NCBI GenBank assembly: GCA_003349885.1 | Contig: QFXC01000013.1 | Coordinates: 496,001 to 560,000, forward strand | DNA: 64,000 bases | Direction of reading: 5' to 3' | From: an endosymbiont of Galathealinum brachiosum | GTDB lineage: Bacteria > Pseudomonadota > Gammaproteobacteria > SZUA-229 | In this document: positions 1-64,000 of the stretch, in pieces | Layout: every line of letters starts with the position of its first letter | How positions within the stretch are numbered: position 1 is the stretch's first letter | Notes under the pieces: generated by a model | Seen by the model: the letters and a program-made list of their open reading frames with translations, nothing else | What the model was told of the DNA's origin: nothing | Databases searched by the model: none | Position numbers and translations under genes: made by a program

Positions 1-749
1 TCATTAATATACTTAAAGTGATCAATATCAATCAGTAATACACTGAGCGGCTTTTCATTTCTTTGTGTTCTTGCCTGCTCATAAACCATCAAATCTGAAA
101 TAGCCCTGCGATTAAGTAAATTCGTCAGTGGGTCATGCATTGCAGCATGATAAAAATCCTGACTTAACTGATTAATTTTACCCTGTGATAAAAACAGAGC
201 ATTTTCACCAATTCGAGCCGTTAAAAATATACCAATTTGTGAAGCGATATATCTCACTCTAAAGTCATCGCTATACATATTGTTCCAGTACGGGTCTATA
301 GCAAACAAATAAATAGCCGCCAGAGAAATAAACAAAAAAGCTAACCAGTTACATGCAGGGGAGCCATAAATAAATACAATTAACACTATGTATATATAAC
401 CCCATAATGGCCCTGTACCATTCACACCACCATCAATTATCAGGAAAAAATACATAATGGCTATTGACAGTATAAGCAGACCTTTACTGATACCTTCATG
501 CTTCTTTCTGACTGCATAGAGCTGAGAAATCACCAGTAACGCAAACACACTATAACAAACCGCTGTTATATGCAGATACCCCTGATAACCACTATAAGTA
601 CCAAAAATCAGAAGAAATACCATGCCTAATTTTGTAAATAAATTAAGAATACGCAATCTTCTTTCATGATCAATAGACTGCAGTAACTGCTCAAGACCAA
701 GCTTGCTTTCTATTTCTGGTGATTTATGTGTTAACTTGTTTAAAGACAT
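1..749 (-). CDS. Diguanylate cyclase, partial (C-terminus outside window)
   Basis: The gene runs off the left edge; about 249 codons are visible. The N-terminal part has several hydrophobic segments (roughly residues 35-165), so it is probably an integral membrane sensor. It is followed by the start of a GGDEF domain: HDPLTNLLNRR and then LLIDIDHFKYIN, the conserved metal-binding and nucleotide-binding beginning of that domain. The GGDEF active-site loop and any I-site lie beyond the window, so catalytic competence cannot be judged. The ATG at 749 is the first in-frame start. The family makes cyclic di-GMP from GTP. It is divergent from the AlkB-like gene that follows. Confidence 0.85.
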   Translation of the reverse strand, partial: MSLNKLTHKSPEIESKLGLEQLLQSIDHERRLRILNLFTKLGMVFLLIFGTYSGYQGYLHITAVCYSVFALLVISQLYAVRKKHEGISKGLLILSIAIMYFFLIIDGGVNGTGPLWGYIYIVLIVFIYGSPACNWLAFLFISLAAIYLFAIDPYWNNMYSDDFRVRYIASQIGIFLTARIGENALFLSQGKINQLSQDFYHAAMHDPLTNLLNRRAISDLMVYEQARTQRNEKPLSVLLIDIDHFKYIN

Positions 750-1010
750 AATTTAATTCGATACCGCATTGATTAAATAGTTTGAAATGGCTCATTTATG
801 ACGCATGTATATTACATCGACTATTCAAATAAGATATGAAACAGATCAATATATAATATACGATTATAACTCATTTAGACTCCGCCCTCCATATAAGATG
901 AGAAGTTAACTTATTGATAATATTGATTTTATCAAACACCACATTATTAAAGCAGACAAATCGATTGAAATATTATTAACAGCAATGATACTTAATGCTG
1001 GAGATGTAAC

Positions 1011-1610
1011 ATGAATTTATTTAACTATGATCCAGCTTTAAATCTGTTGCCCTGTGATGGAGAGGTCAATTGCTTCGGCAATATTTTTTCAGTCCGGGAA
1101 AGTGAGCTTTATTTACAGGGGTTACTCAACAATATTGAGTGGAAAAATGATGAGGTTATAATTTATGGCAAACACATTACTACCAAACGCAAAGTAGCGT
1201 GGTACGGTGACAATAATTTCGCTTATCGTTATTCAAATATTACCAGACATGCACTTTGCTGGACAAAAGAGCTTTTAACGTTAAAAGCAATCGTTGAAAG
1301 CCACACAAATGTAACCTATAACTCCTGTTTATTAAATTTATATCATAATGGGGATGAGGCAATGTCCTGGCATTGTGATGATGAAAGCACATTAGGTAAA
1401 AACCCGAATATTGCCTCACTTAGTTTTGGTGCTGAGAGAAAGTTCTCTCTAAAACATAAAACCAGCAAGCAAACAGTTTCACTTTTATTAGAACCCGGTA
1501 CTCTATTAGTAATGAAAGGCACCACACAGAATAACTGGTTGCATTGTTTACCTAAAATGAAAAACATCCCTTCACCAAGAATTAACCTCACCTTTAGAAC
1601 ATTTGGTTAA
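1011..1610 (+). CDS. AlkB-type 2-oxoglutarate/Fe(II) dioxygenase
   Basis: A 199-residue protein of the AlkB superfamily, which removes alkyl damage from nucleic acid bases by oxidation with Fe(II) and 2-oxoglutarate. The iron triad is visible: H121 and D123 in WHCDD, and H178. The 2-oxoglutarate arginines are R190 and R196 in RINLTFR. The NLYHNGDEAMSWH context and the RxNLTFR ending resemble the ALKBH2/3-like branch more than E. coli AlkB. A spaced GGAG precedes the ATG. The gene stands alone with no Ada-type regulator next to it. The family call is firm; whether the substrate is DNA or RNA cannot be read from sequence. Confidence 0.88.
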   Translation: MNLFNYDPALNLLPCDGEVNCFGNIFSVRESELYLQGLLNNIEWKNDEVIIYGKHITTKRKVAWYGDNNFAYRYSNITRHALCWTKELLTLKAIVESHTNVTYNSCLLNLYHNGDEAMSWHCDDESTLGKNPNIASLSFGAERKFSLKHKTSKQTVSLLLEPGTLLVMKGTTQNNWLHCLPKMKNIPSPRINLTFRTFG

Positions 1611-1707
1611 TTTATATACATAAAATGCCAAAAATTATACTATTTCACATATTGAAATAAAATAATCAACTAAACTAACATTAGTTTTCTTATCAGGTGC
1701 ATTAAGT

Positions 1708-2418
1708 ATGAACAATTTTAAATTACCACTTTTACTGGCTTTATCACTCGGCACAGGCAACGCAAGTGCAGATGCACTCGGCCTATACGTAGGTGGCGGC
1801 TCATGGAATCATGATGCTAACGGTACATTTGGGACCCTTGGTGATGATGTTATTAATGTAGAATCAGACCTGAGTTATAGTGAAGAATCTGATATTTATT
1901 ATTATGCAGCATTTGAACACTTCATCCCTCTTCTACCAAACCTGCGCATTGAAGGTGCGACTCTGGGGCATACCGGAACCGCAACTAATTTAGATTTCAA
2001 TGGCGTTACAGTTACCGGTGATTCATCCATAGACCTGGATACAACGGATGCAATACTCTACTGGCGTTTGCTTGATAACTGGGTGAATTTTGATTTTGGT
2101 TTAAATATTCGAAAACTGGATGGCGAATTCACCATTGATACTGAAACCGTTTCCGTATCTGAAACTGTACCGATGTTATATCTTGCGGCTCAATTTGACC
2201 TTCCGTTTAGTGGCTTTTCAGTTGGTGCAGATATAAATACCATTAGTCTGTCAGATGTCACTTATCAGGATGTTCGTTTACGCGCAATTTATGAAATGGG
2301 CATAATTGGTTTTGAAGCAGGTTATAAAACAACCACCCTTGAGCTTGATGATGTGAGTAACGTTGACGCTGACCTTGAATTTAAAGGCATAATGATTGGT
2401 GCATTTCTACATTTTTAA
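1708..2418 (+). CDS. Outer membrane beta-barrel protein (TIGR04219-like)
   Basis: A 236-residue exported protein. The first 21 residues look like a Sec signal peptide ending NASA. The mature chain starts with a glycine-rich strand (LGLYVGGGSW) and continues as alternating amphipathic strands with acidic loops, ending in an aromatic residue (GAFLHF), as expected for a barrel inserted by BAM. The N-terminal pattern recalls the TIGR04219 family of gammaproteobacterial outer membrane proteins, whose function is unknown. The gene is monocistronic, about 100 bp after the AlkB-like gene. Confidence 0.7.
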   Translation: MNNFKLPLLLALSLGTGNASADALGLYVGGGSWNHDANGTFGTLGDDVINVESDLSYSEESDIYYYAAFEHFIPLLPNLRIEGATLGHTGTATNLDFNGVTVTGDSSIDLDTTDAILYWRLLDNWVNFDFGLNIRKLDGEFTIDTETVSVSETVPMLYLAAQFDLPFSGFSVGADINTISLSDVTYQDVRLRAIYEMGIIGFEAGYKTTTLELDDVSNVDADLEFKGIMIGAFLHF

Positions 2419-2476
2419 TATATAAATGAGCAAGGACGCTTTTTTATTCCGATATCCATATCACTTCTTATTTTAA

Positions 2477-3592
2477 TTATTCTCTGTACCATTCACCGTC
2501 ATCTTGCAGCTTCATCCATAAAAAACTAAACCAGTAAAAAACACCGGCTTCAGTTTTAGAAGGGGCTGTGCAATTGTATTTCGTTCTGCCGGCTTTGATG
2601 GTTTTATTCGCTTTAACATCTACTATGAGCTTTCTATGGTCAATCCAGTCCACCTGTATGCGTCCCTGACCCGATGCATAACATGCCAGTGCTTCTTTTT
2701 TATAATTACCCGGTGATAGTTTTATTCTCATAACGGGTATAGCTTCATCTTTTGACACAAGCCCATCTAATGGAGATAAAACCGTCACTGGCAGCCTTAG
2801 GCTAGATATTTTAATTTCAAAATCTTCTATTGAATCAAAACCGGTTGCGATTGAAAAACGTGGAATAGCCTGAAAATCAGTTGAATAACTCACTGCACCT
2901 GACTGCTGCCCGAGACCAAAATAATTCATTTCTCGTAATATATTTTTTACTTTATTTGAGTATTCGCCATAGGGATAAGCTACCACTCTGACAGGATTTT
3001 TAACGTGTTGCTGCAAGGTTAACTGCGCCTGGTGTATTTCATTAATAATACGCTGGCGCCACTGTATTTCATTTTCTGTTGAAGTTTGACGCACAAAATG
3101 TGTATGAGACAAACTGTGGTTTCCCACATCTCCACCATAACGCTGTATCTCTCTCAACTGCTGCCAGCTCATAAAATTACGATAACCCTCACCAATATAG
3201 TTCGTGGTAACAAATACCGTAAAAGGCCAGCCCCGGTCTTTTAAAATGGGAAAAGCCTCACTATATACAGAACTGTAAGCATCATCAAAGGTCAATACAA
3301 CGGTTTTAGGGGGTATGCGTTTACCGGTACTAAGGTACATTAATATTTTAATTAAGGGCCAGACAATATATTCATTATCCTCAATAAACTGCATGTGCTG
3401 TTTAAACACATCAGGGCTGACGCTGGTGTCCGGGTGAGATTCAGTTGAAACATGGTGATACATTAAAATAACAGCACTATTACCGGACAGAACAGGCTCT
3501 GAATAAGCCCTCATCGCATGAGCGGCATCAGATAACGCGAAATACAGACAAAATAATCGGATAAAAATCAACACGTTACACCTGATACCCAT
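2477..3592 (-). CDS. Exported polysaccharide deacetylase (NodB homology domain)
   Basis: A 371-residue protein with an N-terminal hydrophobic segment (residues 6-26, cleavage near AHA). It has a NodB/carbohydrate esterase 4 domain: MYHHVS at residues 44-49, TFDD at 101-104 with metal-binding D103/D104, and HSLSH at 159-163 supplying the metal histidines. A further 100 residues after the NodB domain look like a small all-beta extension. The family removes N-acetyl groups from polymers such as PNAG, chitin or peptidoglycan. The order MYHHV then TFDD resembles PgaB-like enzymes, but no pga genes are adjacent, so the substrate is not assigned. Confidence 0.85.
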   Translation of the reverse strand: MGIRCNVLIFIRLFCLYFALSDAAHAMRAYSEPVLSGNSAVILMYHHVSTESHPDTSVSPDVFKQHMQFIEDNEYIVWPLIKILMYLSTGKRIPPKTVVLTFDDAYSSVYSEAFPILKDRGWPFTVFVTTNYIGEGYRNFMSWQQLREIQRYGGDVGNHSLSHTHFVRQTSTENEIQWRQRIINEIHQAQLTLQQHVKNPVRVVAYPYGEYSNKVKNILREMNYFGLGQQSGAVSYSTDFQAIPRFSIATGFDSIEDFEIKISSLRLPVTVLSPLDGLVSKDEAIPVMRIKLSPGNYKKEALACYASGQGRIQVDWIDHRKLIVDVKANKTIKAGRTKYNCTAPSKTEAGVFYWFSFLWMKLQDDGEWYRE

Positions 3593-3785
3593 CAGTTTTT
3601 CAGTAAATCATCCAAAAGAAGAAATACCGGTATTTATATAACAACAAATCAAGAAATTCGAAATAATGTGAATTATGTCATATTTCTAAATCCATACTTA
3701 CGCTAAATTGTTGATAAGCGTAAAAGCCAAATGATAATAAATTTTACAACCGGTTCTTCTTATTAACGAATAATGGTTAAAAATT

Positions 3786-3986
3786 ATGTCATCTGCCTTA
3801 ATAAAGCTAGCTACAGCTACACCCTCAATCGATCTAGCTAAATACGATCGTTTATCTAATATATTATTAAAATCCAATACTACCGACGCTAACCATACAG
3901 CCTCCTGCATGACAGAAGGGCAACTGGATATTCAGTTTGAAGTAACTTTAGATGTGGATGGTATAGTTACAGACATCTCAGAATAA
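3786..3986 (+). CDS. Small hypothetical protein (66 aa)
   Basis: A 66-codon open frame with no recognised family, one cysteine and an acidic C-terminus. No convincing Shine-Dalgarno sequence precedes the ATG, and an overlapping opposite-strand frame of similar length exists, so this may be a chance frame. It is listed because it is the best candidate in the space between the deacetylase and the following diguanylate cyclase. Confidence 0.3.
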   Translation: MSSALIKLATATPSIDLAKYDRLSNILLKSNTTDANHTASCMTEGQLDIQFEVTLDVDGIVTDISE

Positions 3987-4126
3987 ACTGAGTTTCAGCT
4001 CTAAACCCACCAGCTGTTTAGCAATTAATTTTTATTTAATTACTTTATAAACCTGCGTCAGTTAGATATATGAACTAATATATCTGTATACCGCCATTTT
4101 CACAGTTTAAGTTTATAATTTATTTA

Positions 4127-4816
4127 ATGTTACCCAGTCACTCGATTCAATTTCAGACCTATTTTAAATCCATTCTTATCTGGTTGGTTTTCACGTGTGT
4201 TATAGGTTATTTTCAAATGAAATACACCTTTCAGCTAACCCACCTTAAGCCTTTTTACTTTATCGCACCCGGTGTTATCGGTTTAATTTTTGGCGTAATG
4301 ACAGCTCGAATAATATTATTAAATAATAAACTCAAATGGATCTCTAAACGTGACCCACTCACTGGCGCTTATAATCATGGCCACTACAAACAGATGTTAA
4401 ATGAATGGTGTGATGAAAAAGCCACATTTTCATTAATTTTGATCGATATCGATCATTTCAAAAAAATAAATGATGAATATGGACATCAGGCTGGAGATAA
4501 AGCGCTCATCCGTGTCAGTGAACTGGTAACTGAAACAAAACGGATATACGATATTTTTGCACGCCATGGGGGTGAAGAGTTTGTATTACTCACACCAAGA
4601 ACAAAACTGCTTGAAGCATCTGATATCGCAACACGACTATGTCAGATTATTAGTGAAGCTCCCATGCCTTCTGACATGAAATTAACCTGTAGTTTTGGTG
4701 TTTCTCAGTTCAGAGCCGACAGTGATACATCCAGCAGTGTATTTGATCGAGCAGATAGAGCTTTGTATGGCTCAAAACATAATGGCAGAAATCAGGTATC
4801 CCTTGAGGAACCCTAA
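4127..4816 (+). CDS. Membrane diguanylate cyclase (GGEEF, I-site present)
   Basis: A 229-residue protein. Two hydrophobic helices (about residues 13-30 and 43-65) are followed directly by a GGDEF domain. The catalytic loop is GGEEF at 148-152, and an RxxD inhibitory I-site (R139-D142) sits exactly five residues before it, so product feedback inhibition is expected. DPLTGAYNHGHY (76-87) and LILIDIDHFKKIND (103-116) are the conserved N-terminal motifs. With almost no extramembrane sensor domain it probably senses through its membrane helices or a partner. It lies upstream of the LCIB-like gene with a gap of about 240 bp, so co-transcription is uncertain. Confidence 0.9.
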   Translation: MLPSHSIQFQTYFKSILIWLVFTCVIGYFQMKYTFQLTHLKPFYFIAPGVIGLIFGVMTARIILLNNKLKWISKRDPLTGAYNHGHYKQMLNEWCDEKATFSLILIDIDHFKKINDEYGHQAGDKALIRVSELVTETKRIYDIFARHGGEEFVLLTPRTKLLEASDIATRLCQIISEAPMPSDMKLTCSFGVSQFRADSDTSSSVFDRADRALYGSKHNGRNQVSLEEP

Positions 4817-5056
4817 TCATTTTCACAACACCGTTCAAACACATACGCATGTTCAAGAAACACACCGCTACACAAATAAAGAAGATATTACTTACTAACC
4901 CCGTTTAATTGAATCCAAAGAAAATAAATCGGCGCTATCCTAAAGCACTCGCATTATTATTTTTATTTATAGTATTACTGAAAAATGAACAACGGCTTTT
5001 AATAATCTATACTCAAAACATAACTAAAATAATGGGAAAATTTATATTTAAACATC

Positions 5057-6169
5057 ATGCCAATAAATTACATATCAAACTTCCATATTGATAATGTAGC
5101 AATGCGTTATAGTGATTTCGCACCCCGCTTATTTAATTATTGCCTGTCACTTGGTATGAAAGCAAATAACATCATGCCCTCACGTGCTTTCTGCTCTGAT
5201 GAAAACCAGGGTTTTCCTATTATTCTAATTGCAAAACACTTTGCAACTTTCCCGTTTAATCATGGGCGTGTTGGTGGTGTAGTAGCTACTGACCGACATG
5301 GCCCACATGCACAACACGGAAAAGACGTAGTACTTATTCAGGCTAGCCACGTAGGTTATAACTCTGCAAATAATGAGTTTGGCTTATATCGCCGATTGCA
5401 AACAGAGAAACACGAGTTCTCTGAGGATTGTGGGGCCATTTGTGGCGTGCTTCACTGGTATAAAGAAGAGTATGATTTTGCCTGCCAGCATATTGCACTA
5501 AATATTGAAAATGGTCAGAAAATAATTATTATCGATAATCAACTGCTAAACACGGATAGAGAGCAAGGTATTTTTTTAAATCTGGACAAGCTTATTAATA
5601 ACACTGTAATTAAACATACTTACAGCACCGCTAAAGCATTTCAGGCATCAGATGAACTTATTAAACTCGTTAATACTAACTGGCCTGACAAAAAATCAGC
5701 TTTCAACAGACGCCTGCTGCCAGAGCACTTTTATTTTAAACATAATACAGATAACACACTTGCCAGTGGTATACTCAATCACAACCTGATTAAATCTATG
5801 CCTGAAATAATCTGTAGCCAATCACCCGAACTTAGTGCAGCACAGATAAATACTCAAATTGAGTTTGATCGAACATACCGAACTATCATAAAAGAAAAAG
5901 CCTACCGGGGTAAAAAAATAGTATTTATTTCCGGCTTGCATATCGACATCTCACCCGACGAAGACCAACTATTTCCATTAACAAAATTTATTCCCTGGGC
6001 TGCTTATATTCAGGACGAAAATGGCGAGGGTTACACACTAGAACAACAGGATATTTATCTGGCTCTTAAACAACAAAGCAAGGAAAATCCACATAAAATC
6101 GACTTGACCAAAGCAATACATCAAATGGAAAAACAGGCAGAAATTAAACTACAGGTGGATATAGATTAA
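5057..6169 (+). CDS. LCIB/C-like protein (beta-carbonic-anhydrase fold), tentative
   Basis: A 370-residue soluble protein without a signal peptide. Residues 65-130 carry the blocks I associate with the LCIB/C (limiting-CO2-inducible, PF18599-type) family: FPFNHG, then RHGPHAQHGKD, then QASHVGY (H98), then FGLYRRLQTE, then CGAICG (C125, C129). A CSDE block at C46-D48 would supply the first zinc cysteine and the aspartate. Cys46/His98/Cys125 is therefore a plausible zinc triad, by analogy with algal LCIB proteins, some of which are carbonic anhydrases. The C-terminal 200 residues match nothing I know. The start is uncertain: ATG 5057 has no good ribosome site and M16 (5102) is possible. The catalytic role is inferred. 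Confidence 0.5.
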   Translation: MPINYISNFHIDNVAMRYSDFAPRLFNYCLSLGMKANNIMPSRAFCSDENQGFPIILIAKHFATFPFNHGRVGGVVATDRHGPHAQHGKDVVLIQASHVGYNSANNEFGLYRRLQTEKHEFSEDCGAICGVLHWYKEEYDFACQHIALNIENGQKIIIIDNQLLNTDREQGIFLNLDKLINNTVIKHTYSTAKAFQASDELIKLVNTNWPDKKSAFNRRLLPEHFYFKHNTDNTLASGILNHNLIKSMPEIICSQSPELSAAQINTQIEFDRTYRTIIKEKAYRGKKIVFISGLHIDISPDEDQLFPLTKFIPWAAYIQDENGEGYTLEQQDIYLALKQQSKENPHKIDLTKAIHQMEKQAEIKLQVDID

Positions 6170-6401
6170 ATGCGGGGCCCTTGCCTCGAATCATATAACC
6201 GCGCAAGCTAGCAAGAGACAAATGATTACCATCGGTTAATTGTATTCCGGCCATAACTGTTGGTAATCGCAAGTCAATTAACTGATGCTCAACCTGATTA
6301 ACTTTATCTAATTTAGTAATGCTATTAACAGATATTATTGCCACAATAATCACTACCAAATCAAACCCTAAAAACAACTTATTCTTTATTGTTAACTTCA
6401 T
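6144..6401 (-). pseudogene. Methyl-accepting chemotaxis protein, N-terminal fragment
   Basis: An 85-codon frame whose first ~75 residues are the start of a chemoreceptor: a cytoplasmic KNKLFLGF start, one transmembrane helix (about 8-28), then the first periplasmic helix containing RLPTVMAGIQLTDG, HLSLASLRGYM and IRGKGP, typical of the four-helix-bundle sensor of MCPs. Homology stops near position 6173, and everything downstream (second membrane helix, HAMP, signalling domain) is missing. The break coincides with the end of the LCIB-like gene at 6169, so the last ~8 residues of this frame are read from that gene's 3' end. It is a truncated pseudogene. Confidence 0.8.
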
Positions 6402-7080
6402 ATCTTCTCCATAAATGATATTGAAATATTTTTAAAATGTAGTTAATTAAGATTAAGAAAACAACTGGAAACAATGACACTTAGGACCATTGAGTCATTT
6501 TAGCGTGGTAGAATTGAGCGCGAGCCTGTACAAACTCATCTGAACTTTGATTTAATTCAATTGGGATTTTATTAATAATTTACTACTTTTCCCGCATATA
6601 CTTAACAGGCAGCACTTACTACATCATTATTTTTATCCCTACTTCAGCACCTCCCTGAGATTTTGTTGATTTATTACTAACATATTGTTTATATTTTTTA
6701 TGATTAAATTGATTTTAAACTCACACGTTTTTAAACACTTTACAGACATTATTTGGAAATTCCTTGTATCTTTGAACAATCAGAGACAGAAAATTCTGAT
6801 AGTGCACGCTTTTTTACAGTTCCATTAGATATTGTGAAAATATTCTCTAACACTTATAACTACATCTCTTCGAAATATAAATAATACAAAAATCAGTGCA
6901 TCCCACCCACATTCGCAGTGTTATTAAACACAGTTTTCTACAAGTAATCAGGTTCACCCTGACCCGGATTTAACCTTCATTTAACTGACGAACTGCAGAA
7001 TATAAAGTTGCTTTATCTACTAAAATTCATAGTTACTGATAAAAACATTATCAGTTGATTACAATTTTAAGGAGAAGATT
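6402..7080. other. Intergenic, AT-rich, no gene recognised
   Basis: About 680 bp without a coding frame I can support and without a convincing hairpin. It presumably holds the promoter of the dead chemoreceptor fragment on the left and that of the small protein at 7081 on the right. Confidence 0.5.
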
Positions 7081-7269
7081 ATGGATGTAACAGGTCCCGC
7101 TGGTAACGCTTCACAGGCTATTTCGATCTCACCTCCACCAGAGACGAGTGAGGTTCAGTCAGCCTCCAGTACAGATGTGCCAGAATCAGAGGCCGATCAG
7201 GAAGTCGCTTCAACACAACGTATTGACCCCGACTCTAATGTTGGCAACAATGTTGATACTACCGCTTAG
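7081..7269 (+). CDS. Small hypothetical protein (62 aa)
   Basis: A 62-residue, Ser/Pro/Asp-rich, cysteine-free protein starting MDVTGPAG and ending NVDTTA. A strong Shine-Dalgarno sequence (AAGGAG) lies seven bases before the ATG, which is why I consider it real. There is no signal peptide or membrane segment; it looks intrinsically disordered and acidic. The MDV start and VDTTA-type end resemble small motility-associated or hypothetical proteins seen in gammaproteobacteria, but I cannot assign a family. Confidence 0.55.
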   Translation: MDVTGPAGNASQAISISPPPETSEVQSASSTDVPESEADQEVASTQRIDPDSNVGNNVDTTA

Positions 7270-7433
7270 CCTGATTTTGTATCTCTCAATAATCATCAAT
7301 AGACACATTGATGACAGAACACAATAATCTCTATTATTTGAAATTACTGGATCTGTCACTATTCAAAATTAATATTTAATTAGAACACTACTAAGGAAGT
7401 TGCGTTATAGGGAAATAATATTTTTTATAAACA

Positions 7434-7477
7434 TGGTAAACACACCGGAATTTGAATCTAGTACATCATCATTATGA
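7434..7477 (-). pseudogene. tRNA-Met 3'-half remnant (possible att site)
   Basis: Forty-four bases align without gaps to the 3' half of the intact tRNA-Met at 13389-13432 (34 of 44 identical by eye), from the encoded CCA through the T arm to the anticodon loop, same strand. The next bases outside the tRNA also resemble each other (TATAAAY before the TGG). The 5' half is absent. It is either a decayed tRNA gene or the remote attachment repeat left by an element integrated at the tRNA-Met 3' end. The gap 7270-7973 holds nothing else recognisable apart from the DUF302 terminator. Confidence 0.6.
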
Positions 7478-7914
7478 TCATCCATTTTAGTATATTCGCC
7501 AAACTGCCTTAAACGAATTTTGTATTATAAAAAACGAGTTAGTTATTCACCTTTTTCATGTGCTAATACCTCTATACCGGCCCGGAGACAGCTCAGAAGT
7601 TTCATTTTTTAATATTTGCGAAAATTAGAGAACATGAAAAATAAATTCATATTTACTAGGCACCAATAAAGAGCATGGCTCCGCCAGACAAAAATAGAGT
7701 CACTTACCACGGCAGCAGACAACCGAGTGATAACTAAGAATAACGAAAACAGGTAAGATTTTTTATCTTTAGAAGCCACAATCATTGCCGACCTATTAGA
7801 ACAATTTTTATCAGAATCAGCAGAACACCAGATCTCAGTCTTTTATTTTCTATTAACGTCTAAATTACAAAAATTTAATACCAGGACGTTGAACATTTTA
7901 ACTCTATCTACATC

Positions 7915-7950
7915 AGAAAATAAAAAGTGGAGCCAGAATTTCAGCTCCAC
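7915..7950 (-). terminator. Rho-independent terminator of the first DUF302 gene
   Basis: A hairpin with arms GTGGAGC/GCTCCAC (7927-7933 and 7944-7950), followed on the minus strand by CTTTTTATTTT. It lies just downstream of the DUF302 gene stop. Confidence 0.75.
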
Positions 7951-7973
7951 CCTTTAAATCAGAACATTAAATT

Positions 7974-9386
7974 TTATTGAGACACTGGTATCATGTCATA
8001 AGTTAACTCACCTAGAGGAATAAGATTCATTCCTGATACTGCCGCAGGAAGATCAAGAGAGACTGAGTAATTTACAATTTTCTGTAAATCATCCAGCACT
8101 GCTACTGGCAACTCTTTATAGCTATCCATTTCTTCAGTACTCATAGCAGCAAAAGCATCCTTGAACAGAACATTAAACATAAAACCGGGCTCCAGAAAAC
8201 TAATAACTAACATATCGTAATCACCACTACCCGAAGTGCTCTCAATAGCCGTTACAGTTATTTCACAGGGTAATGCAGGAGCATGATGACGCCCTGTTGC
8301 CAAAGCTTCTTTTGCATATTTAGGTGAACACGCCTCAATCACGAAGTTCTTGTAACCAGCTGCACCATCATCTGCACCAACACCAGGTAATCCCAGTGGT
8401 AACTCACGCCCTGAACGCCAGCTTGAACCCTCACTCAATATTGAATCAAGGACAGGATTATGAATACCATTTTGAACACCAGATTCATCTGCCATCGTTT
8501 CAATAATCGTAGCAGCAACTTCTTTAACCTGTGCTGACGTAAATTCAGTTCCGTCATTCTTCATGTAACCATAATGAAGATATGGAGAGTTATAGGGTGA
8601 GTTTTCAACAACACTAAGTATCTCGTCTTCTGTATAAGCAGGCCCCAGTTTTTCTGATAAAGCAGTATAGGAAAGATCTGCAGCATCTAATGCATGGTAA
8701 ACAATGGCTTTTAGCTCATTTTTAACTGCACCAGGTAATTTGGAAATTTCATCTGCGAAAGCCGCATCTTCCATTTGAGGACCAAAAACAACATCACTAA
8801 AGAACAGGCTGAAGATAGCTTCAGGATTTAGCATATCAACGTAAATGTTTTCACCATCGTTATACACTGTTACTTCACAGGGTAGAGTTGGCGCATGAAT
8901 AAATCCATTAGCGACTTTCGATGTATCATCATCAGTAACTACATTTGTTGCTCCTAGTGCCTTTTTGGCATAGTAGGAATTACATATATCCATTACTTTA
9001 ACTTTATACGCTCCGGATTCTGCATCATCAGGATCAATAGTCTCAATTGAGGGTATCTGTAAAATAGCATCACTGAGTGTTGCAGGGTCTTCATCTGAAC
9101 CACCAATGATCCAGTTTGCAGGAAATCCTGACGCAGCAACATCATCCTCTTTCTCAATGTACAGGTGAATGGCATCGGCTACCGTCTGTGCTTTGCTGTA
9201 TGTATCAGCATAATTAACACTGCCATCTATATTTTTCACAACCTCCAGAGTCGCTATTCTTTCAAACGGTGTGAATGTTGAAGGAGCAGAATCATCACTG
9301 CATCCATTTATGCCAAGTACAAAAGCAGCAGCAAGACCAATGGATGAACATTTTTTCAATAAGCCAGTTTTTTTAACAATTTTCAT
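7974..9386 (-). CDS. Tandem DUF302 lipoprotein (copy A)
   Basis: A 470-residue exported protein. A signal peptide ends at a plausible lipobox with C29, so it is probably lipid-anchored. Two DUF302-like halves follow. Half one has C135 (CNSYYAKKAL) and HAPTLPCE with C170; half two has C353 (CSPKYAKEAL) and HAPALPCE with C374. Each is followed by a hydrophobic strand/helix block (NPEAIFSLFF, EPGFMFNVLF). DUF302 has no established biochemical role. It is a paralogue of the gene at 11079, and two thioredoxin-like genes lie between them. The conserved cysteine pairs next to thioredoxins suggest redox chemistry in the periplasm, which is inference. Confidence 0.75.
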   Translation of the reverse strand: MKIVKKTGLLKKCSSIGLAAAFVLGINGCSDDSAPSTFTPFERIATLEVVKNIDGSVNYADTYSKAQTVADAIHLYIEKEDDVAASGFPANWIIGGSDEDPATLSDAILQIPSIETIDPDDAESGAYKVKVMDICNSYYAKKALGATNVVTDDDTSKVANGFIHAPTLPCEVTVYNDGENIYVDMLNPEAIFSLFFSDVVFGPQMEDAAFADEISKLPGAVKNELKAIVYHALDAADLSYTALSEKLGPAYTEDEILSVVENSPYNSPYLHYGYMKNDGTEFTSAQVKEVAATIIETMADESGVQNGIHNPVLDSILSEGSSWRSGRELPLGLPGVGADDGAAGYKNFVIEACSPKYAKEALATGRHHAPALPCEITVTAIESTSGSGDYDMLVISFLEPGFMFNVLFKDAFAAMSTEEMDSYKELPVAVLDDLQKIVNYSVSLDLPAAVSGMNLIPLGELTYDMIPVSQ

Positions 9387-9859
9387 GATCTATATTTCCC
9401 CTCAAGGATTATATTTGTTGTAATTAATCACATGCAAAAATTAAAAATTTTCACAGTAAAATTCAAGTTGAAGTCATTTAAATTGATAGTAAGGGGGAGG
9501 AGTTCTCAGATATGTAATCACTATCTGCTTAATAACTTTAGCTAACAAACCAGAAGATGCCATGAATTACTTCGTTCATTTTCGTTGATTTTTAATAAGA
9601 AACAATATCGCTGGATATCAACAAGTTACAACCCACTGTTAAAAATAAACATTGTATTTAACCGCAATTACTCAAAAATATTTAGTTGCAAGCTGACCAT
9701 AAACCCAACTTTTTTTGATAATTGATAAAAATTATTCGAGAAATTCGGTCGGATCAGGAAAAAATGCTTATTTATTGAATAATTTAAACTGCTGTCCAGA
9801 ATAGAAAAATGATGATTTGAAAGTGATCGATTTTATCTCTAATAACAGACTTAAAAAAA
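9387..9859. other. Intergenic region upstream of DUF302 copy A
   Basis: About 470 bp with no supportable gene. It is AT-rich and separates DUF302 copy A from the two thioredoxin genes, so copy A probably has its own promoter here. A GAGG sequence upstream of the ATG may serve as ribosome site. Confidence 0.5.
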
Positions 9860-10402
9860 CTAAAGTGACTTTTTATTTTCGTTCGACTTTGTAGGCTGTT
9901 TTTTGTTCTGGAATTCATGTTTATTACGTTGAATATAATCTTCTAGCATCTGCATGGTAATAGCCCCCTGCTGCCTTGCAACCAGTTTACCTTCAGGGCT
10001 AATTATAAATGTTGTAGGTAAAATGGTGACATTTCCAAACGGGGTTACCTGCTCAAACGGCACTGATAACAGTGGAAAACTAATCTTCATTTTGTCCCTG
10101 AAACTTGCCATCACCTCTATGGGTAACTCCTCCTGGTTAATACCTAAAACCACCGCATCAGTTTCTTTATGCTGATTGTGAAAAACACTGAGTTCTGGCA
10201 TCTCCCTCAAACAGGGCCCACAGAAGATCCCCCAGTAGTTAACAACAATCCATTTGCCACGATACCGTTCAATCGTATGAAGATCACCCTGTAAATCTTT
10301 TGACGAGAAACTGATAGCCTCTGCAGCAGACGTTACCTGAGAAAATAACTGAGAAGATAAAAGAAAAATAGATATTGAAATAATAAGTTGTTTAATCGAC
10401 AT
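9860..10402 (-). CDS. TlpA/ResA-like exported thioredoxin (CGPC)
   Basis: A 180-residue protein with an N-terminal signal or anchor (about residues 5-27) and one thioredoxin fold of the TlpA/ResA type. The active site is C61-G-P-C64 in a WGIFCGPC context, and the cis-proline lies in LPTTFII. Such proteins reduce or oxidise periplasmic disulfides, for example in cytochrome c maturation. WGIFC replaces the usual WATWC, which could alter redox potential. It lies 43 bp after a second thioredoxin-like gene and probably shares its transcript. No cytochrome maturation gene is nearby; the DUF302 proteins are the obvious local candidate substrates. Confidence 0.85.
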   Translation of the reverse strand: MSIKQLIISISIFLLSSQLFSQVTSAAEAISFSSKDLQGDLHTIERYRGKWIVVNYWGIFCGPCLREMPELSVFHNQHKETDAVVLGINQEELPIEVMASFRDKMKISFPLLSVPFEQVTPFGNVTILPTTFIISPEGKLVARQQGAITMQMLEDYIQRNKHEFQNKKQPTKSNENKKSL

Positions 10403-10445
10403 TGTTCACATATATCAGGACAAATTGTAATTAAGAATATATAAG

Positions 10446-10952
10446 CTAACTATTCTGTTTGCTATTATATTTAACATATTTTTCTAATAACATTTGTTTA
10501 GAAATATAAGCTTCCAGTGCCTGTTTTGTGATTACACCTGCTTCACCGGCAACTACATTTCCTTCGGGATCTACAATATATGTAGTAGGTAGTACGGGCA
10601 CCACGCCTAACGGTGTTTCCCTCACTTCTTCGCTAAGCCAGACTGGGTATGGGATTTCGTAAGCGCCAACAAAACCTTTTAATTGAGTCTTGTTAATCGT
10701 CTCATAATTAATGCCAATAACAACAATATTAGAATCTATGTTTTCTTCATGCAATTTAGCAAGATCAGGTAATTCTTTAATACAACTACCACACCAGGTT
10801 GCCCAGTAATTTACAACAACCCACTTTCCTTTGTATTGTTCCAGTGACTGTATATTGCCATTTACATCCGGTAGTTTATATTCGACAGCACTTGATGCTG
10901 TACTTATTAAAAATAAAAAAGAGCTAATAAAAAAAATAAATAATTTGTTCAT
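10446..10952 (-). CDS. TlpA/ResA-like exported thioredoxin (CGSC)
   Basis: A 168-residue protein with a signal peptide (residues 1-22, ending STASSA) and a TlpA-like thioredoxin domain. The active site is C54-G-S-C57 in WATWCGSC, and the cis-proline is in LPTTYIV. It is clearly a paralogue of the next gene (9860-10402); the shared blocks include the YKGKWVVVNYW strand. Its likely job is thiol-disulfide exchange in the periplasm. A long hairpin with a T-run separates it from DUF302 copy B, so it may have a separate promoter or receive read-through. Confidence 0.85.
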   Translation of the reverse strand: MNKLFIFFISSFLFLISTASSAVEYKLPDVNGNIQSLEQYKGKWVVVNYWATWCGSCIKELPDLAKLHEENIDSNIVVIGINYETINKTQLKGFVGAYEIPYPVWLSEEVRETPLGVVPVLPTTYIVDPEGNVVAGEAGVITKQALEAYISKQMLLEKYVKYNSKQNS

Positions 10953-10984
10953 AATATAACCGGGTAATTAAAACTGTGGGTAAA

Positions 10985-11056
10985 AAATTCCCCCGGGTTT
11001 GCCTGCCATGTTATTCGTGGGTGAATAATCATGACAGTGCTGCAAACCACGAGGGA
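10985..11056 (-). terminator. Long imperfect hairpin with T-run after DUF302 copy B
   Basis: On the minus strand a roughly 70-nt imperfect stem (outer arms TTCCC/GGGAA, then GGTTTGC/GCAAACC at 10996-11002 and 11042-11048, then GAATAA/TTATTC near the tip) is followed by TTTTTT. It is about 20 bp beyond the DUF302 stop. It can act as a terminator, but it is much larger than needed and might also process or attenuate transcripts into the thioredoxin genes. Confidence 0.6.
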
Positions 11057-11078
11057 AGATTCCCTTTAACGCTATATG

Positions 11079-12536
11079 CTATGGAAGCATGTTGTACTTG
11101 ATTTGAACACCTTCGTTCATAGCAATACCTGAATTAACTTCAAGTGCCGCTTTAACAATGTTCTGCAGGTCAGTCATAATCAGACCAGGGATTGCGCCAA
11201 ACTTTGACTTATCTTCTTCTGAAATATCAGCAAACAATGATTTCAGCATGAAGTCAGGGTCAAGGTAGCTAATTACCAGCTTAGTACCACCGTCAATGAT
11301 CTTCACAGTAATTTCACATGGCAGTGCATTTACGTGAGAAAGACCCGTGCTCATCGCCATCTTCGCATATAAAGGAGAACATGCTTCGATGATGTGGTTT
11401 TTGCCAGGGATAGAGATAGGCGCTATACGTGCTGATCTCCAACTTGATTTAGGACTCAGAATACTATCAAGAGTTGCACCTGTTTCTTCGTCAATAACTG
11501 TTGGGTGAACACCAGGTGTTGAACCTTCAGCTTCTTTACTTAATGTATCGATAATAGTCTGTGCTACTGTTTTAGATTCAGTTTCAGTAAATACACCACC
11601 ATCAACCTTGGTATAGCCTACGTGCTTGTATGGAGATTGCTGATCACTTGAAGCGACTACTTCAATGATATCTTCCATGCTGTCATAAACTGGACCAATT
11701 TTCTTATCCAGAATTTTCGTTGCAGGATCAAAATCTAACAGAGCGGCATAGATAGTTGCTTTAATTTCATCTTTAACCTGTGGAGGCATTGCATATAGTG
11801 CATCTCTGAAATCTCTATCTGCCATTTCTTCACTAACGAGTACATCGCTGAAGAACAGAGTAAAGATTGCTGATGGATCAAGCATATCTACATAAATTTT
11901 ATCCTCGTCTAACCAGATAGAAACTTCACAAGGTAGAGCAGGTGCATGTGAATAACCATTCACAATATATTTACCCGTACCGTCTTCAGCACTTCCTGTA
12001 ATTGGATCTACACCCATCGCCAGTGCTGCATATTTACCATTACAGAAATCCAGTACATTGGCTTTCTTGGTATTGGCTTTTGTTACCACACCAGTTTCTA
12101 CATAAGTTGCATCATTTGGATTAATAGGATCAGGTGAAGGAATAGCCAGTACCGCATGGTTGATTTCATCATCAGTACATACACGGGTATCTATACATGT
12201 CTTACTAGTACCACCCAGTTTCCAGTCAATACCCTGAATAACATCACTACCCAGCTGATCAGCTTCTTTCATTCTTGCTACATAAGTTGCCAGCGCAACT
12301 GAAGCTTCGCGTGCTTTTGCATAACTTGCAGTGTAGTCAATTTGACCTTTTACGCGAACAACATTCATTGATGCGATTCGGCTAACCGGTGTAAATGGCT
12401 TGAAGCCCTGCTTTGATTCTGGAGCACCAGCAACCGCTGCTGTAGATCCCATTGTTAGACCCAGTGCGAGTAACACACCACCACATACTGATTTTTTAAC
12501 CCACTGATTTACAGTAGACGTTGATTTCACTTTCAT
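11079..12536 (-). CDS. Tandem DUF302 exported protein (copy B)
   Basis: Numbering from the ATG at 12536, the protein has 485 residues. I prefer this start to an in-frame TTG at 12548 because GGAGAA sits correctly in front of it. A Sec signal peptide ends near AVAGA. Two DUF302-like halves repeat the pattern of copy A: C165 (CNGKYAALAM) with HAPALPCE (C203), then CSPLYAKMAM with HVNALPCE. It carries an additional cysteine pair, CIDTRVC at 114-120, that copy A lacks. It is not a lipoprotein, unlike copy A. Function is unknown; association with two thioredoxin-like proteins suggests disulfide handling. Confidence 0.75.
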   Translation of the reverse strand: MKVKSTSTVNQWVKKSVCGGVLLALGLTMGSTAAVAGAPESKQGFKPFTPVSRIASMNVVRVKGQIDYTASYAKAREASVALATYVARMKEADQLGSDVIQGIDWKLGGTSKTCIDTRVCTDDEINHAVLAIPSPDPINPNDATYVETGVVTKANTKKANVLDFCNGKYAALAMGVDPITGSAEDGTGKYIVNGYSHAPALPCEVSIWLDEDKIYVDMLDPSAIFTLFFSDVLVSEEMADRDFRDALYAMPPQVKDEIKATIYAALLDFDPATKILDKKIGPVYDSMEDIIEVVASSDQQSPYKHVGYTKVDGGVFTETESKTVAQTIIDTLSKEAEGSTPGVHPTVIDEETGATLDSILSPKSSWRSARIAPISIPGKNHIIEACSPLYAKMAMSTGLSHVNALPCEITVKIIDGGTKLVISYLDPDFMLKSLFADISEEDKSKFGAIPGLIMTDLQNIVKAALEVNSGIAMNEGVQIKYNMLP

Positions 12537-12736
12537 TTGTTTCTCCAATTATTTTTACATTTAATTATAAATTGCTATGAATTCACCGAAGGCCAGCTTT
12601 TTCATTTCAATTTGTGATTAAAAGATTAAACAGTTGATGGAGATTTATCTATTGTTTCGTTCGTCAAAAATCGTGCATAACAGTACAATAAATTTTCTTT
12701 TTATTTATTAGTGAGTTAGATAAAAAATAAAACAGT

Positions 12737-12755
12737 TTGTACGAAATTGTACGAA
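12737..12755. promoter_or_regulatory. Tandem TTGTACGAA direct repeat, possible operator
   Basis: Two identical TTGTACGAA nonamers start at 12737 and 12747, exactly one helical turn apart, about 200 bp upstream of DUF302 copy B. This geometry fits cooperative binding of a regulator on one DNA face. No regulator gene is adjacent. Confidence 0.35.
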
Positions 12756-12794
12756 GCAATACAGACCTGACATTTGATTTGTATCAAACATAAA

Positions 12795-12828
12795 AAAAGC
12801 TCATCACCTGTACAGGTGATGAGCTTTT
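12795..12828. terminator. Perfect 34-bp palindrome, bidirectional terminator
   Basis: Arms of 17 bases (AAAAGCTCATCACCTGT and its exact complement) meet without a loop. A-run and T-run flanks permit termination on both strands; on the minus strand it follows the gene remnant at 12851. Confidence 0.75.
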
Positions 12829-12850
12829 CTGTGTCAACTAACAATTTAGC

Positions 12851-12910
12851 TTAGTCGTCGTCATTTTCTACAACAACTTCTGAACCAGATGCTTCATAAA
12901 TAGTGTATTT
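12851..12910 (-). pseudogene. C-terminal remnant of a lost gene
   Basis: Nineteen codons and a stop in an open stretch that encodes IYEASGSEVVVENDDD at its end and is closed upstream by an in-frame TAG. There is no start codon. The stop is followed by a textbook terminator, so this looks like the tail of a real gene whose body has been deleted or scrambled. The family is not recognisable. Confidence 0.4.
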
Positions 12911-12966
12911 CTATCATCCTGTTACTAAAAAAGAAGTATTCTCGATGACAGCAATCTCAAAGTATA

Positions 12967-13003
12967 GGGGACGGAGGGATTAAAATTTAATCCCGCCGTC
13001 CCC
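12967..13003. repeat. REP-like palindrome beginning GGGGACGG
   Basis: A 37-base palindrome: 18-base arms with one mismatch around a single central base, ends GGGGACGG/CCGTCCCC. Ends of this form resemble REP elements mobilised by REP-associated tyrosine transposases (RAYT, Y1_Tnp). Related copies lie at 34316 and 35068. It is directly downstream of the DUF3817 gene and may double as its terminator. Confidence 0.6.
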
Positions 13004-13015
13004 TTTTAATAGAAA

Positions 13016-13309
13016 CTATACTGCGACTTCTAATTTTTCTTTTTTCAATTCTCTTTCAAGAATAAAACAGGCAAAGGGTATAACTGATGCCACTATCACT
13101 AACATCCAGAACATTACCGACCAGCCCTGTTTGTGACTCACGGCCAGTGATAAAACAACATAAGCCAACCAGAGCAAACCGTGAGTCATACCAACTATCC
13201 ACACAATATCAAATGCAGCGAAGTAATATTTAGCTGGCATGGCGATCATGAAAAGAGCGATGAGTGAAAGGCCTTCGATAATGCTTAGTGTTCTGAAAGT
13301 ATTTAACAT
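13016..13309 (-). CDS. DUF3817 family membrane protein
   Basis: A 97-residue integral membrane protein with about three hydrophobic helices (residues 10-27, 33-60, 65-86) and a charged C-terminus. The FRxLSIIEGLSLI opening and the MTHGLLWLAYV block are characteristic of DUF3817 (YdzA-like) proteins, which have no assigned function. It is monocistronic, next to tRNA-Met. Confidence 0.75.
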   Translation of the reverse strand: MLNTFRTLSIIEGLSLIALFMIAMPAKYYFAAFDIVWIVGMTHGLLWLAYVVLSLAVSHKQGWSVMFWMLVIVASVIPFACFILERELKKEKLEVAV

Positions 13310-13347
13310 ATTAAATCTACTGCTATAAAAAATTAATGGGTATAAAA

Positions 13348-13379
13348 CAAAACAGCCACTCTATAGAGTGGCTGTTTTG
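13348..13379. terminator. Perfect 32-bp palindrome downstream of tRNA-Met
   Basis: Arms CAAAACAGCCACTCTA and its exact complement meet without a loop. On the minus strand it is followed by TTTTATA, ten bases after the tRNA 3' end, so it is a good terminator for tRNA-Met. Confidence 0.8.
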
Positions 13380-13388
13380 ATATAAATA

Positions 13389-13465
13389 TGGTGGCTACAC
13401 CGGGATTTGAACCTGGGACCCCATCATTATGAGTGATGTGCTCTAACCAGCTGAGCTATGTAGCC
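13389..13465 (-). tRNA. tRNA-Met (anticodon CAT, elongator type)
   Basis: On the minus strand the gene starts GGCTACATAGCTCAG and ends GTAGCCA followed by encoded CCA. The cloverleaf pairs fully; the anticodon loop is CTCATAA with anticodon CAT. The acceptor stem and the CATCA/TGATG anticodon stem match the elongator rather than initiator tRNA-Met. Confidence 0.95.
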
Positions 13466-13597
13466 GTTTTTACTAAGTAGTCATTGCTAATATTGACTGC
13501 AACGAGGGCGCGAATTTTGCTTGTTTTCGGAGGTTTTGTCAAGGCTGTTTGGGGATATTCTATCATCAAAATAGCTCCATTTACCGACAGACACTGG

Positions 13598-13617
13598 ATT
13601 CCTGCCTACGCAGGAAT
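13598..13617. repeat. Short palindromic repeat (dRS3-like)
   Basis: ATTCCTGC/GCAGGAAT arms of eight bases around CTAC. The sequence resembles dispersed dRS3-like ATTCC...GGAAT repeats found in many proteobacteria. It sits 12 bp downstream of the ychF stop. Confidence 0.5.
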
Positions 13618-13628
13618 AACAGCGCTAC

Positions 13629-14720
13629 TTATACATTAAATCTGAAATGCAGCACATCTCCGTCCTGTACGACGTAATCTTTACCTTCTACTCTGAGCTT
13701 ACCCGCATCTTTAGCGCCAGCTTCACCGTTGTACTCTATGAAATCATCATATGCCATGGTTTCGGCACGTATAAAGCCTTTTTCAAAGTCTGTATGGATT
13801 ACACCCGCCGCCTGTGGTGCGGTTGCGCCTACTGCTACTGTCCAGGCTCTTACTTCTTTTACACCTGCGGTGAAATACGTTTGCAAACCAAGCAATGTAT
13901 AACCCGCTCTGATTACTCGATTTAAACCCGGCTCTTCAAGCCCCATTTCATCGAGGAAGTCTTTTTTCTCTTCTTCGTCCAACTCAATTAACTCTTCTTC
14001 AATTGATGCACAGACAGCAACTACCTGAGCGCCTTCTGAGTTCGCATGCTCGGTTATCTGGTCTAGCAAGGGGTTATTTTCAAAGCCATCTTCGCTCACA
14101 TTAGCGATATACATGGTGGGTTTAATTGTTAACAGATGTAAATCTCGAACCTGTAAAACATCATCTTCACTCAGCCCCATGGTGCGCACCATCAGACCTT
14201 CGTCTAAATGCGCTTTTACTTTTTCTAATACGGCGATTTTTGCTTTTGCATCTTTATCTCCGGATTTAGCCACTTTTGCAGTTTTAAAAATCGATTTTTC
14301 TACCGATTCCATATCCGCCAGTGCCAGCTCGGTATTGATAACATCGATATCATCTAACGGGCTGATTTTACCGGCCACATGAACAATGTCATCATTTTCA
14401 AAACAACGTACAACCTGTGCGATCGCATCGGTTTCACGAATGTTGGCTAAAAACTTATTACCCAGGCCTTCACCCTTGGATGCTCCGGCAACTAAACCCG
14501 CGATATCAACAAATTCCATGGTAGTAGCCAGTACTTTCTCGGGTTTTACGATTTCAGCTAATGCATCTAAACGTGAGTCAGGCATAGGCACCATACCGAC
14601 ATTAGGCTCAATGGTGCAGAACGGATAATTCTCCGCCTGAATACCGGCCTGTGTAAGTGCGTTGAATAAGGTGGATTTACCTACGTTTGGTAAACCGACT
14701 ATGCCGCATTTGAAACCCAT
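13629..14720 (-). CDS. ychF: Redox-regulated ATPase YchF
   Basis: A 363-residue Obg-family protein of full length. The P-loop GLPNVGKS is at residues 9-16, followed by an Obg-type switch ([17 protein letters not shown]), a coiled-coil arm, and a C-terminal TGS domain ending in a [11 protein letters not shown] strand. YchF hydrolyses ATP rather than GTP and associates with ribosomes; in E. coli it is a negative regulator of the oxidative stress response. It lies directly downstream of pth on the same strand (22 bp), the usual arrangement in this class. Confidence 0.97.
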
Positions 14721-14742
14721 GATGTTTTCCTGTGTGTACTGG

Positions 14743-15327
14743 TTATTTACTGTGTAGACGATGCACGGCTTTTTCCCAGCTGCCTTCAGCTAGCAGGGGG
14801 AGCACTCTTAAAGCATCATCTATTGAATTATCTATGCTGATTTGCTCATCTTGCGATGCCCGGTGCAGCACATAGTCCGACACCTGATCCCGATTACCCG
14901 GGTGACCGATTGCAATTCGTAATCGGTTAAATTCTTTTCCCATATGCGCAATCGTATCGCGCAGGCCATTGTGCCCACCATGACCACCGCCAGTTTTTAA
15001 CTTAACAGTACCTGGCTCTAAATCGAGCTCATCATGAGCGACCAATATATTTTCAGTGGGAATTTTGTAGAAAGAGGCCAGCTGTTTTATTGCTAAACCA
15101 CTGCGGTTCATAAAGGTGACGGGTTTGAGCAACCAGACATCACGGCCCTCTAGCACGACTTTACAAACATCACCTGAAAATTTGTTTTCAGGACGAAAAT
15201 GCGCGCCCTTTAGGCGCGCAATTTCTTCAACAAACCAGAAGCCTGCATTATGTCGTGTCTGCTCATATTTAGAACCCGGATTGCCGAGACCGACAATGAG
15301 TTCAATGTTTACAGTTTTAGCCGACAT
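14743..15327 (-). CDS. pth: Peptidyl-tRNA hydrolase
   Basis: A 194-residue enzyme that releases peptides from peptidyl-tRNA dropped by ribosomes. Visible are [17 protein letters not shown] with catalytic H26, the FMNRSG loop, and the [12 protein letters not shown] block that binds the tRNA end. The length is normal for the bacterial enzyme. It sits between rplY (17 bp upstream) and ychF (22 bp downstream) and is almost certainly co-transcribed with them. Confidence 0.97.
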
Positions 15328-15344
15328 AGATGCAGGTTGACTGA

Positions 15345-15986
15345 CTACTCTTCAGTAGCGTCGTCTTCTGCTGCAGCTGCTGGTGCTTCATCTTCTTCTT
15401 CAACCACAACTTTTGGTGTGTGAATTGAAACAACGGCTGTATCGTGATTTTCATCACCATGAGTCAGTGCAGCAAGCTCAACACCCTTAGGTATATTAAG
15501 CTCTGTAAGATGAATTGATTCACCAGTTTCTAAAGCTGAGATATCCACTTCAATAAACTCAGGAATATCTTTAGCTAAACAGATAACTTCAACTTCGTTT
15601 ACTACGTGACTTACCTGACCACCAGATTTAACACCTGGAGACACGTCTTCACCTGTGAAGTGTAACTGTACGTGCATGTGCATTTTCTTCTTAGCATCTA
15701 CACGCTGAAAATCGATATGCATAATATCAACTTTAAATGGGTGATGCTGGATGTCACGTACAATAACCTTTTCTGCTGTTTTCTTGCCGTCTACCTTAAG
15801 AGCAACAATAGAAGCATAAAAAACTTCTTCATTAACATGCGGACGAACTTCACGCAGATCAATAGTTAAGCTTTTAGGGTCACCTGAACCATAAACGATT
15901 GCAGGAATTTTTTCTTCAAGACGTAGGCGGCGGCTCGCACCCTTCCCCAGGTCTGTACGCGTTTCAGCGTTAATAGTAATAGCCAT
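15345..15986 (-). CDS. rplY: 50S ribosomal protein L25 / Ctc
   Basis: A 213-residue protein of the long Ctc type: an N-terminal L25 5S rRNA-binding domain (residues 1-95, with GKGASRRLR), a C-terminal beta domain, and an acidic Ala/Glu-rich tail (from about residue 195). E. coli L25 has only the N-terminal domain; the two-domain form is common in other gammaproteobacteria. It heads the rplY-pth-ychF operon. Confidence 0.96.
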   Translation of the reverse strand: MAITINAETRTDLGKGASRRLRLEEKIPAIVYGSGDPKSLTIDLREVRPHVNEEVFYASIVALKVDGKKTAEKVIVRDIQHHPFKVDIMHIDFQRVDAKKKMHMHVQLHFTGEDVSPGVKSGGQVSHVVNEVEVICLAKDIPEFIEVDISALETGESIHLTELNIPKGVELAALTHGDENHDTAVVSIHTPKVVVEEEDEAPAAAAEDDATEE

Positions 15987-16177
15987 AATATAGCTCCAAA
16001 GTACTTGTCAGGGTAACGCGACCATTTCCCCCGACGAAAAAAGAGCGCGAATTATACATGAATTTATGAAATTACGAAACAGGGAATTAACGCAATGGAT
16101 CAATTGATATAGACACTGGATAAAGCCGATATATCTGGTTATAAATAATGGCTCTATTGTGATTATGGGTAACCCGA

Positions 16178-16203
16178 ATCGCGACCTGAAGGTCGCTCCT
16201 ACA
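16178..16203. repeat. REP-like palindrome (GCGACC/GGTCGC)
   Basis: GCGACC-TGAA-GGTCGC (16181-16196) followed by TCCTACA matches the classical Pseudomonas-type REP consensus. It lies in the space between rplY and prs, just beyond the prs stop. Confidence 0.65.
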
Positions 16204-16206
16204 GGG

Positions 16207-17166
16207 TTAATCCATATACATTGAGCTTACAGACTCGTTTTGATCTATGCGGCGTATTGTTTCTGCCAGCATGGTAGCTATAGATAACTGACGTATCTGA
16301 CCACAGGCCAGTGCTGCTTCTGTTAATGGAATCGTATCGGTAACGACCAGCTCATCTAATACAGATGCAGAAATATTATCAATGGCAGGGCCTGATAACA
16401 CTGGATGAGTACAATAAGCTGATACGCTTACTGCACCGTGCTCTTTAAGGGCTTTTGCTGCATTACAGAGTGTGCCGGCAGTATCCACCAGATCATCTAC
16501 CAGTACGCAGTTTTTGCCTTCTACATCACCGATGATATTCATTACCTTGGCAACATTCGCTTTAGGTCGACGTTTATCGATAATTGCCAGATCTGCGTCA
16601 CCTAATCGTTTAGCTAATGCACGGGCACGTACTACTCCACCTACATCTGGCGATACAACCAATAAGTTATCGTGACGTTGACGCCACACATCACCTAGTA
16701 AGATCGGTGATGCATAAACATTGTCTACGGGGATATTGAAGAAACCCTGAATCTGATCTGCGTGTAAATCAACCGTAAGAATACGATCAAGCTTTACGCT
16801 TTCAAGCATATTAGCAATAACTTTAGCGGTAATCGGCACTCGAGCTGAACGAGGACGACGATCCTGCCGCGAATAACCTAAATAAGGCACAACCGCCGTA
16901 ATTCTCTGTGCAGATGCCCGGCGCAGTGCGTCGATCATCACCAGCAATTCCATCATATGATCATTGGTTGGCTGACAGGTAGGCTGAACAATAAAAACTT
17001 CACGTCCACGTACGGTTTCTTCAATTTCAACGCTGACTTCGCCATCGCTAAAGGTTTGAACGGTACATTTACCAAGGGATAGGTGGAGGTGTGCTGCTAT
17101 GCGGCGGGCTAGTTCCGGATTTGCATTACCGGAAAATATCATCAACTCGGAGTTGTTATCGATCAC
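16207..17166 (-). CDS. prs: Ribose-phosphate pyrophosphokinase
   Basis: A 319-residue enzyme that makes PRPP from ribose 5-phosphate and ATP for nucleotide, histidine and NAD synthesis. Conserved parts are seen: [10 protein letters not shown], the [16 protein letters not shown] flexible ATP loop, the [11 protein letters not shown] metal site, and the PRPP-binding [13 protein letters not shown] loop. The length is typical. Gammaproteobacteria usually encode it next to ispE and tRNA-Gln, as here. Confidence 0.97.
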
Positions 17167-17307
17167 AATGTGTTTCGCTACTGGGTTAGAAACAATGGGT
17201 ATTGGTGTTTAAACCAACCTTATCAAATCCGGTTTACTCAAGATAGGGATTGTTTGAATAAATATCAATCTCTATCTTTATGCAGATGCACCTTCAAGTG
17301 CACATGT

Positions 17308-17328
17308 GCGATTAAAATCGCCCCTACA
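17308..17328. repeat. REP-like palindrome (GCGAT/ATCGC)
   Basis: GCGATTAAAATCGC followed by CCCTACA is a diverged version of the element at 16178. It is preceded by a second small hairpin (GCAC/GTGC at 17288-17301). It lies in the prs upstream region. Confidence 0.5.
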
Positions 17329-17362
17329 TTGATACTTCGTAGATGTATAACGAAATATCTGG

Positions 17363-17557
17363 AATATGGCTGGGCCGGGAGGATTACTCCGGGCTCCTGC
17401 CCTCCGCTCCTTCGAGGTCAGTGGCAAAAAACGCCACTGCTCAAATTTGCTCCTGGCAAATTAGTCGAACCTCTTATCGGCTCGAACCCTCACGGTGGAA
17501 GCTGCAAATCAGTTGCTCTGGATTTCTCTACAGCGTAGCTAACTTGCAGTTTTAATA
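17363..17557. repeat. tRNA-Gln 3'-end duplication with hairpin-rich insert
   Basis: A 23-bp sequence covering the last 16 bases of the tRNA-Gln body, its CCA and flanking AAT occurs at 17363-17385 and again, identically, at 17554-17576 inside the tRNA gene. The 168 bases between contain two perfect 7-bp hairpins (CAGTGGC/GCCACTG at about 17420-17440 and AATTTGC/GCAAATT at about 17444-17462). Near the far end GGA-GTAA-TCC replaces the tRNA T-loop, so the element ends in a tRNA 3'-end mimic. Two open frames across it are spurious in my view. Confidence 0.65.
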
Positions 17558-17632
17558 TGGCTGGGCCGGGAGGATTCGAACCTCCGCATGACAGGATCAA
17601 AACCTGTTGCCTTACCGCTTGGCGACGGCCCA
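17558..17632 (-). tRNA. tRNA-Gln (anticodon TTG)
   Basis: On the minus strand the gene begins TGGGCCGTCGCCAAGC and ends GGCCCAG with encoded CCA. The anticodon stem-loop CAGG-TTTTGAT-CCTG gives anticodon TTG. The T arm GGAGG-TTCGAAT-CCTCC is intact. The gene lies between prs and ispE. Confidence 0.95.
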
Positions 17633-17672
17633 ATAAACTTTTAATGCTGAGAACCCTTAATTAAGATTCCTC

Positions 17673-17697
17673 ATTCCCGAATACCTCTATCGGGAAT
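17673..17697. repeat. Short inverted repeat ATTCCCGA/TCGGGAAT
   Basis: Eight-base arms separated by nine bases, followed by CCAGCG. It is similar to dispersed CATTCCCG...CGGGAATCC repeats. It lies between tRNA-Gln and ispE and may help terminate ispE transcripts. Confidence 0.45.
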
Positions 17698-17756
17698 CCA
17701 GCGACTTTGAATACGTTATAAACTTTCAAAGCTTCAAATCAATCACACCAAAATGA

Positions 17757-18650
17757 TTAATTTTCTTTCTGGTCATTTTCAACTGCCGCAAGTTTAACTT
17801 GAAGCGGTGACCTATTCAAACCTTTAGCAACAAAAGCTGCCCAGTAATCTGGCAGTTTTGCTAACACATCCTGTGCGGCTTCTTTATTTCCAAATGTGGC
17901 GAATACACAGGCTCCGGTTCCGGTTAACCTGGCATTTGAATATTTTCTGAGAAACTGGATGACTTCAGCTATTTCAGGATACTGTTCAGCCACTACAGGC
18001 TCAAACACATTTCCTAACTCATCAAATACACGCTCTTCATTTGCAGTGCCGATTTGAAGGTCGCATATTCTGATGGCTGGACAGTCTCGTGTCAATTGCG
18101 AATTGTTAAATAATTCAGATGTTGATACATGAACTTCTGGATGAACAACTAAATACCAGGCTTCTTCAGGTGAAATCTCTTCAACTTTTTCACCTACTCC
18201 CTGAGCAAATGCCGCATGACCATGTATAAACACGGGCACATCCGCCCCCAGACTCAAACCAATTTCAGCCAATGCTTCGAGATTTAACTCTGTACCCCAC
18301 ATGTGATTTAAAACCATCAATGTTGTTGCTGCATCAGAACTACCACCGCCCACACCACCACCCATGGGTAATATTTTTTGTAAATATATGTCTGCGCCTT
18401 TATCTGTTCCGGTTGCTATTTGTAACGCTTTTGCCGCTTTTACCACCAGATCATCTTCAGCTTTAATACCTTCATTATCTGTTTTACGCATGATTTTGCC
18501 ATCATCACGAACGACCAGGCGTAATCGATCTGCAACATCTAAAAACTGAAAAACAGTTTGAAGATTATGATACCCATCATCTCGCTGACCGGTAATTTGC
18601 AAAAACAGATTTAATTTAGCCGGTGCCGGCCAAAATTGATAACTGGACAT
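17757..18650 (-). CDS. ispE: 4-diphosphocytidyl-2-C-methyl-D-erythritol kinase
   Basis: A 297-residue GHMP kinase of the non-mevalonate isoprenoid pathway. The PAKLNLFL substrate block is at residues 10-17, and the ATP-binding GGGVGGGSSDAAT loop is near residue 95. The C-terminal RLTGTGACVFA block is also typical. The start codon overlaps the lolB stop (position 18650 is shared), so the two are translationally coupled in a lolB-ispE-tRNA-Gln-prs order. Confidence 0.97.
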   Translation of the reverse strand: MSSYQFWPAPAKLNLFLQITGQRDDGYHNLQTVFQFLDVADRLRLVVRDDGKIMRKTDNEGIKAEDDLVVKAAKALQIATGTDKGADIYLQKILPMGGGVGGGSSDAATTLMVLNHMWGTELNLEALAEIGLSLGADVPVFIHGHAAFAQGVGEKVEEISPEEAWYLVVHPEVHVSTSELFNNSQLTRDCPAIRICDLQIGTANEERVFDELGNVFEPVVAEQYPEIAEVIQFLRKYSNARLTGTGACVFATFGNKEAAQDVLAKLPDYWAAFVAKGLNRSPLQVKLAAVENDQKEN

Positions 18651-19270
18651 TATTTAACTTCTGTTCCCTTTATCCACTGCCTGACAAGCAAACGCACATC
18701 CACTTCCTCATCACCCAGTCGATTTATAAATAACTTGGATAAAAATATATTTCCCGCCTTGTCTTTATAACGCCTGAACTCTATACGCCAGCCATCCTGT
18801 AACATGACACGGGGCAACCCCATTTCACTCCACTCACTTATTTCATAACCACCTGCTGGTGAAGGTATCCCTTTCACCCAGTACTGCAAACCACTTACAG
18901 GTAGTGGCCAACCATTAAGTCGCTTAATTAATTCATCCGCATTGGTATCAAAATATTCATCACCTGATGAAGTTTTTATAGTCACTCCGTTTTTGCGGCC
19001 ATTAATTATAGTCGTACCAGCCCCCATTGGTGCGCGCAAACCAATATCGTAATCAGTTTCATTATGCTGCGCCCAACCATAATCGAGCTGCCCACCCTCA
19101 TACTCAGTTTGCACAGAGAGACGACCTTTTATCGTCCAGCTTTGTAACAGGTTCTGATTTTTCTGATAAAGCTGCCAGTTAACAACATCTTCTAATGAGT
19201 CATCTTTTAACTCAGGCGTAGCACAGGCAACAAGCCATATAAGCAGTGGCATTAAGTATAGAAGTTTCAT
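18650..19270 (-). CDS. lolB: Outer membrane lipoprotein localisation protein LolB
   Basis: A 206-residue lipoprotein: the signal peptide ends LVAC with lipid-modified C16. The mature domain has the WTIKGRLSVQ strand and the WVKGIPSP loop typical of LolB. LolB accepts lipoproteins from LolA and inserts them into the outer membrane. Its position upstream of ispE and downstream of the TPR lipoprotein is the conserved gammaproteobacterial order. Confidence 0.93.
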   Translation of the reverse strand: MKLLYLMPLLIWLVACATPELKDDSLEDVVNWQLYQKNQNLLQSWTIKGRLSVQTEYEGGQLDYGWAQHNETDYDIGLRAPMGAGTTIINGRKNGVTIKTSSGDEYFDTNADELIKRLNGWPLPVSGLQYWVKGIPSPAGGYEISEWSEMGLPRVMLQDGWRIEFRRYKDKAGNIFLSKLFINRLGDEEVDVRLLVRQWIKGTEVK

Positions 19271-19441
19271 AAATTTTGATAATTAATCCGGTGTTATTTT
19301 CGGCTCGAAGCCATTTTCAAAGCCGCATATTATCTACTGTGTTTCTTACAGATAATACACCGCTTTTAATTTACACCTATTAGCCTGTGCGGAAATTAAA
19401 AAACATACAACCCGAACAAAAAACCATTTAACAACTAATAG

Positions 19442-21250
19442 TTATTTTTTAAAGCGTTGCATTGTAGCCTTGAGCAAGGCCTGATTACCACTAAGTTCTG
19501 TACCCTTTTTCCAGATATTTTGAGCTTTTACTGTTTCGCCACTCATCCATAAAGCCTCCCCCAGATGCGCCGCTATTTCTGCATCCTGCAAATTCTCAAA
19601 TGCTTTGCTAAGCCATTTAATAGACTCTTCATATTGACCTAAACGAAAATACACCCAACCCAAACTATCCAGAATAGCAGGATCATCAGGTAATAACTGC
19701 GCCGCTTTTAAAATATATTCACGCGCCTCATTTAAACGCGTCGTGCGATCTGCAAGCGTATAACCCAATGCATTTAAAGCACTGGCATTTTCCGGCTCAT
19801 GCATAATAACCATTTTCAAATCTGATTCGGTTACATCCAGCATATCCAGTTTTTCAGCTGTTAATGCACGCGCATAAAGTAGATCTGTATTTTCAGGCGA
19901 TATCGCTAATGCCGTGTTATACAATGAATAAGCTTCTCTATTCCGACTAACCAAACGTAATACTTCGCCCTTGGCCAGATAAACCTGAATACGAGTATTA
20001 TCCGTTTGATCTTGTCGATTTAACGATTCCAGCTTTAATAATGCGGCTTCAGTATCACCCGCTTTTGCCAGTAAACCCGCAGCACGAATTCTTGCATCCA
20101 GCCAGTATTCACCGCTCAGCACACGCTCATAATTAGCAATAGCGGCCATGATTTCGCCATCATTTTGCTGAATTCGACCCAGATAATAATGCGCCTGTTG
20201 ATTGTGATAACCTTTATCGAGTAATTCCTGTAAATATTTTTTTGCCTGTTCATTATTATCTGTTTCAATTGATAACAAACCCAGGCTCAATAAAACATTT
20301 TCATCATCAGGCATCGATTTCTGTAATATTTCAAAATGAGACAACGCTTTATCAAAAAGCTTCATCTGTACCAGCATACGACCATATTGAAGTCGTAAAC
20401 GTGTATCATCAGGTTTCTTTTCAACAACCGTCGCAATAGATTCTATTGCTAACGTCTGATTACCCATGCCCGCATGAATCTGCGCCTGAATTAAATAAGC
20501 GTCAGCCAGCTCCGGATCAATTTCAATTAACTGATTCACATGGGTCAGTGCAGTTTCATACTCGCCCAGATTCGCTTCGAACCTGGCAAGTAACAGGAGA
20601 ATAAAAGGCGTTTTTGGGTGTTTTTTATCAAGGCGTTGAACCACCTGCTTTGCAAACGAAGGTGTAGCTTCCTTACTCAAAACATGTGTAACGTGTGTGA
20701 TCGTTTTTTTATTTAAACCATCACCATTGAGGAACATCTTTTCAAATGCCTCAACCGTTGGCCCTAGAAGCTCCAAATGAAGAAAGGAGATAACTCGAAT
20801 ACGATCAATGGTTTTATCATCAGGAAGCTTAAGCGCTATCCAGCGATCTGTTAGTTCTATTGCCTGATCATATTTTTTTGCATATAGAGCTATATAAGCT
20901 GCTCTAGTAATTACATCTGGATCATCGCTGAGGTTCGCCGCTTCAGCATAAAAGCCAATCGACTGCTCCATTTTTCCTCGTACTCCAGCAAATTCACCCG
21001 CCAGAAGATTAAAGAGCAATTTACCATCCATTACAGGGGGCTCTTTCTCAGGCACAGACTTTATGGAAGAACCGGCAATATCATCACCTTTAACAAACTC
21101 CCTGTTATTTTCCTGAGGATCACCCTGAATTTTATCAGGCACAGATTCATCCTGATGACCTTTTACAGACGCTGTATTACAGCCTGCTAGCCCTGCAGCA
21201 AGCAAAGGAGTAAACAATAATAAACGTATTTTTTGCGACAGCCGCTTCAT
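19442..21250 (-). CDS. TPR-repeat lipoprotein (PA4667-like)
   Basis: A 602-residue protein with a lipoprotein signal peptide (LAGC, near residue 24) and about a dozen tetratricopeptide repeats from residue 75 to the end, for example the A-x-x-x-L-G-Y-x-L-A block near residue 490 and DSLGWVYFRLGQYEES near 525. Such proteins are scaffolds. The homologue next to lolB and opposite hemA is common in gammaproteobacteria, but its role is not well defined; an envelope location is supported by the lipobox. Confidence 0.85.
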   Translation of the reverse strand: MKRLSQKIRLLLFTPLLAAGLAGCNTASVKGHQDESVPDKIQGDPQENNREFVKGDDIAGSSIKSVPEKEPPVMDGKLLFNLLAGEFAGVRGKMEQSIGFYAEAANLSDDPDVITRAAYIALYAKKYDQAIELTDRWIALKLPDDKTIDRIRVISFLHLELLGPTVEAFEKMFLNGDGLNKKTITHVTHVLSKEATPSFAKQVVQRLDKKHPKTPFILLLLARFEANLGEYETALTHVNQLIEIDPELADAYLIQAQIHAGMGNQTLAIESIATVVEKKPDDTRLRLQYGRMLVQMKLFDKALSHFEILQKSMPDDENVLLSLGLLSIETDNNEQAKKYLQELLDKGYHNQQAHYYLGRIQQNDGEIMAAIANYERVLSGEYWLDARIRAAGLLAKAGDTEAALLKLESLNRQDQTDNTRIQVYLAKGEVLRLVSRNREAYSLYNTALAISPENTDLLYARALTAEKLDMLDVTESDLKMVIMHEPENASALNALGYTLADRTTRLNEAREYILKAAQLLPDDPAILDSLGWVYFRLGQYEESIKWLSKAFENLQDAEIAAHLGEALWMSGETVKAQNIWKKGTELSGNQALLKATMQRFKK

Positions 21251-21569
21251 ATACTAATAACCAACCTCATAGTTTGACGGCTAAACAGATCCTTCTAGAT
21301 TTAAGGATTTCTCATACTTAATAATAACCCAAATAATCAATTTTGCCCGATTCTTGATTATCAGATGGGGATACACGTGATGAAGTTCAATCATTAATAG
21401 ATAAAATACAAAAGACACAGGTCTATATCAATACATCTACAAAGATAGCTCACTGAAACCTTGTAATATCGTCGTCATTGCCTCAAAATTAAGAGTTTCA
21501 TTAACCGGACTCTCAAAGGGCGCTAGATAGCGGTATTGGCTATACGGCCCTGCCACCATTTTTCACAGT
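21251..21569. other. Divergent promoter region, TPR lipoprotein / hemA
   Basis: About 320 bp between divergently transcribed genes. It contains an inverted repeat ATAATCAA/TTGATTAT (21333-21340, 21354-21361) that could be an operator. No gene is seen in it. Confidence 0.45.
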
Positions 21570-22877
21570 ATGTCGATAATTACACTTGGCTTAAATCATA
21601 AGACCGCTCCGGTAGATATTCGCGAGCGTCTGGCATTCTCGCCAGAAAGTCTTGCGCCTGCTGTAAAAGCATTATCCACACTGGGGAACATCAAAGAAGC
21701 GGCTATTCTGTCTACCTGTAACCGTACAGAATTATATTGCGCCACTGAAAATGATGATGAACTCAATCAACAGGCAATAGAACAAATCGTTGAATGGCTT
21801 GGTCAGTTTCACGGCCTGGATCGCACCGACTTTAATGAACACCTCTACACCCATAAACATATTGACTCGATACGCCATGCACTAAAAGTAGCCTGCGGGC
21901 TTGACTCACTTGTATTAGGCGAGCCGCAGATACTAGGGCAAATGAAACAGGCTTATGCCCAGGCAAATGAACAGGGCACAATGGGGAGCCTGCTGGGTAA
22001 ATTATTCCAGCATGCTTTTTCCGTTGCCAAACAGGTTCGAACCGATACCGCTATTGGCTCCAGCCCTGTATCCGTCGCTTTTGCTGCGGTGAGCCTGTCA
22101 AAACAGATTTTTGGTGACCTGAACGAGCACACAGCTCTGATGATTGGTGCCGGTGAAACCATTGAACTGGCCGCCAGACATTTAACAGGCAGCAATATTA
22201 AACACATGATTATTGCTAACCGTAGTGTGGATAAAGGCCAGGCCTTAGCTGATCAGTTTGGTGCTGAAGCCATTGCCCTGCCACAAATTCCTGATTATTT
22301 ACATAAAGCTGATATCGTTATTTCATCCACCGCCAGTCCTCTACCAATCTTAGGTAAAGGCGCAGTAGAGAAAGCTCTGAAAAAACGCAAACACAAACCT
22401 ATGTTTATGTGTGACATTGCGGTACCCAGAGATGTAGAAGCAGAAGTTAACGACCTTGATGATGTATTTTTATATACCGTTGATGACCTGCATGAAATCA
22501 TTCAGGAAAACATCGAGTCTAGAGAGGAAGCGGCCGAGCAGGCTCGTGAAATCATTGAAAACCAGATAGAAGATTTTCTAAACTGGGAACGAGCACTGGA
22601 TTCAGTTGAGGTCATCAGAGACATTCGCGAAAGCGCAATGAGCATTTCTGATGAAATACTACAAAAAGCTCAGGCACAATTAGCACAGGGAAAATCAGCA
22701 GAAGATGCACTGGCATTTTTAGCCCGAACATTAACCAATAAATTATTACACCAGCCTAGCGCAACTTTACGCCAGACAGGTGAAAATAGTCGCCATGATT
22801 TACTCGATTTTGCACGACAGTTATTTTTAAATACCGACACAAACAAAAAAAACAAACCTCCCAAAAAACCAAAGTAA
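21570..22877 (+). CDS. hemA: Glutamyl-tRNA reductase
   Basis: A 435-residue enzyme for the first committed step of tetrapyrrole synthesis, reducing Glu-tRNA to glutamate-1-semialdehyde. The catalytic C50 is in STCNRTELY, the LGEPQILGQMK block is at about 115-125, the NADPH-binding GAGET is near 190, and a C-terminal dimerisation helix ends in a lysine-rich tail. It heads hemA-prfA-prmC, the standard order. prfA follows after 22 bp. Confidence 0.97.
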   Translation: MSIITLGLNHKTAPVDIRERLAFSPESLAPAVKALSTLGNIKEAAILSTCNRTELYCATENDDELNQQAIEQIVEWLGQFHGLDRTDFNEHLYTHKHIDSIRHALKVACGLDSLVLGEPQILGQMKQAYAQANEQGTMGSLLGKLFQHAFSVAKQVRTDTAIGSSPVSVAFAAVSLSKQIFGDLNEHTALMIGAGETIELAARHLTGSNIKHMIIANRSVDKGQALADQFGAEAIALPQIPDYLHKADIVISSTASPLPILGKGAVEKALKKRKHKPMFMCDIAVPRDVEAEVNDLDDVFLYTVDDLHEIIQENIESREEAAEQAREIIENQIEDFLNWERALDSVEVIRDIRESAMSISDEILQKAQAQLAQGKSAEDALAFLARTLTNKLLHQPSATLRQTGENSRHDLLDFARQLFLNTDTNKKNKPPKKPK

Positions 22878-22899
22878 TTACTAAATAAAAAGAAACCTT

Positions 22900-23985
22900 A
22901 TGAAAGACTCAATTCGTCAAAAACTTGAAACACTATGTGAACGTCAGGAAGAGGTTGGTTTATTACTGGGAGAGTCAGAGGTTATTTCTAACCAGAACAA
23001 ATTTCGTGAATTATCGATGGAGTATTCACAACTGGAACCAATTGTTAAAACATTTAACGAATTCCAGACGGCAGAAGAAGACGTAGTCGCTGCTAATGAA
23101 ATGCTCAAGGAAGATGATGCTGAAATGCGCGAGATGGCCGTGGAAGAGAAAAAGGATGCAACTGGTCGCATAGAAAACCTGGAACTTGATTTACAAAAAC
23201 TACTGTTGCCGAAAGACCCTCATGACAACAGCAATATTTATCTTGAAGTAAGAGCAGGAACTGGCGGTGACGAAGCGGCTATTTTTGCCGGTGACCTGTT
23301 TAGAATGTATAGCCGTTTTGCAGAAACCCAACGCTGGCAAGTTGAAGTCATGAGCGAAAATCATGGTGAACATGGTGGTTACAAAGAAGTTATTGCTCGC
23401 GTTGTTGGTCAGGGCGCTTACTCTAAATTAAAATTTGAGTCAGGTGCTCACCGGGTACAACGTGTTCCTGAAACAGAATCACAGGGCCGTGTACACACAT
23501 CAGCAGCAACCGTTGCAATTATTCCAGAACCGGATGCTCTGGAAGAAATCACTATTAGCATGTCTGATTTACGAATTGATACTTATCGTGCATCAGGGGC
23601 CGGTGGACAGCACGTTAATAAAACTGACTCGGCTGTTCGACTCACACATATTCCAACCGGTGTTGTTGTTGAATGTCAGGATGAGCGCTCACAACATAAA
23701 AACAAAGCACGTGCATTATCTTTACTGCAGGCCCGACTAGTTAGTGCAGAAGAAGAAAAGCAGGCGGCTGAGCAGGCTGAAACACGTAAATCACTTGTCG
23801 GCAGTGGTGATCGATCTGAACGAATTCGTACTTACAACTATCCACAGGGCCGAGTAACCGATCACCGTATTAATCTTACGTTATACAAACTGGATGAATT
23901 TATGCAAGGCGGGCTGGAATGCATAATTTCACCGCTGATAAATGAATATCAGGCAGAGCAGTTAGCAGCGCTTTCAGACCAGTAA
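22900..23985 (+). CDS. prfA: Peptide chain release factor 1
   Basis: A 361-residue class I release factor reading UAA and UAG. The GGQ loop ([15 protein letters not shown]) is near residue 230, and the codon-recognition tripeptide occurs in [10 protein letters not shown], where PET stands in place of E. coli PAT; the PxT pattern is kept. The N-terminal coiled domain is full length. PrmC, encoded next, methylates the GGQ glutamine. Confidence 0.97.
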
Positions 23986-24046
23986 ATATCTACTCCGTCT
24001 ACCCTGAAAAATATAACCAGATTTTTTCATTATAGCCGAGCACTAA

Positions 24047-24898
24047 TTGCAAATTATCGAACACTTAATCGCCGCAACAAAACAGCTTGAAAAAACAAGT
24101 GATTCACCCCGCCTTGATGCGGAAGTTTTACTTGCTCATAGTCTAAATAAAAATCGTACCTGGTTAATTACCTGGTCAGATCGTGAGCTCACCGAGCCAG
24201 AAATTCTGAACTTCGAAAAACGTTTAACAAGACGTGAAAAGGGTGAACCTGTTGCCCACATTACCGGCTCTAGAGAGTTCTGGTCTCTCGATTTACAGGT
24301 CAGTAAAGACACCCTCATCCCACGCCCCGAAACCGAGTTAATAATTGAGAAAATTCTCGAACAATATGCTCAATCATCTGATATTAAAGTTCTGGACCTT
24401 GGCACAGGTAGTGGCGCTATTGCACTGGCGCTTGCCTCAGAAAGACCCGGCTGGGAAATTACCGCGACGGATAAATCAGCCGCTGCACTCGAAATAGCTA
24501 ATAGAAATGCACAGCAACTGAATTTAAACAATATAAATTTCATACATGGAAACTGGTTTGAACCCTTTGAAAACCCGTCATCTGAGAATCTGCTGTTCGA
24601 TATCATCGCCAGCAATCCACCTTATATACCTGATCAGGATCCTCACCTTTCACAGGGAGACGTTCGTTTTGAACCCATGTCCGCACTGGCATCAGGTAAG
24701 GATGGTCTGAATGATATTCGCCAGATTTGCCAGCTGGCATCAAAACACCTGAAACCCGGCGCTATGCTAATAATTGAGCACGGATTTGACCAAAAGGAGG
24801 AATTACACAATATATTTATGCATTCAGGCTATAAAAATATCAGCCAATATACAGATCTGACTAAAAACCCGAGACTCACATCAGGAATAAACCTATAA
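24047..24898 (+). CDS. prmC: Release factor glutamine methyltransferase
   Basis: A 283-residue SAM-dependent enzyme. SAM-binding DLGTGSGAIALALA is near residue 118, the NPPY catalytic motif is in ASNPPYIPDQD near residue 190, and the PRPETE block is near 92. It methylates the GGQ glutamine of RF1 and RF2. Translation must start at TTG 24047, because an in-frame TAA precedes it immediately and no ATG fits; the weak start may keep levels low. It is the third gene of the hemA operon. Confidence 0.95.
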   Translation: MQIIEHLIAATKQLEKTSDSPRLDAEVLLAHSLNKNRTWLITWSDRELTEPEILNFEKRLTRREKGEPVAHITGSREFWSLDLQVSKDTLIPRPETELIIEKILEQYAQSSDIKVLDLGTGSGAIALALASERPGWEITATDKSAAALEIANRNAQQLNLNNINFIHGNWFEPFENPSSENLLFDIIASNPPYIPDQDPHLSQGDVRFEPMSALASGKDGLNDIRQICQLASKHLKPGAMLIIEHGFDQKEELHNIFMHSGYKNISQYTDLTKNPRLTSGINL

Positions 24899-25008
24899 AT
24901 ATCAATAATATAAACAAAAACAACTTGCTTTATCTGTTTTATACAGACAAACAGCCGTTAGATAAAAAATACTTGTAAAATAACCATACTTCCTCTAACT
25001 TATTAGTT

Positions 25009-25413
25009 ATGAGCGAAGCAGAAGAGCTAATTAAAAGGCGTGAACTTCGGTTCTGCCACCTTCATCCAGATCCAAATCAGGCCCGCAGTGCATTGCTGCT
25101 CCTGTCAGATGCAGCCGGTGTGGTTGATATCACTCTCGCCGATGAGCTTTGCCTGTATATATCCTATGATGTACGCCACCTGACTCTTGATGCCATTGAG
25201 AGCGTTTTAACACGTCTGGGTTATCATCTTGATAATCGATTGCTTACCCGTATGAAACGAGCGCTTTATAGTTACTCTGAAGAAACTCAACGAGCTAATC
25301 TGGGTGTTTCTGACAATACCGACAATACAACGCAGGTATTCGTAAAACGTTATACCAGCAACTACCATGGTTGCCGTGATAAGCGCCCTGATCACTGGCG
25401 TAAATACCTCTAA
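25009..25413 (+). CDS. Conserved hypothetical protein beside moeB
   Basis: A 134-residue cytosolic protein. Residues 30-85 alternate strand-helix-strand (ALLLLSDAAGVVDITLADELCLYISYDV, given here in outline; then DAIESVLTRLGY), which is the pattern of a ferredoxin-like or HMA-like domain, but it lacks the CxxC metal motif. The rest is charged. The following adenylyltransferase gene starts 64 bp after the stop. I do not recognise a named family; the position suggests a partner of the MoeB/JAMM pair. Confidence 0.6.
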   Translation: MSEAEELIKRRELRFCHLHPDPNQARSALLLLSDAAGVVDITLADELCLYISYDVRHLTLDAIESVLTRLGYHLDNRLLTRMKRALYSYSEETQRANLGVSDNTDNTTQVFVKRYTSNYHGCRDKRPDHWRKYL

Positions 25414-25477
25414 CTACTCAGCTCCTGGTGGTATGGGTTTAGGTGACAGAGCGCCAAACCTGTTATCATCACCACCC

Positions 25478-26224
25478 ATGAATGACGAGCAACTCCTTCG
25501 CTATAGCCGACAAATATTATTACCCGGCTTTGATGAAAATAAACAACAGAATTTACTCGATGCCCACGTTTTAATTATGGGACTGGGCGGACTGGGTTCT
25601 CCCGTTGCCATGTATCTGGCTGCAGCGGGTATAGGTAAATTAACACTGGTCGACTTTGATCATGTAGAGCTGTCTAATTTACAGCGACAAATCATTCACA
25701 CTACCAGTAACCTCAAACAACCCAAAGTAGACTCAGCTGCTACGACAATCAAGAATCTCAATCCTCAGGTTGAAACAAACTGTATAAATCAGCAGTTAAT
25801 TCAAAGCGAACTGGAACAACTGTTAGAAAACACAGACCTGCTAATTGATGCAACAGATAATTTCACCAGTCGTTTTATGATAAACCGCGCCTGTTATAAT
25901 ACCCGCACACCACTGGTGTCCGGAGCCGCTATTCGCATGGAAGGCCAGGTGAGTGTATTTAATTTTCAAAACCCGGAAAGTCCCTGTTACCGATGCCTGT
26001 ATGATGAAGAGGGTGAAGAAGACACCAGTTGCAGTGAAAATGGTGTGATGGCACCCATGGTGGGAATTATTGGCTCTATTCAGGCCATGGAAGCCATTAA
26101 AATTTTAACAAGCTATGGTGAAACATTAACCGGTAAACTTTTAATTGCCGACGCGATGTTTCAGGAGTGGCGTTTAATGAAATTTAAAAAAGCCCCTGAC
26201 TGTCCTGTATGCGGACAGAAATAA
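25478..26224 (+). CDS. E1-like adenylyltransferase, MoeB/ThiF/HesA family
   Basis: A 248-residue protein starting MNDEQLLRYSRQILLPGFD, the classical MoeB/ThiF start; I chose ATG 25478 over an upstream frame extension for this reason. The nucleotide loop GLGGLGSP, the RQI block and DATDNFTSR are present. Zinc cysteines are CYRC and CPVC near residues 172 and 243, and the CSENGVMAP crossover loop is intact. Such enzymes adenylate the C-terminal glycine of a ubiquitin-like sulfur carrier (MoaD or ThiS). No carrier gene is next to it; a JAMM peptidase gene follows. Confidence 0.92.
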   Translation: MNDEQLLRYSRQILLPGFDENKQQNLLDAHVLIMGLGGLGSPVAMYLAAAGIGKLTLVDFDHVELSNLQRQIIHTTSNLKQPKVDSAATTIKNLNPQVETNCINQQLIQSELEQLLENTDLLIDATDNFTSRFMINRACYNTRTPLVSGAAIRMEGQVSVFNFQNPESPCYRCLYDEEGEEDTSCSENGVMAPMVGIIGSIQAMEAIKILTSYGETLTGKLLIADAMFQEWRLMKFKKAPDCPVCGQK

Positions 26225-26255
26225 ACCTAATAATTTAGTATAAAAACAACAATCA

Positions 26256-26666
26256 ATGACACAAATAATAAGCATTCCCCGAACACTGGCAAACCGATTA
26301 CTTACACTGGCACAGTTAACACCTGACACTGAAGTATGCGGTTTAATTTCGAACAACACAGAAGATAAATATCAGGTTTACCCTGTTAATAACATTGCGA
26401 ACAATGCTCACAGTATTTTTGAAATGGATCCACAACAACAGATAAATGCTTTCAAACTAATAAGAGAAAAGCAGCAGACATTATTTGCGATTTATCACAG
26501 TCATCCGGATAGCGACGCAACTCCTTCAGCAAAAGACCTGCATGATGCAGCTTACAAAGATACTCTAAATATTATTATTTCACTTAGTACGGAAGGTGTA
26601 TTAGATATGCGGGCTTATTTTTATCAACAGGATAAAATTGAAGCGGTAGATCTGATCATTGAATAA
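26256..26666 (+). CDS. M67 family JAMM metallopeptidase
   Basis: A 136-residue Mov34/MPN+ protein. The JAMM zinc site is complete: E26, H81 and H83 in HSHP, S91 and D94 (HxHx7SxxD). Bacterial stand-alone JAMM proteins such as M. tuberculosis Mec remove extensions from ubiquitin-like sulfur carriers. The gene is 31 bp after the E1-like gene and probably in one operon with it, so a carrier-processing role is likely; the carrier must lie elsewhere. Confidence 0.9.
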   Translation: MTQIISIPRTLANRLLTLAQLTPDTEVCGLISNNTEDKYQVYPVNNIANNAHSIFEMDPQQQINAFKLIREKQQTLFAIYHSHPDSDATPSAKDLHDAAYKDTLNIIISLSTEGVLDMRAYFYQQDKIEAVDLIIE

Positions 26667-26672
26667 TTCTAG

Positions 26673-26721
26673 AAAGATATTGCTATAGAAACAGTAAGAA
26701 TGCGTCTACAGCAATATCTTT
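26673..26721. terminator. Bidirectional terminator-like hairpin
   Basis: Perfect 12-base arms AAAGATATTGCT (26673-26684) and AGCAATATCTTT (26710-26721) between two convergent genes. Confidence 0.65.
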
Positions 26722-26726
26722 AATTT

Positions 26727-27233
26727 CTACAAACGATAAAGAACATTAAACTGTAATGAGTTCACCTCATCACGAGCAACAAACTCCAGTCTTGTATCTA
26801 TTTTTTTACTAATCGCATAACTTAGACCAGCACCTAACATAAAACCACTATCATCACCCAGATCCAGACCTAAACGAGCCAACCATCCGAACTGGCCACT
26901 CATCGCACCATCAATAACATAGGTACCCCAGATACCATTACTATCAGCTCCCGAAAATCCATAATCCATATAACCAAACTCTACAGAGCTATCCACACCG
27001 TCCATCAGTTTAAGCTGGGTAAGATCATATGCTCCAAAAAACTGGAATCCAACTTCATCATCAGCCGGCCCACTCACTGAATTTAATGAAATACCCGCAC
27101 CTATTGAAAATTTACCTTTATCTAATAATGGACCTTTTTTAGTCGAACCGTTATCAGCAAACACAGGCGTTATAAGGCTTACAGAGAGTAAAAGAGCCGT
27201 TAATAGCGTAAAGATTTTATTAATATGATGCAT
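26727..27233 (-). CDS. Outer membrane beta-barrel protein
   Basis: I start at the ATG at 27233 (168 residues), which is preceded by AAAGGT and gives a standard signal peptide ending VFA. The mature chain consists of alternating strands (FSIGAGISL, GFQFFGAYDL, FGYMDYGF, MLGAGLSYA) and ends YRL. It looks like a small eight-stranded barrel of OmpA/OmpW-like size. No enzymatic or transport function can be read. It is monocistronic and convergent with the JAMM gene. Confidence 0.65.
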   Translation of the reverse strand: MHHINKIFTLLTALLLSVSLITPVFADNGSTKKGPLLDKGKFSIGAGISLNSVSGPADDEVGFQFFGAYDLTQLKLMDGVDSSVEFGYMDYGFSGADSNGIWGTYVIDGAMSGQFGWLARLGLDLGDDSGFMLGAGLSYAISKKIDTRLEFVARDEVNSLQFNVLYRL

Positions 27234-27408
27234 TATTGAGACCTTTATCATTGAACTTATTGTAATTCTGAGGCATCTTAAACACTGTGTTACTAACGAT
27301 CAAGGCGAACATTTACAGACTTTGATACAATCGACACGATAGACACTCTATATTTAGACTACACTTATATTTATATAACATTTCACAACAACTAATTTAC
27401 TGATTTAT

Positions 27409-29535
27409 ATGAAGTTTTCAATAAAAACACCTTTTAGAACGCCTGCTATGGTTATTGGCCTGTTATTTAGCTTTACTATTTCCACGGTTGCCGCGAATAC
27501 CAGCACATCTCTTGAGACACTAAAGCCACTCGATGAACACAATCGCACGACAGCCGAAATTGTTAATCGTTTAGCCCAACAACACTACCAGCGAACTCAA
27601 ATACGCCTGGACAACGATTTATCATCTGTTGTTTACAATCGTTATATAAAAGAACTGGATGGAAACCGCAGTTATTTTATTCAGTCTGATATCGATTCAT
27701 TTGAAAAATATCGTTACCGTCTTGACGATGCACTACGTGCACGAAAAGTTGACCCCGCCTTTGTCATTTTTAATCGTTATCAGCAACGTGTAACCGAAAG
27801 ACTGGAATACCTGCTTGGGGCAATTAAAGAGGGTGTAGATAAGCTTGATTTTAACAGTAATGATTCTATTCATATTGATCGTGAAAATCACGCATGGCCA
27901 CAAAACACTCAGGAACTCGATAATCTCTGGCACAAACGTCTGACTAATAGCGCATTAAATTTAAGGCTTTCAGGTAAGGAAGACGATAAGATTACCGAAT
28001 TACTAACCAAACGTTACACTAGCCAGTTAAAACGTATACAGCAAAATAATGCGGAAGATGCTTACCGTGTTTATATGAATTCGTTAACTCTGAGTTACGA
28101 CCCGCACACGCAATATTTTTCACCTCGTGGCACAGAAAATTTCAATATCCGTATGCGCCTTTCATTACAGGGCATAGGCGCTATGCTTCAGGCTGAAGAT
28201 GAATATACAAAAGTAACCCGTTTAATTCCTGCCGGCCCGGCCGACAAAGCAGGTGAGCTCAAAGCCAATGACAAAATAACGGGTGTAGGCCAGGGAGCTA
28301 ACGGAGAAATAGTAGATGTTATAGGCTGGCGATTAGATGATGTTGTGGATTTGATTCGCGGTAAAAAAGGCACGGTTGTTCGTCTGTCAGTTTTAAAAGC
28401 TAATGCTGTAGATACCTCCAAAACAAAAATAATTTCTATCACCCGTGACAAGGTAAAACTGGATGAGCAGGATGCCAGCCAGGAAATTATAGAACTTGAT
28501 AATTACGGTAAAAAATATCGTCTTGGCGTAATTGATATACCTAAGTTTTATATCGACTTTGAAGCGGCAAACAAGGGTGAGCCAAATTATAAAAGCACCA
28601 CCCGTGATGTTAAAAGATTATTAAAAGAGCTTGAAGCAGAAAAAGTGGATGGCGTTATCATTGATTTGCGTGACAATGGTGGCGGCTCTTTACACGAAGT
28701 GAATACATTAATCGGACTCTTTATTAAGTCTGGCCCTACCGTTCAGGTAAAAGATATTACAGGCCGTATTTATGTATCAAAAGACAAAGATGACAAAGTT
28801 TCTTATACCGGCCCTCTAGCTGTACTGGTTAACAGAATCAGCGCATCAGCTTCTGAAATTTTTGCCGGTGCTATACAGGATTACCACCGGGGCATTATCG
28901 TTGGCACTCAAACCTACGGTAAAGGCACTGTGCAGGCCATGTTGCCTTTATCCAGCGGCCAGATCACTTTAACCCAGCAAAAATTTTATCGCATTACTGG
29001 AGGCAGCACACAGAATCGCGGCGTTATCCCTGATATTGAATTACCTTCTCTGTATGATGTTTCAGAAGTAGGTGAAAGCTCATTAGAAGCTGCCCTTCCC
29101 TGGGATAAAATCAAAGCAGCCCAGTTTGACAGCTTTAGTGATTTTTCACTTCAGATACCCAAGCTAACGGCATTACATAACAAACGCATTAGCAAAGACC
29201 CTGACTTTATTCATTTAACTGAAACCAATAAACTGATAGAAGAACGTCGCCAGCAAAAAGAAATTTCGCTCAATGAAAAGACACGTCGTCAGGAGAAAAA
29301 GGAACTGGAAGACTTCCAGATAAAACTCGAAAACAATCGACGTAAGTCACTGGGCATGGAACTCATTAGTAGTCTTGATGAACTTGATAATGCCATTGGT
29401 GATAGTAGTGAAGAAGTTGAATCTGAAGATACTGATAAGGAAAAAGATGGCCCTACACCACTACTAACAGAAACAGGAAATATTTTAATTGATTTTCTGA
29501 GTTTAAGTCATCCTAAAATGGCGAACCATAACTAG
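27409..29535 (+). CDS. prc: Tail-specific protease Prc (Tsp)
   Basis: A 708-residue periplasmic serine protease of the S41 family. Signal peptide residues 1-29; N-terminal domain to about 235; PDZ domain about 240-335 (GIGAML...IPAGPADKAG); catalytic domain with S480 (in SASASE) and K505 (TYGKGT), spaced 25 residues as in E. coli S452/K477; then a C-terminal helical DUF3340-like region. It degrades proteins with apolar C-termini and trims PBP3 in E. coli. It is monocistronic with a terminator after it. Confidence 0.96.
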   Translation: MKFSIKTPFRTPAMVIGLLFSFTISTVAANTSTSLETLKPLDEHNRTTAEIVNRLAQQHYQRTQIRLDNDLSSVVYNRYIKELDGNRSYFIQSDIDSFEKYRYRLDDALRARKVDPAFVIFNRYQQRVTERLEYLLGAIKEGVDKLDFNSNDSIHIDRENHAWPQNTQELDNLWHKRLTNSALNLRLSGKEDDKITELLTKRYTSQLKRIQQNNAEDAYRVYMNSLTLSYDPHTQYFSPRGTENFNIRMRLSLQGIGAMLQAEDEYTKVTRLIPAGPADKAGELKANDKITGVGQGANGEIVDVIGWRLDDVVDLIRGKKGTVVRLSVLKANAVDTSKTKIISITRDKVKLDEQDASQEIIELDNYGKKYRLGVIDIPKFYIDFEAANKGEPNYKSTTRDVKRLLKELEAEKVDGVIIDLRDNGGGSLHEVNTLIGLFIKSGPTVQVKDITGRIYVSKDKDDKVSYTGPLAVLVNRISASASEIFAGAIQDYHRGIIVGTQTYGKGTVQAMLPLSSGQITLTQQKFYRITGGSTQNRGVIPDIELPSLYDVSEVGESSLEAALPWDKIKAAQFDSFSDFSLQIPKLTALHNKRISKDPDFIHLTETNKLIEERRQQKEISLNEKTRRQEKKELEDFQIKLENNRRKSLGMELISSLDELDNAIGDSSEEVESEDTDKEKDGPTPLLTETGNILIDFLSLSHPKMANHN

Positions 29536-29552
29536 AAATTATTCGGCTAATT

Positions 29553-29590
29553 TAATCGGGGAATGATTATTTAAATATTTTCCCCGATTA
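29553..29590. terminator. Terminator between prc and the next gene
   Basis: Arms TAATCGGGGAA (29553-29563) and TTCCCCGATTA (29580-29590), eleven perfect base pairs between convergent genes. Confidence 0.75.
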
Positions 29591-29611
29591 TTATAAATTA
29601 ACTTTCAATTT

Positions 29612-30346
29612 TTAATGTCGAACACCATTCACACCAAAACCACCTGCATATTTTCTCATCACTTCACGTACATTATCAGGATAGCCGACAACATCCATTT
29701 GTTGCATACCTTCATTAAAAAACTGCTGGCAGTCTGCCGGAATATTTTTAATTAACTGATCAAATACATGCTGCATGATTTCAGAATTATGCGTTCGTGT
29801 CGCAACTATACCCCAGTTCAAATTAAGTATACGCCAGGGTCGCATGGGATTAGTCGCTTCCAGATCCCGCTTAATTTCTATATCAGTAACATCAATTACA
29901 TTACTAATAAGTTCACACAAAAGCTCTAACTGCTTATTATCCTGAATTGTGTTTGCGTAACTGGCTATCGCATTTACAACTATATCCAGTTTTTTTACCT
30001 GTCCACCATAAACTTTCAGCCAGCTAACAACCGGTAATGAAAGGCGATGCAATTCCAGCATCTGATCCTGCATACCTCTGGAAGCACAACTCACTGAAAT
30101 TTCATCAAGCAAATTTAGTGCATAATCACCGATCTTACTCACCTCTTCTGCACTTATATCAGGTTGCTTATTTCTATCCACATCAGAGGCAAGACGTAGC
30201 ATTATCTGTATATTCTGACGCAATGCATCAATCATTTTTAACGTTTGCTTTGACTCATCTGAATCAGTCGACTGAAGGCTCAATATTAGCGCCTCAACAA
30301 TGGATTCATATTCTCGACTTAACTCATTAATACCTGTTTCTAACAT
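29612..30346 (-). CDS. Conserved hypothetical helical protein (244 aa)
   Basis: A soluble, almost entirely helical protein without signal peptide or membrane segment. The C-terminal half contains NPMRPWRILNLNWGIVATR and GMQQMD...YP, blocks I have seen in uncharacterised proteins of sulfur-oxidising gammaproteobacteria, but no function is attached to them. It is divergent from gloA. The five cysteines are scattered and do not form a metal motif. Confidence 0.6.
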   Translation of the reverse strand: MLETGINELSREYESIVEALILSLQSTDSDESKQTLKMIDALRQNIQIMLRLASDVDRNKQPDISAEEVSKIGDYALNLLDEISVSCASRGMQDQMLELHRLSLPVVSWLKVYGGQVKKLDIVVNAIASYANTIQDNKQLELLCELISNVIDVTDIEIKRDLEATNPMRPWRILNLNWGIVATRTHNSEIMQHVFDQLIKNIPADCQQFFNEGMQQMDVVGYPDNVREVMRKYAGGFGVNGVRH

Positions 30347-30417
30347 TACTTATTCATCCTGATCTGGATTGAGATATACTAAATCACCTAAACTAAAAGA
30401 CTTCAGGTGAGAATTAT

Positions 30418-30804
30418 ATGCGTATTTTACACACTATGCTTCGTGTAGGAAATTTAGAAAAATCTATAAAATTTTATACCGAAGTATTTGAAATGCAGTT
30501 GCTACGCAGAAAAGACTACCCTGATGGCAAATTCACATTGGCATTTGTAGGTTATGGCGATGAAAAAGAAAACACTGTCATTGAATTAACCCATAACTGG
30601 GATACTGACAGTTATGATATGGGCAATGCTTATGGCCATATTGCACTGGAAGTAGATGATGTTTATAAAGCAGTTGACGTCATTAAAAAACAGGGTGGAA
30701 AAATACTTCGTGAAGCCGGCCCAATGAATGCGGGGGCAACGATTATTGCATTTGTTGAGGATCCTGATGGATACCAGATAGAGTTACTAGCCGCTAAATC
30801 CTGA
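30418..30804 (+). CDS. gloA: Lactoylglutathione lyase (glyoxalase I)
   Basis: A 128-residue vicinal-oxygen-chelate enzyme that isomerises the methylglyoxal-glutathione hemithioacetal. All four metal ligands are present: H5, E56, H74 and E122. The length is that of the short Ni-dependent bacterial type (E. coli GloA). A GGTGAG sequence serves as ribosome site. Confidence 0.96.
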   Translation: MRILHTMLRVGNLEKSIKFYTEVFEMQLLRRKDYPDGKFTLAFVGYGDEKENTVIELTHNWDTDSYDMGNAYGHIALEVDDVYKAVDVIKKQGGKILREAGPMNAGATIIAFVEDPDGYQIELLAAKS

Positions 30805-30827
30805 CAATAGCTCATTTAAAAACCAGA

Positions 30828-32012
30828 TTAAGCCAGATCATCAACCATCTTATCTGATACACGATTGCGGCCATTGCGTTTGCTTTCATATAAACAGGTG
30901 TCTGCTGCTCTAACCAGAACAGCGCTAGACTGATCAAACTCAGCTGTGGTTGTTGCCAGACCAATACTCACAGTTACCCAGGGGCTCACATCCTCTTTAC
31001 CGGCCTTTATTCTGGCTTCTTCCACCGATCGTCTCAGTCGTTCAGCTAATAAACGAGCATGCTCAACACTGGTATTAGGTAAAACAATTGCAAATTCTTC
31101 ACCGCCGTAACGAGCCGTGAAATCAGCGGTGCGTTTTAACTGGCCAGACAAAACCTTGCCTACGGTAAATAAACAGATGTCTCCCAGCTGATGCCCGAAG
31201 CTATCGTTATAAGCTTTGAAATAATCGATATCAACCATCAGCAAACTCAGAGGTGTATACTCTCGCATACTTCGTTTCCATTCTTCCTCAAGCACCATAT
31301 CAAAATAGCGGCGATTATAAGTACCGGACACATCGTCAATAATCGTCATACGGGAAACGCGACTAAACTGTCTGCCAGATGTTCGTAGAGCAACAACTAC
31401 TACTACCGCTATGACACAAAATATTAACGCAATCCCTATCAATGTATATAATCGAGACAGCTCATATTCAGCAACTACATTTTTATGTGTTTTTGCCTGA
31501 TTTTCTACAATTCGATCTAACAGGAAAAGCACACTGGTACTAGCAGCCCTACCTTCTCGAAATATGGCTTCAATATCACCCGCATCAACACCACCAAAAA
31601 TCAACGCTTCAACCAGATTATTATGATAAGGCTGTGCATATGCAACTGACTCATCCAGCTTTTTCAGGTTATCAAGTAAGGTGGTATCTACCATTGTTTT
31701 CATTAACTGTTCACGAGCATTCGCATAAACACCTGCCATATGATGAAAACGTGTCGCTTCTTCGTCACGATCAAACACTTCTTTCATGTTTATCATGCGC
31801 TGAATGGTCATCTCTCGCTTTTGCACCGCATCACGCATTGTCATTACAAGGCGGACCTGCTGAGTATTATTTTTAACCAGATCAAAGGCAGATCGACTCC
31901 AGACATCAATCTGAATCAACAACGTCACAATAATCGCGGCACAAAGCAGAATCACCGCTGCAAACCCAAACAAGGTTGAACGGGTGCTTATAAACTTCGG
32001 AAACTGTATCAT
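30828..32012 (-). CDS. Membrane diguanylate cyclase with periplasmic sensor
   Basis: A 394-residue protein. Transmembrane helices at about 14-34 and 187-208 enclose a periplasmic helical domain (residues 35-186) of the four-helix-bundle type with LVMTMRDAVQKREMTIQRM. A GGDEF domain follows: GGEEF at 303-307, an I-site R294xxD297 five residues before it, and DIDYFKAYND near 261-270. It is therefore a catalytically plausible, feedback-inhibited diguanylate cyclase. It is divergent from rnd. The ligand is unknown. Confidence 0.9.
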   Translation of the reverse strand: MIQFPKFISTRSTLFGFAAVILLCAAIIVTLLIQIDVWSRSAFDLVKNNTQQVRLVMTMRDAVQKREMTIQRMINMKEVFDRDEEATRFHHMAGVYANAREQLMKTMVDTTLLDNLKKLDESVAYAQPYHNNLVEALIFGGVDAGDIEAIFREGRAASTSVLFLLDRIVENQAKTHKNVVAEYELSRLYTLIGIALIFCVIAVVVVVALRTSGRQFSRVSRMTIIDDVSGTYNRRYFDMVLEEEWKRSMREYTPLSLLMVDIDYFKAYNDSFGHQLGDICLFTVGKVLSGQLKRTADFTARYGGEEFAIVLPNTSVEHARLLAERLRRSVEEARIKAGKEDVSPWVTVSIGLATTTAEFDQSSAVLVRAADTCLYESKRNGRNRVSDKMVDDLA

Positions 32013-32084
32013 TAAATTCTTTATTATTTTTTTATCCCTTCAGGTTACAATATAGCCTGTTTTTAGCCAACAAGTAAGCCACCG

Positions 32085-33242
32085 ATGGATATAGTTTATA
32101 TTGACACTAATGAAGCCCTGGCGCTTTCTTGTGACACCATTCGCCTTAGCAAGGTTATCTGTATTGATACCGAGTTTCACCGTGAAACCACATACTACCC
32201 TGAACTTGCCCTCATACAGGTATCAGACGGTGAACAAACCTGCTGTATTGACCCCCTTGGAATTACGGATTTCACACCTTTTCTGGCGCTATTATCAAAT
32301 TCAAATGTAACGAAAGTACTGCATGCCTCAGGGCAGGATCTGGAAATATTTAATCATTTATTTAATACCTTGCCTTCGCCCATGTTTGATACTCAAATAG
32401 CAGCAGGCCTACTCGGTTACGGCGATCAGATTGGTTATGCCGCATTAATTAAAAAAGAACTCAATATTGATATTGATAAGTCACAATCACGCACCGACTG
32501 GTTAAGACGTCCATTAAATAAAGACCAGTTACTTTATGCCGCCAGTGATGTGTATTATCTAGCGAAAGCCTACCCTAAAATGGTCGCACAACTCGATTCT
32601 CTAAACAGACTTGAATGGTTACACGGTGACTTCTCTGAACTTTGCATGCCGGCCAAATATCAGGTGGATACTAATAACATCTGGAAAAAAGTTAAAGGCA
32701 ATCAGAAACTTCACGGCATTCAGCTCGCCATTTTACAGGCTGTTGCTGCATGGAGAGAAGAATCTGCACAAAAACGCAATCGACCCAGACGTCGTATCGT
32801 ACCCGATGATGCATTAATTGATATTGCACGTTTAAAACCGGATAGTGCAGATAAAATTAAAAAACTGCGTTCATTAAACAAAACGCGCCTTAATTCTGAA
32901 GATGCATCACAACTGTTACAACGCATGAATAATGCGTTACGCATGGAGAAGGAACATTGGCCTAAACATGCTAAACGTCACAAGTTAAATATGCGTGAAG
33001 AGGCCATAATCGATTCACTAATATCCCTGTTAAAATTAAAAGCAGATGAACACCACATAACCCCTTTGAACCTTGCATCACGAAAAGAACTTGAATCCTT
33101 ACTTCAGGGGAACACCGACATTCCTCTGATGCAGGGATGGCGTTATACACATGCGGGTCAGGTAATAGAAGAGTTTTTAAATGGCCGAAGTTTTCTGAAA
33201 ATTATTTCTGGTGAATTAAAACTTCAGGTTGAGGAACAATAA
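32085..33242 (+). CDS. rnd: Ribonuclease D
   Basis: A 385-residue 3'-5' exoribonuclease of the DEDDy type acting on tRNA and small RNA precursors. D28 and E30 lie in CIDTEF; a further aspartate is in HASGQDLEIF and the tyrosine-containing block is SDVYYL. One or two HRDC domains follow from about residue 205. The length is normal. It overlaps the next gene by one base (TAATG), so the two are translationally coupled. Confidence 0.94.
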   Translation: MDIVYIDTNEALALSCDTIRLSKVICIDTEFHRETTYYPELALIQVSDGEQTCCIDPLGITDFTPFLALLSNSNVTKVLHASGQDLEIFNHLFNTLPSPMFDTQIAAGLLGYGDQIGYAALIKKELNIDIDKSQSRTDWLRRPLNKDQLLYAASDVYYLAKAYPKMVAQLDSLNRLEWLHGDFSELCMPAKYQVDTNNIWKKVKGNQKLHGIQLAILQAVAAWREESAQKRNRPRRRIVPDDALIDIARLKPDSADKIKKLRSLNKTRLNSEDASQLLQRMNNALRMEKEHWPKHAKRHKLNMREEAIIDSLISLLKLKADEHHITPLNLASRKELESLLQGNTDIPLMQGWRYTHAGQVIEEFLNGRSFLKIISGELKLQVEEQ

Positions 33243-34267
33243 TGTCTCAGGTTAACGGTATATGTGATTTCCTTAATCAGGCAGGCACTCAATATAAAAT
33301 TTTTGATATGGGCCGACGTATTGAAGAAATAAATCAGGCAGATTTCCTGCGTTTTGAACAGGGAGAAATTCCCTACCCATTACCACTACAACAACAGGCA
33401 TGGCTGGGTTTTCTGGTCTGGACAGAAGATAAAAAATCAGAACTTGTTATCTGGTTTTTACGCTTTCCACTGGATGCTGCGGGCAAACTTACAACCGGAA
33501 TTCGTGATGATTTTGTTCTACAGCTCATTAATAAAGAAGGCAAAGATACTCCAGAGCAGGACGAAGAAAACCCTTATGGTTTCAAACCAAAACAGGAACA
33601 CATGGCCTGCTTTCATGCAAAAGCGGCAAAGCTGTTAAATCAACCCGCATCCAGTTACTACGAACACACCAGAGATTATTTTATTGGCAAACCCGGTTAT
33701 GATCAGTGGGCTTTCGTTGGTTTTCAGGGAATTGCAGATTTAGCAACCAGGCTCGATGAAGATAATAATGCCGAGTTAGTTGCGGAATCAATCGAGAAAA
33801 TTCCACACCAACCATTTGAAGCATTAGCGCAATGCCTTGAACACGAAAAAATTAATACCGATATCTCCCAGTCTATAGTTAATATTATTAATCATGAGCT
33901 CGAAAAAGATGAAAGTGATGCTACTTTTATTTCTCTTTGTATTCGTGCTCTATCCAATACACAAGATCAGACATTACTGGAACTAAGCCTTAGCAAAATA
34001 TTAAAAACTGAAGCAGGCAGACACCCTGAAGTACTGGCTTCAATATCTGGGCGTTGCTGGTTAGCGTTAAAGAACGAAGAGACTATCAATCTTTTTCTTG
34101 AAGCTCTCGCTCATTGCAGTGAAGGTCAAAATTTTTTCACACCGGTAATTATCGATTTAATTAATATTCCGGGTATGCAGGAGAGTATCCTTAAAGCGGT
34201 GAAATCACCTGAGCGATCCGAGAAATTATCTGTTGCGATTGGTGAGTTGTTTAAGAGTTTTACCTGA
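33242..34267 (+). CDS. DUF3549 family protein
   Basis: A 341-residue cytosolic protein starting with the typical SQVNGICDFLNQAG and FDMGRRIEEI blocks; residues 40-110 include LPLQQQAWLGFLVW and VIWFLRFPLD. This family (PA1295-like in Pseudomonas) is encoded directly after rnd in many gammaproteobacteria but has no known function. The C-terminal half is helical, HEAT-like. The coupling to rnd suggests an RNA-related role, which is inference. Confidence 0.85.
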   Translation: MSQVNGICDFLNQAGTQYKIFDMGRRIEEINQADFLRFEQGEIPYPLPLQQQAWLGFLVWTEDKKSELVIWFLRFPLDAAGKLTTGIRDDFVLQLINKEGKDTPEQDEENPYGFKPKQEHMACFHAKAAKLLNQPASSYYEHTRDYFIGKPGYDQWAFVGFQGIADLATRLDEDNNAELVAESIEKIPHQPFEALAQCLEHEKINTDISQSIVNIINHELEKDESDATFISLCIRALSNTQDQTLLELSLSKILKTEAGRHPEVLASISGRCWLALKNEETINLFLEALAHCSEGQNFFTPVIIDLINIPGMQESILKAVKSPERSEKLSVAIGELFKSFT

Positions 34268-34315
34268 ATCAACCAGTTTCATCACTTTACTGCCATACGT
34301 TCGATTGCTTTGCTC

Positions 34316-34348
34316 GGGGATGGATCGCGCTTTTTGCGCTCCGTCCCC
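34316..34348. repeat. REP-like palindrome (GGGGATGG)
   Basis: GGGGATGG...GCGC-TTTTT-GCGC...CCGTCCCC, a foldable hairpin with outer arms related to the palindrome at 12967. A tail (TGCGGTGATTCCAATC) is repeated in diverged form after the copy at 35068. It occupies the gap between the DUF3549 gene and the S24 peptidase gene, where I see no gene. Confidence 0.55.
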
Positions 34349-34570
34349 TGCGGTGATTCCAATCTGACTGGAAGAGTAATGAACGACTCCACACAACTCC
34401 CGGTGACCTCAATCAAAGGACAGAGCGCCATAAAACGACAGCTTATCCCCGATAGAGATATGCCATAACAGCACAATTAACCAACATACAAAATAACAAC
34501 GCATAATCCTCTTGAATTTCAATAAAATACCTCCTATTATCTAGAAACAGCATTAACTGAGATAATAAAA

Positions 34571-35035
34571 ATGAACAACGTCAGTTTATTAATCCCCAAA
34601 CAGCAGCACCCTACATGGACACCTGAGCTTGATGAAATCGAGCCAGCTATTTCCGAATTAGTAGAAATTCCATTACTTGGTTTTATCACAGCTGGTCAGC
34701 CCATTGAACGCATAGAAAATCATGATTCAATAAAAGTACCTTCACATATGGTGCGTAAAAACACCTATGCATTAAAAGTACAGGGTCACTCGATGATTGA
34801 TGACAACATTCAGGATGGAGATGTCATTATTGTAGAAAAGCAGTTATCTGCAGAAAATGGGCAATCGGTTGTTGCATTAATTAACAATGAACAGGTAACG
34901 CTGAAAAAGTTTTACATTGAAGCCGATGGCATTCGCCTGCAACCGGCTAATCCTGACATGGAACCAATTATCCTGAAAAATGAAGAAGTTCAGGTACTGG
35001 GTATTGTATCCGGCGTTATTCGTAATTTCGAATAA
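34571..35035 (+). CDS. Free-standing LexA/UmuD-like S24 peptidase
   Basis: A 154-residue protein equivalent to the C-terminal half of LexA. It has an Ala41-Gly42 self-cleavage bond in FITAGQPI, catalytic S74 in GHSMID, and K112 in the VTLKK strand, spaced 38 residues as in LexA-type enzymes. The N-terminal 33 residues are short and contain no helix-turn-helix, so it cannot act as a LexA-type DNA-binding repressor alone. UmuD is of similar length, but no umuC follows and no SOS box was seen upstream. It is flanked on both sides by REP-like palindromes. Confidence 0.8.
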   Translation: MNNVSLLIPKQQHPTWTPELDEIEPAISELVEIPLLGFITAGQPIERIENHDSIKVPSHMVRKNTYALKVQGHSMIDDNIQDGDVIIVEKQLSAENGQSVVALINNEQVTLKKFYIEADGIRLQPANPDMEPIILKNEEVQVLGIVSGVIRNFE

Positions 35036-35067
35036 TAGTTTATTACCCCGTTTGGCGTATATCCATC

Positions 35068-35102
35068 GGGGAAAGAGCGCGCTTTTTTTGCACTCTGTCC
35101 CC
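35068..35102. repeat. REP-like palindrome (GGGGAAAG)
   Basis: A diverged copy of the element at 34316: GGGGAAAGAGCGC...GCACTCTGTCCCC followed by TGTGGTAATTCCGATC. It lies 32 bp after the S24 gene stop and is in the same orientation as the upstream copy, so the gene sits between direct repeats. Confidence 0.5.
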
Positions 35103-35141
35103 TGTGGTAATTCCGATCAGGTTAGCAATGTAGTGTAAAAA

Positions 35142-36380
35142 TCAAATTCCCAGCAAACTTTTCATTTCATTAATCTCTTCTCTCGCCTCATCTAATACCT
35201 GCATTGCAAAAGCCGGGTCATGTTTATTTGGAAATAATTTTTTAAATGCGGGTACTTTATTTATGTCAGGTAAACTGGAAAGTTGTTTTCGCCTTAATTT
35301 ATCGTAAACCTGAGCAATAATAATAACGTCTTCAACTTTTAGTTCTTTTCCGCTATCGTGATACCAGTGCTCAGCATGGGTAACTACATTTAACATTTCT
35401 TTAGGTAAATCCCATGATTTAACTACCAGCATACCCACAGCAACACGCAGTGAATGAATTAACTGCCTTATTTCCTCCTCATCAGTTAACTCCAGACCTG
35501 TTTTCTCTATATAGGTAATAACAGGAATAACCCCAATATCATGAACCAGACCTGCCAGTAACAGTTCATCGGCATCCAGATTTTTTATGTGCTTTCCTAA
35601 TGCATAACAAATTGATGCTATTTCTATACTGTGTGCATAAAATATTTTCATCTGTTTTTTCAAAAATGGATGCCGTGTTTTAAACAACTGTGCCACACTG
35701 AAACTCAACACCAGATTACGAGTCATTTTTAAACCCAGACGAACTATCACATCACGCATGCTGTGAATTGGGTTTACACCTCTCGTTAACGGGCTGTTTG
35801 CTACTTTTATTAATCGCGTAGAAATCGCAGGATCTAACTCTACAATTTTACCAATGTGTTCAATGTCAGCTTCACTCTGCTCTACTGCTTTTTTTATACG
35901 AAGTGCAATTTCAGGCAAACTGGGTAACTTTAACTGACCCGTCTCTACTGCATTCATTATTTCATTATAAATATTACTTTCAACATGACTCATCTGATGA
36001 CTTAATGCACGTTCATCCACGAGCACTTCTTTTTCAATTAAACGATTAAATAACTGCCTGTTAAATTGCCATATTTCACAATTAGCCGTAATTGCAATAT
36101 GCGTTTCTTCTTCTTCGTTTTCTGAAAATACAGGTTTTAAAGCTTCAACAGTATCCGCTACTAACAATTGTGGTGTTAAATACTGCAAACACAAATCAAG
36201 TTTTCCACTTATCAAATAAAGCATCTGATCTTTACATTCATTTGAATATAAAGTTTCACCAATGGTCATTTTAATTAACTGACCTGTCTTGGCCAGCTTA
36301 ATTCGATCACCTGTTGCAAGGTCTTTAAATGGAATTAATTGATGGATGCGTTCTTCTAACTCATTTTCTGAAAATGACAT
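35142..36380 (-). CDS. HDOD protein with cNMP-binding-like N-terminus (copy 1)
   Basis: A 412-residue cytosolic protein. Residues 1-125 resemble a cyclic-nucleotide-binding beta-roll (LISGKLDLCLQ), but the phosphate-binding cassette is not recognisable, so ligand binding is doubtful. An HDOD domain follows (about 150-350, KLPSLPEIALRIKKAVE, LDPAISTRLIKVANS, HDIGVI). HDOD proteins are signalling scaffolds linked to chemotaxis, motility and c-di-GMP. It is a tandem paralogue of the next gene, 9 bp away, in one operon. Confidence 0.88.
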   Translation of the reverse strand: MSFSENELEERIHQLIPFKDLATGDRIKLAKTGQLIKMTIGETLYSNECKDQMLYLISGKLDLCLQYLTPQLLVADTVEALKPVFSENEEEETHIAITANCEIWQFNRQLFNRLIEKEVLVDERALSHQMSHVESNIYNEIMNAVETGQLKLPSLPEIALRIKKAVEQSEADIEHIGKIVELDPAISTRLIKVANSPLTRGVNPIHSMRDVIVRLGLKMTRNLVLSFSVAQLFKTRHPFLKKQMKIFYAHSIEIASICYALGKHIKNLDADELLLAGLVHDIGVIPVITYIEKTGLELTDEEEIRQLIHSLRVAVGMLVVKSWDLPKEMLNVVTHAEHWYHDSGKELKVEDVIIIAQVYDKLRRKQLSSLPDINKVPAFKKLFPNKHDPAFAMQVLDEAREEINEMKSLLGI

Positions 36381-36389
36381 AACCTGTCT

Positions 36390-37613
36390 CTACATTTTTA
36401 ATAACTGCATCACTGATGCAATTTCTTCATGCGCCTGCTGAAAAACATTCTGTGCAAAATCAGCATCCTGATTACCGGGATATAGCTTTTTAAATGCGGG
36501 AACTTCATTTATTTTTGGCAACCCAGCCAACTGATGATGTTTCAAACGATGATAAATCTGTGCAATTATAATCATATCACAGGTGTCGATTTCTCCCGTT
36601 TCCTCTCGTTGCCAGTTTTCAAATTCTTCAACAACAGCAAATAAATCATTTGATAAATCCCAGTGCCGAATAACCATACTACCTACCGCACCTCTGAGGT
36701 GCATAATAATATTATTTAGCTCCGCCTCATCAGTTACAACCAGCCCGGTATCTTCTATATAACTTAAAATAGGAATCACACCGATTTCATGTAATAACCC
36801 GGCGAGCAACATATGATCAGGGGATAATTTTCCGCTTTGCTTTGATAATGCAAAACTGATTGAGGCAATATCAACACTATGATCATAAAGTTCATGCATA
36901 CGTTGATTTAACATTTTTGATTTTGTATTAAATAGCTGCTTTATTGCAAAACCGGTAACCAGTTCTTTACTGGTTTGCATACCTAAACGGACAATCGCTG
37001 ACTGTATACTGTTAATGGGATCAACTCCCCTGCTTAACGGTCCGTTTGCTGCATTAATTAATCGGGTTACCATGGCCGGGTCAGCAGAAACGATACGCGC
37101 AACATCCTCGGCACTGGTGCTTTGACTATTCAAGGCTTTTTTAACTTTTACAGCAATATCAGGCAAACTGGGTAGTTTTAAATTCCCCATATTAAAGGCA
37201 TGCATTATCTCATTAAACAGATTGCCTTCTACTTCATTCATTTCAACCGTTTCAAGCTCTTCACCGGTAATTAACTCCTGATCAACAAAAGTATTAAAGA
37301 GCTGTTTTTCAAACCGTGCAATAACACATCCAGCCTGAGCAACCAGACGGGTATTACGTTCACCATCATTAAATAACGGGTGGTATGCTCTCTCATCAGA
37401 CGCATTTAATAGCACTGGTGGTTTGTCTATGCCCAGCAAATCAAGCTTTCCCTTTAAAAGATAAATAAACCACCGATGCTCTTCATTAGCAGACAGTTCA
37501 TCACCCGTTCTGAGCTCAATCATTTGTGACTGCTCAGCTATTTGTATTCGGTGCTCACTTTGCAGTTGCTTTATGGGAACCAGATACTTCAGAAGTGTAT
37601 TATCAAATTGCAC
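36390..37613 (-). CDS. HDOD protein with cNMP-binding-like N-terminus (copy 2)
   Basis: A 407-residue paralogue of the gene immediately downstream. The architecture is the same: a degenerate cyclic-nucleotide-binding-like domain (residues 1-125), then HDOD with KLPSLPDIAVKVKKALN, ADPAMVTRLINAANGP, HEIGVIP. It retains HE instead of HD at the position where copy 1 has HD. It is the first gene of the two-gene operon. The duplication is old, as the sequences are well diverged outside the HDOD core. Confidence 0.88.
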   Translation of the reverse strand: MQFDNTLLKYLVPIKQLQSEHRIQIAEQSQMIELRTGDELSANEEHRWFIYLLKGKLDLLGIDKPPVLLNASDERAYHPLFNDGERNTRLVAQAGCVIARFEKQLFNTFVDQELITGEELETVEMNEVEGNLFNEIMHAFNMGNLKLPSLPDIAVKVKKALNSQSTSAEDVARIVSADPAMVTRLINAANGPLSRGVDPINSIQSAIVRLGMQTSKELVTGFAIKQLFNTKSKMLNQRMHELYDHSVDIASISFALSKQSGKLSPDHMLLAGLLHEIGVIPILSYIEDTGLVVTDEAELNNIIMHLRGAVGSMVIRHWDLSNDLFAVVEEFENWQREETGEIDTCDMIIIAQIYHRLKHHQLAGLPKINEVPAFKKLYPGNQDADFAQNVFQQAHEEIASVMQLLKM

Positions 37614-37733
37614 TTTAATTATTTCTTTTATTAGTTAGTTTGCCTCTTATAAAAATAGCACATATAAGCAATATCTTTATGATTTTCCTCAAAATAGTAT
37701 AAGCCTTCCAAAACAGGGCAAATCTCTATTTTT

Positions 37734-37745
37734 TGGTCTATAGTT
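37734..37745 (+). promoter_or_regulatory. Sigma-S-like -10 sequence upstream of DUF4426 gene
   Basis: TGGTCTATAGTT includes CTATAGTT, close to the sigma-S type -10 (CTATACTT). The same 12 bases occur at 57839 upstream of prkA. It is 42 bp before the ATG. Confidence 0.4.
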
Positions 37746-37786
37746 GAACACATAGAACCAATATCCCCGTTAGAGAGAAAATAAAT

Positions 37787-38236
37787 ATGACACAACATAA
37801 AATCACCCTTATTAGCGTATTGATGTTATTTTTCAGCCTGTTTTCCGGCAATATTAATGCAGAAAATTCAAAGCAGTTTGGCAACTATGTTATCCACTAC
37901 AATGCTTTTCGTAGTGATACCCTGACACCTGAAATTGCTAAGGCCTACTCACTAACGCGACGTAATAATCGCATGGTTATTAATATCACTGTGCAGAAAA
38001 AAAATGGTGATGTGACACGACCGGTAAAAGCCAAAGTTAATGGTTTTGCCAGCAACCTGACGGGGCAGATCAAAGCACTGGAATTTAAAGAAATTCACGA
38101 TGGTGAGGCTATATATTATCTGGCTCAATCTCAGGTATCGAACCAGGAAACACTAAAATTTGACATTAAAGCGACACCAGCAGGCGAGTCTCTGGTCGCT
38201 AATGTTAAATTTAAACAGAAATTCTATACTGATTAA
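37787..38236 (+). CDS. DUF4426 family exported protein
   Basis: A 149-residue protein with a signal peptide (residues 1-25, ending NA) and one beta-rich domain with FGNYVIHYNAFRSDTL and NRMVINITVQKK, hallmarks of DUF4426. The family is periplasmic with unknown function. A TTAGAGAGAAAATAA leader supplies a weak ribosome site. A terminator follows at 38266. Confidence 0.8.
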   Translation: MTQHKITLISVLMLFFSLFSGNINAENSKQFGNYVIHYNAFRSDTLTPEIAKAYSLTRRNNRMVINITVQKKNGDVTRPVKAKVNGFASNLTGQIKALEFKEIHDGEAIYYLAQSQVSNQETLKFDIKATPAGESLVANVKFKQKFYTD

Positions 38237-38265
38237 ATCACCAATTTACTCCAAAAGTGGTAATT

Positions 38266-38294
38266 AGGCCCTGTTTTTACAGGGCCTGTTTTTT
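38266..38294 (+). terminator. Rho-independent terminator after DUF4426 gene
   Basis: AGGCCCTGT/ACAGGGCCT arms (38266-38274, 38279-38287) followed by GTTTTTT. Confidence 0.88.
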
Positions 38295-38405
38295 GACCTT
38301 AAACAAATTCCTTTAATCCCGCCCTATCAGACATACCATCATTGCCCTATTTCCGTTACAATTCCCCCCCACAGAATTGAGAACAGCTAAAGGCTAATCA
38401 AAGCA

Positions 38406-38921
38406 ATGACAAAACAAAGCAGTTATACGAAGGAAGATTTAATAAAATGCGGCCATGGAGAACTGTTCGGACCGGGCAATGCACAGCTTCCTGTCGACAA
38501 TATGCTTATGATGGACCGTATTAGCCTCATATCTGAAGAAGGCGGGGAATACGACAAAGGCCAAATACAGGCCGAACTGGATATAAGCCCGGATTTATGG
38601 TTTTTTGAATGTCACTTCCCCGGTGATCCGGTTATGCCAGGCTGCCTTGGACTAGATGCTATGTGGCAATTAGTTGGTTTTTACCTTGGCTGGAAAGGCC
38701 ACCCGGGTAGAGGTAGAGCACTAGGTGTAGGCGAAGTTAAATTTACCGGTCAGGTTTTACCTACCGCTAAAAAAGTAAGTTACCAGATCAATATCAAACG
38801 AGTTATTGCCCGTGGTTTGATTCTGGGTATTGCTGATGGCGTTATCATGGTTGATGGGCGCGAAATTTATTCTGCTAAAGGGCTTAGGGTAGGTCTGTTT
38901 AGCTCAACTGATGATTTTTAG
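38406..38921 (+). CDS. fabA: 3-hydroxydecanoyl-ACP dehydratase/isomerase
   Basis: A 171-residue hot-dog enzyme that dehydrates 3-hydroxyacyl-ACP and isomerises trans-2- to cis-3-decenoyl-ACP, giving unsaturated fatty acids. Catalytic H70 ([12 protein letters not shown]) and D84 are present. It is followed after 11 bp by fabB, the standard operon for anaerobic-type unsaturated fatty acid synthesis in gammaproteobacteria. A palindromic FabR or FadR site was not identified. Confidence 0.97.
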
Positions 38922-38932
38922 GTAATTAATAC

Positions 38933-40150
38933 ATGAAACGAGTTGTAATCACTGGATTTGGGATCGTCTCCTGTCTGGGAAATGACAAACAAGCCGTAAC
39001 AGAATCACTACGTGAAGGCCGCTCAGGCATTAAGTTTCAGGAAGAATACGAAAAAATGGGCATGCGCAGCCATGTTGCGGGCTCTATAGATATTGATTTA
39101 AGCGAACATATAGACCGTAAAGTTAAACGTTTTATGGGTGATGCGGCAGCTTATACTTATGTCGCTATGCAGCAGGCAATCGAAGACGCTGGTCTTTCAG
39201 ACGAGCAGGTATCTAATATTCGTACAGGACTGATCATGGGTTCTGGTGGCGGTTCGCCTGAAAATCAGGTTATTGCTGCTGATACACTTCGCGAAAAAGG
39301 CATTCGTCGTGTTGGTCCTTATATGGTACCCCGCACTATGGCGAGTACGGTTTCAGCCTGCCTTGCGACACCTTTTAAAATAAAAGGTGTCAATTACTCT
39401 ATAAGCTCTGCCTGTGCGACAAGCACACACTGTATTGGCAATGCTATGGAGCAGATCCAGCTAGGTAAACAGGATATTATTTTTGCCGGTGGTGGTGAAG
39501 AAGAGCACTGGGCCATGAGCATGTTATTTGACGGCATGGGCGCACTCTCATCCAAGTACAATGAAACCCCCGAAAAAGCATCACGTAGTTATGATGCAGA
39601 TCGAGATGGCTTTGTTATCGCCGGTGGCGGTGGTGTTGTTGTTCTGGAAGAACTGGAACACGCACAGGCGCGTGGTGCAACTATATATGCCGAACTGGTA
39701 GGGTATGGTGCGACATCTGATGGCCACGATATGGTTGCACCGTCAGGTGAAGGCGCTGTGCGTTGTATGCAAATGGCCCTGTCTACTGTTGATACACCTG
39801 TTGATTACATTAATACACACGGCACCAGCACACCGGTTGGTGATGTTGCAGAAACCGGTGCAATTAAAGAAGTATTCGGTGAAAATATTCCACCATTTAG
39901 CTCAACCAAGTCATTATGCGGTCACTCACTTGGCGCGGCAGGTGTACAGGAAACCATTTACTGTCTTCTAATGATGCAGAATAATTTCATTCAGGCCTCC
40001 GCCAATGTTGATAATCTGGATGAGAAAGTAGATGGGATGCCACTGGTAACCAAACGCGTAGATAACGCCGAGTTAAATACCGTTCTTACAAATAACTTTG
40101 GTTTTGGCGGCACTAATGCCTGCCTCGTACTGAGTAAGTTCAAAGCTTAA
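38933..40150 (+). CDS. fabB: 3-oxoacyl-ACP synthase I
   Basis: A 405-residue condensing enzyme. The Cys-His-His triad is visible: C161 (SSACATSTH), H296 ([11 protein letters not shown]) and H331 (CGHSLGAAG). It elongates the cis-3-decenoyl product of FabA. The length and the pairing with fabA distinguish it from FabF. Confidence 0.97.
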
Positions 40151-40239
40151 ACCATCGCAAATTAATGTTAGCTCTTACGCAATAAAACTTATCGTGTAGA
40201 GTTAGCGTTAACTAACGATAGAGCATTTAGACCCATTCC

Positions 40240-41241
40240 ATGGAATCTCAACCTCCAACTCATGACTTCGCAGCACTCGATCCAACACTTATTATTGATT
40301 CAGTAGAATCACTAGGCCTGCAAAGTGATGCTCGAATTTTTGCTCTAAACTCTTACGAAAATCGTGTTTACCAGATAGGCCTGGAAGAAGGCTCTGATTT
40401 TGGACAAAAAATAATAGGCAAATATTATCGCCCAAACCGCTGGTCTAATGAACAGATACAGGAAGAACACGATTTCACCACCGAACTATCCGATCTGGAA
40501 ATTCCAGTCGTTGCACCGCTACAGTTTAATCAACAAAGTCTTCTTAACTATAATAATTTCCGATTTGCACTGTTTCGTCAAAAGGGCGGTCGCACAGCCG
40601 AGCTCGACAATACAGAGCATCTTGAGTGGATAGGTCGCTTTTTAGGCCGTATTCATCTGGCAGGTGCCAGCAAACCTTTTAAATACCGCCCACAGATATC
40701 GGTACAGGATTATGCAATTGATAGCGCACGTTTCTTACTGGATAACAATTTCATCCCCGACTACCTGCTCGAAGCCTACCAGACGTTAAGCAATGACCTG
40801 ATAGGTCTGTTAGAACAACGTTTTCAAAGTGATAGCATTAGCTCTATACGCCTACATGGTGACTGCCATCAGGGTAATATTCTGTGGACAGATCAGGGCC
40901 CTCATTTCGTCGATTTTGATGACTGTAGAAGCGGCCCTGCGGTGCAGGATATCTGGATGTTGTTATCAGGTGATACGCAGGAACAACAAAAACAGCTAAA
41001 CCATGTGCTCGATGGTTATTTTGAGTTTGCCGAATTAGAACCAGCTGAATTACGTCTTGTTGAACCGTTACGTAGTCTTCGTTTAATGCATTATGCCAGC
41101 TGGCTGGCCAAACGCTGGTCCGACCCGAGTTTCCCAATGAATTTCCCCTGGTTTAATACACCAAACTACTGGGAACAGCACATTCTTGAATTACGTGAGC
41201 AGTTTGCCCTGCTTCAGGAAAGCGAAAATCTGCATCTTTAA
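40240..41241 (+). CDS. srkA: Stress response kinase A (YihE)
   Basis: A 333-residue aminoglycoside-phosphotransferase-fold Ser/Thr kinase. SYENRVYQIG is the N-lobe block, the catalytic loop is HGDCHQGNILW (near residue 206), and DFDDCRSGP carries the metal-binding aspartates. In E. coli it protects against stress-induced death under MazEF and Cpx control. Here it stands alone after fabB. Confidence 0.93.
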   Translation: MESQPPTHDFAALDPTLIIDSVESLGLQSDARIFALNSYENRVYQIGLEEGSDFGQKIIGKYYRPNRWSNEQIQEEHDFTTELSDLEIPVVAPLQFNQQSLLNYNNFRFALFRQKGGRTAELDNTEHLEWIGRFLGRIHLAGASKPFKYRPQISVQDYAIDSARFLLDNNFIPDYLLEAYQTLSNDLIGLLEQRFQSDSISSIRLHGDCHQGNILWTDQGPHFVDFDDCRSGPAVQDIWMLLSGDTQEQQKQLNHVLDGYFEFAELEPAELRLVEPLRSLRLMHYASWLAKRWSDPSFPMNFPWFNTPNYWEQHILELREQFALLQESENLHL

Positions 41242-41349
41242 TCAAATTAAATAGCCAAATAACCCGCATTTCTCGAAAACCCATGAAATATTAAGGCTAA
41301 GCACCTGTATTTTTTATGAAAAAAGACTAGAATCAATAAAAAAGAGAGA

Positions 41350-41829
41350 ATGGCGAGAGCAATGAAAAATCTTACATTGAAAACAGCAGGTCTACTCATA
41401 TTAGCTTTGTTCAGTACTCAGGGACTAGCAGGCAGCCCATGGGCTGATGATACGGCTGCTGATGATACGACAGCAACAGAGCAGACAACAACCGAAGTTA
41501 TGCCACAGGAAACTGGTGGTAGCCCGGCCATGACTGAAGAAACAACTAAACCTGTTGAAACAGTTGAAGTTAGCCCGCAGCCGGAAGTAATTAATGAAAC
41601 GGTTCAGCAGGGTGATGTACTAAATGTTAATGAAGCACCTCAGGCTGTTGGTGTCAGGTTACTCGATTTTCCACGCCGTGGCATGACAACTGACAAGGTA
41701 GAAAATGAACTTGGACGTCCGTCAGAAATAATACCGTCAATTGGCCAGCCACCAATCAGTCGCTGGGTTTATGATGACCGCACTGTTTACTTTGAATATT
41801 CATCTGTTATACACGTTGTTGCAAAATAA
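41350..41829 (+). CDS. Exported hypothetical protein with BamE/SmpA-like C-terminus
   Basis: A 159-residue protein. The signal peptide ends near GLAG (residue 28); a Thr/Glu-rich low-complexity linker covers about 30-85; and a C-terminal module has RRGMTTDKVENELGRP and WVYDDRTVYFEY, which resembles the SmpA/OmlA (BamE) fold signature GMTxxxVxxxLGxP. It has no lipobox, so it is likely periplasmic. I cannot assign a partner. Confidence 0.65.
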   Translation: MARAMKNLTLKTAGLLILALFSTQGLAGSPWADDTAADDTTATEQTTTEVMPQETGGSPAMTEETTKPVETVEVSPQPEVINETVQQGDVLNVNEAPQAVGVRLLDFPRRGMTTDKVENELGRPSEIIPSIGQPPISRWVYDDRTVYFEYSSVIHVVAK

Positions 41830-41834
41830 AAACC

Positions 41835-41900
41835 TGTCATCCTGAGCAGTAGTGAAAATTTATAACCCACGCAATTACTACACTTTATCTCAGGATGACA
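41835..41900. repeat. Inverted repeat TGTCATCCTGAG
   Basis: Perfect 12-base arms (41835-41846 and 41889-41900) separated by 42 bases. The TGTCATCCTGAG end is reminiscent of dispersed small palindromic elements and could also act as a terminator for the preceding gene. The following ATG is 13 bp away. Confidence 0.5.
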
Positions 41901-41913
41901 ACATGCACATTCA

Positions 41914-42828
41914 ATGAGCATTCTTGAAAAACTCAACCTCCCCTCTCCAGTCACTCAAATAAAAAACCCTCTTTTAGACGAAAAAAAAATACAGTTATTT
42001 ATTAAACGTGATGAGTTAATACATCCTGTTATTCAGGGAAATAAATGGCGAAAATTAAAGTACAATCTGCTGAAAGCTAACAATAAAGGGAAAAAAACCT
42101 TACTCAGTTTTGGGGGGGCATATTCAAACCATCTTCATGCACTGGCCGCTGCAGGAAAAGAACTCGGTTTTAAAACCATTGGCATTATTCGCGGCGAAGC
42201 ACCAAGAGTTCTCAACCCCTGCTTACAGGATATGATGAACTGGGGGATGCAACTCAAATTCATTACCCGTTTAGAATACAAACAAAAAAATAATCCTGAA
42301 TTTATTAAAAACCTTAAAACCGAATTTAGTGATTTTTATTTAATTCCTGAAGGTGGAAATAATACAGCCGGAAAAAAAGGCTGTGCTGAGTTACTGGATG
42401 AACTGGAGGATCATTATGATGTTATATGCTGTGAAGTTGGCAGCGGCACCATGTTAAGTTCACTTATCCACACCAACACCGATCCGGATACTCGTTTTTT
42501 AGGCTTTGCCGTAATGAAAAACACAATGCTTAATGAGGAAATTAATGCCAGTTTAGAACTTTCAAAAACTTTATCAGACTGGACAATTAATCACGAATAC
42601 CACTTTGGCGGTTTTGCAAAATCTACCCCGGAATTGAATGACTTTATTGTAGATTTTAAACAGACATACAACATACAACTGGAGCCAGTCTATAGCGGAA
42701 AAATGTTATGGGGTATTCTAGATTTAGTTAAATATGACTATTTCAAAAAAGGATCTAAAATACTAGCTATACATGGGGGAGGACTTCAAGGTTTACGAGG
42801 TTTCAAACAGTTTAAAGAGAAGGGTTAG
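41914..42828 (+). CDS. ACC deaminase / D-cysteine desulfhydrase family PLP enzyme
   Basis: A 304-residue fold-type II PLP enzyme. The PLP lysine lies in GNKWRKLKYN (near residue 45), substrate or PLP loop FGGAYSNHLHAL is near 70, EGGNNTAG binds the phosphate region, and IHGGGLQG is near the C-terminus. The family includes 1-aminocyclopropane-1-carboxylate deaminase and D-cysteine desulfhydrase; most bacterial members of this length act on D-cysteine, so I lean that way. The gene is probably transcribed alone. Confidence 0.85.
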   Translation: MSILEKLNLPSPVTQIKNPLLDEKKIQLFIKRDELIHPVIQGNKWRKLKYNLLKANNKGKKTLLSFGGAYSNHLHALAAAGKELGFKTIGIIRGEAPRVLNPCLQDMMNWGMQLKFITRLEYKQKNNPEFIKNLKTEFSDFYLIPEGGNNTAGKKGCAELLDELEDHYDVICCEVGSGTMLSSLIHTNTDPDTRFLGFAVMKNTMLNEEINASLELSKTLSDWTINHEYHFGGFAKSTPELNDFIVDFKQTYNIQLEPVYSGKMLWGILDLVKYDYFKKGSKILAIHGGGLQGLRGFKQFKEKG

Positions 42829-42870
42829 TTAATAACAAAATAACCTCTAATAAATTAATTATTCTGATAA

Positions 42871-42973
42871 GAGTTAGATTTAGCTGACGATTTACAGTGC
42901 GAAGAAAAGCTAGTAATAAAGAACTAATGGTTCGCTATGCACCTCAGAAAATATCGTCAGTTAAAGCTAACTC
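42871..42973. repeat. 103-bp imperfect inverted repeat
   Basis: The ends (42871-42891 and 42953-42973) are 21-base complementary arms with two mismatches, starting GAGTTAG. A second inner pair (GTGCGAA/TTCG...GCAC) continues the stem. It is between convergent genes, so it may be a terminator, a MITE-like element or a structured RNA. Confidence 0.6.
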
Positions 42974-43024
42974 CAATAAATAACATACATTCGTATTGTT
43001 ATAGAAAGAATAGGTAGATAACCA

Positions 43025-44650
43025 TCAATCAACTTTAAAGCGTGAAACCAGATCACTAATTGTTCTGGTTATATTTTTAATGTTCTGCGCTGATTCTTCA
43101 GACATTTTTGAGCTGACTACCGTTTCATCTGCCAGTTGCTGAATCGAGCAAACACTTTCCTGCACACTCGAAACAACATCACTTTGCTCTCGTGTAGCCA
43201 CTTGAATTTGCTCAGCCATATCATTTACAGACTGACTTGCTGCAGTAATTTCATTTAGTGCACTACCCGCCTCTCTTGATTGTTGTACACCTTCTGCAGC
43301 CAGACTACTTCCTCGCTCCATAACCTCAACCGCTGCTTGTGTATCTGTTTGTAATTTTTCAATTATTTGTTGTATTTCATTCGTAGAATCATGCGTTCGG
43401 TTTGCCAGGGTTCTTACCTCATCAGCAACCACCGCAAACCCTCGCCCGGTTTCACCCGCTCTGGCGGCCTCAATTGCCGCATTCAGCGCCAACAGGTTAG
43501 TTTGTTCTGCAATTGATAAAATAACATCAGACACCGAACCTATTTGTTCACTACTTTCCGCGAGCGAACCAATAACTGTACTCGCCTGATTCACTTCATT
43601 TGCCAGCTTCTGCATAGACTGAACCGATAACTCAACAACTTCTTTACCTTTTATTGCCTGTTCTTTTGCTGACTCACTGTCCTGTTGTGTTTGTCTGCTG
43701 ATATTTGCAACTTCTGCAGATGATGCATCCAGCTCTGTTATCGCCGTTGCTATTAACTGGGTTTCCTGGCTTTGCTGATTAATTTTATCTGCAGTACTGT
43801 GACTGACTGACTCAGACATAACTGCTGCCTGCTCAAAACCAGCTGTTGAATTTTTTACTTTACTAATAATCGTTTGCAAGCTGGCCATAAATTCATTAAA
43901 TGAATTGGCTAAATAAGCCAGCTCATCTTTGCCTTCAGCATCCAGCCTTTGCGTTAAATCAGCTTCACCATGTGCAATTTCGGACATTGCAAACGCGAGT
44001 TTTTTTACCGAACCTTTAATACCCTTCGATACTATTAATGTAATTAGCAATCCCACAATAAATGCGATAGCGGTAACAAGCATACTTGAATTAGATAACT
44101 GCTTTGCACTGCGATTGATAAACCTTGCCTGACTTGACAATGCCTGCCAGGATTCCGCCTCCAGATTCACTGAAATAGCCGATAATTTATCAGCGTATTC
44201 ACGTAACTCCGCCTCTAGCTCTTCAGTAAAATTATAATAACCATCAGACGCGACAACTTCTTCCGTCATTGTTAAAAAAGCACTTGTGTATTTTTTATTT
44301 AAATCATCAATTAACTCCAGCTGCTGTATCTTCTTCTGATTATCAGCTTTTGTTTTTAATACATTCAGAGCGGCTATTAGCTCTGCATCATATATCTTAA
44401 ACAGTGAAACCAGATCCTGGCTATAATTTGATGTATATCGTTCAACAACAATCTGCTTTTTATTGACTGACTTCAAAACCAGACCCGCTTCCTGTGCCTG
44501 GACTTTTAAATCATTTATCATTGAATCTACCGCATCAGACACATGCGTTAAATTAAATAGAACATACGAAGAAAAACATAACATCATGATTAATATTATT
44601 ACTGGTGCCAGCAATAATTTGATGCCTAATCGCATTTTATTAAGTAACAT
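43025..44650 (-). CDS. Methyl-accepting chemotaxis protein
   Basis: A 541-residue chemoreceptor. A first membrane helix (about 12-32), a periplasmic helical sensor (about 33-185), a second membrane helix (about 190-210), a HAMP domain (about 211-265) and a C-terminal signalling domain with the conserved hairpin tip [18 protein letters not shown] (near 390). Unlike the fragment at 6144 it is intact. It is the last gene of the minus-strand cluster that begins with the VWA lipoprotein; the 16-bp gap to the repeat protein gene suggests co-transcription. The ligand is unknown. Confidence 0.93.
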
Positions 44651-44666
44651 ACTTTTTCCTAATTAT

Positions 44667-45578
44667 TTATTTTATACCTGAAATTAGCAGATCTATATTC
44701 CGACCTACTAATTGCAAATTTGACAGTACATCCTTTGGTTTTTTTCCTGTCGATTGAGATCCACTCTCAACCTTTATTAAAATTTTATGATGCCTTTTCA
44801 CATAAGCCAGTTCTGCCATCATCATATTAATTGCATCATAAACATCTGAAGGATTAATCTCACCCTGTGGGTACTCTGGCACACGAAAAGCATTTAACCC
44901 GTATTTTTTTTCTAAATATGTAAATTTATGCAAGTTAAGATAAGCCTGCAAATTAACCTGATACGGCGTGGTTTCATCAGGGTTAGTATTAACTTCAGTT
45001 TCTAAACTAATTGAATGTTTATTAGCTAATAATTCTAAATTTTTTAAAATCAGAACACTACGCTGATAGACATCATCCGGTGATATCTTTGGCGCCAGAC
45101 CATCAAGCATAAACGATGCTTTCCAAAAATTCTGGTAAACATCACTTGGCGTTTTACCCAGCACTAGTTGAGCTACCTCTTCTGATTGCCCGACATTTTT
45201 TGAATTCTGTATCTTACGCAACTCTTCCAGAATTAACTCTGCCTGCTGAAAAACATCCTCAGGTGTGATCACCTTTAATGGTATTGGCTCAACCTTAACC
45301 GCTGCCAGCCCCATGCTCACCTCAGCATCATGAATTTTCTCAAGAATCTCTAGTGATTTAGCATAGACATGCAAAGGTTTTTTATTATTTTGAACACCGG
45401 GAACGCGGGGACTATGCTGAACATTTAACTCATTTCGTAGATGCTGTATCTCTAACACCACCTGTTCAGATCGTTCATAAACATCAGAAGGGGTTATTTC
45501 GGCTTTAACCGTTGAAGCAACAGAAAATAAAATGACAGAAAAAAAATAAGCGAAGCCGACTAGAGGACATGACCTCAT
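44667..45578 (-). CDS. Exported protein of eight PxDVY-type repeats
   Basis: A 303-residue protein with a signal peptide (residues 1-26, ending VKA). The mature chain is built of eight units, each opened by a short motif: ITPSDVY 28, KKPLHVY 66, ITPEDVF 104, KTPSDVY 142, ISPDDVY 165, TTPYQVN 203, INPSDVY 241 and KKPKDVL 279. Six spacings are exactly 38 residues; only unit 4 to 5 is shortened to 23. Odd units (IxPxDVY) alternate with even ones ([KT][KT]P), suggesting a 76-residue double repeat. Each unit continues as an amphipathic helix. I know no named family for it. Probably periplasmic. Confidence 0.7.
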   Translation of the reverse strand: MRSCPLVGFAYFFSVILFSVASTVKAEITPSDVYERSEQVVLEIQHLRNELNVQHSPRVPGVQNNKKPLHVYAKSLEILEKIHDAEVSMGLAAVKVEPIPLKVITPEDVFQQAELILEELRKIQNSKNVGQSEEVAQLVLGKTPSDVYQNFWKASFMLDGLAPKISPDDVYQRSVLILKNLELLANKHSISLETEVNTNPDETTPYQVNLQAYLNLHKFTYLEKKYGLNAFRVPEYPQGEINPSDVYDAINMMMAELAYVKRHHKILIKVESGSQSTGKKPKDVLSNLQLVGRNIDLLISGIK

Positions 45579-45695
45579 TTTTATCCCCTTATATAATTAA
45601 AAATCTAAACTAGTAAAAGGATAGTCCAATAACAAGGCTAGTCAAACAAATACAATAGATATACCTGATTTAAAAGCGCCCCTTCATTTCTAGCT

Positions 45696-46484
45696 CTAAT
45701 GGTTGCCATCTGTAAAATCATCCAGCTCTTTATATGCATCAATATAATCTTTAGAAAAATCAGCAAAACCATCAAATGAAGATGTCCAGTCCTTATTTAA
45801 ATCAGTTTCATTTACCCGGCTACCATTAAAACTAACGACTTTGTTGGCTTCCAGGTCAAAACTCTTTTTGTATTCTACGAATTCTTTACCAATATCTTTC
45901 TTGTAGTTACTAAACTCATCATCCAGAGCCTGTTGACGCTGTCTTGCCTGTTGCTTAAAAGCAGCAAAATCATCAGCTACATCTGCTGGTTTATGTATTT
46001 CATAATCATCACCAGGAGATTCAATATTTAACTTACCTTCCTGCAAGGCAACCTGCTGATTATTATCATCCGCATCAACGATAAAGGTAGTACCCCGAAT
46101 GCCGATAGTTGCAAACTTTGTACGTACCTTTTTAGGCTTTTGCTTACCTATTACTTTTCGAAAGACATAATAAATTTTACCGCCCAATTGTGACAACCAG
46201 CCTGACTGCTCCACTCTTAAACTACTTTTCTGATCCAGTACCGACATAGCACCATCATCAAACTGTAATACTGCCTTGCTATTTTTACTGGTAACAACGG
46301 TTTCATCACTATTCACCAGAAACTGCATTTTCTCGGGTTTTCTCTTTTCACCCTCCGAATTCATCACATATACCTGCCCCTGAACTTTTACAATTCGGGC
46401 TCTGAAATTTTCAGCTAATAATGTTGATTGGAATAAAAAGGGTGATAAAACAAATAAAATGCCTGCCAGCTTTGTAGAATTCAT
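45696..46484 (-). CDS. FecR-domain exported protein
   Basis: A 262-residue protein with a signal peptide (ending LLA near residue 24), then a FecR domain (about 25-150: RIVKVQGQVYV, AVLQFDDGAMSVLDQ, ATIGIRGTTFIV), then a charged helical tail (about 165-262) likely to form a coiled coil. FecR domains here lack the membrane anti-sigma part of classical FecR, so it is more probably a periplasmic structural or sensory domain. It lies between the anti-sigma gene and the repeat protein gene, 117-120 bp from each. Confidence 0.85.
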   Translation of the reverse strand: MNSTKLAGILFVLSPFLFQSTLLAENFRARIVKVQGQVYVMNSEGEKRKPEKMQFLVNSDETVVTSKNSKAVLQFDDGAMSVLDQKSSLRVEQSGWLSQLGGKIYYVFRKVIGKQKPKKVRTKFATIGIRGTTFIVDADDNNQQVALQEGKLNIESPGDDYEIHKPADVADDFAAFKQQARQRQQALDDEFSNYKKDIGKEFVEYKKSFDLEANKVVSFNGSRVNETDLNKDWTSSFDGFADFSKDYIDAYKELDDFTDGNH

Positions 46485-46604
46485 TTTTGAACTATCCTAA
46501 GTATAATTATCTGGCCGCCATATTTTATGAAATCTGTTAAATATTAAGCTAGCCCTTGCTCTATATTAGCCTAGAATTTACCTGACCGCATTACAGTAGA
46601 CACG

Positions 46605-47486
46605 TTAATCATGTAGGATTTTAGAGGTATTTTCCTTTTCCCACCTGATTTCCAGATCCAGTAGCGCCTGAGGTAGTGCCATATCATTAACACTTAATGG
46701 ATATTTTTTCCGATAATCTTTCATTGCGAGCCTGAGCTTTTCAAACTGACCTGTTTGATACAGTGTTATTAATACATCCTGTTCGTTTTTCTGCTGACTT
46801 TTAGCCAGAACGGCCTCTTTGTGCCCCATCGGCGCACCTCCCGTATCTAATGCCTCTTCGGATACCGCCTGTGACATAACCGGCATAGAGGTTATTCCCC
46901 TCGATACTTCAGCATCAGACTCCATATACTGATGACTTTGACTCACCGGTAACGATGCTGATGGAGCACTAACCGGCGCCCGGCTCAGTTTTTTACGCTC
47001 CTCTACTGCCCTCACTTTCGCTCTTGCAGCTGATGATGCTACTTTTTTCTGTTTACGTTGATCCGATTTTTCACTCATCTTTCGTGCTTGACGCATCTTC
47101 ATATCAGACATGATAAGTGTTTTTTCATCTGCCTTTCGTTGTTCGTCTTCAGCAAAATCTGACTCCATAAATCTGGAATCTATTACTTCATTCACCGTTG
47201 TATCGGGTTCAAATGCAAATTTCAATACAACACTTAAGCTTAATACCATAACCGCCACATAGGACATGGGCACATACCAGGCACGCTTAACATACTTGTT
47301 CAGTATTTTTGAATTATTGTTTTTCTCTATTTCACTCTGTTCTAGTTCATGAGAATCAACAGCCTGATGTGCAGCCTGCAATAGTTTTGCATCTACCGAA
47401 TCAGGAGGTAGCTCGGTTGATTCCAGCAGATATTTATCATGTAAAAGCTGGAAATCCTTATCCTGATCAAATTCTTTATTATTCAT
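46605..47486 (-). CDS. Putative anti-sigma factor (single membrane helix)
   Basis: A 293-residue protein that overlaps the upstream sigma factor gene by four bases (ATGA), the usual sigma/anti-sigma coupling. Residues 1-65 are cytosolic and helical, one membrane helix lies at about 70-91, and residues 92-293 are probably periplasmic, rich in Lys, Gln and Ser, with Met-rich stretches. It has no zinc-type HxxxCxxC motif, so it is not a ZAS protein. Assignment rests on position and topology. Confidence 0.65.
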   Translation of the reverse strand: MNNKEFDQDKDFQLLHDKYLLESTELPPDSVDAKLLQAAHQAVDSHELEQSEIEKNNNSKILNKYVKRAWYVPMSYVAVMVLSLSVVLKFAFEPDTTVNEVIDSRFMESDFAEDEQRKADEKTLIMSDMKMRQARKMSEKSDQRKQKKVASSAARAKVRAVEERKKLSRAPVSAPSASLPVSQSHQYMESDAEVSRGITSMPVMSQAVSEEALDTGGAPMGHKEAVLAKSQQKNEQDVLITLYQTGQFEKLRLAMKDYRKKYPLSVNDMALPQALLDLEIRWEKENTSKILHD

Positions 47487-48088
47487 GATACAGGCCTCAG
47501 TGGATGCAATATTCCCCGTAAACGTTTTATGCCATAACGTAACCTGCTCTTAACTGTTTCCCTGTTTACACCTGTCACTTCAGCTATTTCAGCAAGACTA
47601 AGCGCGGCTTCCTCTTTTAATAAGATCGCACTACGTTGTTCTTCAGGTAAGGCAGCTATGGCCTGTTTTATCTGCTGACGCATCTGCCCCTGTTGCAGGT
47701 CTACCTGTGGTTGAGAAGACTGACTCTCTATTGATACATCTGTTACCTGTGACTCTGCTGTTTCTTCAAATTCAACCTGGTACTTTAAATGCTTTTCACT
47801 ACGCCAGTAATCAACCAGCCGATTATGAGCCAGATGATAAAGCCAGGTGCTAAATTTGGCAGTCACCTGATAATTTGAACGCGCATTAATCAGTTTCATC
47901 CAGACATCCTGAAATATTTCGTTAGCAATTTCCTCCCGATTATTCAGCTGGCGTAAAACATAACGATACAAACCGCCTTTATGTCGTGCGTAAAGCACAT
48001 CAAAGGCGGCTGCAGTTCCATCACGATAACTTAACATAAGGTCTTCATCCGTTAAGTTATCAATATCATTAGAAGAAAAACTATTCAA
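47483..48088 (-). CDS. ECF-type RNA polymerase sigma factor
   Basis: A 201-residue sigma-70 family member with only region 2 (about residues 25-95, including EIFQDVWMKL and FSTWLYHLAHNRLVDYWR) and region 4 (about 140-195, LPEEQRSAILLKEEAALSLAEIA then TGVNRETVKSRLRYG). A long acidic/Gln-rich linker separates them. This is the ECF group. It is flanked by a VWA lipoprotein gene upstream and the putative anti-sigma downstream. I could not find a shared promoter motif in front of the cluster. Confidence 0.92.
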   Translation of the reverse strand: MNSFSSNDIDNLTDEDLMLSYRDGTAAAFDVLYARHKGGLYRYVLRQLNNREEIANEIFQDVWMKLINARSNYQVTAKFSTWLYHLAHNRLVDYWRSEKHLKYQVEFEETAESQVTDVSIESQSSQPQVDLQQGQMRQQIKQAIAALPEEQRSAILLKEEAALSLAEIAEVTGVNRETVKSRLRYGIKRLRGILHPLRPVS

Positions 48089-48148
48089 ATTCGACTTTTC
48101 TAACGGGTGAATCTAATAAGTTGATCCACCCTGTTTTTATTTAAATTC

Positions 48149-49873
48149 TCAGGTATCTAAAGACTTAGCCAGAGCAACAAGCTGTAAAAATTCACCTCGA
48201 TAACCGAAGGAATCATCTCCTTTAGATTTTTTAGCCAGCTCAAGAATATCATTATAATCAAAATCTCGCAGATATTTTCCTCCTCTTAACTGTTGAGCAA
48301 AAGCCGCTACTGACGCTGAGAACTTAAAGTTATTACTAGCCTGACTAATGTTTTTAATTACATCATGTTTATATATAGGTTTTTCTATCAGCTGACTGGT
48401 AGAGTGACTATCTTTTTTATATCTCAAACGAAGAAATGCCAGCTCATTATTATGTTTAACTGAATCAGCCTGCGAACTATCTGATACGGTTTTAGAATAG
48501 CGATTATTATCAATCTGTTTTACTGCACTATCCGTAAAGGTCACTTCATATAATGCGGTTACGCTATGACTTTCACCTATATCTCCCGCATCAACTTTGT
48601 CATTATTAAAATCCTCCTGTTTTAATGCACGATTTTCATAACCAATTAAACGATACTCAGAAACCTGATCAGGATTAAATTCAACCTGTATTTTCACATC
48701 ATTCGCAACAGTGTTCAGCGTTGAATTCATCTCTTCAACTAAAACTTTTCTTGCTTCGTTTAAGTTATCAATATAGCTATAATTACCATTACCCACATCT
48801 GCCAGCTGCTCCATTAAATGATCATTATAATTACCTCGACCAAAGCCCAGCGTAGTTAATGAAATACCCGTTTTACGTTTTTCTTCAACAATTTGTTTTA
48901 ATGCCTCAAAATCAGTAACACCCACATTAAAATCACCATCAGTGGCTAATACAATTCGGTTTACACCCCCTTTGATAAACGATTTCTGTGCCATCTGATA
49001 CGCCAGTTTTATTCCGCTTGCACCATTAGTTGATCCACCGGCAGTTAAGTTATCCAGTGCCATTGTAATATCAGAGGTTTGATCTCCTTTCGTTGGTTTT
49101 AAAACCACACCTGTAGATCCTGCATACGTCACAATTGAAATACGATCGTTTTTATTAAGGTTATTAACTAGTAATTTCAAACCTGACTTAAGCAACTGCA
49201 GTTTATCTCGTGTATGCATTGAACCAGAAACATCAACTAGAAAAACAAGATTACTTGCGGGACGCTGTTCGTTATGTGACTGATACGCCTGCAACCCTAT
49301 ATGAACTAAATGGCTATATTCATTCCATGGTGTGGGTGCAATTTCAGTATTAATTGTAAATGGCTGACTTTTACTTTTCGGGTATTCATAATTGTAACTA
49401 AAATAATTTATTAACTCTTCAGTACGAACCGCATCCCTTTGCGGTAGCTGGCCCTGATTTAGAAAACGTCTTACGTTTGAGTATGCACCTGTATCCACAT
49501 CAACACTGAATGTTGAAACTGGAATATCAATAGATTTAAAAATTTCACTATCTGTAAAATGATTATAATTTTCTCGATTTTCTTCAATCTGATGGCTAAC
49601 AAACCCCTGATAATAAACCGGTGCTGAATGCATACGCGCCATAACACCCGGACTTGCACTTTTAGCCATAATAGATTTTCTATATTTAGCTTTTTCACTA
49701 GCAGAAGCCCTTGCTGCATCCTGACTCATCAGTTTTTGTTCAGCCATTACGTGTTGCTGAGAATGCTCCTGACGAATATCTGATTCATTTTTTCCGACTA
49801 GACCACATGCCGTTAACAGAACACTGCTTACACAGATTAATGATAGTGATGCGGGGGTAATTGAATTATTCAT
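48149..49873 (-). CDS. VWA-domain lipoprotein, YfbK-like
   Basis: A 574-residue lipoprotein (lipobox LTAC, C23). An N-terminal YfbK-type domain lies at about 95-205 (FSVDVDTGAYSNVRRFLNQG). A von Willebrand A domain follows at about 208-380 with a complete MIDAS, D214-x-S216-x-S218 in DVSGSMH, and then a DUF3520-like C-terminal region with FAQQLRGGKYL near residue 545. Such proteins often neighbour ECF sigma genes in gammaproteobacteria, and here the sigma gene follows after 60 bp. Its ribosome site is sequestered in a hairpin (see 49880). Confidence 0.9.
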   Translation of the reverse strand: MNNSITPASLSLICVSSVLLTACGLVGKNESDIRQEHSQQHVMAEQKLMSQDAARASASEKAKYRKSIMAKSASPGVMARMHSAPVYYQGFVSHQIEENRENYNHFTDSEIFKSIDIPVSTFSVDVDTGAYSNVRRFLNQGQLPQRDAVRTEELINYFSYNYEYPKSKSQPFTINTEIAPTPWNEYSHLVHIGLQAYQSHNEQRPASNLVFLVDVSGSMHTRDKLQLLKSGLKLLVNNLNKNDRISIVTYAGSTGVVLKPTKGDQTSDITMALDNLTAGGSTNGASGIKLAYQMAQKSFIKGGVNRIVLATDGDFNVGVTDFEALKQIVEEKRKTGISLTTLGFGRGNYNDHLMEQLADVGNGNYSYIDNLNEARKVLVEEMNSTLNTVANDVKIQVEFNPDQVSEYRLIGYENRALKQEDFNNDKVDAGDIGESHSVTALYEVTFTDSAVKQIDNNRYSKTVSDSSQADSVKHNNELAFLRLRYKKDSHSTSQLIEKPIYKHDVIKNISQASNNFKFSASVAAFAQQLRGGKYLRDFDYNDILELAKKSKGDDSFGYRGEFLQLVALAKSLDT

Positions 49874-49879
49874 TATAAA

Positions 49880-49916
49880 ACTCCTTAGTTGGTTTAGAGC
49901 TATAAACGTAAGGAGT
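49880..49916 (-). promoter_or_regulatory. Hairpin sequestering the ribosome site of the VWA gene
   Basis: On the minus strand ACTCCTTA (49916-49909) pairs perfectly with TAAGGAGT (49887-49880), and GTTTA/TAAAC pairs inside. The Shine-Dalgarno AAGGAG lies entirely in the 3' arm, seven bases from the ATG. Translation would be off while the stem is closed, which fits an RNA thermometer, a small-RNA target or an unknown trans factor. Confidence 0.55.
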
Positions 49917-50074
49917 CAGACAATGGGGTTAAATTAATTTATTTTTTGAAGATTTTTCCAGCAGCGATTAAGGTATACACGGTAAAACAGGAACTTTATA
50001 CAGGGAAATTTATTAGTCAGGTACGGCAATTATAAAATGCTACGATAGTTCATAGCACTTTCTAATTTTACGCC

Positions 50075-50497
50075 TCAGGTGTTTTCGATAAGTGATTCAA
50101 TTGTTTCCCAGTTTCTATCTTCCTGAGTTGTGGAAGTAACTGAGTGATATATCCAGTCTTTATTTAAATCATTAATCGTTTTCAGACAAAAGTCAGGTAG
50201 ATATGTATACAGGATAAACACTCGAAAACCATCTGAAGTAACAACAGCAGCAAATACAGACATTTGCTGCTGCTCCAGCTTCTCTTTTAATAACATTTCG
50301 AGTTCATCGAGCAATTTGCATTCTTCAGGGAAAGGAAAACCGCTTTCATCCACATCGTTTAATGGAACAGCTATACATACCTGATGCATATAACGAGGAT
50401 GACAGACATAATCTTTTATGCCTTCATTTAGACGTACCCTTAAAGGGCTACCTTCGTACTGCTTTTCGTATAATCCCCAACATTCCTGTAGAGCCAT
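50075..50497 (-). CDS. DUF695-like protein
   Basis: A 140-residue cytosolic protein. The CWGLYEKQYEGSPLRVRLNEG and HQVCIAVPLN segments followed by a C-terminal VFAAVVTSDGFRVFILYT strand pair resemble DUF695 domains, which have no defined function. It is 22 bp after the VPLPA-CTERM gene on the same strand and may share its transcript. No active-site motif is evident. Confidence 0.6.
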   Translation of the reverse strand: MALQECWGLYEKQYEGSPLRVRLNEGIKDYVCHPRYMHQVCIAVPLNDVDESGFPFPEECKLLDELEMLLKEKLEQQQMSVFAAVVTSDGFRVFILYTYLPDFCLKTINDLNKDWIYHSVTSTTQEDRNWETIESLIENT

Positions 50498-50519
50498 AAT
50501 CTTATCGTCCCTGAAAATA

Positions 50520-51239
50520 TTATTTACAGTTGATTCTTCTTACTAGTGAAGCTAATGCAATTAGACCTGAACCAAATAACCAGAATGCAGCAGGTACCGG
50601 TACAGCTTGAATGCGGCCATATATTTGTGCTGTGGTTTTTGAGTGTTCATCCGCAAAAGTGTAATTTTCAAATGTCAGGCCACCATCACGACTAAAGCCT
50701 AATATTTCAAATGCATATGACTGACCCTGATAATCAAACAACGAGTCTTCACTAAACGCCGTAAGATTCACGTAATCAGGCGCATTTGTTGAACCATTAG
50801 GTGTGTTATCTATACCCAGAGAAAAATCAAAGGTAGACCAGCCAACACCATTTAATTTTACATTCAGATCAAAATCAACACCGGTTACACCGCTGGAATA
50901 ATAAGTAGATTTATTATAATAGGTAAAATCACCCAAAGAAAATGCCACGCCATCTGTTATGGAAAAATCTGGCTCATAAGCGTCACTGGCAGTGCCATCA
51001 AATTTGAACTGACTGCTTCGATTGTAGTAATCCAGCCCCCAGTTAAAAACACTTCGATCATTAGAGTAGTAACCCAGATCATTATTTCTAATTGAAGTGT
51101 AATCACCGTAACTTGCTACAGGATTACTAAACTCACCATAGGCATAACCACTAAAACTTACAGAATGGGCTGATGCACTAAACAGCGCCGCACCAGAAAG
51201 AACACACACTTTGATATACTGTGAAAGCTGATCCATCAT
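50520..51239 (-). CDS. VPLPA/PEP-CTERM-type exported protein
   Basis: A 239-residue protein with a signal peptide (ending ASAHS, about residue 26), a beta-rich serine/tyrosine-rich ectodomain with repeated YY/YNRS patterns, and a C-terminal sorting signal: VPVPAAFWLFGSGLIAL followed by basic RR, the VPLPA-CTERM variant of PEP-CTERM. These proteins are cut by an exosortase and are typical of exopolysaccharide-producing bacteria. The exosortase is not in the window. Confidence 0.85.
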   Translation of the reverse strand: MMDQLSQYIKVCVLSGAALFSASAHSVSFSGYAYGEFSNPVASYGDYTSIRNNDLGYYSNDRSVFNWGLDYYNRSSQFKFDGTASDAYEPDFSITDGVAFSLGDFTYYNKSTYYSSGVTGVDFDLNVKLNGVGWSTFDFSLGIDNTPNGSTNAPDYVNLTAFSEDSLFDYQGQSYAFEILGFSRDGGLTFENYTFADEHSKTTAQIYGRIQAVPVPAAFWLFGSGLIALASLVRRINCK

Positions 51240-51479
51240 TTATCCTTAAATACTTAAAATACTTAAATTTGTAACTATTAATTATGATTATTTTTGTATG
51301 TGTAGCTGCAAGAAACACCCCACGACCTACTTTTTTGTATACTTTTCAACCAATTAGCTAACACACAGTATTTTATGAAAATTATAGCATTTTAAAAAAA
51401 CCGACAGTCTTTTTAAAAAAAACTATATTTTTCAATCAATTACGTAAATTCAATATTTTAGAAAATGACGGGATTATTA

Positions 51480-52172
51480 TCACTTTGTGACATTTGTCAC
51501 AGACTCTTCCAGGATTTGGCTCAAGTGGTTCATATCATTAATCAACTTCCAGTTACCGCCTCCCTGCTCAACCCGATTGGTCCATTCATCGACTCGCTTC
51601 TGATACTTTCGTGGATCAACATTGTCACTTTTGAGTTTAGTGACATTTATGGCTACAACATGAATACCGTTAAAACTGATAGGAAAATTACGTATCTGCC
51701 CTTTCTTTATTTCTTCTTTTAAATCAGAAAATATTAGAATATATCGCTGAGTCGCCTGAGTTTCGTTTAAATACTCAATCGCCTGAAGAATCCCCCCTGT
51801 AATATCCGTATATTTACTGGATTTAATGTTTTTGCCAAATTTATCTACTGACTCAAGAAAAGCACGTTTTTGTGCATTAGCCATAGAAGGCCTTAAATCA
51901 AAACTCATTCGAGCAACAATATCTTTTTCATTAAAACTTTCACTATCAATTCGTGCCAGCGCCAGAGACTCTCCCGGCTGTAGTGACCCTAATAGATAAC
52001 GCAATACAGTTTGTACCTTATCAAACTGCTTACTATACGTTCCAGAGGTATCAACCAGTACATATACCGCCTTTTTCTCCCTCGGCTCCGAACAACCATG
52101 CTGCGCCAGTATGCTAAGGGAAAGTAGAAAACTCAGCATTATGAATAAACCTTTTGCTGCTAATGCCCTCAT
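51480..52172 (-). CDS. VWA-domain lipoprotein paired with membrane protein
   Basis: A 230-residue protein with a lipoprotein signal peptide (AQHGC, C27) and a VWA domain. The MIDAS is D41-T-S43-G-T45 in VDTSGTYS, i.e. DxSxT rather than DxSxS; the DITGGI block near residue 120 and IFSDLKEE near 147 supply further metal ligands. It overlaps the upstream membrane protein gene by four bases (ATGA), so the two are tightly coupled. Function unknown. Confidence 0.75.
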   Translation of the reverse strand: MRALAAKGLFIMLSFLLSLSILAQHGCSEPREKKAVYVLVDTSGTYSKQFDKVQTVLRYLLGSLQPGESLALARIDSESFNEKDIVARMSFDLRPSMANAQKRAFLESVDKFGKNIKSSKYTDITGGILQAIEYLNETQATQRYILIFSDLKEEIKKGQIRNFPISFNGIHVVAINVTKLKSDNVDPRKYQKRVDEWTNRVEQGGGNWKLINDMNHLSQILEESVTNVTK

Positions 52173-53638
52173 AACTCTGCTTCCTGCTCTTTCTGATGAG
52201 TCAAAACACCACTGATCTTCTCTTCTTTTTTCTCTTTCTTATCCACGGCACTTTTCTTAACACTGATTTCTAATTTTAACGGTATAAAAATAATCAGGTC
52301 ATAAAGACTCATCAATAATCGCCCAATACCATAAATGACATTCGCGACAAAACGAATAATCACAACCAGCATATGCAATACCCAGACAATAAATAATCCG
52401 CTTACGGTTCTAAAAGAATGGATAAAAGACTCCAGTGGAATCGCTACAAATGTCAGTACAAAGGGCAAAGTAAAACCCATCACCATCTGACCAACCGAAG
52501 GTATCCAGCGCAGTGGAGGTTCTGCTACTTCGACCCCCGTAAGTAATTGAGACAACGCTTCACGATCAGCGGCTAACATATCACGCATGTAAGCCAGCGA
52601 GGCCTCAATGCCCGCGAAAATAAATAGAAAACTCAGCATAATCCAGAAAATAATTTTACGTTTGTGGTCTTCCAGTAAATGAATAACCGGAAACAGGCGA
52701 GTCACTCCCACCGACTCCATCAGGAATAATCCCAATATGACTTCAATGCTAATGATAAACAAAGCAGAAACATCCGATGCCCTGATTGAGCTTGACCCCA
52801 GATAACTGGAAGCCCCTACCATTTCCTCCATTGGCAGTGCGACCAGTTGAAAGTTTACATACATACCTATAATGGCCAGACACAGGGCCAGACCCGATAT
52901 AAAAAACTGAGTCATTGATGAAGATGACAGCATGCGCACGGCATAATCAGTCTGATTCCTGATATCTTCATAACATTTCATCTGTTCATCAAGGATAAGC
53001 GAACGCTGCTCCAGACCCGTAATTTTTGTTTCAACAGAATTCAGACTATTGGTAAGAGAGCGCCAGTAAGGCATCATTTTTTTCAATAATCCATGTCTAT
53101 CCCGATTAGCACGGCGATATTCCTGTAAATCAGTTTCAAGTGCTTTTTTCAAAGTGCTGTGAATATCATTTAATATTTTAGCAACTACCGGTGAGCCATT
53201 ATCCGGAATATCAGCAACCGCCTCCACTGCTTTTAGCCATTCGGGAGGTTTAGGCGGGACTTCACTCGATTGAACGTAATCTTCATCAATACGTGTAATC
53301 TGCTCTTTCAGGTCCCTTTGTAATGATGGGTAACCGCTTAAATCTCGGTTAACCAACGTTTCTACACGCTGGAATTCTCGCTCAATAAAACGTTCCGCAT
53401 GAACCTGCCCCTGCACTAACAGCACTTCACGATTGCGAGATCGCAGCTGTCTTTCAGCTAGCATTACAGACTGGGCCATCAGGCGTAACGCATTTCGTAA
53501 ACTACGCGCGAGCAGAAGAATCATTTGATGAGCTGGCTGCCTGGCAATGTACATCACTATAACCAGTGCACTTAACCAGATTAGGAGTGACAACTCCGGC
53601 TGGCCATCAATTAAACTAACCCAGAAATCAAACGTCAT
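52169..53638 (-). CDS. Large membrane protein with coiled-coil region
   Basis: A 489-residue protein. One helix near residues 16-34, a long charged helical region (about 40-245, including many RxxE patterns), then four to five membrane helices (about 247-270, 293-312, 328-350, 385-405, 412-455) and a Lys/Glu-rich C-terminal tail. No known family or catalytic motif. The next gene, a VWA lipoprotein, overlaps it. The upstream region is shared with ppk, transcribed oppositely. Confidence 0.6.
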   Translation of the reverse strand: MTFDFWVSLIDGQPELSLLIWLSALVIVMYIARQPAHQMILLLARSLRNALRLMAQSVMLAERQLRSRNREVLLVQGQVHAERFIEREFQRVETLVNRDLSGYPSLQRDLKEQITRIDEDYVQSSEVPPKPPEWLKAVEAVADIPDNGSPVVAKILNDIHSTLKKALETDLQEYRRANRDRHGLLKKMMPYWRSLTNSLNSVETKITGLEQRSLILDEQMKCYEDIRNQTDYAVRMLSSSSMTQFFISGLALCLAIIGMYVNFQLVALPMEEMVGASSYLGSSSIRASDVSALFIISIEVILGLFLMESVGVTRLFPVIHLLEDHKRKIIFWIMLSFLFIFAGIEASLAYMRDMLAADREALSQLLTGVEVAEPPLRWIPSVGQMVMGFTLPFVLTFVAIPLESFIHSFRTVSGLFIVWVLHMLVVIIRFVANVIYGIGRLLMSLYDLIIFIPLKLEISVKKSAVDKKEKKEEKISGVLTHQKEQEAEL

Positions 53639-53848
53639 ACCGTGACTCCATTAAAAATTTATTTTTATTATCGTGTGTATGAGGATACACCATAGAAAAC
53701 GACTTCGCTCAATCTTAACAAACCTGTAAAGAATTAACGCTAAACATATGATACTGTTAATAAACTTACTCCAGATTAATGGCTAAAACTGCAAACTTGG
53801 TCTAATATTCATTAAAGAATTCAATAAAAACCTAAAAATACTCAGATA

Positions 53849-55981
53849 ATGGCAAACGTTAAAACAAATAAAAAGACTCAAGAAAAGAAAGCTACAGATA
53901 AACCTGTGCTCATCGATTTCAAGAAGCCCGAATACTACCTGAACAGACAACTGAGTCTGCTTGAGTTTAACTGGCGTGTTTTGCAACAGGCGAGAGATAA
54001 CAGCATCCCCCTGTTAGAGCGTTTACGTTTTTTATGTATATTTAGTACAAACATGGATGAGTTCTTCGAAATCCGTGTTGCCGGGCTACAACAGAAAGTT
54101 GAGCTAGGGGCACAACACAATGAACCGGACAATACTTCACCTAAGCAGATTTTAAAACGAATCAGTCAACGAGCCCATGACCTGGTAGATGAACAGTATC
54201 AATTATTAAATTCAATTCTGGATGAAAATCTAGCGGATGAAAATATCCGCTTTGTACGACGTACACAATGGAATAGCTGCATGGACAGCTGGCTAAAAGA
54301 TTACTTTGATAATGAACTGTTACCCATTATTAGCCCTTTAGCTCTCGACCCGGCACACCCGTTTCCTCGCATACTCAACAAGAGCCTGCACTTTATTGTT
54401 TCATTAAAAGGTAAAGATGCCTTCGGGCGTAATAGCGGTTTAGCTATTGTGCAAATTCCACGTGCACTTCCGCGAATTATTCAGTTACCTCATGAAGAGT
54501 GTGATTGTGGACCCGATGATTTTGTTTTTTTATCATCCGTGGTTCATGCCTATGTTGGCTCACTATTCCCGGGCATGAATGTTAAAGGCTGTTACCAGTT
54601 CCGTGTAACCCGTAACAGTGACTTATATGTAGATGAAGAAGAAATAGATGATCTATTACGCGCGGTAGAAGGTGAATTAGGTTCCCGTCGTTATGGTGAC
54701 GCTGTACGACTTGAAGCGGCACATGACTGCCCTGATGCAATCTGTAATTACCTGCTTGATAAATTTGAACTGTCTGAACAGGATCTTTATAAAGTAGAAG
54801 GGCCGGTAAATGTAAATCGTCTAAATGAAGTTTACGATTTAATTAGCCGCCCTGAATTAAAGTACAAACCTTTTGTTCCCGCTATCCCGTCAAAGGTCAC
54901 ACTGAAATCTGATATTTTTGAGTCTATCCGCAAACAGGATATATTACTGCACCACCCATACGAATCTTTTGCGCCGGTTGTTGATTTTATTCGTCAGGCG
55001 GCAAATGACCCTAATGTACTGGCAATAAAACAGACCCTGTATAGAACCGGACCGAGTTCTGCTGTTGTTAATGCACTGGTAAAAGCTGCTAAGTTAGGCA
55101 AAGAAGTAACCGTTGTAGTAGAGCTGCGCGCACGCTTTGATGAACAGGCCAATATTTCACTTGCGGCTAAATTACAGGAAGCCGGTGCCCATGTTGTATA
55201 TGGTGTAGTAGGTTATAAAACCCATGCAAAAATGTTACTGGTTATTCGCAGAGAAACCCAACACCTGAGACAATATGCCCATTTAGGTACGGGGAATTAT
55301 CATTCACGCACTGCCAGATTATACACCGATTACGGCTTTTTCACTTCAAATAAGAAAATTTGTGAAGATGCAAACCGTGTGTTTCACCAGTTAACCAGCA
55401 TGGGTCAAACCAAGAATTTAAATAAACTGCTGCAATCTCCTTTCACACTTCAGGATACGTTAGAAGCGAAAATTGAAAGAGAAAGACAACACGCAGCGCA
55501 GGGAAAAGACGGCCGCATAATCATTAAACTAAACTCTCTCGTCGATTCTGAAATGATCAGCGCCCTGTACCAGGCATCATCAGATGGCGTAAAGATTGAT
55601 TTAATTATACGTGGCATGTGCAGTCTGCGACCGGGTATTCCCGGTGTATCTGAGAATATAAAAGTTACTTCTATCATTGGCCGTTTTCTGGAACACGATA
55701 GAGTTGTCTATTTCAAAAACGATGAAAAACCCGAGGTTTTCATTTCCAGTGCTGACTGGATGGAACGAAATTTATATCATCGAGTTGAAATAGCAACACC
55801 AATTGAAAACAAGGTGCTGCAAGATCGTATTATCAATGAATTAGAGTACTACTTACTTGATAATACCCACGCATGGATTATGAATTCTGATGGTGTATAC
55901 ACTCAGGCTGCACCTGAAAACGGTAAAGAAGCCTTTGTTTCTCAGGAGAAGTTTTTAGAAGATCTTGCAGAAAGCAGTTAA
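53849..55981 (+). CDS. ppk: Polyphosphate kinase 1
   Basis: A 710-residue enzyme polymerising the gamma-phosphate of ATP into polyphosphate. The N-terminal domain has LSLLEFNWRVLQQA and FFEIRVAGL; the catalytic PLD-like half carries the phosphorylated histidine in THAKMLLV and the second histidine near ERNLYHRVEIA. The length is typical (E. coli 688). It is convergent with ppx and separated from it by a palindromic terminator. No Pho box was recognised upstream. Confidence 0.97.
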   Translation: MANVKTNKKTQEKKATDKPVLIDFKKPEYYLNRQLSLLEFNWRVLQQARDNSIPLLERLRFLCIFSTNMDEFFEIRVAGLQQKVELGAQHNEPDNTSPKQILKRISQRAHDLVDEQYQLLNSILDENLADENIRFVRRTQWNSCMDSWLKDYFDNELLPIISPLALDPAHPFPRILNKSLHFIVSLKGKDAFGRNSGLAIVQIPRALPRIIQLPHEECDCGPDDFVFLSSVVHAYVGSLFPGMNVKGCYQFRVTRNSDLYVDEEEIDDLLRAVEGELGSRRYGDAVRLEAAHDCPDAICNYLLDKFELSEQDLYKVEGPVNVNRLNEVYDLISRPELKYKPFVPAIPSKVTLKSDIFESIRKQDILLHHPYESFAPVVDFIRQAANDPNVLAIKQTLYRTGPSSAVVNALVKAAKLGKEVTVVVELRARFDEQANISLAAKLQEAGAHVVYGVVGYKTHAKMLLVIRRETQHLRQYAHLGTGNYHSRTARLYTDYGFFTSNKKICEDANRVFHQLTSMGQTKNLNKLLQSPFTLQDTLEAKIERERQHAAQGKDGRIIIKLNSLVDSEMISALYQASSDGVKIDLIIRGMCSLRPGIPGVSENIKVTSIIGRFLEHDRVVYFKNDEKPEVFISSADWMERNLYHRVEIATPIENKVLQDRIINELEYYLLDNTHAWIMNSDGVYTQAAPENGKEAFVSQEKFLEDLAESS

Positions 55982-56021
55982 TAAAATAGTCGTAAGTATT
56001 AATGCTTACGACTATTTTATT
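55980..56021. terminator. Bidirectional ppk/ppx terminator
   Basis: Perfect 17-base arms AATAAAATAGTCGTAAG (55980-55996) and its complement (56005-56021) around an eight-base loop, positioned exactly between the convergent stops. Confidence 0.9.
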
Positions 56022-57522
56022 AAACCATTCTTTCCGTAACAAGTTTTAAGCCAATCACCGACAGGTATTCGGCCTCCTGCTCTAAATCATTAATCGTTAA
56101 TGGGTGTTCATTAAGCCACCTTTCAGGCAGCTTTAAAGTTAATTCTTTTTCAGAAATAAAAACTTTAATTTCAGGTAATTCATTTTCAGTTCGACTACGA
56201 TGAAAGATAACAGATAAACGTAAAATAATCGCAAGATGATTTAAAATTAGTCGTTGATCCTTATGCGTTTCACTCGAATTATCCTTAACAAACTTACCAC
56301 GATGCAATTTAACAATTGCAGATAATCTGCATTGCTCCTGACGGGAGAAACCCGCTAAATCAGCATTTTCAATTATATATGCACTGTGCTTCTGAAATGA
56401 AGAATGAGAAATATTTCGTCCAATCTCATGTAATTCACAGGCCCAGAGCAATAAATTTGCAGAGCCCTGAACATCCTTAAACCAGTCATCTTTTAACTGC
56501 TGAAACAAACTAAATGCAGTAACCTCTATACGTTGCGCATGTTTAATATCTGTATTAAATCGAATGGACAGTGCATTAATACTCTCATTTCGAATATCTT
56601 TGTTCTGCCTCCGACCAACCATGTCATATAACAGGCCTTCTCGCAAAGCACCATCGGATACGTGCATATGCTCGATACCCAGCGCTTCAAACACACCCGC
56701 CAGAACAATCAAGCCACCAAGGAATACTGGTAAGCGCTTTTCACTAAGACCTGGCAAGTCCAGTTTTTTAATTTTCTTATAATCACTACAGATAGCCACT
56801 AACTTAGTTAAAGACTCACGATTAATACCATCATTTTTCTGTAATTTCATTTCACGAATAACACTGGAAATGGATTTTATTGATCCGGATGAGCCAATAA
56901 CAGACTCCCACCCCAGTCGTTTATAAGTAAAGTTTATTGCTTTCATTCGCTGTAAAACAAAAATTCGAGCCGCCTGCAATCGTTTAGCTTTTATTTTTCC
57001 ATCAGCAAAAAATTTCTGCGTCATCATTACACAGCCCATTTCAAGACTGTTTAATAATTGCGGTGTAAAACCCTCACCTATTACTACTTCTGTGCTACCA
57101 CCACCAATATCAATAATTAATTTTGAATGCTGATCCTGCTCAAGCGTATGCGCAACACCCTGATATACCAGTCGAGCTTCTTCATAACCCGATATTATTT
57201 CAATAGGAAAACCCAGCGCCTGTTCGGCCTGAAAAATAAAATCATCAGAATTATTAATACGACGTAAAGTATTCGTTCCAACGGTACTAACGCACTGAGC
57301 TTTTAGTGTTCGAATTCGTTGCCCAAATCGACTCAGGCAATCAAGCGCTCTTTGCTCAACATCTGCATCGAGCTCACCCGAACCATCAAGCCCTTCAGCC
57401 AGTCGTACCATTTCACGAATACGGTCCTGAATAACAAGCTGACCCTGATCTTCTTCAGCTACAACCATATGAAAACTATTTGAGCCCAGATCAATTGCGG
57501 CTATTGTATTTTTACTTAACAA
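56020..57522 (-). CDS. ppx: Exopolyphosphatase (Ppx/GppA family)
   Basis: A 500-residue actin-like phosphatase. DLGSNSFHMVVAEE is the first phosphate loop (about residues 11-24), DIGGGSTEVVIG the second (near 143), and the C-terminal half is the HD-like helical domain (HEIGRNISHSSFQKHSAYI). It degrades polyphosphate processively. Pairing with ppk favours Ppx over GppA; both cannot be fully told apart by eye. Confidence 0.93.
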   Translation of the reverse strand: MLSKNTIAAIDLGSNSFHMVVAEEDQGQLVIQDRIREMVRLAEGLDGSGELDADVEQRALDCLSRFGQRIRTLKAQCVSTVGTNTLRRINNSDDFIFQAEQALGFPIEIISGYEEARLVYQGVAHTLEQDQHSKLIIDIGGGSTEVVIGEGFTPQLLNSLEMGCVMMTQKFFADGKIKAKRLQAARIFVLQRMKAINFTYKRLGWESVIGSSGSIKSISSVIREMKLQKNDGINRESLTKLVAICSDYKKIKKLDLPGLSEKRLPVFLGGLIVLAGVFEALGIEHMHVSDGALREGLLYDMVGRRQNKDIRNESINALSIRFNTDIKHAQRIEVTAFSLFQQLKDDWFKDVQGSANLLLWACELHEIGRNISHSSFQKHSAYIIENADLAGFSRQEQCRLSAIVKLHRGKFVKDNSSETHKDQRLILNHLAIILRLSVIFHRSRTENELPEIKVFISEKELTLKLPERWLNEHPLTINDLEQEAEYLSVIGLKLVTERMV

Positions 57523-57916
57523 GGAATGTAGTACCCATCAATAATTTTTATCTAAAGGCATTATAGTGCCTTCAAGTTTATGGTCAAAATGTTTTATTTA
57601 ATAAATTCAGACCCTCTACTGTGGTTTAACATAATTTTTATAGGCTTGCATTGTCTTATGATTATCTATAATTATTTTTATTAAATATGGCCTGTTTATT
57701 GCTCATTTTTCATTAACACCGACGAAGTATCAAAAACGTCAATTTTATAACTCTGTCGGTCTGTAACTATATACCGGTTATCTGCAAATTAAATTTGTGC
57801 ATAAAGTCACTATTTAATGGAGATATTTGCAATTATTCTGGTCTATAGTTTTAGTTAGACAATAATAATTGCATTACTATTTTAATACCACTTTCGGTAG
57901 TCGCGCAGCGGGGACA
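57523..57916. other. Divergent promoter region, ppx / prkA
   Basis: About 390 bp, AT-rich, with no gene supported; an in-frame upstream TTG extension of prkA (from 57869) is ignored because the family starts at MNMSIFDHY. It contains the sigma-S-like -10 at 57839. Confidence 0.5.
57839..57850 (+). promoter_or_regulatory. Sigma-S-like -10 sequence upstream of prkA
   Basis: TGGTCTATAGTT, identical to the sequence in front of the DUF4426 gene (37734). CTATAGTT fits the sigma-S -10 pattern. E. coli yeaG is known to be RpoS-dependent, which supports the reading. Confidence 0.45.
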
Positions 57917-59845
57917 ATGAATATGAGTATTTTTGACCACTACACACAACGCTTCGAAAATAATAAGGAAGAAGAATTAAGCTTGCAGGAATATCTTGAT
58001 CTCTGTAAAAGCGACCCTCTCACCTATGCCAGCCCTGCTGAACGCATGTTAAAATCAATTGGTGAACCTGAATTAATCGACACCCATAACGATCCTAAAT
58101 TAAGCCGTCTGTTTCAGAATAAAGTCATTAAAATATATCCGGCATTCCGTGAATTTTATGGCATGGAAGAAGTCATTGAGCAAATAGTCTCATTCCTTCG
58201 TCATGCAGCTCAGGGGCTGGAAGAAAAGAAACAGGTTTTATATCTTCTTGGACCGGTAGGTGGTGGTAAATCATCTTTAGCAGAACGTCTGAAAGCTTTA
58301 ATGGAGAGAATCCCTTTTTACGCCATTAAAGGCTCACCTGTTTTTGAGTCACCCCTGTCTTTATTTGATACAGAAGAAGATGGTGAAATTCTTGAATCCG
58401 ATTACGGCATTCCAAAACGTTACGTTAATAGCATCATGTCGCCATGGGCAACGAAACGGCTGGATGAATTTAATGGCGATATAAGCCAGTTTAAAGTAAT
58501 TAAAATATACCCCTCCATACTAAGACAGATAGCCATCACTAAAACTGAACCGGGTGATGAAAATAATCAGGACATTTCCTCACTTGTTGGTAAAGTTGAT
58601 ATTCGTATGCTTGAGGATTTCTCACAGGATGATCCTGATGCTTATAGTTTTTCCGGTGGATTGTGCCGTGCAAATCAGGGCTTAATGGAATTTGTAGAAA
58701 TGTTTAAAGCACCAATTAAAGTGCTTCATCCACTTCTAACCGCTACACAGGAAGGAAATTACAAAGGCACTGAAGGCCTTGCAGCCATTCCATTTGACGG
58801 TATTATCCTCGCCCATTCCAATGAGTCTGAGTGGCAGGCTTTTAGAAACAATAAAAACAATGAAGCCTTTCTTGATCGTATTAATATAGTTAAAGTACCT
58901 TACTGCTTACGCGTTTCAGAAGAGTTGAAAATTTATGATAAGTTACTCGAAAACAGTTCACTGAACGAGTCACCCTGCGCCCCTGGCACATTAGAAATGA
59001 TGTCTCAGTTTGCAATACTCTCCCGCCTGAAAGAGCCTGAGAATTCAAACCTGTTTTCAAAAATGCGCGTATATGATGGTGAAAACCTGAAAGATACAGA
59101 TCCGCATGCTAAGTCATATCAGGAATACCGTGATTATGCTGGTGTAGATGAAGGCATGACCGGTTTATCTACCCGATTCGCATTTAAAATAATTTCTCGT
59201 GTTTTTAATTTCGACAATACTGAAATTGCTGCCAACCCTGTACATCTTCTATATGTACTCGAACAACAAATTGAAAGAGAGCAGTTCCCTAAAGAAACTG
59301 AGGAAAAATATCTATCCCATCTAAAAGGTTATTTAACACAAAAATACATTGAGTTTATCGGCAAGGAAATCCAGACCGCTTATCTACAGTCTTATTCGGA
59401 ATATGGACAAAATATATTTGATCGGTATGTTACCTATGCCGACTACTGGATTCAGGATTCAGATTTTCGTGACCCTGAAACCGGTGAAATGTTTGATCGC
59501 AGCTCACTTAATGATGAACTGGAAAAAATTGAAAAACCGGCAGGCATTAGCAACCCTAAAGATTTTCGTAATGAAATCGTTAATTTTGTATTACGTGCCC
59601 GCGCGAATAATGAAGGCAAAAATCCGACCTGGACCAGTTACGAAAAACTACGAACGGTAATCGAGAAAAAGATGTTCTCAAATACCGAAGACTTACTACC
59701 TGTTATTTCATTTAACAGCAAAGCCTCTCAGGACGACCAGAAAAAGCACGAAGACTTTGTCTCACGCATGGTAGAAAAAGGTTATACCGAGAAACAGGTG
59801 CGTTTACTAAGCGAGTGGTATCTACGCGTACGTAAATCATCATAG
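57917..59845 (+). CDS. prkA: PrkA serine protein kinase / AAA+ protein
   Basis: A 642-residue protein, closely similar throughout to E. coli YeaG. The Walker A loop is GPVGGGKSS near residue 115; it continues through PSILRQIAITKTEPGDENN and ends with the conserved YLRVRKSS. I start at ATG 57917 (or 57923), matching YeaG's MNIFDHY. PrkA acts in general and nitrogen stress, with YeaH and SpoVR always nearby. Its AAA+ ATPase activity has more recently been emphasised over kinase activity. Confidence 0.97.
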   Translation: MNMSIFDHYTQRFENNKEEELSLQEYLDLCKSDPLTYASPAERMLKSIGEPELIDTHNDPKLSRLFQNKVIKIYPAFREFYGMEEVIEQIVSFLRHAAQGLEEKKQVLYLLGPVGGGKSSLAERLKALMERIPFYAIKGSPVFESPLSLFDTEEDGEILESDYGIPKRYVNSIMSPWATKRLDEFNGDISQFKVIKIYPSILRQIAITKTEPGDENNQDISSLVGKVDIRMLEDFSQDDPDAYSFSGGLCRANQGLMEFVEMFKAPIKVLHPLLTATQEGNYKGTEGLAAIPFDGIILAHSNESEWQAFRNNKNNEAFLDRINIVKVPYCLRVSEELKIYDKLLENSSLNESPCAPGTLEMMSQFAILSRLKEPENSNLFSKMRVYDGENLKDTDPHAKSYQEYRDYAGVDEGMTGLSTRFAFKIISRVFNFDNTEIAANPVHLLYVLEQQIEREQFPKETEEKYLSHLKGYLTQKYIEFIGKEIQTAYLQSYSEYGQNIFDRYVTYADYWIQDSDFRDPETGEMFDRSSLNDELEKIEKPAGISNPKDFRNEIVNFVLRARANNEGKNPTWTSYEKLRTVIEKKMFSNTEDLLPVISFNSKASQDDQKKHEDFVSRMVEKGYTEKQVRLLSEWYLRVRKSS

Positions 59846-59854
59846 GTTATTCGT

Positions 59855-61120
59855 ATGGCTCAAATTGTAGATAGACGACTTAATGGAAAAAACAAAAGCG
59901 CTGTTAACCGGCAGAAATTTCTTCGCCGTTTTCGTAAACAGATAAAAAAATCTGTTGAAAATGTTATCGCTGAACGCAGTGTAACTGACCTTGATAAAGG
60001 GGAAAGAATATCAATCCCCAAAAAAGACACGTCTGAACCTTTCTTTCATCATGGGCAGGGTGGGCATAGAGATATGGTTCATCCGGGAAACAGGGAGTTT
60101 CATCAGGGCGATAAAATACCACGACCACAGGGCGGTTCAGGACAGGGCGAAGGTGGTGAAGCTTCCGACTCAGGAGAGGGTGAAGATGACTTTGTATTTG
60201 AGCTCAGCCGTGAAGAATTTCTACAGTTTTTCTTTGAAGATCTCGAATTACCTAACCTGGTTAAAACCAAACTATCGACTATTACTGAAACAAAAAAAAT
60301 ACGTGCGGGGCACACGTCAGAGGGAATGCCGTCCAATATCAATGTGGTTCGTTCCTTAACAGGGGCAATGGGACGTCGCATAGCGTTACGAGGACCATAT
60401 AAAAAAGAAATTAAGAAAATTGAAGCAGAGCTTGATGATTTACTGAAACGATATACTGAAACTGATCAGATTATTATCGACTTACGTGAACGTATTAACT
60501 ATCTGAGAAGTAAAATAAAGAGAGTACCTTTCATCGATAGTTTTGATTTACGCTATGACAATAAAATTGATCAACCAGTGCCGACCACTCAAGCAGTCAT
60601 GTTTTGTATTATGGATGTATCAGGTTCAATGGGAAGAGAAGAAAAAGATATAGCCAAACGTTTCTTTATGTTGCTGTACTTATTCCTTACTCGGACATAT
60701 GAAAAAATTCAGATAGTTTTTATTTCACACCATACCATTGCATCTGAAGTTGATGAAGAAACCTTTTTCTACTCACGAGAAACAGGTGGAACAGTTGTCT
60801 CTAGCGCATTAAAACTAATGGCATCTATTATTCAGGATCGCTACCCTACAAACGACTGGAATATTTATACCGCTCAGGCATCTGACGGTGACAACTGGCA
60901 TAACGATTCAAAAATATGTATTGATCTGCTCAATAAAAACATAATGCCCTTTGTACAATATTACTCGTACATAGAAATCACAGCTGATCGTCATCAGAAC
61001 TTATGGGAAGAGTATAAAAATATTCAATCAAACTGGGATAATTTTGCTATGAAGAAAATTGAAAAAATTGCTGATATATATCCTGTATTTAGAAAACTTT
61101 TTCATAAGCAAGAAGCCTGA
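59855..61120 (+). CDS. yeaH: YeaH/YhbH family protein (DUF444)
   Basis: A 421-residue DUF444 protein. N-terminal NKSAVNRQKFLRRFR, then a glycine-rich linker (about 80-110), then a C-terminal VWA-like domain with DVSGSMG (near residue 253) as a MIDAS. It is 9 bp after prkA and 3 bp before spoVR; the three form one operon. YeaH is thought to bind PrkA. Function of the complex remains unclear. Confidence 0.95.
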   Translation: MAQIVDRRLNGKNKSAVNRQKFLRRFRKQIKKSVENVIAERSVTDLDKGERISIPKKDTSEPFFHHGQGGHRDMVHPGNREFHQGDKIPRPQGGSGQGEGGEASDSGEGEDDFVFELSREEFLQFFFEDLELPNLVKTKLSTITETKKIRAGHTSEGMPSNINVVRSLTGAMGRRIALRGPYKKEIKKIEAELDDLLKRYTETDQIIIDLRERINYLRSKIKRVPFIDSFDLRYDNKIDQPVPTTQAVMFCIMDVSGSMGREEKDIAKRFFMLLYLFLTRTYEKIQIVFISHHTIASEVDEETFFYSRETGGTVVSSALKLMASIIQDRYPTNDWNIYTAQASDGDNWHNDSKICIDLLNKNIMPFVQYYSYIEITADRHQNLWEEYKNIQSNWDNFAMKKIEKIADIYPVFRKLFHKQEA

Positions 61121-61123
61121 GTC

Positions 61124-62641
61124 ATGACAGTAAAGCATAAAAAACATCAGCCTATATCAGAAACATCTGAATGGACTTTTGAACTTATTGAAGAGTACCA
61201 CACTGAAATTGAACGCATTGCAAATAACTTCGGCTTAAACACCTATCCTGTTCAACTAGAGATTATTACCGCTGAACAAATGATGGACGCCTACTCTTCT
61301 GTTGGCATGCCTGTTGGTTATAGCCACTGGACTTTTGGTAAGGAATTTGTAAATACTGAAAAAAATTACAAGCGGGGCCAAATGGGCCTGGCTTATGAAA
61401 TTGTTATTAATTCAGACCCCTGCATTGCATACCTTATGGAAGAAAACTCAATGCCTATGCAGGCACTGGTTATCGCTCATGCAGCCTATGGACATAACTC
61501 TTTCTTTAAGAATAATTACCTGTTTACAACATGGACCAGCGCTGACTCCATTATCGATTATTTGCTCTTTGCTAAAAACTATATTGCAAAGTGCGAATCA
61601 AGATACGGTGAAGAAGCTGTAGAAAACATTCTTGATTCATGTCATGCATTGAAAAATTTTGGGGTAGACCGTTATAAGCGGCCGCCCAAATTATCTATGC
61701 AAGAGGAACAAAGTCGCCAGCATGAACGTGAAGAGTACCTACAGTCACAGGTGAATGAATTATGGCGCACCATTCCTGAAAAATCTGAAAATTCAACTGA
61801 TGATCAGGCATTTAGATACCCTTCTGAACCTCAGGAAAACATTCTCTATTTCATTGAAAAACATGCTCCACTACTTGAACCATGGCAAAGAGAAATAGTC
61901 CGTATTGTAAGAAAAATCGCCCAGTATTTTTACCCGCAGCGGCAAACTCAGGTAATGAATGAAGGATGGGCGACATTCTGGCATTATACAATTTTAAACC
62001 AGCTTTATGATGAAGGCCTTTGCACAGACGGCTTCATGATCGAGTTTTTACAGTCTCATACCAATGTTGTTTCCCAACCATCATTCGACAGTGAATATTA
62101 TTCAGGTATTAATCCTTATGCATTAGGTTTCAATATGATGACTGACATACGTCGAATATGTGAAAACCCGAATGATGAAGATCGCGAATGGTTTCCAGAT
62201 ATAGCCGGAAGTAACTGGCTTGAAACCATGGATTTTGCCATGCGTAACTTTAAAGATGAAAGTTTTATTGGGCAGTATCTTTCACCAAAATTAATTCGTG
62301 ATTTTAAAATGTTTGGCATTACGGATGATGATAAGAACAGACAGATTGAAGTGAGCGCTATACATGATAGTGCAGGTTATCAAACTATTCGAAGCACTCT
62401 TTCGGAACAATATAATCTGGGCAGCAATGAACCAAACATTCAGGTATACAACGTAGACGCCAAAGGTGACAGATCACTTACCCTGCGCCACACGCAACAT
62501 CTGCGTCGACCTCTGGACAAGTCAGCCTATGAAGTCATTAAACATGTTGCCAGATTATGGGGCTTTGACATTAAACTTGAAAGCGTAGATGAGAACGATA
62601 AAATAATTAAAACGTATGAGTGTTCTCCTTCCAAACAATAA
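61124..62641 (+). CDS. SpoVR family protein
   Basis: A 505-residue protein of full family length. WTFELIEEYHTEIERIA at the start, HAAYGHNSFFKNNYLF near residue 125 and MNEGWATFWHYTILN near 283 carry conserved histidines and glutamate that could form a metal site. E. coli YcgB is the homologue. SpoVR is required for spore cortex in Bacillus, but its function in non-sporulating bacteria is unknown. Third gene of the prkA operon. Confidence 0.96.
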   Translation: MTVKHKKHQPISETSEWTFELIEEYHTEIERIANNFGLNTYPVQLEIITAEQMMDAYSSVGMPVGYSHWTFGKEFVNTEKNYKRGQMGLAYEIVINSDPCIAYLMEENSMPMQALVIAHAAYGHNSFFKNNYLFTTWTSADSIIDYLLFAKNYIAKCESRYGEEAVENILDSCHALKNFGVDRYKRPPKLSMQEEQSRQHEREEYLQSQVNELWRTIPEKSENSTDDQAFRYPSEPQENILYFIEKHAPLLEPWQREIVRIVRKIAQYFYPQRQTQVMNEGWATFWHYTILNQLYDEGLCTDGFMIEFLQSHTNVVSQPSFDSEYYSGINPYALGFNMMTDIRRICENPNDEDREWFPDIAGSNWLETMDFAMRNFKDESFIGQYLSPKLIRDFKMFGITDDDKNRQIEVSAIHDSAGYQTIRSTLSEQYNLGSNEPNIQVYNVDAKGDRSLTLRHTQHLRRPLDKSAYEVIKHVARLWGFDIKLESVDENDKIIKTYECSPSKQ

Positions 62642-62653
62642 GTATTAGTCAAA

Positions 62654-63946
62654 TTAATTTTCAGTATTCGCAAAGTATTCTTTCGTGCCACGCATTTTAA
62701 TAACCTGTTCCAACTTACTTAATGCTTTGGCATAAGCAGCAGTTCTTAAACTGGTATTTTCACTTTGATGTTGATACTGCCACATTTCGTCAAAACTCAT
62801 TTTTAATACTGCCTGCAAACGTGTTCGGACTTCATCCAGAGACCAGGGGTATCCGGCTTTATTCTGTACCCACTCAAAATAACTAACAATAACACCTCCT
62901 GAATTTGCCAACACATCAGGAATGATAACCGTACCTCTTGCATGCAAAATTTCATCAGCTGCAGCTGATATTGGGCCATTGGCAACTTCGGTAATCCATT
63001 TGGCTTTTATATTATTAACATTTTTTATGGTAATTGCATTTTCTAAAGCCGCCGGCACTAATAACTCAACATCAAGTGCTAATAACTCTTCATGACTTAT
63101 TGATTTATGCGTTTCAGATTCACACACAGAACTTTTACAATAGTCCGAGTCAAATGAACGATCTTTATCCTTAAAACTTTTAACCTTATCAACATCCAGT
63201 CCTGCGGCATCACAAATTGCACCTTTTGAATCACTAATTGCGATTATTTTATAACCCGCATCAAATAAAAGCTTAGCTACGTTATAACCCGCATTACCAA
63301 AACCCTGAACAGCAACACGAATATCTTCAGGTGCTTTTCCTTCTTTGCTGCGTAAAAATTCAGTTACAAGAAAAGCCCCCCTACCGGTCGCTTCTTCCCG
63401 CCCTAAACTACCGCCCAGATTTACAGGTTTGCCCGTAATTACTGCCGGCTGTTTATGTCTCTTGATTACCTCAAATTCATCCCGCATCCAGCCCATTATT
63501 CTGGCATTCGTATAGACATCGGGGGCCGGAATATCTTTATCTGGCCCGATAAAATCAGCCATTGCTCTCATATAGGATCGTGACAGTCTTTCCAGCTCCA
63601 TACGAGATAAAGTTTTCGGATCGACATTCACTCCTCCCTTTCCACCACCAAAAGGTAAGTCGACAACCGCGCATTTAATCGTCATCCACAATGCCAGTGC
63701 CTGAACTTCATCCTGCGACACATTTGGGTGGAATCTAATACCACCTTTACAGGGCCCTAGATGTGAACTGTACTGACAACGATATGCATCAAAATACTGT
63801 GTTGATCCATCGTCCATTAATACGGGCAATGATGAACAGAGAGTTGACCTGGGACGAGACAGGCTTTCAATTACCGTAGCTGAGATACCTGATAATTTAC
63901 CTAATGATTTTAAACGTTCGCGGGCATCATGAAAGACAGATGGCAT
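62654..63946 (-). CDS. Glu/Leu/Phe/Val dehydrogenase (glutamate dehydrogenase)
   Basis: A 430-residue NAD(P)-dependent amino acid dehydrogenase. K67 (GPCKGGIRFHP) and K91 bind the substrate and K103 (PFGGGKGGV) is catalytic; the Rossmann loop is VQGFGNAGYNVAKLL near residue 219. The ~430-residue length and motif context match the GdhA/RocG-type hexameric glutamate dehydrogenase; the coenzyme preference is not certain. It is convergent with spoVR, 12 bp apart. Confidence 0.93.
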   Translation of the reverse strand: MPSVFHDARERLKSLGKLSGISATVIESLSRPRSTLCSSLPVLMDDGSTQYFDAYRCQYSSHLGPCKGGIRFHPNVSQDEVQALALWMTIKCAVVDLPFGGGKGGVNVDPKTLSRMELERLSRSYMRAMADFIGPDKDIPAPDVYTNARIMGWMRDEFEVIKRHKQPAVITGKPVNLGGSLGREEATGRGAFLVTEFLRSKEGKAPEDIRVAVQGFGNAGYNVAKLLFDAGYKIIAISDSKGAICDAAGLDVDKVKSFKDKDRSFDSDYCKSSVCESETHKSISHEELLALDVELLVPAALENAITIKNVNNIKAKWITEVANGPISAAADEILHARGTVIIPDVLANSGGVIVSYFEWVQNKAGYPWSLDEVRTRLQAVLKMSFDEMWQYQHQSENTSLRTAAYAKALSKLEQVIKMRGTKEYFANTEN

Positions 63947-64000
63947 TACATTTACCTGAGTTTATAAAAATATAAACAAGAATAACTCAGAATGATTTAA

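Follow-up and report, generated by a model that had tools for sequence, protein, structure and literature searches.

An exported helical repeat protein encoded beside a membrane receptor: a likely periplasmic co-sensor

Introduction

The stretch of DNA analysed here (the window) is 64,000 nucleotides from an endosymbiont of Galathealinum brachiosum, and contains the gene for an exported protein with regularly spaced P-x-D-V-Y-type motifs. On one side of the gene lie genes of an ECF sigma/anti-sigma/FecR cluster, and on the other an MCP gene. A first-pass annotation of the sequence suggested that the protein might be the output or the sensor of the FecR system. The locus raises the question of how such a protein is built, and which of its neighbors it serves. 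The gene and its signal sequence are:

44667 to 45578, reverse strand: gene for the exported eight-unit protein, predicted helical (303 aa); an open reading frame with about 70 homologous loci.
45501 to 45578, reverse strand: predicted signal peptide, residues about 1-26, without a lipobox (...VASTVKA/EITPSDVY); an N-terminal hydrophobic segment occurs across the family.

Eight motif units in an exported protein

The prolines of the eight P-x-D-V-Y-type units are residues 30, 68, 106, 144, 167, 205, 243 and 281, giving spacings of 38, 38, 38, 23, 38, 38 and 38. These positions in the open reading frame confirm the eight units, six spacings of 38 and shortened fourth spacing of the first-pass annotation; its residue numbers (28, 66 and so on) are those of the prolines minus 2, because counting began at the I of ITP. 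The alternation of odd and even units that it described is real. The periodicity is also present in self-alignment, where the BLOSUM self-score at a lag of 38 is 6.2 sd over that of composition shuffles. None of 5000 shuffles equaled it, and it was unmatched by the all-lag maximum of 500 shuffles. The strongest self-similarity is at a lag of 137, followed by 76 and then 38.

A hydrophobic N-terminal segment resembling a signal peptide is present in 71 of 72 family members, and a scan of the same 72 for transmembrane (TM) segments found no later one that is conserved. The single cysteine of the window protein is residue 4, within the signal peptide. A Sec-type signal peptide and periplasmic export are predicted, in agreement with the earlier description of the protein as exported.

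The protein comprises two homologous halves

45087 to 45497, reverse strand: half 1, residues 28-164, units 1-4, predicted helices 30-50, 68-88, 106-126 and 144-158 (AlphaFold2 model; hhalign).
44676 to 45086, reverse strand: half 2, residues 165-301, units 5-8, predicted helices 167-187, 205-225, 243-263 and 281-301 (AlphaFold2 model; unit pairing; hhalign).

The lag of 137 is the sum of 38, 38, 38 and 23, i.e. units 1-4 recur as units 5-8. Profiles of residues 28-164 and 165-301, built from about 70 homologues and compared using hhalign, aligned without gaps over 135 columns with E=5.1e-33 and a probability of 99.9; a reversed control gave a probability of 2. Unit-by-unit comparison in 64 proteins paired unit 1 with 5, 2 with 6, 3 with 7 and 4 with 8. 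Judged from its sequence, the protein arose by tandem duplication of a half of 137 residues and four helices. It looks as though, by successive doubling, one helix unit gave two, two gave four and four gave eight, probably in that order.

The spacing between units 4 and 5 is 23-25 in 70 of the 71 members measured, while the remaining spacings are mostly 38 or 39. The short junction is therefore ancestral to the family. Unit 4 is short because the first half ends there, and unit 8 is likewise short at the C-terminus. The first-pass annotation had read the protein as four 76-residue double repeats, one of which had lost 15 residues. The double repeats stand, in that a lag of 76 is the second strongest, but the strongest period is 137, and a recent loss of 15 residues from unit 4 is ruled out by the constancy of the junction.

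Predicted structure and searches for relatives

AlphaFold2 modeling, proposed at the first pass and carried out with ten family sequences as input, gave a model with pLDDT 88.8 and pTM 0.84. It has eight helices in addition to the signal helix; the fourth is 15 residues long and the others 21. Every helix starts at a motif proline, as the helix N-cap. The fold of eight helices from two homologous four-helix halves is thus predicted with good confidence. Conservation falls mostly on helix N-caps (P, D, V) and on residues of the core, which is what structural constraint would produce; D146, E256, K81, H70 and K142 are conserved beyond the helix caps.

Searches returned no known relative. There was no Pfam match for the family (the window protein at E<=1, and 21 members scanned), no NCBIfam family match for the protein, nothing below E=0.8 when PDB sequences were searched with a profile of the family, and no Foldseek match of the model to PDB or BFVD at E<=0.001. 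There was no Pfam or solved-structure fold match to TPR, Sel1, HEAT or ARM repeats, and neither the 21 members nor the window protein (at E<=1) had a Pfam match to LTXXQ (CpxP/Spy). The protein does not resemble a Venus-flytrap solute-binding protein, the model being all-helical and a Pfam SBP match absent, nor QseG, since the window protein has no lipobox (...STVKA/EIT) and no QseG family match. A literature search found no published description of such a family. The initial impression that the protein belongs to no known family has thus held up, and the modeled fold is likely to be new.

Distribution of the family

The family occurs sporadically. It was found in 23 of 369 genomes sampled from the class of the window, in 28 of 397 from its phylum with other classes included, and in 10 of 20 genomes of one order. 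Relatives include an Alteromonas, an Endozoicomonas, a Cellvibrionaceae MAG, Thioploca, Halobeggiatoa, a SAR324 MAG and an unclassified gammaproteobacterial MAG. No plasmid copies were found using three different members as queries.

Some relatives are of double length (613-647 aa), with two full eight-unit domains and thus 16 units:

L048, 7715 to 9607.
L149, 5672 to 7570.
L167, 3004 to 4881.
L168, 5814 to 7757.
L169, 3022 to 4863.

Each of these abuts a membrane transducer of the hybrid histidine kinase type; a histidine kinase with Hpt was shown for L048.

The FecR gene is a neighbor but not a conserved partner

45696 to 46484, reverse strand: FecR-domain exported protein, a neighbor and not the conserved partner (Pfam FecR 9.4e-12).
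42829 to 45695, no strand assigned: two-gene cassette of repeat protein and MCP, missing from genus-mates; the flanking genes are directly adjacent in four genomes (G001, G003, G004 and G009).

On the same strand, 117 bp separate the FecR gene from the repeat gene downstream of it. Three genus-mates have FecR orthologues that are 72-82% identical in the same synteny, and one family-mate has an orthologue of 69% identity; all lack the repeat gene and the MCP. The FecR, sigma, anti-sigma and vWA genes are kept in these genus and family mates. In relatives without the cassette the FecR gene directly faces a desulfhydrase-like gene. The window has ~2.6 kb extra between the two, taken up by the repeat gene and the MCP and nothing else, so the boundary of the cassette falls between FecR and the repeat gene. 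The first-pass annotation had raised the question of whether homologues always lie beside a FecR gene. They do not; at the other ~70 loci of the family no FecR, anti-sigma, sigma or vWA gene lies nearby. Genus synteny and this absence speak strongly against a FecR/ECF partnership of the repeat gene, although the looser idea of a sensor in signaling fits what follows.

In base composition the cassette does not stand out, and there is therefore no direct mark of recent transfer. No promoter or terminator consensus for the cassette was clearly above chance.

We note, for the regions 46605-47486 and 48149-49873 of the window, that the anti-sigma-like protein has no Pfam or NCBIfam match. Its gene is the least conserved (33-44%) of the ECF sigma/FecR/YfbK-like vWA cluster of the genus, which is otherwise well conserved.

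A transmembrane receptor gene adjoins the repeat gene

43025 to 44650, reverse strand: MCP of 541 aa, the partner gene, 16 bp downstream of the repeat gene (Pfam MCPsignal 5.9e-43, HAMP 5.4e-11).

The MCP has two TM segments, a helical periplasmic domain of about 160 residues, a HAMP domain and an MCP signaling domain. It is modeled as a helical bundle, with low confidence (pTM 0.33).

Removal of two duplicates and of two loci running off their contigs left 68 distinct evaluable loci of 72, and in 62 of these a two-TM signal transducer abuts the repeat gene. The transducer was called directly downstream in 58 loci, within 60 bp in 55 and overlapping in 18. Two further adjacent receptors were confirmed by tblastn (L054 and L155), and in L150 and L151 an MCP lies 11-12 bp upstream of the repeat gene, that of L150 being confirmed by Pfam. 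The outputs of the receptors comprise MCP, hybrid histidine kinase, GGDEF and GGDEF-EAL; among 33 scanned for domains, HAMP was found in 30, a hybrid histidine kinase in 21 and an MCP in 10. Nearly all have a first TM segment, a periplasmic loop of 160-320 residues and a second TM segment. The periplasmic domains are of several types, including 4HB-like helical and dCache. On the evidence of gene order the conserved partner of the repeat gene is the adjoining transducer gene, here the MCP at 43025-44650.

An adjacent receptor is absent at L035 and L051, and at four Thiotrichaceae loci the transducer is replaced by an exported protein, soluble and weakly similar to Cache. The repeat domain was not found fused to a receptor.

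At the Thiotrichaceae loci (L059, L060, L062 and L064) the soluble protein, of ~245 aa, is encoded by the next gene, and in L059, L062 and L064 the preceding gene encodes a protein of >900 aa rich in D/K/S tandem repeats. This arrangement is possibly a three-gene exported set without a transducer. At L038 (10337-12195) the MCP following the repeat gene is split into two frames, a 235 aa sensor and a 316 aa HAMP-signaling part, by a frameshift or a sequencing error. Five kinase-type loci (L134, L136, L045, L145 and L043) have a second sensor just upstream of the repeat gene. These are CHASE3 proteins, Tll0287-PAS kinases, or a PhnD-like binding protein with a 4HB protein, which suggests larger sensory gene sets.

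The repeat gene and the receptor are inherited together

Receptor type changes 10 times on a family tree of 66 rows, compared with 27.9 in label shuffles, and none of 200 shuffles was as low. Two genomes, G425 and G800, each have one paralogue paired with a histidine kinase and another with an MCP, and each paralogue groups in the clade of its own receptor type.

In the order of G425 the family is present in 18 of 35 genomes. The sensor domain of the G425 kinase gave 14 matches at E<=1e-37, all adjoining a repeat gene, in 13 genomes that have both. In four groups (g396, g383, g376 and f203) that class of sensor is likewise lacking from genomes that have no repeat gene, and the genus-mates of the window lack the repeat gene along with the MCP sensor. 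In a partial Mantel test the distances between repeat proteins gave the same partial r of 0.47 with the sensor and with the kinase part, so that sensor and kinase were not separated; this shows shared inheritance but is not evidence of contact. Since the operons are orthologous, what the co-occurrence shows is joint gain and loss, not contact.

Proposed function

We consider it likely that the repeat protein is a Sec-exported periplasmic accessory subunit, or co-sensor, of the adjacent receptor, the binding and the ligand being the parts that we infer. The protein would be exported by Sec and is predicted to fold into eight helices from two homologous four-helix halves. The 16 bp gap here, and overlap in many relatives, suggest that it shares a transcript with the receptor. 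In the periplasm it would bind the extracytoplasmic domain of the receptor and alter signaling through HAMP, either on binding a small ligand or a component of the envelope, or constitutively, as an activator or a brake. The same module is found with receptors that differ in input (4HB-like helical, dCache) and in output (CheA pathway, phosphorelay, c-di-GMP), and it should therefore act periplasmically rather than on a particular pathway.

This proposal is favored by the abutting transducer at most evaluable loci, the tracking of receptor type along the family tree, the absence of both genes from sibling genomes in four groups, and the quality of the model. Against it stand the equal correlation with sensor and kinase part, the two loci without a receptor, the Thiotrichaceae neighbor, the absence of fusions, and the several types of periplasmic domain, for which a common binding surface is not obvious. 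A broader form of the proposal is that the family represents a class of periplasmic co-receptor not described before, present across the phylum and able to plug into receptors of any output class and any type of periplasmic domain, with a new all-helical fold built by duplication (8 or 16 units). We regard this as a serious possibility, a little short of an even one.

Two narrower forms of the accessory role overlap with it in likelihood. The repeat protein may be a true ligand binder, i.e. a helical solute-binding protein that delivers its ligand to the receptor, as in LuxP-LuxQ or TorT-TorS. The operons with receptors of all output types, and the conserved D146, E256, K81, H70 and K142, are consistent with this, and both chemoreceptors and kinases are known to have partners of this kind (PMC6321045). 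However, the operons were seen without transporter genes and conservation is mainly of the structural kind, so we put this forward tentatively. Slightly less likely is a negative regulator or reporter of envelope state, which would hold the receptor off until titrated away as do CpxP or YfiR. The protein is predicted to be all-helical, small and without a lipid anchor, it is encoded with the receptor, and HmsC-HmsD is a known pair of periplasmic repressor and diguanylate cyclase (PMC8846402); a sequence match to CpxP/Spy (LTXXQ) or similar families is absent.

The protein might instead be a structural periplasmic repeat protein, for example binding wall or matrix, with its linkage to receptors a matter of operon hitch-hiking. 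L035, L051 and the Thiotrichaceae copies could be read in this way, but neither clade-specific pairing with different receptor classes in many families nor joint gain and loss of gene and receptor would be expected of hitch-hiking, and we consider it improbable. Service as output or sensor of the ECF sigma/anti-sigma/FecR system, for which the 117 bp spacing on the same strand speaks, is largely refuted by the synteny described above and is very improbable indeed.

Signals are unknown for most bacterial receptors. If the receptors encoded beside the repeat genes work with a soluble helical partner, screening the isolated receptor domain for ligands would fail on that account, and addition of the partner would make the signal findable. 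Should the co-receptor class be real, many supposed single-protein sensors would read a second, soluble subunit. The family, unnamed in Pfam and NCBIfam and without a solved-structure match, spans chemotaxis, phosphorelay and c-di-GMP signaling.

Comparison with known systems

Periplasmic accessory proteins of transducers are already known as a kind of action. What is new, relative to the families and structures searched, is this repeat family, its predicted fold, and the range of receptor classes served by one module.

Periplasmic binding proteins and receptors form pairs such as LuxP-LuxQ, TorT-TorS, XylFII-LytS and MBP-Tar, in several of which the two genes adjoin. As proposed for the repeat protein, a soluble exported partner acts on the periplasmic domain of the receptor, and binding proteins act in this way on both kinases and chemoreceptors (PMC6321045). 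The LuxP-type partners are alpha/beta Venus-flytrap proteins, whereas the repeat protein is all-helical in the model, has the 137-residue internal duplication and lacks a PDB match.

CpxP and Spy (LTXXQ) are small helical proteins of the periplasm that modulate a sensor kinase, and in this they are like the proposed co-sensor. They differ in size and in lacking the eight-unit plan, and the members scanned have no LTXXQ match. In YfiR-YfiN a periplasmic protein controls a membrane diguanylate cyclase. The same likeness is offered by HmsC, a periplasmic repressor controlling the membrane diguanylate cyclase HmsD (PMC8846402). HmsC works via cysteine pairs, whereas the window protein has its one cysteine in the signal peptide, and a Pfam link is absent.

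QseG acts on the kinase QseE from the periplasmic side, and is a non-flytrap accessory protein encoded with its receptor (PMC12691602), as the repeat protein may be. QseG is an outer-membrane lipoprotein that serves one kinase, whereas the window protein has no lipobox and belongs to another sequence family, one encoded with receptors of all outputs.
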